Source: Candidatus Sulfurimonas ponti
Lineage (GTDB): Bacteria > Campylobacterota > Campylobacteria > Campylobacterales > Sulfurimonadaceae
Reading direction: 5' to 3'
Assembly: GCA_014381585.1 (NCBI GenBank)
Contig: JACNLH010000125.1
Coordinates: forward strand, 1 to 37,528
DNA: 37,528 nucleotides
Made by a program: the position numbers and the translations under genes. Shown piece after piece: positions 1 to 37,528 of the stretch (positions are counted from its first letter, which is position 1; the number at the start of each line of letters is the position of its first letter). Below the pieces are notes generated by a model that saw nothing but the letters and a program-made list of their open reading frames with translations, searched no databases and was not told the origin of the DNA.

Positions 1-268
1 ACATTTTCTATGTTGTTTGTTTCCACGTATCTCCAATACTTTTCACAGTGATAAATACTTTATTATTTTTTCAAATTATATCTGAAAATATGGAATCTCA
101 TTATAAGTAATAAAGAAAAATCTTCGTAGTCAATTCGGCGAAAAACGAGTGAGATTTTTATGAACAATGAACTCCGAAGCGTCATTATTTTTAGCAAATA
201 AATTTGAAAATAGGTATAATCAAAAACTGAAAAACATCTATTGTTCACTGACAAAAGGAAAAAAGATA

Positions 269-595
269 ATGCTAAAACTATTGCTATTGCTTACTTTACT
301 TATAAATATCCATGCAGGTTCTCTAAAAAAAGCAGACCGCTATTTAAGACAAAACCAAACAGATAAAGCCATTGAATACTATCAAAAAGCTTGTAATGAA
401 GGTGTTACAGAAGGCTGTGATAAATACAATGAACTTCAAAGCCCGATTACAAAAGCATTCACACTTATCAGCCAAAGCAGAGGTGAAGAAGCCATGCCTT
501 ATCTTAAACAGGCTTGCCAGGAAGGTTTCTCCTGGGCTTGCACAATGTATGAATCCGCCACAGGAAAGTCTATTACTTCACCTACGCCTCCTTGA
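269..595 (+). CDS. Small exported protein with Sel1/TPR-like repeats
   Basis: In-frame ATG at 269 follows AAAGGAAAAAAG and starts a signal peptide (MLKLLLLLTLLINIHAG). Two repeats, AIEYYQKACNEGVTEGCDKY and AMPYLKQACQEGFSWACTMY, match the Sel1-like pattern. The 167 start of the ORF track looks too far upstream. Confidence 0.7.
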   Translation: MLKLLLLLTLLINIHAGSLKKADRYLRQNQTDKAIEYYQKACNEGVTEGCDKYNELQSPITKAFTLISQSRGEEAMPYLKQACQEGFSWACTMYESATGKSITSPTPP

Positions 596-639
596 TTAAA
601 TCCTAAAAAAAGCTTATAATAACTGCGGAGGCTGGAATT

Positions 640-1803
640 ATGAAAACAAAATCATTTTTAAAAAAACTTCAAAAACTTCAAAAGAAAAGTGATGTTGACT
701 CCATTCATGCTTTACGCATACATTGCAGAAAGATGCTTTCATTAATAAGTGCGGATGATCAGTTTTATACAGCTTTGAAAAAAATTATAAAATTGACAAA
801 TAAGATTAGAGATTTAGATGTTTTTTTACAAGAGTATCTTGATTCCCTTCCCAAAGAGCATCAAAATCAAATTGATTTGAAAAAGATACAAAAAGATACA
901 AATAAGAGTAGAAAAAAGCAAGTCTCCAAACTTCATGCATTTATAGCTTCCTTAGATGTTCCCAAATATATAGAACTCGAGAATAAGCAAAGTGATATGC
1001 TCCAAGATTACAATAGAGAAGCTCTGACACTAAACCAAACTCAGCTTCATAAATATAGAATTCACATAAAAAAAAGATTATATGTAGAATTAAATAATGA
1101 ATTTGCAGATGAAGAAAAGGTGAAAATTTTAACAAGTATAAAAGATTTACTAGGAACTATAAATGACAACTTCAATGCTTTAAAAAGATTAGATTCATTC
1201 AGCATAGACCATATATCCTTTGAACAAATATATGAATATACGCAGACACAGAATAAAGATTTATATGAAAAGTTTAAAAAACTGGATAAACAATACAGGG
1301 AAAAAGAAAGTATGAAAAAGTTATACATCATAAGACATGCAAAATCAAGTTGGAAAGACAGTTCCTTGGATGACTTTGATAGACCTCTAAATAAAAGAGG
1401 TCAAAAAGATGCACCGTTTATGGGGAAAAAATTAAAAGAAAAGCATATATTTCCAGATATCATAATCTCAAGCGCAGCACTTAGGGCAAAAACAACAGTT
1501 CAACTCATTGCAAAAGAGCTGGGCTATACTAAAGATATCTTATTTTCAAATGATATCTATGATTGTTCAAGTGATACACTTCATAAGATTTTAACTAAGA
1601 TGGATGATACTTATAAAACGGTTTTTTTATGCGGGCATAACCCTGAACTTAATATGCTTGTGGAAATGTACATAGATTTTGATGAAAATATTGTCACCTG
1701 CGGTATTGTAGAAATTGAATTTTCTTGTGAGAAATGGGCAGATATAAGTGCAGAAAATGCCAAACTTTTATCGTTTGAATATCCAAAAAAAATCTTCAAC
1801 TAA
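640..1803 (+). CDS. CHAD domain-SixA-type histidine phosphatase fusion
   Basis: GGAGG upstream. N-terminal CHAD motifs IHALRIHCRK and LHKYRIHIKKRLY; C-terminal LYIIRHAKSSWKD...DRPLNKRG...GHNPELN typical of SixA/RHG phosphatases. Confidence 0.8.
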   Translation: MKTKSFLKKLQKLQKKSDVDSIHALRIHCRKMLSLISADDQFYTALKKIIKLTNKIRDLDVFLQEYLDSLPKEHQNQIDLKKIQKDTNKSRKKQVSKLHAFIASLDVPKYIELENKQSDMLQDYNREALTLNQTQLHKYRIHIKKRLYVELNNEFADEEKVKILTSIKDLLGTINDNFNALKRLDSFSIDHISFEQIYEYTQTQNKDLYEKFKKLDKQYREKESMKKLYIIRHAKSSWKDSSLDDFDRPLNKRGQKDAPFMGKKLKEKHIFPDIIISSAALRAKTTVQLIAKELGYTKDILFSNDIYDCSSDTLHKILTKMDDTYKTVFLCGHNPELNMLVEMYIDFDENIVTCGIVEIEFSCEKWADISAENAKLLSFEYPKKIFN

Positions 1804-1863
1804 CGCTTACTCTTTACTAACACTCTATCGTTACAATACCACACTTCAAAATAAGGAAACAAA

Positions 1864-1998
1864 ATGAAAAAATTAATTACAATGGCATTATTGATGGGAG
1901 CTTTGGCTTCAAGTGCGTTTGCACACCACATGGCTGTATATGAAGATGCCGGAGTCAACATTCCCTCAAGCTCTCCACATTTAGACATGGTGTTTTAA
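1864..1998 (+). CDS. 44-aa putative exported peptide (MKKLITMALLMGALASSAFAHHMAVYEDAGVNIPSSSPHLDMVF)
   Basis: AAGGAAAC RBS, ATG at 1864, stop TAA at 1996-1998, clear signal peptide ending AFA, followed by a hairpin. Absent from the ORF track because of the length cutoff. Confidence 0.65.
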   Translation: MKKLITMALLMGALASSAFAHHMAVYEDAGVNIPSSSPHLDMVF

Positions 1999-2024
1999 GT
2001 CGCTTTAAAACCCATTCTCTCCTG

Positions 2025-2058
2025 AGCATGACATCTTTGCCTTGGAAGGTGTCATGCT
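2025..2058 (+). terminator. Probable hairpin terminator after the 44-aa peptide gene
   Basis: AGCATGACA ... TGTCATGCT inverted repeat followed by ATTTTA; short U tract. Confidence 0.5.
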
Positions 2059-2182
2059 ATTTTACATTCGATTATTCTCTCTAAGTTTTTTATTACAAAA
2101 ATTTGACAAATATCTCACAAACACACCTCTTATAAACAAGTAAAAACAATAGAAAAACAGCAATTTAGCTATAATTCCACTA

Positions 2183-4165
2183 ATGAAAAAAGAAGCACTA
2201 TTTAAAGTAAAATCAGAATATTCTCCAGCTGGAGACCAGCCCACCGCTATAAAAGAATTAAGTGATTCCATCAACAAAGGGAATCGTTATCAGACACTTG
2301 AAGGTGTTACCGGCAGCGGTAAAACCTACACTATGGCGAAAGTTATAGAAAAAACTCAGATGCCCACCATCATCATGACGCATAATAAAACTTTAGCCGC
2401 GCAGTTATATTCTGAATTTAGAAGTTTCTTTCCTGATGCACATGTTGAATATTTTGTATCGTACTATGATTATTATCAGCCGGAGGCTTACATTCCCCGT
2501 CAGGATCTGTTTATAGAAAAAGATTCAGCGATAAACGATGAACTTGAGAGAATGAGACTCTCTTCTACAGCCAATCTTCTTTCTTATGATGATGTTATTG
2601 TCATTGCTTCTGTATCTGCAAACTATGGTCTTGGAGATCCTGAGGAATACTTAAACATGGTTCAAGCTCTTGAAGTTGGAGATGAGATAAACCAGAAAAA
2701 ACTTCTGCTTCGTTTGGTTGAGATGGGCTACAGTCGAAACGATACATATTTTGACAGCGGGCATATCCGGGTGAATGGTGAAAGTTTAGATATTTATCCA
2801 CCCTACTTTGAACAAGAAGCTATCAGAGTTGAATTTTTTGGAGATGAGATAGAAGCTATTTACACTTTTGAAGTGATTGACAATAAAAAACTCGAAGAGC
2901 ATAAAAAATTCACTATCTATGCATGTTCACAATTCAGTGTCAGCCAAGAAAAAATGGCAGTGGCAATTAAGCGTATAGAAGATGAACTTGATGACAGACT
3001 CAAATACTTCACCGAAACCGGAAAACTCTTAGAATACCAAAGACTTAAACAAAGAGTTGAGTTCGACTTAGAGATGCTTCAAACCACCGGTATGTGCAAG
3101 GGGGTAGAAAACTACTCCCGTTTGCTTACAAATAAAAAACCCGGTGAAGCACCATTCACCTTACTAGACTATTTTACACAAAGAAATCAGGACTACTTAG
3201 TTATCGTTGATGAATCACATGTTTCACTTCCGCAATACAGAGGAATGTATGCAGGGGATCGGGCTAGAAAAGAAGTTCTTGTGGATTATGGGTTTAGACT
3301 TCCATCCGCTTTAGACAATCGTCCTTTAATGGCTGACGAGTATATCAACAAAGCACCTCATTACCTTTTTGTATCAGCAACACCCGCTCCTTACGAGCTG
3401 GAAATGTCAAGTGTGACTGCACACCAAATCATCCGTCCGACTGGTTTATTAGATCCTATTTTAGAGATAAAAACATCAGACAATCAGGTTGAAGACATAC
3501 ATGATGAAATAGTTAAAATTGCTGCTAAAAATGAAAGAATTCTCATCACTGTCCTTACAAAAAAAATGGCAGAAGCTCTTACTAAATATCTGGCAGATTT
3601 AGGGATTAAAGTCCAATATATGCATTCAGATATCGACACAATAGAGCGAAATCAAATCATTCGTGCGCTTCGTCAAGGTGTGTTTGATGTACTTATAGGA
3701 ATAAATCTGCTTCGTGAAGGATTGGATTTGCCGGAGGTTAGTTTAGTGGCTATTTTAGATGCAGATAAAGAGGGTTTTTTACGAAGCGAGACTGCCCTTA
3801 TTCAAACTATTGGCCGTGGTGCGAGAAATGCAAATGGCAGAGTCATCCTTTATGCGAATAAGATCACCAAATCTATGCAAAAAGCTATAGACACGACAAC
3901 TTCAAGAAGAAAGATCCAAGAAGAGCATAATAAAAAGCATGGTATCATTCCTACAACGACCATTCGTAAGCTTGATGAAAATCTAAAAGTGGAAGAATAT
4001 GGCGATATTTACCAAAAACATAAAAAACGCGATAAAATGCCGGCATCAGAAAAAAAAGCTATAACAAAAGAATTGATGCTTAAAATGAAGCAAGCAGCCA
4101 AAGAATTAAACTTCGAAGAAGCAGCCCGTCTTCGTGATGAAATACAAAAAATAAAACAGTTATAA
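2183..4165 (+). CDS. uvrB: Excinuclease ABC subunit B
   Basis: [12 protein letters not shown] Walker [31 protein letters not shown] and C-terminal UVR motif ([13 protein letters not shown]). Confidence 0.98.
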
Positions 4166-4267
4166 CAAAAGGTGGGTAGTGCAAATCTAATTTTTTTCCG
4201 GCTATATTTTACAAGTAAAATATGCTCGTCAAAAAGATTTCCACTATCAAAAATTAAGGAGTGATTT

Positions 4268-4837
4268 TTGGAAGATACATTTAGTAATTTAGCAACATAC
4301 GGATATATAGGACTTTTCCTCTACTCTTTTGGCGGTGGCTTTGTAGCACTTCTTGGTGCCGGTGTTTTGTCTTATATGGGTAAAATGGATTTAAGCACCT
4401 CTATCGCTATTGCATTCACTGCCAATGCACTTGGGGATATTGCTTTATTTTATATGGCACGGTACCAAAAAAGTATGATGATGGAAGGATTACGTAAGCA
4501 CAGAAGAAAACTAGCGCTTGCTCATGTTATGATGAAAAAGTATGGTTCCTGGATTATCCTTATTCAAAAGTTTATATATGGTATCAAAACATTGATTCCT
4601 ATTGCGATAGGACTGACCAAATACGACTTCAAAAAGTTTGCGATCTTAAATATTTTCAGTGCTGCTGTTTGGGCTTTAGTTGTAGGTCTTGGTAGTTACT
4701 ACTCCGGAAAACCATTAATGGAACTTGCTGGACTTATCGGTGAGAAACCTTGGATAGCACCTGTGCTATTGGTAGTGTTTGGTGCTGCCTTATGGTTTTA
4801 TATGGAAACAGCGACGAAACGTAAGCCAAAGGCTTAG
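4268..4837 (+). CDS. DedA/VTT-domain family membrane protein
   Basis: TTG start after AAGGAGTG; multi-helix membrane protein with the DedA-like FIYGIKTLIPIAIGLTKYDFKKF...G..YYSG segment. Confidence 0.75.
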   Translation: MEDTFSNLATYGYIGLFLYSFGGGFVALLGAGVLSYMGKMDLSTSIAIAFTANALGDIALFYMARYQKSMMMEGLRKHRRKLALAHVMMKKYGSWIILIQKFIYGIKTLIPIAIGLTKYDFKKFAILNIFSAAVWALVVGLGSYYSGKPLMELAGLIGEKPWIAPVLLVVFGAALWFYMETATKRKPKA

Positions 4838-4861
4838 TGCATTTAAAAAATAAAAGTACTA

Positions 4862-5003
4862 TTGGCTCTATTTGAGTTTCGGTCGAAATTTTTATTCTAA
4901 AAATATTCCCTACACTCGAGCCAAAAGCAAGATTTATTGTAGATTGTGCAAAATATCCAACTAAGGCTAGACTAAAAGTCTGCCGTGTTGGATTTTTGTG
5001 CAA
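4862..5003. repeat. Two-hairpin structured intergenic element
   Basis: Hairpin 1: TTGGCTC (4862-4868) with GAGCCAA (4918-4924) plus inner TTTCGGTCGAAA. Hairpin 2: TTGTGCAAAATATCCAAC (4944-4961) with GTTGGATTTTTGTGCAA (4987-5003) plus inner GGCTAGAC/GTCTGCC. Confidence 0.5.
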
Positions 5004-5023
5004 GATGCGATAAAGATAAAATC

Positions 5024-6607
5024 TTAAGAACCTACGATTGGACCGAATGGTTCGTAGTCTGTATGTTCTCCATCTTGGTACTTTTTATAGTTTTCAATAA
5101 ACATCTCAGCTAACTCATCTCTGGTTTTATCAAATAACTCTTTATCTTTCCATGCATTACGAGGATTTAAAATCTCTGGTTTAATATCACCTAAAGTTTT
5201 TGGAACCTGAAGCCTGAATGTTTTTGTCACATCAAATTCAGAATTATTAATGCTTCCATCTAAGATGGCATTGATGCAGGCACGTGTATTTTTAATACTC
5301 ATACGTTTTCCAACACCATAAGCACCACCAGTCCAACCAGTGTTCACAAGGTATACATTCACACCATGCTCATCAATCTTTTCGCCAAGAAGTTTTGCAT
5401 ATACAGTTGGGTGAAGCGGTAAAAAAGCTTCACCAAAACAAGCTGAGAAAGTTGCAACAGGCTCAGTGATTCCACGCTCTGTTCCAGCCACCTTAGCAGT
5501 ATATCCACTTAAAAAGTAGTACATTGCCTGCTCTTTTGTAAGTTTAGAAACAGGAGGTAAGACACCAAAAGCATCCGCCGTTAAAAAGATGATGTTTTGT
5601 GGATGACCAGCCATCAGATCATGTTTATGATTATCAATATGCTCAATAGGGTAAGATACACGAGTGTTTTCTGTCTTAGAACCATCTTCGTAATCCACTT
5701 CACCTTCGCCATACATAACAACATTTTCTAGAAGTGCATTTGTTCTGATAGCATTATAAATCTCCGGTTCACTTTTACCATCAAGGTTGATTACTTTTGC
5801 ATAGCATCCACCTTCAAAGTTAAAGACTCCATAGTTATCCCAACCATGCTCATCATCACCGATAAGTGCACGATGCGGATCAGTTGAAAGAGTTGTTTTA
5901 CCAGTTCCGCTTAGACCGAAGAAAAGTGCAGTATCACCTTTTTCGCCAACATTTGCAGAACAATGCATCGCAAGCTTACCTTCTAATGGCAACCAGTAGT
6001 TCATCATTGAAAAAATTCCTTTTTTCATTTCCCCGCCATACCATGTGCCGCCGATGATTGCTATATTGTTTTCCACATCAAAAAGAACAAAAACTTCTGA
6101 ATTAAGACCATGCTCTTTCCATTTATCATTCACTGCTTTACAAGCATTTAAAACAACAAAATCAGATTTAAACACTTCTAATTCTGGAGCAGTGGGACGG
6201 ATAAACATATTTTTAACAAAATGAGACTGCCAAGCTATCTCTGAAACAAAACGAACTGATCTTTTTGAAGCGATAGATGAACCACAAAAAACATCTGTCA
6301 CATACAAATCTTTACCAGACAATTGCTCTTGTGCAACCACCAGAAGCTCTTCAAAAACTTCAGAAGAAACTTTTTTGTTGACATCACCCCAAGCGATGTA
6401 TTTATTCGATGGGTCACGATCAACAAAAAATTTATCTTTAGGACTACGTCCTGTGAATATTCCCGTATCAACTGCTGTAGCACCTTTTTTCGTTTCTTGC
6501 ACTTCACCGTTTTCAAGTTCATGCTTAATCAAGTCATCATAACTTAGGTTATGGAAAACCTGACCAACTTCTTTAAGTCCTAATGCTTCTAATTCAGTTA
6601 ATTTCAT
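5024..6607 (-). CDS. pckA: Phosphoenolpyruvate carboxykinase (ATP)
   Basis: [26 protein letters not shown] and [14 protein letters not shown] motifs; about 527 aa. Confidence 0.97.
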
Positions 6608-6742
6608 TATCTTCTCTCAAGAATATTTTTTAATGATGAAATTATACACTTAATAAACATAAATTAAATATAAAAATCATTCTTAGCCTAAAAAAATTAC
6701 AAAAAAATTACTTTAAGATTTTTTGGGTAATATTTCATCATT

Positions 6743-6817
6743 GCTCGATTAACTCAGTGGTAGAGTGTTTCCATGACATGGAAGTGGTCACTGGTTCGAA
6801 TCCAGTATTGAGCACCA
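6743..6817 (+). tRNA. tRNA-Val (anticodon GAC)
   Basis: Hand-folded cloverleaf: acceptor GCTCGAT/ATTGAGC, D stem ACTC/GAGT, anticodon arm TTTCC-ATGACAT-GGAAG, T arm ACTGG-TTCGAAT-CCAGT, encoded ACCA end. Confidence 0.92.
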
Positions 6818-6857
6818 TCCGTATCCACCTACACTACGGTCTTTTAAGAACTTTCAA

Positions 6858-7107
6858 TTATTTTTCATCATCTACGATTTCTTCAGAGTAACCTAAAAAG
6901 CATACTTAATGAACTATGCCTAAAAACGGCCGAAACCTCTTGCAGTGTATACATCCAGGACTTTATTGCCTGAACAGCGTAAGTATGTCTCGTATGTTTT
7001 AAATCTCTCATCGCTACTTTAGATTTTTTTATTAAAGCATACCATTCTAACACTCCCCGTTTAAGAGTAAAAAAATAATCAATTGCAAGAAAAGAAGATG
7101 ATAACAT
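6858..7107 (-). pseudogene. Decayed tyrosine recombinase (phage-type integrase) C-terminal remnant
   Basis: DLKHTRHTYAVQAI...TLQEVSAVFRHSSLSM resembles the (D)LRHTFA...VQ.LLGHSS.SMT catalytic region; the C-terminus (LGYSEEIVDDEK, stop at 6858) is recovered only after a frameshift. Confidence 0.6.
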
Positions 7108-7119
7108 TACAGCGCTAAA

Positions 7120-7419
7120 AATAGTTACTTAAGGAACCTGTATCTGGGAGTCAATCTAATAGGTAGTTTTATTATGGGAGTGCTCATTGCATATTTTATG
7201 TATACGACAATATTTTCACTTCATGCAAAATCATTTCTTTCAACCGGTCTTTTAGGAGCACTCACCACATACTCGACTTTTGCTATAGAAAGTTTTTTAT
7301 TGCTTCAACGTGGTCAAATATTTTTAGTATTTAGCAATATTACACTTAATGCCTTTGGCACTGTCCTTATGGCTAGTATGGGTTTTTACCTTAGTAAAAT
7401 TTTTATCAGATATTTTTGA
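7120..7419 (+). pseudogene. fluC: 5'-truncated fluoride channel FluC/CrcB
   Basis: VNLIGSFIMGVL ... STGLLGALTTYSTFAIESFLLLQRGQ matches CrcB motifs VN..GSF..G and G..GG.TT.STF..E. The conserved part begins before the first ATG at 7174, and the N-terminal helix/GTL region has no proper start. Confidence 0.65.
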
Positions 7420-7436
7420 TACACTGAGGAGTAAAT

Positions 7437-7793
7437 GTGAAAATTATCTTAGCTATATTCTTATTCTTATTGGTCCTCTTTTCATTTTTCCCTAAAGTCA
7501 GTGATGAAGAGATCTTACAAGCAAGAGAAGCTGTTAAAAACGGTGCACTTATAGTTGATGTCAGAACACCAAAAGAGTTTCAAATGGAACATGTTGATGG
7601 AGCTATAAACCTTCCCATTGAAGAGATCATGCAAAACAGGGTAAATCTTCCAAAAAATAAAGAACTCATTCTTTATTGTAGAACAGGTAGCCGTAGGAGT
7701 GCTAGTGCTCAAGTCCTCCAGAGAAAAGGCTGGACAGTTTATAATGTTGCCACACAAGAAGACTGGGAAAGAGAGATTAAGTTAGAAAAATAA
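7437..7793 (+). CDS. Rhodanese-like domain protein with N-terminal membrane/signal segment
   Basis: DVRTPKEFQMEHVDGAINLP and active-site CRTGSRR. Confidence 0.88.
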   Translation: MKIILAIFLFLLVLFSFFPKVSDEEILQAREAVKNGALIVDVRTPKEFQMEHVDGAINLPIEEIMQNRVNLPKNKELILYCRTGSRRSASAQVLQRKGWTVYNVATQEDWEREIKLEK

Positions 7794-7816
7794 CTGTGAC
7801 CATCAAATATGTTAGC

Positions 7817-8019
7817 TACACAACAGCACAATCCAATTAATGGCATATGCACTTGGCGGCCGCTACAAAATTAATACTAATCTTGAATTAGGTCTATCTG
7901 CAATATATATCGCTTACGAAGACAGAACAAGTACACAGTCAGGCCCGATTGGAGTGAGAGGAACACTTTCCGGTAAAGCTGGCTATGGTGTGACAACTGG
8001 TATATTTTACAAATTTTAA
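7817..8019 (+). pseudogene. C-terminal remnant of an outer-membrane beta-barrel protein, possibly FadL/OmpP1-like
   Basis: Frame opens after a TAG at about 7814-7816: LHNSTIQLMAYALGGRYKINTNLELGLSAIYIAYEDRTSTQSGPIGVRGTLSGKAGYGVTTGIFYKF, then stop. Terminal aromatic Phe fits a barrel C-terminus. No intact upstream gene. Confidence 0.5.
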
Positions 8020-8078
8020 CATCCCCTCAGCACTATTCTTGTATAATCCTGTATTAATTTTTCCCTAAAGGAATCCCT

Positions 8079-9005
8079 ATGCGTGGTTATAAAGTTTTTG
8101 CCGGTAGTGCCAGTATTGAGTTTGCAAAAGAAATTTGTCAAGTTCTAGATATTCCATTAGGCAACGCCGATACAAAAAGATTCAGTGATGGTGAGATCTC
8201 TGTGCAGATCGCAGAATCTGTTCGTGGTCGTGATGTTTTCATAGTCCAATCAACCGGTGCTCCATCAAATGACAACTTAATGGAACTGCTCATCATGACA
8301 GATGCATTAAAACGTTCATCCGCTTCAAGTATCACTGCTGTTGTTCCTTATTATGGTTATGCCAGACAAGATCGTAAAGCTGCTCCTCGTGTTCCAATTA
8401 CAGCTAAACTTGTTGCAAATATGTACGAAACTGCTGGTATAGATAGAGTTATCACTATCGACTTACATGCTGGTCAAATTCAAGGCTTTTTTGATATTCC
8501 TGTTGATAACCTTTATGGTTCAATCACATTTGAGCATTACATAAAAAGTAAGAACCTTAAAAATCCAATCATCGCTTCACCGGATATCGGTGGAGTTGCC
8601 CGTGCGAGATACTTTGCTAAACGTATGGGTTTAGAGATGGTTATCGTGGATAAACGTCGTGAAAAAGCGAATGAAGCTGAAGTTATGGGTATCATAGGGG
8701 ATGTTAAAGGCTACGATGTAATCATGATAGATGACATGGTGGACACTGCCGGAACTATGGTGAAAGCTGCAACTGCACTGAAAAATAAAGGTGCAACTTC
8801 TGTTATGGCATGTGCCACTCATGGAGTTCTTAGTGGAAAAGCATATGATAACCTGGACCATGGCGAGCTAGATGAGCTTATCATCACAAACACATTGGTT
8901 ACCAAACCACATAAAAATATTAAAGTCTTAACAGTGGCTCCTCTTTTTGCAGAAGTGATTCGTCGTGTTTACCACAACGAAAGTGTTAATGGTCTTTTTG
9001 AATAA
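8079..9005 (+). CDS. prs: Ribose-phosphate pyrophosphokinase
   Basis: VVPYYGYARQDRKAAPR and VIMIDDMVDTAGT PRPP-binding motif. Confidence 0.97.
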   Translation: MRGYKVFAGSASIEFAKEICQVLDIPLGNADTKRFSDGEISVQIAESVRGRDVFIVQSTGAPSNDNLMELLIMTDALKRSSASSITAVVPYYGYARQDRKAAPRVPITAKLVANMYETAGIDRVITIDLHAGQIQGFFDIPVDNLYGSITFEHYIKSKNLKNPIIASPDIGGVARARYFAKRMGLEMVIVDKRREKANEAEVMGIIGDVKGYDVIMIDDMVDTAGTMVKAATALKNKGATSVMACATHGVLSGKAYDNLDHGELDELIITNTLVTKPHKNIKVLTVAPLFAEVIRRVYHNESVNGLFE

Positions 9006-9019
9006 TCAGAGGTATATAA

Positions 9020-10810
9020 TTGAAGAACATTAGAAACTTTTCTATCATCGCTCATATTGACCACGGTAAAAGCACTTTAGCGGATAGAATCATACAAGAG
9101 TGCGGTTCTGTGAGTGAACGTGAAATGACCACCCAAATGATGGACACTATGGAGATCGAACAAGAACGCGGAATTACCATAAAAGCGCAATCAGTCAGAC
9201 TTGACTATGTCAAAGACGGTGAACATTATATTCTCAACCTCATCGACACTCCGGGTCACGTTGATTTTTCTTATGAGGTGAGTAAGTCCCTTGCTTCTTC
9301 TGATGGGGCACTTCTTATCGTTGACGCTGCACAAGGTGTTGAAGCTCAAACTATAGCAAACGTTTACTTAGCACTCGACAATGATTTAGAGCTTATTCCG
9401 GTTATAAACAAGATAGATCTTCCTGCCGCTGATCCGATAAAAGTTGCAGAAGAGATTGAAACAAGTATAGGTATAGATGCCACAGATGCTTGTTTAGTTT
9501 CTGCAAAAACCGGTGTTGGGATTCGTGAACTTATAGATGCTATTGTGGAGCGTGTTCCAGCTCCTGTTGGCGATCCGGAGGCTACTACAAAAGCAATTAT
9601 CTATGACTCTTGGTTTGACCAGTATCTAGGTGCTTTGGCACTAGTACGTGTTTTTGACGGACAGGTGAGAAAAGGGCAGAATATTAAGCTTATGAGTAAT
9701 GGTGAAGAACATCATATTTTAGACCTGATGTATCCACATCCTAAGAAAAAAATCAAGACTGCCACTATTGAATGCGGGGAAATCGGTATCGTTGTTCTTG
9801 GTCTTAAAGAGGTGAGCGTTATTAATGTTGGCGATACAATCACCGACGCAAAGAATCCTGCAAAAGAGCCTGTTGGAACGTATGAACCAGCTAAACCATT
9901 TGTATTTGCCGGTATATATCCTATAGACACAGATGATTTTGAAAACTTACGTGAAGCACTTGATAAACTTCGTCTCAATGATAGTTCTTTATCTTATGAA
10001 CCGGAAACATCTTTAGCACTTGGCTTTGGTTTTCGTGTTGGTTTTCTTGGAATGCTTCATATGGAAGTTGTAAAAGAGAGACTTGAGCGTGAATTCAACC
10101 TTGATTTAATCGCCTCAGCACCATCGGTGATATATGAAGTGTATCTTAACAATGGTGAAAAAATACATGTTCAAAATCCATCACAACTGCCAGAGGTGAA
10201 TCGAATCAGCAGAATTGAAGAGCCTTATGTAAGAGCCACAGTCATCACTCCAAGTGAATATCTTGGTAACATCATAACTCTTCTTATAAGCAAGCGTGGT
10301 ACACAAAGTAAGATGACATACCTTAATGAAGGCAGAGTTATGCTTGAGTATGAAGTTCCGATGAATGAAATAGTTGTAGACTTTTACGACACCTTAAAAT
10401 CAATCTCTAAAGGCTATGCTTCATTTGATTATGAACCAATAGACTTTAGAGTCGGTGATTTGGTGAAGCTTGATATCAAAGTGGCTGGCGAAGCGGTGGA
10501 CGCACTCAGTATCGTTGTTCCTCGTAATCAAGCTCTTTCACGTGGTCGTGTTTTAGTTAAAAATATGAAAGAGATAATACCTCGCCAACTTTTTGAAGTC
10601 GCTGTTCAAGCTTCTTTAGGTTCTCAGATTATCGCCCGTGAAACGGTGAAGTCTATGGGTAAAAATGTCACTGCTAAATGTTATGGTGGAGATATCACCC
10701 GTAAACGTAAACTATTAGAAAAACAAAAAGCCGGTAAAAAACGTATGAAGTCTATAGGAAAAGTGCAACTTCCAAGTGAAGCCTTTATGTCAGTTTTAAA
10801 AATGGATTAA
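9020..10810 (+). CDS. lepA: Elongation factor 4
   Basis: [27 protein letters not shown]; LepA-type C-terminus [25 protein letters not shown]. Confidence 0.97.
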
Positions 10811-10821
10811 GAGCCACTGCC

Positions 10822-11397
10822 ATGAAATGCTTATTATGCGAAAGCTTATCTCTTTCGCATATCTGTAGACCTTGCCAAGAAACCTTTTTAACACCTTCTA
10901 TCTACAAAAGAAAAATCCTAAACAAGATCGAAGTTATCTCATTTTATAAATACAAAGATATTAAAAACCTGCTCCATACTAAACATACAGATATAGGATA
11001 TTATATTTACAAGATTCTCGCCAAAAACAGCTTTTCAAAATTTGCACAAGAGTTTAACTTCACCAATCCAGTGCACTCAATCGCTATTGACGATACAGTT
11101 CACAGTGGATATTCTCATACAGCAATACTAAACAATGCACTTCGCAGTGAAAATATAAGACCGATTTTCAACAAACTTCGAGCGGGGAACTCTATATCTT
11201 ATTCTGGAAAAAGTAAGGAGTTCAGACTCTTAAATCCGAGGAGCTTTAAAGTAAGTGAGATGAGAGAAAAAGAGATAATTTTAGTTGATGACATCATTAC
11301 CACCGGTTCAACTTTATCTCAAGCTGTTTCGTCTTTGGAATCAAACAAAAAAGAGGTGCTTTTTTGTTTGACCTTAGCAGACGCTGCATTTAAGTAA
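10822..11397 (+). CDS. ComF-like phosphoribosyltransferase family protein
   Basis: N-terminal CLLCESLSLSHICRPC zinc-ribbon-like Cys pairs; C-terminal IILVDDIITTGSTLSQA PRPP loop. Confidence 0.82.
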   Translation: MKCLLCESLSLSHICRPCQETFLTPSIYKRKILNKIEVISFYKYKDIKNLLHTKHTDIGYYIYKILAKNSFSKFAQEFNFTNPVHSIAIDDTVHSGYSHTAILNNALRSENIRPIFNKLRAGNSISYSGKSKEFRLLNPRSFKVSEMREKEIILVDDIITTGSTLSQAVSSLESNKKEVLFCLTLADAAFK

Positions 11398-11400
11398 GGG

Positions 11401-13398
11401 CTAAAAGAAACCTTTAAGAAGACCGTCTAGTTTTTCACCCACAGCTTTTTGCACTTCGTTTTTAAGTATGTCCCCGGCATCCACAGATACTGCGGGATTC
11501 GATGTATTCCCCTTCAAGCTTACAGATATAGGATGTTTATTTGCTGTGATCTCTATGGTGGCATCTACAGTTTTTGCCTTAGAATCCAACTTTGCTTCCT
11601 TGGTTTTAATAGAAGAACTGTTTGATGCAAGACTGAGTGAAGCAAGAAGTTTTTCTTTGTTTACATCTGCACTCACATCCCCTTTAAAACTTTCTTTATA
11701 CAAGTCAACTTTTCCATACTGTTTTACAAGAGAAAGCATAGCATTTGGGGTGAATTTTCCATCAACTAAATCACCCTTGAATTTTCCTTTTTTCTCTTTG
11801 GTGTTATAATCAAGCACTCCATTAAGCGAAGAAGCAAACACCACTGGATAGATAAGCATCTCAAGAGCTTTAAGTGTTTGAATCGACTTTAAATCCACAT
11901 GAAGGTCATCATTAAACATTTTCGCATCAAGCGTTCCATCTGCCACCTTTGAGTGTACTTTTAAATCTAAATCTTTATCTTTTTTTATCTCTCCGTTTAA
12001 AGTGATTGCTCCCTTAAGGTGTCTCTCTGTGATAAAAAATAGATTATCTAAGTCTGAGACAGTGCTTGTAAAGTCACTTACAATTGATTTCTTCTCTAAA
12101 TCATACTTTGCTTTTTCTATATCAAGAGAAAGCAATGTCGATTTTAAATTCAATTTTGTTTCTGTCATATCTCCATTTAAAGTGGTGTTTGTGATTACGT
12201 TGAATGTGGTTTTAGGCATCATTGTTTTAAATCCCTGCTCTTTTGTCAGATACGCAGAATCTAAAACACCTTTTTTAATATTTGAAATAACACTCCCTGC
12301 TAAATGTCCTTTTCTTAGGTCACTCATATCTACATTTAAAGAAAGTATTCCGTCTCCATAATGAGGCTGCTTCAACATATATAAAAGTTTTTCTATTTTT
12401 AAGTTCTCTATACTGGCATTTAAAGAAACGGGTTTATTATTTTTCAAGATCGTGCTAAATTGTGTATCTGAAGATGCTAAATCACTCACACCTTCAACAA
12501 TCATATTTTTTTGAGTGCCCTTAGCCGTTCCTTCTAATGTGAATGGACCGCGTACATCTTCTTTAATGATAGGCTTTAAAACTGCAAGTTCTTTTATGTC
12601 TAAATTATAAGTGATATCCACTTTTAAAGGTTGGGGCACAATATTTCCAGCTGAGCTTATCTTTGCAAGGTTTGAATATAGAGCGTAGGTATAATCAACA
12701 TCATCCCCTTTTAGTTTTGCATCCAGTTTCATACTGAACTTCGTAGCAGGAATATCCAACTCAAAATCTTTACTCATAAGTGCGTTGTTTAGTTTTCCTT
12801 CTTTTGTAGTTAAAAGAATATTTCCATCTAACTCATGCGGCTTAATGTTTTTAAAATTAACATCAACGTCAATCTTACCTTGCGCATACGGTTTTTCACC
12901 GGCGAGTTCCAAAAGTGAAACTAAATTAGCATTTTGTATTTTTGCGATTATAGATGTTGGATCTAAGTCAGTTAGCTCCACCTTATATACAGTAGCGCTG
13001 AATGCAACATCACTTTTACCGTCAATCTTCATAAAAGCCATATCCCCTTTAGCAGTGCCATCCGTAAACACCGCTCCTTTTAGAGGTTTTTTTGTTAATG
13101 GCTCTAAAGTTTCAAGCTTATTTAGTTTTACATCATACACCGCGTCAAAAGATTGTTCAAAAAGAGAGTAACTTCCCTTTGCAAAAACTGTATTATCTTG
13201 ATTTAGCTCTAAAAGCACTTCAAATTCATTCATACTTAAAGAAAAAACTTGAAGTTTTGAATCCAATTGTGTTTGCTCTTGAATTTTCCCTTCCACAATA
13301 GGCGCTAAAAATGCATTACCTATAGCTGAAAACAACATAAAATAAATTCCAGCCATACCTATTACCACCAGTCCTAAAAACCATGAAACTATTTTCAT
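11401..13398 (-). CDS. AsmA/TamB-like large exported protein
   Basis: N-terminal membrane anchor, then long beta-rich repetitive sequence and DUF-type AsmA C-terminus; homology recognised by character only. Confidence 0.5.
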   Translation of the reverse strand: MKIVSWFLGLVVIGMAGIYFMLFSAIGNAFLAPIVEGKIQEQTQLDSKLQVFSLSMNEFEVLLELNQDNTVFAKGSYSLFEQSFDAVYDVKLNKLETLEPLTKKPLKGAVFTDGTAKGDMAFMKIDGKSDVAFSATVYKVELTDLDPTSIIAKIQNANLVSLLELAGEKPYAQGKIDVDVNFKNIKPHELDGNILLTTKEGKLNNALMSKDFELDIPATKFSMKLDAKLKGDDVDYTYALYSNLAKISSAGNIVPQPLKVDITYNLDIKELAVLKPIIKEDVRGPFTLEGTAKGTQKNMIVEGVSDLASSDTQFSTILKNNKPVSLNASIENLKIEKLLYMLKQPHYGDGILSLNVDMSDLRKGHLAGSVISNIKKGVLDSAYLTKEQGFKTMMPKTTFNVITNTTLNGDMTETKLNLKSTLLSLDIEKAKYDLEKKSIVSDFTSTVSDLDNLFFITERHLKGAITLNGEIKKDKDLDLKVHSKVADGTLDAKMFNDDLHVDLKSIQTLKALEMLIYPVVFASSLNGVLDYNTKEKKGKFKGDLVDGKFTPNAMLSLVKQYGKVDLYKESFKGDVSADVNKEKLLASLSLASNSSSIKTKEAKLDSKAKTVDATIEITANKHPISVSLKGNTSNPAVSVDAGDILKNEVQKAVGEKLDGLLKGFF

Positions 13399-13464
13399 AT
13401 TTCTCTCCCTAGATTATCTTTTGTAATCATACACTAATCTATATTTACAAAGAGAATGTACATG

Positions 13465-13481
13465 TGAGTCTAATAGACTCA
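13465..13481. promoter_or_regulatory. Palindrome TGAGTCTA-A-TAGACTCA upstream of the grpE promoter
   Basis: Perfect 8-bp arms with 1-nt spacer, about 30 bp upstream of a -35 box. Confidence 0.4.
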
Positions 13482-13512
13482 ACATAAATAACAAATACAA
13501 CTAAGAGTTTAC

Positions 13513-13541
13513 TTGACATTGTTACACTCAATATGTATAAT
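13513..13541 (+). promoter_or_regulatory. Sigma-70-type promoter for grpE-dnaK
   Basis: TTGACA (13513-13518), 17-nt spacer, TATAAT (13536-13541), about 115 bp upstream of the grpE ATG. Confidence 0.75.
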
Positions 13542-13577
13542 GTTGCTATCTTTTTATAAGAACGTTGAAAACTTATC

Positions 13578-13623
13578 ATTATTTGGGCTCAAGTTTCACA
13601 AGTGAAAACTTGGCTCCAATAAT
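13578..13623 (+). promoter_or_regulatory. Long hairpin in the grpE 5' leader
   Basis: ATTATTTGGGCTCAAGTTTCAC-AA-GTGAAAACTTGGCTCCAATAAT, imperfect arms of about 22 nt. Confidence 0.6.
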
Positions 13624-13655
13624 GGTTTTTAAAGCAAAGGAGTCATTTAATAATT

Positions 13656-14210
13656 ATGTCTAAAGATGAAATACAAGAAGAACCTCTAGAAACAACAGAG
13701 GAAAACTTAGAAACAATATACGAAGAAGCTGAAGCAGATTCTGAAGCAGTTGAAAATGAGCTTGATCTTTTACAAGCTGAATTAACAGAACTAAAAGACA
13801 AGTATGCGCGCGTTCATGCCGATTTTGATAATATCAAAAAAAGATTGGAACGTGAAAAATACACTGCAGTTGAGTATTCAAATGAAAAATTTGCTAAAGA
13901 TATGATTCCTGTAATGGATTCACTTCAGGGTGCAATGAACTCAGCTAATGCTGAAGCAGATAAAGCTGAACTTTTTGAGAAGTTGAAAGAAGGAATAGAG
14001 TTAACTTATAAACAGTTTCTCACCTCTTTAGAAAAACATGGAGTCACTATGGTGGCTTATGATGAACCATTTGATCCAAATATTCACAACGCTGTGCAAG
14101 CAGTGGATAGTGACACCGTGCAATCAGGACAAATTGTTCAAACTTTTCAAACTGGTTATAAATATAAAAACAGACCACTGCGTGAAGCAATGGTGATAGT
14201 CGCGAATTAG
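13656..14210 (+). CDS. grpE: Nucleotide exchange factor GrpE
   Basis: YARVHADFDNIKKRLEREK...IPVMDSLQGAM...RPLREAMVIVA, followed by dnaK. Confidence 0.96.
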   Translation: MSKDEIQEEPLETTEENLETIYEEAEADSEAVENELDLLQAELTELKDKYARVHADFDNIKKRLEREKYTAVEYSNEKFAKDMIPVMDSLQGAMNSANAEADKAELFEKLKEGIELTYKQFLTSLEKHGVTMVAYDEPFDPNIHNAVQAVDSDTVQSGQIVQTFQTGYKYKNRPLREAMVIVAN

Positions 14211-14241
14211 ATTCGTAAATAATTAAACAAATATGGAAAAC

Positions 14242-14300
14242 TTTAGTCGCCACAGCGGCGCAAGCGGAGTAAAAGGGACTAGTTCCTTTTACGGACTAAT
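14242..14300 (+). promoter_or_regulatory. Structured grpE-dnaK intergenic leader
   Basis: TTAGTC (14243-14248) pairs with GACTAA (14294-14299); inner CGCC/GGCG and near-palindrome GTAAAAGGGACTAGTTCCTTTTAC (14269-14292). Confidence 0.55.
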
Positions 14301-14353
14301 AATGGAGCGAATGAATTTGCTTCATTTTATGAAATAAAATTAAGGAAATTATA

Positions 14354-16240
<1,887 letters not shown>

Positions 16241-16264
16241 GTTCACTCTTTCTCAAAATTTCTA

Positions 16265-16289
16265 AAGCAAGCCTTTATGCGGCTTGCTT
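16265..16289 (+). terminator. Hairpin after dnaK
   Basis: AAGCAAGCC-TTTATGC-GGCTTGCTT, 9-bp perfect arms; weak U tract. Confidence 0.55.
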
Positions 16290-16398
16290 ACACACCTTTC
16301 TCACATATACTTCACCCTTATAAAATTTAATGAATAAAACAACTCTTTAGAAGCTTAAAATTTCACTATAATACCTATAAAAAACACTAGGTGAAAAT

Positions 16399-16905
16399 AT
16401 GAAAAATAAGATTAAACATTATATAAAAGAGCTTGCTTTATTTATAATTATAATAACTGTGCTAGCTAATGCAATCAGCCTCTATAAGAGCTCCGATTTG
16501 AATAAAGAGCCTTTAAGCTTGACAAATATAACTTTACATAATGGTTTAAAATACACTTTATCTGATACAAAACCCACATTGATACATATATGGGCTATAT
16601 GGTGCCCCACATGCAAGGTGGAAGCATCCAACATACAAACACTCTCAAAACACTATAACGTGCTCACAGTAGCCGTAAAATCAGGTTCTGATGATGAGAT
16701 ACAAAGTTGGCTGCTAGAAAATAACTATAACTTTAATGTAATCAATGACAGCAGCGGATTAATAGCTTCAAACTTCAATGTAAGTGTTTTTCCAAGCACG
16801 CTTATCTACGACAAAAATCAAGAGTTGGTTTTTTCAGATGTAGGATACACAAGCACTTGGGGATTATTTTTAAGAATGTGGTCTGCCACATATTTTAATT
16901 TATAA
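16399..16905 (+). CDS. TlpA/ScsD-like membrane-anchored thioredoxin-fold protein
   Basis: N-terminal TM helix; LIHIWAIWCPTCKVEA with CPTC active site; cis-Pro-like VFPSTLIYDKN. Confidence 0.82.
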   Translation: MKNKIKHYIKELALFIIIITVLANAISLYKSSDLNKEPLSLTNITLHNGLKYTLSDTKPTLIHIWAIWCPTCKVEASNIQTLSKHYNVLTVAVKSGSDDEIQSWLLENNYNFNVINDSSGLIASNFNVSVFPSTLIYDKNQELVFSDVGYTSTWGLFLRMWSATYFNL

Positions 16906-16940
16906 ATGAGCAAAGCACATTTATAATCGCTCGCGCTCAG

Positions 16941-17122
16941 CCACTCAGAGTGGAGAATGCCATTGGTTAGCATTCCTAAAAGCTAGCTTCATACGAAGCA
17001 GAAAATATATATTAAAATAAGTACAGTAGAAAAAATTTAGAGAGTGATGTGAGTTCAAGGCGCACGCTAAGGAAGCGTACTCCAAGTACCTGACGAAGTG
17101 AGCAACGCAGCAAATGCGTTGC
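16941..17122. repeat. Cluster of short hairpins between convergent genes
   Basis: CCACT-CAG-AGTGG; GAATGC/GCATTC; GCTTC-ATAC-GAAGC; ACGCT/AGCGT; GTAC/GTAC; GCAACGCA-GCAAA-TGCGTTGC (17102-17122; likely terminator of the minus-strand gene). Confidence 0.55.
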
Positions 17123-17133
17123 TATCTAGATTT

Positions 17134-20100
17134 TTACTTTTTGATACTTACACGGTATGCTTTACTTGATAGAGGCACCCACGGACGTTTAATATGCTCT
17201 GGACGACGTTTAACTGAGTTCTCATCTAAACCACGAGTTAAGTCATCTCTCCAACCTTGGTAAATTTTGAAGTTATTTTCATAATTCACATAGATATCAC
17301 CAATTTTATCACCAGCTTGTGCAGGCTCTAAAATTACTTTTTGATGCCAACAATGCATACCAGAAATTGGATCCGGGTGAACCGCAGCCACAGCATTTTG
17401 CCATGAACCGCTTAAACCATCCCACCAGATGTTTTGAGAATCTTTGTTGTAATCAGCAAATCTATCAGACTTGAATGGAACAATACCCTCAACGTATTTC
17501 ATTTTACCTTCTTTCCCATCCATCTGAAGTTCAGCAGTTGGAACACCAAAACTATTTTGACCAGATGTGCCGGTATAATCTTCAATCTTAATTTGAGCAC
17601 CATCTTTACCAACATTTTCTGGTGAATGTGCCATAAACTTAGGATCGTTCATATTTCTAGCAATTGGTTGAGAATTAACCTTACCATCACTAACACCATT
17701 AGGAATAGTGACAGAGTTTACAAGTTTCCATCTACCACCGTGATGTGAACAAGCTAACGTACCAGGAAGAACACCTTCTGTCGGCACAGCCATAGCTACA
17801 AAGTAACCTGACTCTAAACCAGTGACAGTATCTGTAATTCTTACACGGATAGCATCCCCACGTTTGAAACCTTGACGCTTAGCATCTGGAGTTGAGATCC
17901 AAATAGGGTCATGATTTTGAGAAATCTCCATAAGGTGCTTACTATTAGCAGAACGCGTATGGATATTGTATGGTAAACGGAACACAGTGTTTAATGCATA
18001 TGAATCTTTTTCTGTCATATACATATGATTTACATGCGATGTGATATGAACCATCTCTTTTTTCTCTTGCTCATTTCTTGGATAGATTGGAATCGCATAT
18101 TCTGGCCATTTCCAATCATCAGCCAACCAATCACAGAAGAAGTCAAGTTTTTTATCCAGTGTGGCAAAACCTTCCATAACTGTACCGTCCACTTCAATAG
18201 CAACCGGTTTTAAGTTATCTTTGTATTTACCATCACCATGATGATCTTTAGCGTAAATAACACCTGTTCTTTCATTCTTAGTTAAGTCTTCTTTGTTGTA
18301 TTTATGACCATGAGAAATTAAATTTTCACCATCATATTTAACTGGTCTTTCTTGAGCAGAATAAATTTTATTCTCTTCCATCCAAGCACCATGATCTCTC
18401 ATATACTCATACACTGGGAACTCAGCATTTTTATATCTTTCATCTGATGTTGCAGTTTTCTTCAAGTTCGGCAGGTTATCACCAAATGCTGCATCATACC
18501 ACTCAGCAATAGTGACTGGAGTGCCTGGAGTCTTTTTAGATTCCCACATAGAATGAACAGTCTTAGTTTTAGCATCGTCAAGGAATAAATCACCTTTAGG
18601 GTCAATATAGTTAACACACATATCAAACCAGAACTCATTTTCTTCCCAAACTTCACCAAGACCGGCTTTAATATGTGCTTCAAGAGTCGCACGGGCAGGA
18701 TTATTTGGTTTCCATCCCATTTTCTCTAAAGCAACACGCATAACCGGTTGACGGAATGAAGTCCATCTTGCAGGCATAGTGGCTTCTGAATGTTGATCGT
18801 GACGTTCACCTGCTAGACCAACAGGTAAAATATAATCAACATACCAGTTAGTCTCAGACCATACTGGAGATAAGTTAAATGTAAGTTCCATTTTAGATTC
18901 ATCTTTGATAGTCTCAATCCATCTGAAACCATCCGGGTTGATCCAAACCGGGTTGTACATACGAGGAATCCAAACTTTAATGTTCTTAGGAACAGTAAGA
19001 CCTTTGGCAGTCCATTTTTCTTGCCATTCTTCATCTGCAAGTAAATGTGGTAAAAGGTAAGATAACTCATATGTTGACAATGGCCATTCCGGTGGGAATG
19101 AAAGTTCATTATATACATCAACTTTAGGAATATTTGAACCACGTTTTCCTTGACCGACTGTAGCAGAACCACCTTTACCACCAACAGAAATAACATGCCA
19201 GTGGTGAAAGAATGTTCCACCTTCTGGACCGATTGCACCACGAAGACCAAGCATTAAGAAACCTGTTCTACCAGATGTCCAGCCACCACGGTTACCAGCT
19301 GCAGCTGCACGCCAGAAGTATGTTGAGATTGAAGTGTCAGCCCAGATAACCATATCATATAACTCTTCTAATTTATATGCAGGAACGTGAGTTTCTTTAA
19401 CAGCATACTCAAGTGTATATGGAGCATAAAGTTCTTTTAACATACCCATGTATGATTCAAAAGAGTTGTCTTTTGGCAATGCTGCTATATATTTTTGTTT
19501 AACCATAAATTCAAGATAATCAGTGTTATCCATCATTACTTCCCAGTTAAACCATTTTTTAACAAAAGTTTCGTTTACTTTACCTTCGTTAAGCATACGC
19601 TGAACTAAGTATAAGTAAATTGCAGCTTCTGTACCAGGCCAAGCAGCGATCCAAAGATCAGCCATACCGGCAGAGTTAGACATACGAGGATCCATAACCA
19701 CAAGTTTTGCACCCTTCGCTCTTGCATCAGCAATATGCCCTGCAGCTTGTTGGAAGTAGTGACCGGCATCAGCAGCGTGGGATGAGTTAAGGAAAATAAG
19801 TTTCGCATTAGCCCAATCCGGTGAAGATCTATCATCATTTGACCATTGAATAGTCGGAGTACGACCACCAGATGAACAAATATTTGTATGCGAGTTGAAA
19901 CAATCTTGACCTAAAGTATGCCATACTTTACCAGTGAAACCATTCTCATTCGGACGTCCAACATGGAACATACAAGATTTTTTAGATAACTCATCATCGC
20001 CTTTCATAGCTTCATGCATTTTGTTACCGATAGTTGTCATCGCTTCGTCCCAAGTTGTACGAATCCATTTACCTTCACCACGAGCAGAACCTGGAGCTCT

Positions 20101-20571
20101 TTTTAGTGGGAATGCAATTCTATCTGGATCATACATTTGAGATTGTGTAGCATAACCTTTTGCACAGTTACGTCCACGAGAACCCGCATGTAATGGGTTA
20201 CCCATATACTTTTTAACTGTAAAAGTTTTCTTATCAATCCACGCTGTTAAACCACAAGAAGCTTCACAGTTAGAACATGCAGTTGGAACGATCATATAAT
20301 CATTCACTTCAATTCCATCAGGATTATCTTCGCTTCTCACACCTTTACGCTCTAAGCCACCACGTTTCCAGTCATCACCATCTAACTCTTTAAAGTCAGA
20401 CCATTCTTCCATTGGAGGATAGAACGATAATGTGTCCGGAGTATCTGTAAATTTGCTTTGTGTAACAGACTCAGCTATTGCATCTGCTGTAAATACACCT
20501 TTAGCAATTGCGGCACCTGCAACAGTGAATGCAGCACCTTTTAAAAATGTTCTTCTACTTTGTAAATACAT
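17134..20571 (-). CDS. Molybdopterin oxidoreductase catalytic subunit (PsrA/PhsA/SoeA-like), Tat-exported
   Basis: SRRTFLKGAAFTVAGAAIA Tat signal; CSNCEASCGL...NCAKG Fe-S motif; SHTNICSSGGR possible Mo-ligand region; next to NrfD and 4Fe-4S subunits. Confidence 0.85.
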   Translation of the reverse strand: MYLQSRRTFLKGAAFTVAGAAIAKGVFTADAIAESVTQSKFTDTPDTLSFYPPMEEWSDFKELDGDDWKRGGLERKGVRSEDNPDGIEVNDYMIVPTACSNCEASCGLTAWIDKKTFTVKKYMGNPLHAGSRGRNCAKGYATQSQMYDPDRIAFPLKRAPGSARGEGKWIRTTWDEAMTTIGNKMHEAMKGDDELSKKSCMFHVGRPNENGFTGKVWHTLGQDCFNSHTNICSSGGRTPTIQWSNDDRSSPDWANAKLIFLNSSHAADAGHYFQQAAGHIADARAKGAKLVVMDPRMSNSAGMADLWIAAWPGTEAAIYLYLVQRMLNEGKVNETFVKKWFNWEVMMDNTDYLEFMVKQKYIAALPKDNSFESYMGMLKELYAPYTLEYAVKETHVPAYKLEELYDMVIWADTSISTYFWRAAAAGNRGGWTSGRTGFLMLGLRGAIGPEGGTFFHHWHVISVGGKGGSATVGQGKRGSNIPKVDVYNELSFPPEWPLSTYELSYLLPHLLADEEWQEKWTAKGLTVPKNIKVWIPRMYNPVWINPDGFRWIETIKDESKMELTFNLSPVWSETNWYVDYILPVGLAGERHDQHSEATMPARWTSFRQPVMRVALEKMGWKPNNPARATLEAHIKAGLGEVWEENEFWFDMCVNYIDPKGDLFLDDAKTKTVHSMWESKKTPGTPVTIAEWYDAAFGDNLPNLKKTATSDERYKNAEFPVYEYMRDHGAWMEENKIYSAQERPVKYDGENLISHGHKYNKEDLTKNERTGVIYAKDHHGDGKYKDNLKPVAIEVDGTVMEGFATLDKKLDFFCDWLADDWKWPEYAIPIYPRNEQEKKEMVHITSHVNHMYMTEKDSYALNTVFRLPYNIHTRSANSKHLMEISQNHDPIWISTPDAKRQGFKRGDAIRVRITDTVTGLESGYFVAMAVPTEGVLPGTLACSHHGGRWKLVNSVTIPNGVSDGKVNSQPIARNMNDPKFMAHSPENVGKDGAQIKIEDYTGTSGQNSFGVPTAELQMDGKEGKMKYVEGIVPFKSDRFADYNKDSQNIWWDGLSGSWQNAVAAVHPDPISGMHCWHQKVILEPAQAGDKIGDIYVNYENNFKIYQGWRDDLTRGLDENSVKRRPEHIKRPWVPLSSKAYRVSIKK

Positions 20572-20584
20572 TAATATCTTCTCC

Positions 20585-21487
20585 CTAACTCATTGGTAAT
20601 AATTGTGGAATCATTAGCCAAACATGTTTAACTATAAATAGACCCACTAATGCTAAAATTGCAGCAAGCTTTAAAATGTTTTCACTTTTACTTGCACGAC
20701 TTAATACTATAAGAAGCATTGGTAATAGATATGTCATCCATTGTCCAATCCAGAACATAACTGTATATGCTCCATCACCTTTGATATACTCAAGAGTTGC
20801 CGCAACTTCTTCTGCTTTTTGTGGTCCAAAAACATACTCAGCCATATAGATGATAAATGCCATTAATGCACTTAAGCCTAAAACAACACCTAAAGATTTT
20901 TTCGCTTCATACGTAAGTTTACTTCCACCTAAAAGGATCATAGCTGCTGAACCTGCAAGTAATGCAGCTAAAATCATTTGAGCAGATTCTGCTGGCATTT
21001 GCCATAATTCACGTGCTGTACATTGAGCCATAAGAGCTGCTGTATAAAGTGTGACTGGAATAGCTAAAATAGCTGTCCATAATAGTACTTTATCAAAAGT
21101 CTCATCTTTTTTCGTATATCCTAAGAATACTAAAAGAGTTAAAAGACCTAAGAATGCAGATGCCATAAATGAACCCCATGTAATCGCAGATGTCCAGTGA
21201 GGGTGAAAGAATATATGCCACATTCTAAATGGCTGATGTAAATCAGCAAGTGTGAATAATAAGAAAATATTAATAAATATAAATGCAGTTGCTGCAGTCA
21301 TAAATCTTAAGTTCTTACCTGATTCCGGATGTGTTCTTAAAAGTAAAAACAACATAAAGATAACACCGGTACCAATACTTTTCGCCCACATATTCACCGT
21401 AACCAACCAAGGCCAAACAATCCCAGGAAGACCAACATCTAAGCTTACTACAGCATTTGTTGCTGCTAACATTTCATGAGCTGCCAT
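20585..21487 (-). CDS. NrfD/PsrC-type polysulfide reductase membrane anchor subunit
   Basis: Multi-helix membrane protein in an operon between the 4Fe-4S and molybdoenzyme genes; KSIGTGVIFML and LHQPFRMWHIFFHPHWTSAITWGSF motifs. Confidence 0.88.
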   Translation of the reverse strand: MAAHEMLAATNAVVSLDVGLPGIVWPWLVTVNMWAKSIGTGVIFMLFLLLRTHPESGKNLRFMTAATAFIFINIFLLFTLADLHQPFRMWHIFFHPHWTSAITWGSFMASAFLGLLTLLVFLGYTKKDETFDKVLLWTAILAIPVTLYTAALMAQCTARELWQMPAESAQMILAALLAGSAAMILLGGSKLTYEAKKSLGVVLGLSALMAFIIYMAEYVFGPQKAEEVAATLEYIKGDGAYTVMFWIGQWMTYLLPMLLIVLSRASKSENILKLAAILALVGLFIVKHVWLMIPQLLPMS

Positions 21488-22126
21488 CTAGTGACCTCCT
21501 ATCGGCATTTTAGACGTCATCTTACCAAATAGGTGATGACCCTCTGGTCTTTCAGATGCTAAAGGATTAAGGGCAACTTGACCACCATTTACATACCAAT
21601 GCATTGGATTAGTTCCTCTTTCTGCTTTACGAACTTGAATGTTTGATTGATTTCTTTGGATATATTTAGAGATATTTGAAGCTGCATCATCCACATCACC
21701 AAAAATATTTGCTTCAACTGGACATGCTACAACACACGCCGGCATCATTGAAGAAGCTATACGGTGTGCACAATAAGTACACTTGTCAGCAGTATTTGTT
21801 TGAGGGTCAATATAGATAGCTCCATAAGGACAAGCCATAACACAACCTGCACAACCTATACATCTTTCTTTATCAATATTTACAATACCATTATCAAGAT
21901 AGTGAAGTGCAGATACTGGACAGATTCTCTCACAAGGAGCATTTGTACAGTGGTTACATCTTAGAGGTGTAAATGTTCTCTTCGTTTCTGGGAAAGTCCC
22001 CACATCTACATATTTAACACGTAATCTCCATGTGCTAAGCGGAACTTCATTCTCCACTTTACATGCGATCTCACATCCTTTACAACCCATACACAAGTGT
22101 AAATCAACTAGGAAACCTAATTGCAT
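21488..22126 (-). CDS. Four-cluster 4Fe-4S electron-transfer subunit (PsrB/DmsB-like)
   Basis: CMGCKGCEIAC, CNHCTNAPCERICP, CIGCAGCVMACP, CTYCAHRIASSMMPACVVACP. Start placed at MQLGFLVD after AAAGGAG rather than at 22180. Confidence 0.88.
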   Translation of the reverse strand: MQLGFLVDLHLCMGCKGCEIACKVENEVPLSTWRLRVKYVDVGTFPETKRTFTPLRCNHCTNAPCERICPVSALHYLDNGIVNIDKERCIGCAGCVMACPYGAIYIDPQTNTADKCTYCAHRIASSMMPACVVACPVEANIFGDVDDAASNISKYIQRNQSNIQVRKAERGTNPMHWYVNGGQVALNPLASERPEGHHLFGKMTSKMPIGGH

Positions 22127-22360
22127 ATATTCTCCTTTAGCCCTTTTTAATGGCAAATTTAAGTTTGTTATAATAACCAATATTTTAAAAAATAATCCCG
22201 AATCCTTAAAAATAGGGCTTATTTCACTGACTAAATATTATCTAAAGAAACTTAAACGCATTATAAAGATGTGATTATTGTTTGATATATTTTTAGGGTT
22301 GTGTATATTTGAAATCTTTTAATATGTGATAATATTGTTTTTAAATATTTTATAAAGTTG

Positions 22361-24049
22361 TTATTTTATCTTTTCTAATGGTTCCGAAAAGTAATAGCCT
22401 TGATACTCATCAACATCTAAACTCTTCAACATATCAAAAATAATTTTAGAATGCACATATTCTGCTATAACTTTTATACCCAGTTTATGCGAAAACTGAA
22501 CTATCGCTTCAACCAAGGTATGGGCTTTTATATCTGTATCTATATCTTTAATCAAAGAACCGTCAATCTTTAGATAGTCCGGTTCTATCTCTAAAATGTA
22601 TTCAAAATTTGAAAAGCCGCTGCCAAAATCATCAATCGCAATCTTAATTCCGTATTTTCTAAATTGGGTGATGAACTTTTTGACATCATCATAATTCTCT
22701 ATAGCCTGCCCTTCAGTTATCTCAAAAACAACTCGTTCTCCCATCTCTTTATTAGAAGTGAAAAAGGATTTAAGATCTTCAATAAGAGTGGCGTTTTTAA
22801 TATCATTATAGGTGAAATTCATGCTCAGGGTATACTTTGTAGTTTGAACAATCTTAAGCGCTTTAAAAATAACTGCAGAAGAAAGACGTTCATAAAGCCT
22901 CGTTTTAACTGCCACATCTAAAAAATAAAAAGGGGACATCAAACTTTCAGTTTCTTCTTCTTTTAATCTCATTAAAGTTTCATATTTGACTATATTTTCA
23001 TCTTTATCAACAATAGGATGATAAACAGCCACAATTCTGTCATCATGAATTGCTGAGACTATCTCATCTCTGCATTTTAAAGTTAAAGAGCTCTCTTTTC
23101 TATGGTCAATGGCTGATGAATACATTACATAAGGTTTTCTATGTTTCTTAGCATAATCCAATGCTATCTTTGCACTCTCATATCTATTTTCCTCAACACT
23201 GCAAAGCCCTATCGTAATATCTATAGCGATTATATCTTCATCGACTTTTAATTTAATATCATTGAGGTTTTTAAACAGTTTTTCTATTAATTCTTCATAT
23301 TTATCAGGATCTATATATTCTGTAACATCAACTATCGCAAATTCATCTGCAGAGAGTCTATAGACTTTACAACTTTCATCATTAACAGTTAAACTCAAAT
23401 ATGAGGCAAACTTTTCTAAAACTTTTGAACCTGTGCTGCTCCCATAAACTTCATTAATAACTTTAAACTTATTTATATCTATAAGAAGAATCACCGGAGC
23501 TGATAATTTTTCTAAATCTCTAAAAAAAGTATACCGGCTCAATAAACCTGTCAAATCATCATAATTTAATTTATGCACAATTTCTTTATTTCTGATTCTT
23601 ACTTCTTCTTCTAAGTTTTCTTGATAATTTTTGACACTGTTTCTAAGTTTAATATTTTGCACTATTTTAAACAATGCTCTGAAAAGTTGCTCATACACTA
23701 AAGGTTTTAAAATATATCCATCAATATTAAGTTCTATAGCTTGGAGAAAATATTGACTGTCATTATGGGCGGATAAAAGGAGAAAAAATATATTCTCATC
23801 TATTTTGCGTATATGCTCTAACATTTCCAATCCATTAAGGTTGGGCATATTAATATCACTTAAGACTATATCAAATGTGTCATTTTTAAATTTTTCTAAT
23901 CCATCTGCACCATCTACAGCAACAACGATAGTGTCAAAGAGATTATTTAGAAGTTTGAGAGTGCTTTCTCTGGCCATCGCATCATCTTCTACATATAGAA
24001 GCTTAAGTTCTTTACATAAGACAGAGAGTTCTTTTATATTTACAGACAC
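22361..24049 (-). CDS. Response regulator with REC, degenerate GGDEF and EAL domains
   Basis: REC: YVEDD...LSDINMPNLNG; GGDEF site is SADEF; EAL residues present: ETL, IDDFGSGFSNFEYI, KIDGSLIKDI, QGYYFSEPL. Confidence 0.9.
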   Translation of the reverse strand: MSVNIKELSVLCKELKLLYVEDDAMARESTLKLLNNLFDTIVVAVDGADGLEKFKNDTFDIVLSDINMPNLNGLEMLEHIRKIDENIFFLLLSAHNDSQYFLQAIELNIDGYILKPLVYEQLFRALFKIVQNIKLRNSVKNYQENLEEEVRIRNKEIVHKLNYDDLTGLLSRYTFFRDLEKLSAPVILLIDINKFKVINEVYGSSTGSKVLEKFASYLSLTVNDESCKVYRLSADEFAIVDVTEYIDPDKYEELIEKLFKNLNDIKLKVDEDIIAIDITIGLCSVEENRYESAKIALDYAKKHRKPYVMYSSAIDHRKESSLTLKCRDEIVSAIHDDRIVAVYHPIVDKDENIVKYETLMRLKEEETESLMSPFYFLDVAVKTRLYERLSSAVIFKALKIVQTTKYTLSMNFTYNDIKNATLIEDLKSFFTSNKEMGERVVFEITEGQAIENYDDVKKFITQFRKYGIKIAIDDFGSGFSNFEYILEIEPDYLKIDGSLIKDIDTDIKAHTLVEAIVQFSHKLGIKVIAEYVHSKIIFDMLKSLDVDEYQGYYFSEPLEKIK

Positions 24050-24123
24050 TTTAAATCCTTTACTTCACCTAACTATAACACGGAGTGGTGTAAAATTGTG
24101 TTCCAAGGGGGAAAAGATAAAAT

Positions 24124-25416
24124 TTATTTATCTAAACGAACCCTTACTGATTGTTCATGAGCAGTTAAGCCTTCCGTATTTGCGATTAAAGCACAAGCTG
24201 CGCCAATCTCATTTATACCTTTTTTTGAAAAAGAAATAATAGAAGTTTTCTTCATGAAATTCTCAACACCAAGCGGTGAATAAAACTTTGCAGTGCCGCC
24301 TGTTGGAAGGGTGTGATTTGGTCCTGCCACATAATCCCCAATCGCTTCAGGTGTGTTGTGACCTAAGAAAATTGCCCCGGCATGCTTTATCAGCGGTAAC
24401 AATTCAAATGGTGAATCAGTCGCAACTTCTAAGTGTTCAGGTGCTATTTGATTCATCAAATAAATCGCTTCTTCCATCGTTTTAGTTACAATGATCGCCC
24501 CACGCTCTTCAATAGATTTTCTTGCTATTTCTTGACGAGGAAGCTCTGACAACCAATTTTGGATTTCAATTTTCACTGCATCAGCCAACTCTTGCGAGGG
24601 AGTGATTAAAATGGAACTTGCCATCTCATCGTGTTCCGCTTGTGATAACAAATCTATTGCTAAATGGTTTGCATTTGCCGAATCATCTGCTAATATTCCT
24701 ATCTCACTCGGTCCTGCGATCATATCAATATTCACTTCACCATACACCATCTTTTTTGCAGTTGCCACAAAAATATTCCCCGGTCCGGTTATAACATCAA
24801 CCTTAGGTATTGTCTCTGTCCCATAGGCCATAGCGGCAATTGCAGATGCTCCACCGACTTTAAAAAGGTTTTCCACCCCGCAAAGATGACATGCTGCCAA
24901 TAAAAGGTCATTTATCTCATTTTGCGGTGTTGGCGTGCATACTACAATATTTTCAACTCCCGCAACCTGTGCTGGAATAATATTCATTAAAAGTGATGAA
25001 GGGTACGCTGCTTTTCCACCCGGAATATAAAGCCCTGCACTATCCACCGGCGTTACACGTTGCCCTAAAATCGTTCCATTTGCTTCATCATCAAACCATG
25101 ATTTTGGTTTTTGCTTTTCGTGATATATCCGAATTCTATCGTGTGCCAGGTGAAGTGCAGATTTTAAAGTCTCATCAAGATTATTATATGCTTCCTCCAT
25201 GTACTGAGTCGGCACCTTTAAATCAAAATCACTCTCTGGCGTCCACTTATCAAACTTTTCAATATGCTTTTTCAAAGCAGAGTTTTTTTCATTTTTAATC
25301 TCATCAATAATATTCCCAACAATAGAGCTTACATGAGCCATATCCATTTTTCCTCTTTGTAATAATTCCTCAAATTCATGAGTGAATGTAGAAGTTGCAG
25401 TTGTAGTAAATATCAT
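24124..25416 (-). CDS. hisD: Histidinol dehydrogenase
   Basis: VDVITGPGNIFVATAKK, GPSEIGILAD, LSQAEHDE, GPNHTLPTGGTAKFYSPLGV. Confidence 0.97.
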   Translation of the reverse strand: MIFTTTATSTFTHEFEELLQRGKMDMAHVSSIVGNIIDEIKNEKNSALKKHIEKFDKWTPESDFDLKVPTQYMEEAYNNLDETLKSALHLAHDRIRIYHEKQKPKSWFDDEANGTILGQRVTPVDSAGLYIPGGKAAYPSSLLMNIIPAQVAGVENIVVCTPTPQNEINDLLLAACHLCGVENLFKVGGASAIAAMAYGTETIPKVDVITGPGNIFVATAKKMVYGEVNIDMIAGPSEIGILADDSANANHLAIDLLSQAEHDEMASSILITPSQELADAVKIEIQNWLSELPRQEIARKSIEERGAIIVTKTMEEAIYLMNQIAPEHLEVATDSPFELLPLIKHAGAIFLGHNTPEAIGDYVAGPNHTLPTGGTAKFYSPLGVENFMKKTSIISFSKKGINEIGAACALIANTEGLTAHEQSVRVRLDK

Positions 25417-25497
25417 TAAAAGTTCCTAAAGTATAAATTAATTGCAAATTATATCCAAATTGTTGTATTATATAAACTCACTGTAAGGAAACAATAT

Positions 25498-26985
25498 ATG
25501 ACTTCAAATAAAAATCTTATTTTATCTTTTTTATCTATCTTGTTGCTCACGACAATACTTGGTGTCACTTCTATCTATAAAATGCTTGATTTAAGTAAAA
25601 TCACTGAAGACATGTTTGAACACCCTTTTATCGTAAGTAATGCTATTGCTCATATTGAAATAGAATCTGTGCATATTCAGCATAAAATGCACATCATCAC
25701 CTCCCTTGAAGATGTCAAAGAGATTTATAACCTTAGTATGGCCATAGCTGTGCATCACAATAACGCAATTGATCTTTATAAACTTATTTATGAAAGATAC
25801 CTAGGAAATATTCAAGATATAGACAATAGTTATAATGCATTTTTACAATGGAAAAAATATAGAGACCATATTATAGATATGCTTTTAGATGGAAGTAACG
25901 GTCAGATAAGTGTCTATAAAGAAAAAGAATCTAATTACGCCAACACTCTCAACACCAAAATTGACACCCTTAGAGTATTTGCAAACAACAAGGCTATTGT
26001 TTATAATGATAATGCCAAAAATTCAAAAAAGAATTCTATAATTATTGTTTCCATTTTATTTATTCTTATCGGTCTCATCTCTTCTATAATTGCCTTAGTG
26101 GTTCTAAGAAGCTCTGCAAGATATACTGAGAATATTGATAGACACTTCCACCTGATAGAACAAAATATAAATCTTGCAAAACTAGACACTGATTTTAATA
26201 TAGCAGAGGTGACTGAATCACTTGCAAGACTTTTCAGCCTAGAAAAAGGAGACTTAATCAACCATGAGTCAAACCTCCTGCTTGGAAGTGATGAGAAACA
26301 GATTAAAGAGATGAAAACCGCTCTGCGCTCTGGAAAATCATGGAATGGTGAGATTCATATAGAAAATGTTGCTTGGATATATGCAGATATTAAAAATATT
26401 TTAGACTCCACTTACAAAATAATTGGTTATGACATGATTATAAGTGATATTACAAGTAAAAAACAACTTGAAATTGTTTCAGTCACAGATGGTATGACAG
26501 GTCTGTACAATAGAAGAGAGTTTGATAAAAACTTCAATCAACGATTATCACTTGCAAAACGTGAATCCAACACATTGGTCTTTATGATGCTAGACATAGA
26601 CCACTTTAAAGCATATAATGATCACTATGGTCATCAAGATGGAGACAAAGCTTTAAAAGCTGTGGCAAGTGCCTTAAAAGCAACATTCAATCGGCCTGAT
26701 GATGCTGTATACCGTTTAGGCGGTGAAGAGTTTGGTGTGCTTTTCACTGCAAATAACGAACAAGGTGTCGAGGAGATTTCTCAGAGGGTTTTAGACAATA
26801 TAGAAGCACTGAATATTAAACATGAATACAGCAGTGTCTGTGATCATATAACAATCTCAATAGGTGCGGGTATCATTGACAGCTCAAACACTCAAAGTGC
26901 TGACAAGATCTATGTAGAAGTTGACAGTGCACTTTATGAAGCAAAAGACAATGGAAGAAACCGTTATGAGATATTAACTATTTAG
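25498..26985 (+). CDS. Membrane-bound diguanylate cyclase with periplasmic sensor region
   Basis: Two TM segments; TDGMTGLYNRREFD; I-site RPDD five residues before active GGEEF. Confidence 0.92.
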   Translation: MTSNKNLILSFLSILLLTTILGVTSIYKMLDLSKITEDMFEHPFIVSNAIAHIEIESVHIQHKMHIITSLEDVKEIYNLSMAIAVHHNNAIDLYKLIYERYLGNIQDIDNSYNAFLQWKKYRDHIIDMLLDGSNGQISVYKEKESNYANTLNTKIDTLRVFANNKAIVYNDNAKNSKKNSIIIVSILFILIGLISSIIALVVLRSSARYTENIDRHFHLIEQNINLAKLDTDFNIAEVTESLARLFSLEKGDLINHESNLLLGSDEKQIKEMKTALRSGKSWNGEIHIENVAWIYADIKNILDSTYKIIGYDMIISDITSKKQLEIVSVTDGMTGLYNRREFDKNFNQRLSLAKRESNTLVFMMLDIDHFKAYNDHYGHQDGDKALKAVASALKATFNRPDDAVYRLGGEEFGVLFTANNEQGVEEISQRVLDNIEALNIKHEYSSVCDHITISIGAGIIDSSNTQSADKIYVEVDSALYEAKDNGRNRYEILTI

Positions 26986-27403
26986 TATTTTTCACTTCTT
27001 TTTCAAAATCATCTTTTACAATATTAAGCGCTTGCAAAAAGCTTTTAGCATCTATCCCGCCAACAAGCGGTTCATACCTTGGCTCACCATCAGGTTTTAA
27101 AAACCATGAGCTTGGTGTATATTGCACAGGAATATGTCTTGGTATATAATCATTTTTATCTGTGTAAGCGATAATAGCAACAAAATTTTTATTTAGCATA
27201 TCCACAACATCTTTATCTTTAAAAGTAGTCTTTTTTAGACGAATACATGGAGGACATGTAGATTTTGAAATGATGAAATAAACAGGTTTATTTTCAGCGG
27301 TAGCTCTCTTAATCCCAGTATCATAATCTTTTTCCCAATGAATCTCTGCGGAGAATAATGATGAAGCTATCAGCAATAATGCCAGTATTATCTTATTAAA
27401 CAT
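26978..27403 (-). CDS. Periplasmic thioredoxin-fold protein (SoxW-like)
   Basis: Signal peptide; ISKSTCPPCIRLKKTTF with CPPC motif; overlaps aroK. Confidence 0.8.
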   Translation of the reverse strand: MFNKIILALLLIASSLFSAEIHWEKDYDTGIKRATAENKPVYFIISKSTCPPCIRLKKTTFKDKDVVDMLNKNFVAIIAYTDKNDYIPRHIPVQYTPSSWFLKPDGEPRYEPLVGGIDAKSFLQALNIVKDDFEKEVKNTK

Positions 27404-27917
27404 ATTTTTTCACCTTTTTTAAAATTTCTTTTGTGCATTCTTGAACACTCTTATCTGTAACATCCACAACAATATCCGCAAGAGCCAAGTATTCAGGACG
27501 TCTTTGCTTATAAAGTTGTTTTGCCGCTTTTAAATCACTTAACAAGGGTCTTTTTCGTAATTTTGCTTTTGCATTTGGATGTTCTTGGATTCTTTTTAGA
27601 ATCTTTTCAAATGGAGAGTCTAAAAGAACTATTGTACCGATTTTCTTTAAATTTTTAACTTTATAAAAACCGCCACCAGTTGATATGAGTGTATTTTGAA
27701 CACTTTTTTCAAGCCACAGAGCAATATCTTTTTCTAAGTTTCTAAAATATTCTTCACCATCTTCTTGAAAAATCTTTTTAACACGTTTGTTTTCCATACT
27801 CTCAACAAGGTCATCCGTATCCAGTGCTATATAAGAAGAGTTGTGAACAATTTCTCTTGCAATACTTCCTTTTCCAACACCCATAAAACCGATTAAAATT
27901 ATATTGTTTTTTTTCAT
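27396..27917 (-). CDS. aroK: Shikimate kinase
   Basis: IILIGFMGVGKGSIAREI P-loop, DTDD, STGGGF, KRPLL. Confidence 0.93.
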   Translation of the reverse strand: MKKNNIILIGFMGVGKGSIAREIVHNSSYIALDTDDLVESMENKRVKKIFQEDGEEYFRNLEKDIALWLEKSVQNTLISTGGGFYKVKNLKKIGTIVLLDSPFEKILKRIQEHPNAKAKLRKRPLLSDLKAAKQLYKQRRPEYLALADIVVDVTDKSVQECTKEILKKVKKYV

Positions 27918-27973
27918 ATTTTTCCTAATTTAACACTTCTAAATATTTTAATAAGGATGTATGTATTAAAAGT

Positions 27974-28978
27974 CTAAACTTTAGATAATGGCGAAAATGG
28001 CACAAGTGCTGAACCCCAAGTAAGTCCACCGCCAAAAGCATCCAGTAACATCAGTTCACCAGATTTGAGTTTACCTTGCTCATACATATCGTTGATTGCC
28101 ATCGGAATAGAAGCTCCGGAAGTATTACCATATTTTGCAACAGTGAGTACAACCTGTTCTTCTTTCATTTTCAATGCATCACCAACAGCTTTAATGATTC
28201 TATAATTCGCCTGATGGGGAATAAAATGATCAATTTGATCACTTTGTATGTTATTATCAGCAAGAATCTCCACAACATCTTTCGTTAAAGTCCGCACTGC
28301 AACTTTAAATGTTTCATTTCCTTTCATTTGCATATAACAAGCCCCTGCTTCTTGTTCTAGTGAATCATGAGGCGAGCCTGTACCGCCATTTGGTGTCATT
28401 AGTAAATCTGCATACGTGCCATCAGCACCTGTATGCACATCAATGATTCCCTCTTCTTTATTTTCAGTCGCGGAAATGACAGCTGCCCCTGCTCCATCTC
28501 CAAATAAAATACAAGTTCCACGATCTGTATAATCAGTGATAGCTGATAATTTTTCAGCTCCGATGATAAGAATGTTTTTTTTCATTCCAGATTCGATAAA
28601 AGCTTTAGCTATAGAGAGGATATACACAAATCCTGTGCATGCGGCAGAAATATCAAATGCTGTCGCATTTCCAAGACCGAGTTTCGTTGAAATAATAGTT
28701 GCAGTTGAAGGCATACAAAAATAATCCGGTGAAATAGTCGCACAAATAACCATATCTATTTCATTTGCCTCAACACCGCTGCGTTCTATCGCTAATTTTG
28801 CTGCTTTAACACCTAGATCACTCGTAGTTTCATCTTCTGCTGCAATATGACGTTCTTTGATGCCTGTTCTTTTAGTGATCCACTCGTCTGTGGTGTCAAC
28901 CATTTTGGAGAGATCTTCATTTGTTAAAATTTTATTTGGAACATAAGCACCAATCGAGCGAAATGCAGCATAAGCCAT
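27974..28978 (-). CDS. fabH: 3-oxoacyl-ACP synthase III
   Basis: [11 protein letters not shown] active-site Cys, [21 protein letters not shown]. Confidence 0.97.
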
Positions 28979-28987
28979 AAGAAGTCC

Positions 28988-29983
28988 TTATTTTGTGTCG
29001 TTATAGTCTTTGAGTTTTTCTAAAATATGTTTATTAACACCTGTATCTACATAAGTGATTGCTTGATAAATCGCATTTTCCATCGCTTTGGCATTGCTTT
29101 TTCCATGACTCACTATAGCGCAACCTTTTATACCGATAAGCGGCGCACCGCCAATTTCAGCATAATCAATCTGTTTTTTAAGAAGTTTAAAAACTTTTCT
29201 CATCAATAAAGCACCGGTGATTGCAATCGGAGATTTTCTAATATAATCTTTTATCAGGCCGCTAATCGTTGAAGCCACACCTTCACTCGTCTTAAGCACT
29301 AAGTTTCCAATAAAGCCATCGCATGTTATTACGTCACAAGAACCGTTGAAGATATCTCCACCTTCAACATTCCCTTTGAAACCTTTATAGTTTTGAAGTA
29401 ATTTATACGCTGCTTTTGTAACTTCATTTCCCTTAGATGATTCTTCACCATTTGCTAAAAGGCCGATTGAAGGATTTTCAATTTTTAAGACATCATGAGC
29501 ATAACATCCGCCCATAATTGCAAACTGCACTAAATGTTCAGCCTTGGAGTCAACATTCGCACCCACATCTAGGATAATTGATTTTTTTCCTGTTCTTGTA
29601 GGCATAAGAGTGACAAGTGCCGGACGTGCAATACCTTCCAGTCTACCGAGTCTTAAAGTTGCCAGAGTCATTGTCGCGCCACTATGTCCGGCAGACACTA
29701 TACCATCTGCTTCACCGTTTTTTACAAGCTCAACTGCTTTATAAATTGTGCTTTCTTTTCTTTTAACTGCGTCAGTCGCTGCATCACTCATAGAAATCAC
29801 GTCATCAGTATCTACTATAGAAATCTTATCTCTATAACGTTTTGGTAACAGAGGTAAAATTTCTGATTTTTTTCCTACAAGTATAGGTATGAAGTTTTTT
29901 CTCTTGAGTGCATTTACACAACCTTTAACAATTGGCTCAGGACCGAAGTCCCCGCCCATTGCATCAATAGCAATCTTCACCAT
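28988..29983 (-). CDS. plsX: Phosphate acyltransferase PlsX
   Basis: IAIDAMGGDFGP...VSAGHSGATMTLA...LDVGANVD; upstream of fabH. Confidence 0.97.
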   Translation of the reverse strand: MVKIAIDAMGGDFGPEPIVKGCVNALKRKNFIPILVGKKSEILPLLPKRYRDKISIVDTDDVISMSDAATDAVKRKESTIYKAVELVKNGEADGIVSAGHSGATMTLATLRLGRLEGIARPALVTLMPTRTGKKSIILDVGANVDSKAEHLVQFAIMGGCYAHDVLKIENPSIGLLANGEESSKGNEVTKAAYKLLQNYKGFKGNVEGGDIFNGSCDVITCDGFIGNLVLKTSEGVASTISGLIKDYIRKSPIAITGALLMRKVFKLLKKQIDYAEIGGAPLIGIKGCAIVSHGKSNAKAMENAIYQAITYVDTGVNKHILEKLKDYNDTK

Positions 29984-29986
29984 TGA

Positions 29987-30136
29987 CTATTTATACTCGC
30001 CCGTAGTTGGGTTGATGTGGTGTGGTAATCTATAAGTTCCATCAGCATCTTTAACCGGTTTAGCTAAAGTGATTTTATAGTGAGTTCTTCTTTTCGCTGA
30101 ACGTGAATGAGAGACTCGTCTCTTAGGTACTGCCAT
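29987..30136 (-). CDS. rpmF: 50S ribosomal protein L32
   Basis: Hand translation [49 protein letters not shown] (49 aa), in conserved position upstream of plsX; missing from the ORF track. Confidence 0.95.
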
Positions 30137-30157
30137 ATCTTCTTCCTTTGTTTAATT

Positions 30158-30505
30158 TTATTTACAACTTTCGCAACTATGATAGTCGCTCTTAATAAGC
30201 TCAATCTCAGAGATTAAAAGTTCATCAAGATCCACTGCGGAGTTAAATGATTCAACCACATCTATGTCGATGTTGTCTCCATCATATAAACCATCTGAAA
30301 TGAAAAATTCAATTTTTTCTTTCACTTTAAGATCAAAATCTTCACCGCATGTACTGCACTGAGTATCCACTGAACCGTTTATATCTGCTTTAAGCAAGAT
30401 TAATTTACCAGCATGATACTCTAAATAACCTTTAAAAGCTATTTCATTAGATTTTATTTCAAAATCTAATGGTGTTTTTGTTATTTTTCTAAGAGTGACT
30501 TGCAT
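30158..30505 (-). CDS. YceD/DUF177-family protein
   Basis: CSTCGEDF and C-terminal CESCK Cys pairs; conserved position next to rpmF. Confidence 0.8.
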   Translation of the reverse strand: MQVTLRKITKTPLDFEIKSNEIAFKGYLEYHAGKLILLKADINGSVDTQCSTCGEDFDLKVKEKIEFFISDGLYDGDNIDIDVVESFNSAVDLDELLISEIELIKSDYHSCESCK

Positions 30506-30512
30506 AACTTAA

Positions 30513-30929
30513 TTATGAAATTTCTCTCTCAGAAAAGAAAAATGCAATCTCAATAGCTGCATTTTCTACAGAGTCACTTCCGTGAACTGCATTTGCATCT
30601 ATATTTTCAGCGAAATCTGCACGAATTGTACCAGCTTCAGCTTCTTTAGGATTTGTAGCACCCATTAAATCACGGTTGATTTGCATAGCATTTTCACCTT
30701 CTAAAACAGTTACAACCACTGGACCGCTAATCATAAAATCAACCAAGTCTCCAAAGAAAGGTCTCTCAGAGTGAACGGCATAAAACGCTTCCGCATCCAT
30801 ACGTGAAAGTTGAATCTTTCTTGTTGCAGCCACTTTAAGTCCGTTGCTCTCAAATCTGTCTAAAATTTTTCCGATAACACCTTTAGCAACTGCATCTGGT
30901 TTAATTATTGATAGTGTTCTTTCCATCAA
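30513..30929 (-). CDS. ndk: Nucleoside diphosphate kinase
   Basis: [14 protein letters not shown] ... [12 protein letters not shown] active-site His. Confidence 0.97.
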
Positions 30930-31076
30930 ATCTCCTGTAAAATATAAAATTAGAACGGAATTATATCGAAATAAATATAGATTTAACTTGAAAGTGAAAA
31001 ATTATTTATGTTTTATTTGGGGGTTAATGTTTTTAAGAAGTTTTTATTTAGAAATAAAGTTTTGGTGTTTTAAGAG

Positions 31077-31100
31077 TTTGTAGGAAAAAATTCCTACAAA
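31077..31100 (-). terminator. Hairpin downstream of the ferredoxin gene
   Basis: TTTGTAGGAA-AAAA-TTCCTACAAA, 10-bp perfect arms immediately after the ferredoxin stop. Confidence 0.65.
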
Positions 31101-31107
31101 ACTATAT

Positions 31108-31392
31108 CTATTCTACAACAGGTTGAAAGTTATCTCTTTGATCTTGTGTGATATCATCACGGTGAGAAGGGCTTTCGCCTACTTGATCCCATGTGATACA
31201 TCCTTCAGTAGGACACGCAGTGGCACACGCCGGCTCATCATGATGTCCAACACATTCTACACATTTATCGCTATATACGTAATAGATATCCTCATCTTGT
31301 GGATTATCATCCTCATCTACAATTGCTTCTACTGGACATTCGTCTATACAAGCACCACAGTTAATACACGTATCGTTAATTATTACTGACAT
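31108..31392 (-). CDS. 2[4Fe-4S] ferredoxin, Allochromatium (Alvin)-type
   Basis: CINCGACIDECP and CVECVGHHDEPACATACP, i.e. insertion between cluster-II cysteines, plus C-terminal extension. Confidence 0.9.
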   Translation of the reverse strand: MSVIINDTCINCGACIDECPVEAIVDEDDNPQDEDIYYVYSDKCVECVGHHDEPACATACPTEGCITWDQVGESPSHRDDITQDQRDNFQPVVE

Positions 31393-31487
31393 ATTCGTCT
31401 CCTATATAATTTATAAAATAGACTATACACTTTAGATTTTTAAATGTAGCTAAAAGTAACTGGATAAAGATACAAATTAATCAAAAG

Positions 31488-32645
31488 TTACAAATCTAAA
31501 TAGTTTTTAATCTCATCAACCCTATCTGTTCTCTCCCAGCTAAAGCCTTCTTCTTCACGGCCAAAATGGCCATATGCCGCGGTGCGTCTATAGATAGGAC
31601 GAAGCAAATCTAAAGAATCTATAATCCCTTTTGGTGAAAGATCAAAAAGATCTCGTACACAAGATTCTATTTTTTCTTCGCTTACTTTAGCACTTGAGTG
31701 CGTATCCACCATTATCGAGACAGGCTGCACCACTCCAATAGCATACGCCACTTGCAGTGTCACCTTTGTACACACTCCCGATGCTACAAGATTTTTTGCG
31801 ATATGACGGCAGGCATAAGCTGCACTCCTATCCACCTTCGTGGGATCTTTACCTGAAAAAGCACCGCCGCCATGAGGGCATGAGCCACCATATGTATCCA
31901 CTATAATTTTTCTACCTGTTAGTCCTGCATCACCTTGAGGTCCGCCGATTACAAATTTTCCTGTTGGATTTATATGTATAACAGTGTCATCATTCATCAT
32001 ATCAGCAGGAATCACTTCTTTTATCACCTCAGCAATCATATCCATACGAATCTGCTCTTGAGAAACATCCGGAGAATGCTGTGTTGATATAACTATGGTT
32101 TCAACTGAAACCGGTTTGTCGCCAATATATTTCACACTTATTTGCGCTTTTCCATCAGGACGTAAATAAGGAACCAAACCCTCCTTGCGCACTAAAGCCA
32201 ATCTCTGCGTTAAGCGATGTGCCAAATGAATCGGCAGAGGCATTAAAACATCTGTCTCATCACAAGCGTAACCAAACATCATACCCTGATCGCCGGCACC
32301 TATCGCACCGCCATCCTGATCAACTCCTTGGTTGATATCAGGAGACTGTTCACCAATCCCATTTAAAACTGCAGCCGCACGATAATCAAAACCATAGGTT
32401 GCATCTGTGTATCCTATCTCTTGAATAACTTTTCTTGCAATCTCCTGCATAGGGGCATACGCCGTTGTCTTCAATTCGCCTGCAATTACACAAAAACCAT
32501 TAGATACTACAGTTTCACACGCAACACGTGCATCTGTATCTCTCTCAATTATATAATCCAAAATTGCATCACTAATCTGATCTGCCATCTTATCAGGGTG
32601 CCCTTCTGTTACAGACTCAGAGGTGAATATATACTCTTTTGTCAT
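31488..32645 (-). CDS. metK: S-adenosylmethionine synthase
   Basis: [41 protein letters not shown]. Confidence 0.98.
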
Positions 32646-32705
32646 CGATTTTCCTTATTGAGATACGAGGTCTCGCCTCATAAATCGATGTAATTATAGC
32701 TAAAT

Positions 32706-33368
32706 CTACTTTTTCGAATTCAACCTTGATTGGTATTCTTCACCATGTTTACATACAGGACAAGTTTTTAAGGCTTTCTTTCCATAGTGTACATGGCCGC
32801 ACACTTCACAAATCCAAGCTTCTTCTTCATCTTCACTTACAAATTCCGCACCGGCTTCGAGTCTGTCTAATAGCATTTGAAACATTTTTTCATGTTCCAC
32901 TTCCACTTTTCCGATTCCTGAAAATAATGTAGCGGCCTCCTTATGACCTTCTTGTTTTGCAATCTCTGCAAAATCAGGATACATAGTGGTGTTTTCATAA
33001 CTTTCACCGTCTATTGCCATTTGAAGATTTGCTTTTGTATCTCCAAAACTGTCCTCTAAACCTGATGCCATTCTATTATTTAAAGCAAGTTCCAATTTCG
33101 CATGCTGTTTTTCATTATTTGCAGCTCTTTGAAAGTGTTCTGCAATATCTCTATAACCCTCTTTTTGAGCAACTTTTGCGAAGTATTCGTACTTGTTTCT
33201 AGCTTGTGATTCACCGGCAAATGCTTTTAGTAAATTAACCATCGTTAAATTTTCTGTAATCATCTCCATAGCTTGAGCACAACAGTGCAGCTCACCACCA
33301 CCACCAACATTTTGCACTTCCACTTCATTTCCGCATTTATTACATTTATACATTTCATACTGTCTCAT
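32706..33368 (-). CDS. Rubrerythrin with N-terminal desulforedoxin-like domain (desulforubrerythrin type)
   Basis: N-terminal CNKCG...CC, ferritin-like ExxH motifs (GESQARNKYEYF, NNEKQHAK), C-terminal rubredoxin-like CEVCGHVHYG...CPVCKHG. Confidence 0.9.
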   Translation of the reverse strand: MRQYEMYKCNKCGNEVEVQNVGGGGELHCCAQAMEMITENLTMVNLLKAFAGESQARNKYEYFAKVAQKEGYRDIAEHFQRAANNEKQHAKLELALNNRMASGLEDSFGDTKANLQMAIDGESYENTTMYPDFAEIAKQEGHKEAATLFSGIGKVEVEHEKMFQMLLDRLEAGAEFVSEDEEEAWICEVCGHVHYGKKALKTCPVCKHGEEYQSRLNSKK

Positions 33369-33578
33369 AATCTATTCCTTTTTGTTTATTTTTAATTGTA
33401 CTCCTTGTAAACTTAAGGGATAATAATTATCTATAAGTATTTAATATTATGAATCCTAGGGTTATAAAAGATAAAATTTATCCTTAAATGATTATATTAG
33501 ATTTGTATCATATACATTTCATTAATTTTATTCAGTTAAAATTCCACCATAAATTAATTAACACATAAGGATATATAC

Positions 33579-34175
33579 ATGATCGTAACAAATCAAGCTC
33601 CAGACTTTACAGCAACAACAGTTTTAGGTGACGGTTCAATCGTTGAGGACTTCAAATTATCAGAAAACATGGGTGAAAAAGGTACTGTTTTATTTTTCTA
33701 TCCATTGGATTTCACTTTTGTATGCCCATCAGAATTGATTGCTTTTGATCACAGACTTAAAGAGTTTAAAGATCGTGGTGTTGAAGTTATCGGTTGTTCA
33801 GTGGATTCTCAATTTTCTCACTTTGCTTGGAGAGAGACTCCAATCAACAATGGTGGAATTGGACGTGTTGGTTACCCTCTTGTAGCTGACCTTACTAAAC
33901 AAATTTCTAGAGATTACGATGTTCTTTTTGGTGAATCAGTGGCTTTACGCGGTTCATTCTTAATAGATGGAAAAGGTGTTGTTCGTCACGCAGTTGTAAA
34001 TGACTTACCACTTGGACGTAATATTGATGAAATGATCCGTATGGTCGATGCAATGCAGTTCACTGACGAGCATGGTGAAGTATGTGCTGCTGGTTGGAAA
34101 AAAGGCGATGAAGGTATGAAAGCCACAACTGAAGGTGTTGCTGAGTATCTTGGTAAACATGAGGGCGATTTATAA
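33579..34175 (+). CDS. 2-Cys peroxiredoxin (AhpC/TSA family)
   Basis: FYPLDFTFVCPSELIAFD peroxidatic Cys and GEVCAAGW resolving Cys. Confidence 0.95.
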   Translation: MIVTNQAPDFTATTVLGDGSIVEDFKLSENMGEKGTVLFFYPLDFTFVCPSELIAFDHRLKEFKDRGVEVIGCSVDSQFSHFAWRETPINNGGIGRVGYPLVADLTKQISRDYDVLFGESVALRGSFLIDGKGVVRHAVVNDLPLGRNIDEMIRMVDAMQFTDEHGEVCAAGWKKGDEGMKATTEGVAEYLGKHEGDL

Positions 34176-34266
34176 TCGCTACTTTAGCCAGCATGTTTAA
34201 ACATGTTAATAAAGTGGGTGTTTTATAGTATTTATTTTACTATAAGCACTTAGCACTTCTTTTAAA

Positions 34267-34290
34267 TTCCCACTTTTGTGGGGATTTCTT
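34267..34290 (+). terminator. Hairpin terminator downstream of the peroxiredoxin gene
   Basis: TTCCCAC-TTTT-GTGGGGATTTCTT; could serve either strand. Confidence 0.5.
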
Positions 34291-34306
34291 CTTCAAATAA
34301 AAATTC

Positions 34307-34474
34307 TTAAACTCTTTTATACTGCTTGACATTTTTACAATACGCTACAACATACTTGAATGCAGCAAGGTTAAACAACTCTTTAAATACTTTTATATAG
34401 TTCTTATTGTTTGCATTAATCGATAAAAACACTTCATCCAAACCATCTCTTTCACTTTGTGTTAATACGCTCAT
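34307..34474 (-). CDS. 55-aa small hypothetical protein (MSVLTQSERDGLDEVFLSINANNKNYIKVFKELFNLAAFKYVVAYCKNVKQYKRV)
   Basis: Hand-translated minus-strand ORF preceded by GGGGAGAATGA RBS-like sequence; not in the ORF track. Confidence 0.6.
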   Translation of the reverse strand: MSVLTQSERDGLDEVFLSINANNKNYIKVFKELFNLAAFKYVVAYCKNVKQYKRV

Positions 34475-34513
34475 TCATTCTCCCCAAGTTTATTGATTTT
34501 TCTCGGAATGATT

Positions 34514-34551
34514 ATACGTTTTAAACACTTAAATATACATTTAAAACGTAT
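34514..34551. promoter_or_regulatory. Long perfect inverted repeat upstream of the 55-aa ORF
   Basis: ATACGTTTTAAA (34514-34525), 14-nt spacer, TTTAAAACGTAT (34540-34551). Confidence 0.5.
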
Positions 34552-34807
34552 TAAATTTAGCTATAATGTATATAATATTATATTTATTGTATCTTATAAT
34601 ATAAATAATATACACTACACAAATTAAAATGAATATTTTATACGGTATATCGTATAATAATTCTTTAAGTAGTTGCTTATTAATTAAGAATCATTGAAAT
34701 TATTCACATCTTATTTATAATACTCACATAACTTATTATTATAATTTTAGATTAATCATTTAGGAGTAGAATATAGGCAGCTTTATTTCAACTCTTAAGG
34801 ATATAAA

Positions 34808-35095
34808 ATGTATAAATTAATCATCTGCACTTCTCTCTTGCTTTTTACAAACAATGTTTATGCTGATATGCATACTGCAAAACAATTATTTGATGAAAAT
34901 GATTGCACAAAATGTCATAATGTCGAAAAGTTTAAATATAGAAAAGATAAAGTCAATAACTTTGAAAAACTAAACACTATGGTGGATGCTTGCGCCAATG
35001 GTACGAACACCGGTTGGTTTGAAGAAGAAGTTCAAGATGTCAGTTCTTATTTAAATCATAAATATTATCATTTCAAAGTAAAGGCTGATAAGTAA
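34808..35095 (+). CDS. Small monoheme c-type cytochrome
   Basis: Signal peptide ending VYA; single CTKCH heme motif; DVSSYLNHKYY C-terminal helix. Confidence 0.82.
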   Translation: MYKLIICTSLLLFTNNVYADMHTAKQLFDENDCTKCHNVEKFKYRKDKVNNFEKLNTMVDACANGTNTGWFEEEVQDVSSYLNHKYYHFKVKADK

Positions 35096-35099
35096 CTTT

Positions 35100-35810
35100 A
35101 TGAACAAAAAAGAGAACAAAGACGAACTAAGAGCTAGAAAATATTTACAAACTTTGCAGTGCACCCAAGTGGAATATGAACCGCTTGGAAATGTCACACC
35201 TGATTTTCTACTCGATAAAAAGATAGCTGTTGAAGTTAGAAGACTCAACCGTAACTATATTGACGGTAAAAACCTCATCAGTATCGAAAACCTTGAGATA
35301 CATCTTATTAAAAGTATTAAGAAGCTTATTGAGAATTTCAAATGCAATCCATATTCAAATTCATCCCATATATCTGTCACTCTATCAGAACCGGTAAATG
35401 CACAAGATATTATAGGGATAAACAAAAGAGTCAAAAGAATACTAAAAAAACATACAAATAAAATATCAACAAAAAAGTCGTATTCTATATGTGATTTTTT
35501 GAGCCTTACATTCACCCCGGTTGCAAAAGAATCCAACATATACACTTACACTGATTGTAATGGCGATGCTACATGGATTATTCATGCATTACATAGGCAT
35601 ATTCAAGAAGTGATTGATGAAAAAAATGAAAAAATTGAAAAAAATTTCAGTCTATATGAGCAATGGTGGTTACTCTTGGTGGACTCTATAGTTTACGGTT
35701 TAGATAATGAGGATTTTGAAAAATTAAAAAGAATAAAACTGAATAAACATAGATTTGCAAAAGTCATCATACTCTCGCCAAAGGGGAATTTTGACACTTT
35801 TGAATTTTAA
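35100..35810 (+). CDS. Hypothetical protein with possible PD-(D/E)XK-like N-terminal motif
   Basis: Starts 5 nt after the cytochrome stop; NVTPDFLLDKKIAVEVRRLN resembles a PD-x(n)-ExK/R strand pair. Confidence 0.5.
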   Translation: MNKKENKDELRARKYLQTLQCTQVEYEPLGNVTPDFLLDKKIAVEVRRLNRNYIDGKNLISIENLEIHLIKSIKKLIENFKCNPYSNSSHISVTLSEPVNAQDIIGINKRVKRILKKHTNKISTKKSYSICDFLSLTFTPVAKESNIYTYTDCNGDATWIIHALHRHIQEVIDEKNEKIEKNFSLYEQWWLLLVDSIVYGLDNEDFEKLKRIKLNKHRFAKVIILSPKGNFDTFEF

Positions 35811-36431
35811 TCAGACAGTGTTGTAAGCCCTATCCCCTGCATCGCCTAAACCGGGAATGATGTATTTATCATCATTGAGCCTTTCATCAATCTGAGCGAT
35901 ATAGATATCAACATCAGAGTGAGAAGAATTCACATGCCCCAAGCCCTCTGGCGAGCCTATAATATTTAATGCTATAATTCTTGATGGTTCCCGGGATTTG
36001 ATTAAATCTAAAGCATCAACCATCGATCCACCGGTTGCAAGCATTGGATCAACTAAAAGAACTGTTTTTCCTTTACACTCAGGAAGTCTCTCGTAGTAAA
36101 GCACACTTTTATGCGTTGTCTCATCTCTTTTCATTGCTAAAAACCCAGCTTTTGCATCAGGCAATAACTCCATAACACTATCAAGCATAGGCATTCCGGC
36201 TCTTAGAACTGTCACCACCATTATATTTTCCTCATCTATTGTGAAGAAAGCACCATCGCCCTGCCATACTGCTATATTTCTTTCGATTAAAGGAAAATCT
36301 TTCAATGCTTCGTACACAAGCTGCTTCGTAAGTTCTGAAATAGTATGTCTAAAACGTATAGCATCTTGCCTTTGATCTCTTAAATGCGTCACTAAAGTCT
36401 TAGTGAGAGGGTTGGATAATTCATAAATCAT
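35811..36431 (-). CDS. upp: Uracil phosphoribosyltransferase
   Basis: VLRAGMPMLDSVM, VLLVDPMLATGGSM, PGLGDAGDRAYNT. Confidence 0.96.
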   Translation of the reverse strand: MIYELSNPLTKTLVTHLRDQRQDAIRFRHTISELTKQLVYEALKDFPLIERNIAVWQGDGAFFTIDEENIMVVTVLRAGMPMLDSVMELLPDAKAGFLAMKRDETTHKSVLYYERLPECKGKTVLLVDPMLATGGSMVDALDLIKSREPSRIIALNIIGSPEGLGHVNSSHSDVDIYIAQIDERLNDDKYIIPGLGDAGDRAYNTV

Positions 36432-37183
36432 TACGAGCCCTTAAAGAATTTGTTCAAATCTGCGGGAAACGGGAAGATGATTGTATTGGTTTTATCATTG
36501 GATATATCACTCATAGTTTGAAGATATCTCAACTGTATCCCTAAATCATTTTCACTGAGTTTATTTGCCGCGGCAAGCAGATTTTCACTCGCTTCGACTT
36601 CACCTTTGGCATTGATGACCTTTGCACGACGCTCACGTTCAGCCTCTGCCTGTTTGGCGATTGCTCTCACCATACTTTCATCTAAATCTATATGTTTAAT
36701 CTCCACATTTGAGATTTTAATCCCCCATGCATCCGTTTGTTTATCAAGTATCTCTTGAATATCGGTGTTGAGTCTTTCACGTTCTGCCAACATCTCATCG
36801 AGTTCATGCCCGCCAAGAACAGAACGAAGTGTCGTTTGAGCCAACTGGCTTGTTGCCGTGTAAAAGTCCTCCACCTGAATAATCGCTTTCTCAGGATCAA
36901 TGACACGAAAGTACACAACAGCGTTCACGTGCACAGAGACATTATCATGAGAGATCACATCTTGTGTCGGAACATCAAGAACAATAGTCCGTAAATCAAC
37001 CTTCACCATCTGTTGAATAAAGGGAATAAGTATAATCAAACCCGGACCCTTCACCCCCGTGAAACGTCCAAGCGTGAATATAACCCCGCGTTGATACTCT
37101 CGTAAAATACGGATAGCCATTCCTAAGAACAGCAGCACAAACATAACTGTATATATCCCTGTTATCGGTATATCAAAATACAT
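36431..37183 (-). CDS. Slipin/stomatin-like SPFH-domain protein
   Basis: N-terminal TM helix, [46 protein letters not shown]. Confidence 0.93.
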
Positions 37184-37186
37184 GTC

Positions 37187-37528
37187 TCACTCCTTTATAG
37201 GTTCTACATCTAACACAAGTCCGCAAAGTTCTATAACCTGAACCTTTTGACCGACTTTTAAACTGCTCTTGCTTGTCGCATTCCATGTTTCACCATGACA
37301 ATGAATCAGATAAGAGCCCTCTTTACATTCTATAACTTCACCTGTCATTCCAATCATCTCCTCTGAGCCTGTGACAATCTTTGTATTGCGTGAACTTAGA
37401 AAAAGTTTCATAATCAATATAAAAAATGCTAAGCTGACCAGAGTCAGAGCCACAATCAAAGGGATGGAAACAGTCTTTCCCAATGTGTCTGCATCAAAGA
37501 GTAAAAATGAACCAAAGGCAAAGGCAAA
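37187..37528 (-). CDS. NfeD-family protein, partial at window edge
   Basis: Frame stays open upstream of the listed TTG at 37483 (FAFAFGSFLLFDADT-LGKTVS...); C-terminal MIGMTGEVIE...VGQKVQVIELCGLVLDVEP; next to slipin. Confidence 0.85.
   Translation of the reverse strand, partial: FAFAFGSFLLFDADTLGKTVSIPLIVALTLVSLAFFILIMKLFLSSRNTKIVTGSEEMIGMTGEVIECKEGSYLIHCHGETWNATSKSSLKVGQKVQVIELCGLVLDVEPIKE

Follow-up and report, generated by a model that had tools for sequence, protein, structure and literature searches.

The closest described counterparts of the gene analysed here are the CHAD proteins, or phosins (SsCHAD, CtCHAD, PptA and ygiF), and the phosphohistidine phosphatase SixA of Escherichia coli. 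With the CHAD proteins, our gene product has in common the Pfam domain, the HxxR...R motif, a basic character and a predicted helical fold; however, its CHAD part is shorter and diverged, and its partner is a histidine phosphatase, whereas theirs is CYTH or none. The CYTH-CHAD protein ygiF resembles it in that a single polypeptide carries both CHAD and a domain of phosphatase type, but the catalytic domain of ygiF has an unrelated fold and its CHAD is C-terminal, while in our protein CHAD lies N-terminal to the histidine phosphatase and Pfam gave no match to a CYTH domain. The substrates reported for E. coli SixA are NPr, Ndk and PfkA, together with ArcB in vitro (PMC12934123, PMC7948535). The fold of this enzyme and its catalytic residues (R-H, R and H) are found again in our protein, in which, in contrast, the phosphatase is C-terminal to CHAD, scores under the TIGR00249 cut-off and is encoded in a genome without the NPr family.

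Genes of these two kinds have been seen close to each other and to polyphosphate (polyP) genes. Histidine phosphatase genes are common 3' of ppk (PMC8003754), and many organisms have CHAD genes in the vicinity of ppk or ppx; in biomining archaea, a SixA-PPX-dTMP kinase-CHAD gene cluster has been described (PMC10892726). As at our locus, the SixA and CHAD genes stand together in that cluster; unlike at our locus, they are separate genes and PPX is included. We found no description of a one-polypeptide CHAD-SixA in the open papers searched, of which a single one mentions both the CHAD domain and SixA, as separate genes; judged on these papers, the form appears to be undescribed so far.

The gene lies on a 37,528-nucleotide stretch of Candidatus Sulfurimonas ponti (hereafter the window; contig JACNLH010000125.1) and occupies positions 640..1803 of the plus strand, encoding 387 amino acids plus a stop codon without any internal stop. 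A preliminary description had read it as CHAD and a SixA phosphatase in one polypeptide. With the phosphatase taken as SixA-like, this reading was borne out by the unbroken open reading frame and by scores above the Pfam cut-offs for both domains, so that the concern that profile searches might miss one of them is settled; a chance open frame was also ruled out, since each half matches its own family independently. The short CHAD domain corresponds to about residues 1-222 (640..1305), as defined by the Pfam and fold matches, and the SixA-like part, a histidine phosphatase of branch 1, to residues 225-387 (1312..1800), as defined by Pfam His_Phos_1, the structure 2rfl and its residues. The junction was placed at residues 223-224 (1306..1311), between the last CHAD helix (residues 191-223) and the first SixA strand (residues 226-232) in the predicted secondary structure. 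An AlphaFold2 model of the entire protein reached a mean pLDDT of 90.5 and a pTM of 0.75.

Upstream of the gene, a GGAGG ribosome site (627..631) is located 8 nt before the ATG at 640, with a duplex energy of −9.5 kcal/mol. A sigma-70-like promoter match (TTGATT-17-TATAAT, 592..620) agrees with the consensus at 10 of 12 positions, in a region where the count of such matches barely exceeds the chance expectation. A terminator-like hairpin (2025..2058) follows the fused gene and the small open reading frame after it, all of these features being on the plus strand. This small frame (1864-1998), between the fused gene and uvrB, encodes a putative exported peptide of 44 amino acids (MKKLITMALLMGALASSAFAHHMAVYEDAGVNIPSSSPHLDMVF). 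Homologues (52-84%) were present in few congeners, in several copies per genome (three in the window genome); one congener (G032) carries four copies in about 1.3 kb, beside genes seemingly for a molybdate-type ABC transporter.

In the N-terminal half, the Pfam CHAD profile (PF05235) matched residues 8-106 and a second stretch, with an E-value of 9.8e-10 and 39.2 bits against a gathering cut-off of 25.6. The residues of the polyP motif are H23, R26, R30, R57, H137, R140 and K144; an alignment revealed that all of these, as well as D58 and D60, are unchanged across 20 related CHADs. The spacing of H23/R26/R30 (H-x2-R-x3-R) equals that of H29/R32/R36 in SsCHAD, whose mutation lowered polyP binding about 25-fold (PMC6537752). 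The H-x2-R motif recurs in the second half of the domain as H137/R140, and R57 would be equivalent to R69 of SsCHAD, by motif rather than by alignment. With a pI of 9.4 for residues 1-224, this half is basic. When the whole model was compared by Foldseek, the best 50 matches listed were phosphatases only, and hence CHAD was modelled separately. The CHAD-only model (pLDDT 86.8) retrieved only two CHAD structures at a probability of 1.00, its top matches 6qv5 and 6rn5, with TM values of 0.51-0.60 and weak E-values of about 0.02. Compared with its relatives, the domain is about 9 residues short in helix 1, and its long branch in the tree marks it as a diverged member. At two other loci (L070 and L086, in G140 and G074), the CHAD copies are split by a frameshift or have a second fragment nearby, which suggests CHAD decay in some lineages.

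In the C-terminal half, Pfam His_Phos_1 (PF00300) matched residues 228-297 (E = 1.2e-8, 35.3 bits against a gathering cut-off of 21.7), and the catalytic residues RH...R...H are intact as R232, H233, R282 and H333. The closest solved structure is the SixA protein 2rfl (E = 1.7e-15), and the phosphatase half of the AlphaFold2 model matched the same structure in Foldseek with a TM(target) of 0.88 (E = 1.9e-10). The NCBIfam equivalog of sixA, TIGR00249, gave an E-value of 4.4e-13 and 49.4 bits, under its curated cut-off of 74.5. For this reason the half is filed here as SixA-like and not as SixA; of the earlier identification, the fold and the catalytic residues hold, while the score falls short of the equivalog. 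SixA-like sequences also occur elsewhere in the relatives: the genome of G095, which has a fused gene, contains a second, stand-alone sixA (C9:227673-228155), and G324 contains two tandem SixA-like stretches (C6:26947-27984), the second inside a 352-aa open frame, possibly a double SixA protein.

To place the fused gene among its relatives, we surveyed 135 genomes of the genus and 228 of the family. A short CHAD gene was present in 26 genomes, and sixA adjoins it or is fused to it in 25 of them, G035 being the sole exception. CHAD followed by sixA as separate genes was observed in 11 of the 26 (8 in the genus and 3 in a sister genus), the reverse order in another 11, and the fused form in three, namely the window, G111 and G095. 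At the 8 two-gene loci of the genus, the stop codon of CHAD runs into the start codon of sixA, and the two genes are read in different frames; the shared stretch is 4 bp long at seven loci and 1 bp at the remaining one. The order and the spacing of CHAD and sixA differ between relatives. At the three loci of the sister genus, a HypD-like gene stands immediately upstream of the pair, and at one of them (L154) a HypE-like gene follows the pair directly, both genes being named by sequence; at L152 and L154 the pair lies beside Hyp-like genes as if it had moved as one unit. Farther afield, in a Desulfosarcina MAG, sixA precedes a gene of CHAD type (recognized by its visible motifs), after which come parA-like and CYTH-like genes. 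A scan of genome contigs for relatives returned a single distant relative only, plasmids held no fusion covering 80% of the query, and among 397 genomes sampled from the phylum no fusion was detected other than in the genus itself, in a search that distant CHADs may escape.

In a tree built from CHAD and SixA, the reverse-order genes formed one group, G111 and G095 were sisters, and the window gene was sister to the two-gene loci of G143 and G142. A single origin of the three fused genes was rejected (AU p = 0.0006 with CHAD and SixA; more weakly with CHAD alone, p = 0.045). Given that the three do not form one clade, there were two fusion events or more, and in each of them the reading frame underwent a net change at the junction. 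In the window, compared with the relatives, this frame change is situated at or slightly upstream of 1306..1311. The fused genes of G111 and G095 have a common junction; their CHAD parts diverge by 21% and their SixA parts by 10%, with dN/dS values of 0.27 and 0.12, respectively. The common junction and the purifying selection on both parts indicate that the fusion is not a mere error in these two species. From the overlapping genes in relatives and the repeated fusion, we infer that the CHAD and SixA-like parts very probably work together. The single polypeptide of the window is not an isolated case but belongs to a conserved overlapping gene pair that was fused more than once.

The window fusion itself could be an assembly or sequencing artefact, in which an extra base in the A6 (1276-1281) or the A5 (1301-1305) homopolymer, both just 5' of the junction, hides a true ATGA overlap. 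The draft genome comprises 182 contigs, and one base fewer would give exactly the ATGA overlap of the sister species G143 and G142; the ATGA is still there at 1312..1315, its TGA in the +1 frame, as an overlap site of the ancestral type that is now out of frame. Against this, no frameshift interrupts ten long conserved genes of the window, all of full length, which speaks for a sound sequence, and the fused form with a common junction exists in two other species. We consider an artefact quite improbable. The preliminary description had named such an indel, joining two normally separate genes, as what would undo its reading: in relatives the two are indeed separate genes as a rule, with an overlap in different frames, but the fusion in G111 and G095 is natural.

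The preliminary description had also pointed to an internal ATG that could yield SixA alone. This codon exists at 1312, is homologous to the sixA start of the two-gene relatives, and is retained in all three fused genes. It is preceded by AGGG (1297..1300), a possible ribosome site at a spacing of 11 nt, which is long, with a duplex energy of −4.6 kcal/mol. Comparable energies (−4.6 to −4.9) were calculated for the true starts at 8079, 14354 and 33579 of the window, and 13% of internal ATGs have a site of −4 or better. In the nearest two-gene relatives the sixA ribosome site is weaker (−3.1), so that sixA may rely there on translational coupling. As far as these signals go, production of SixA alone from ATG 1312 is possible.

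Taking these results together, we lean modestly towards the view that the gene encodes a polyP-anchored phosphohistidine phosphatase. The polyP-tethered phosphatase proposed earlier is the best-supported reading, given the conserved CHAD residues, the basic pI, the presence of PPK1 and PPK2 and the CHAD-sixA linkage. The CHAD part would bind polyP chains or granules and hold the SixA-like part there, and the latter would strip the phosphate of a phosphohistidine from a polyP- or NTP-handling enzyme. In the two-gene relatives, the unit would be a complex of the two coupled gene products. Both PPK1 and PPK2 are encoded in the window genome, and polyP is therefore likely made; four PPK2-type matches were recorded on its contigs C162 and C132, two of them adjacent. 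The co-occurrence with PPK1 was discarded as functional evidence, because almost all of the genus has PPK1, whether the pair is present or not. One genome with the CHAD-sixA pair (G085) gave no PPK1 match, and in the window genome the pair does not adjoin ppk.

As for the substrate, PTS-HPr, the family of NPr, is absent from the window genome and has a match in 1 of the 135 congeners. An NPr of the E. coli type is thus not supported, and the substrate should be another one. The leading guesses are the phosphohistidine intermediate of PPK1 and Ndk. PPK1 of E. coli reportedly acts through a phosphoenzyme intermediate, according to a paper of 1990. A catalytically impaired EcPPK1 has been obtained by mutating two histidines (PMC6537752). 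A phosphatase held on polyP would sit near PPK1. Ndk is a candidate by analogy with E. coli, where SixA dephosphorylates the Ndk intermediate and so promotes survival of starvation (PMC12934123); the window encodes an Ndk (nucleoside diphosphate kinase) in a gene unlinked to the fusion (30513..30929, minus strand), which matches NCBIfam NF001908 over its cut-off. The outcome would be a local brake, or a futile-cycle valve, on the exchange between polyP and NTPs. The full version of this proposal, in which the single tethered protein dephosphorylates phosphorylated PPK1 (or Ndk) at the granule and the internal start additionally yields SixA by itself, has in our judgement a rather low probability.

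Two other explanations deserve consideration. The fusion may have no special meaning, if CHAD and SixA form a two-subunit complex in the relatives and a one-base shift at the ATGA is near-neutral. Most relatives keep two genes, order and spacing vary, a frame change alone suffices, and the sixA start kept in the three fused genes would perhaps still allow some SixA to be made from the internal ATG; however, the fused form arose twice and was kept across the split of G111 and G095 with both parts under purifying selection, and we regard this explanation as unlikely, though it carries some weight. It is less probable, to our mind, that the phosphatase has the ends of polyP or a small phosphorylated metabolite as its substrate, and not protein phosphohistidine, with CHAD raising its processivity in the way proposed for the CYTH-CHAD protein ygiF. 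Such a role would agree with the increase in polyphosphatase activity that CHAD confers on ygiF (PMC6537752), with the varied substrates of branch-1 histidine phosphatases and with the missed SixA equivalog cut-off, but the closest structures are those of SixA, and the literature searched contains no CHAD-bearing histidine phosphatase that acts on long polyP.

For the reading of a polyP-anchored phosphohistidine phosphatase, the fused gene offers a single soluble protein for the joint study of polyP binding and the removal of phosphohistidine. The repeated fusion and the near-universal linkage in the family indicate that CHAD and SixA share one job. If true, the stripping of a phosphoenzyme on the polyP granule would represent a novel way of controlling polyP synthesis locally.
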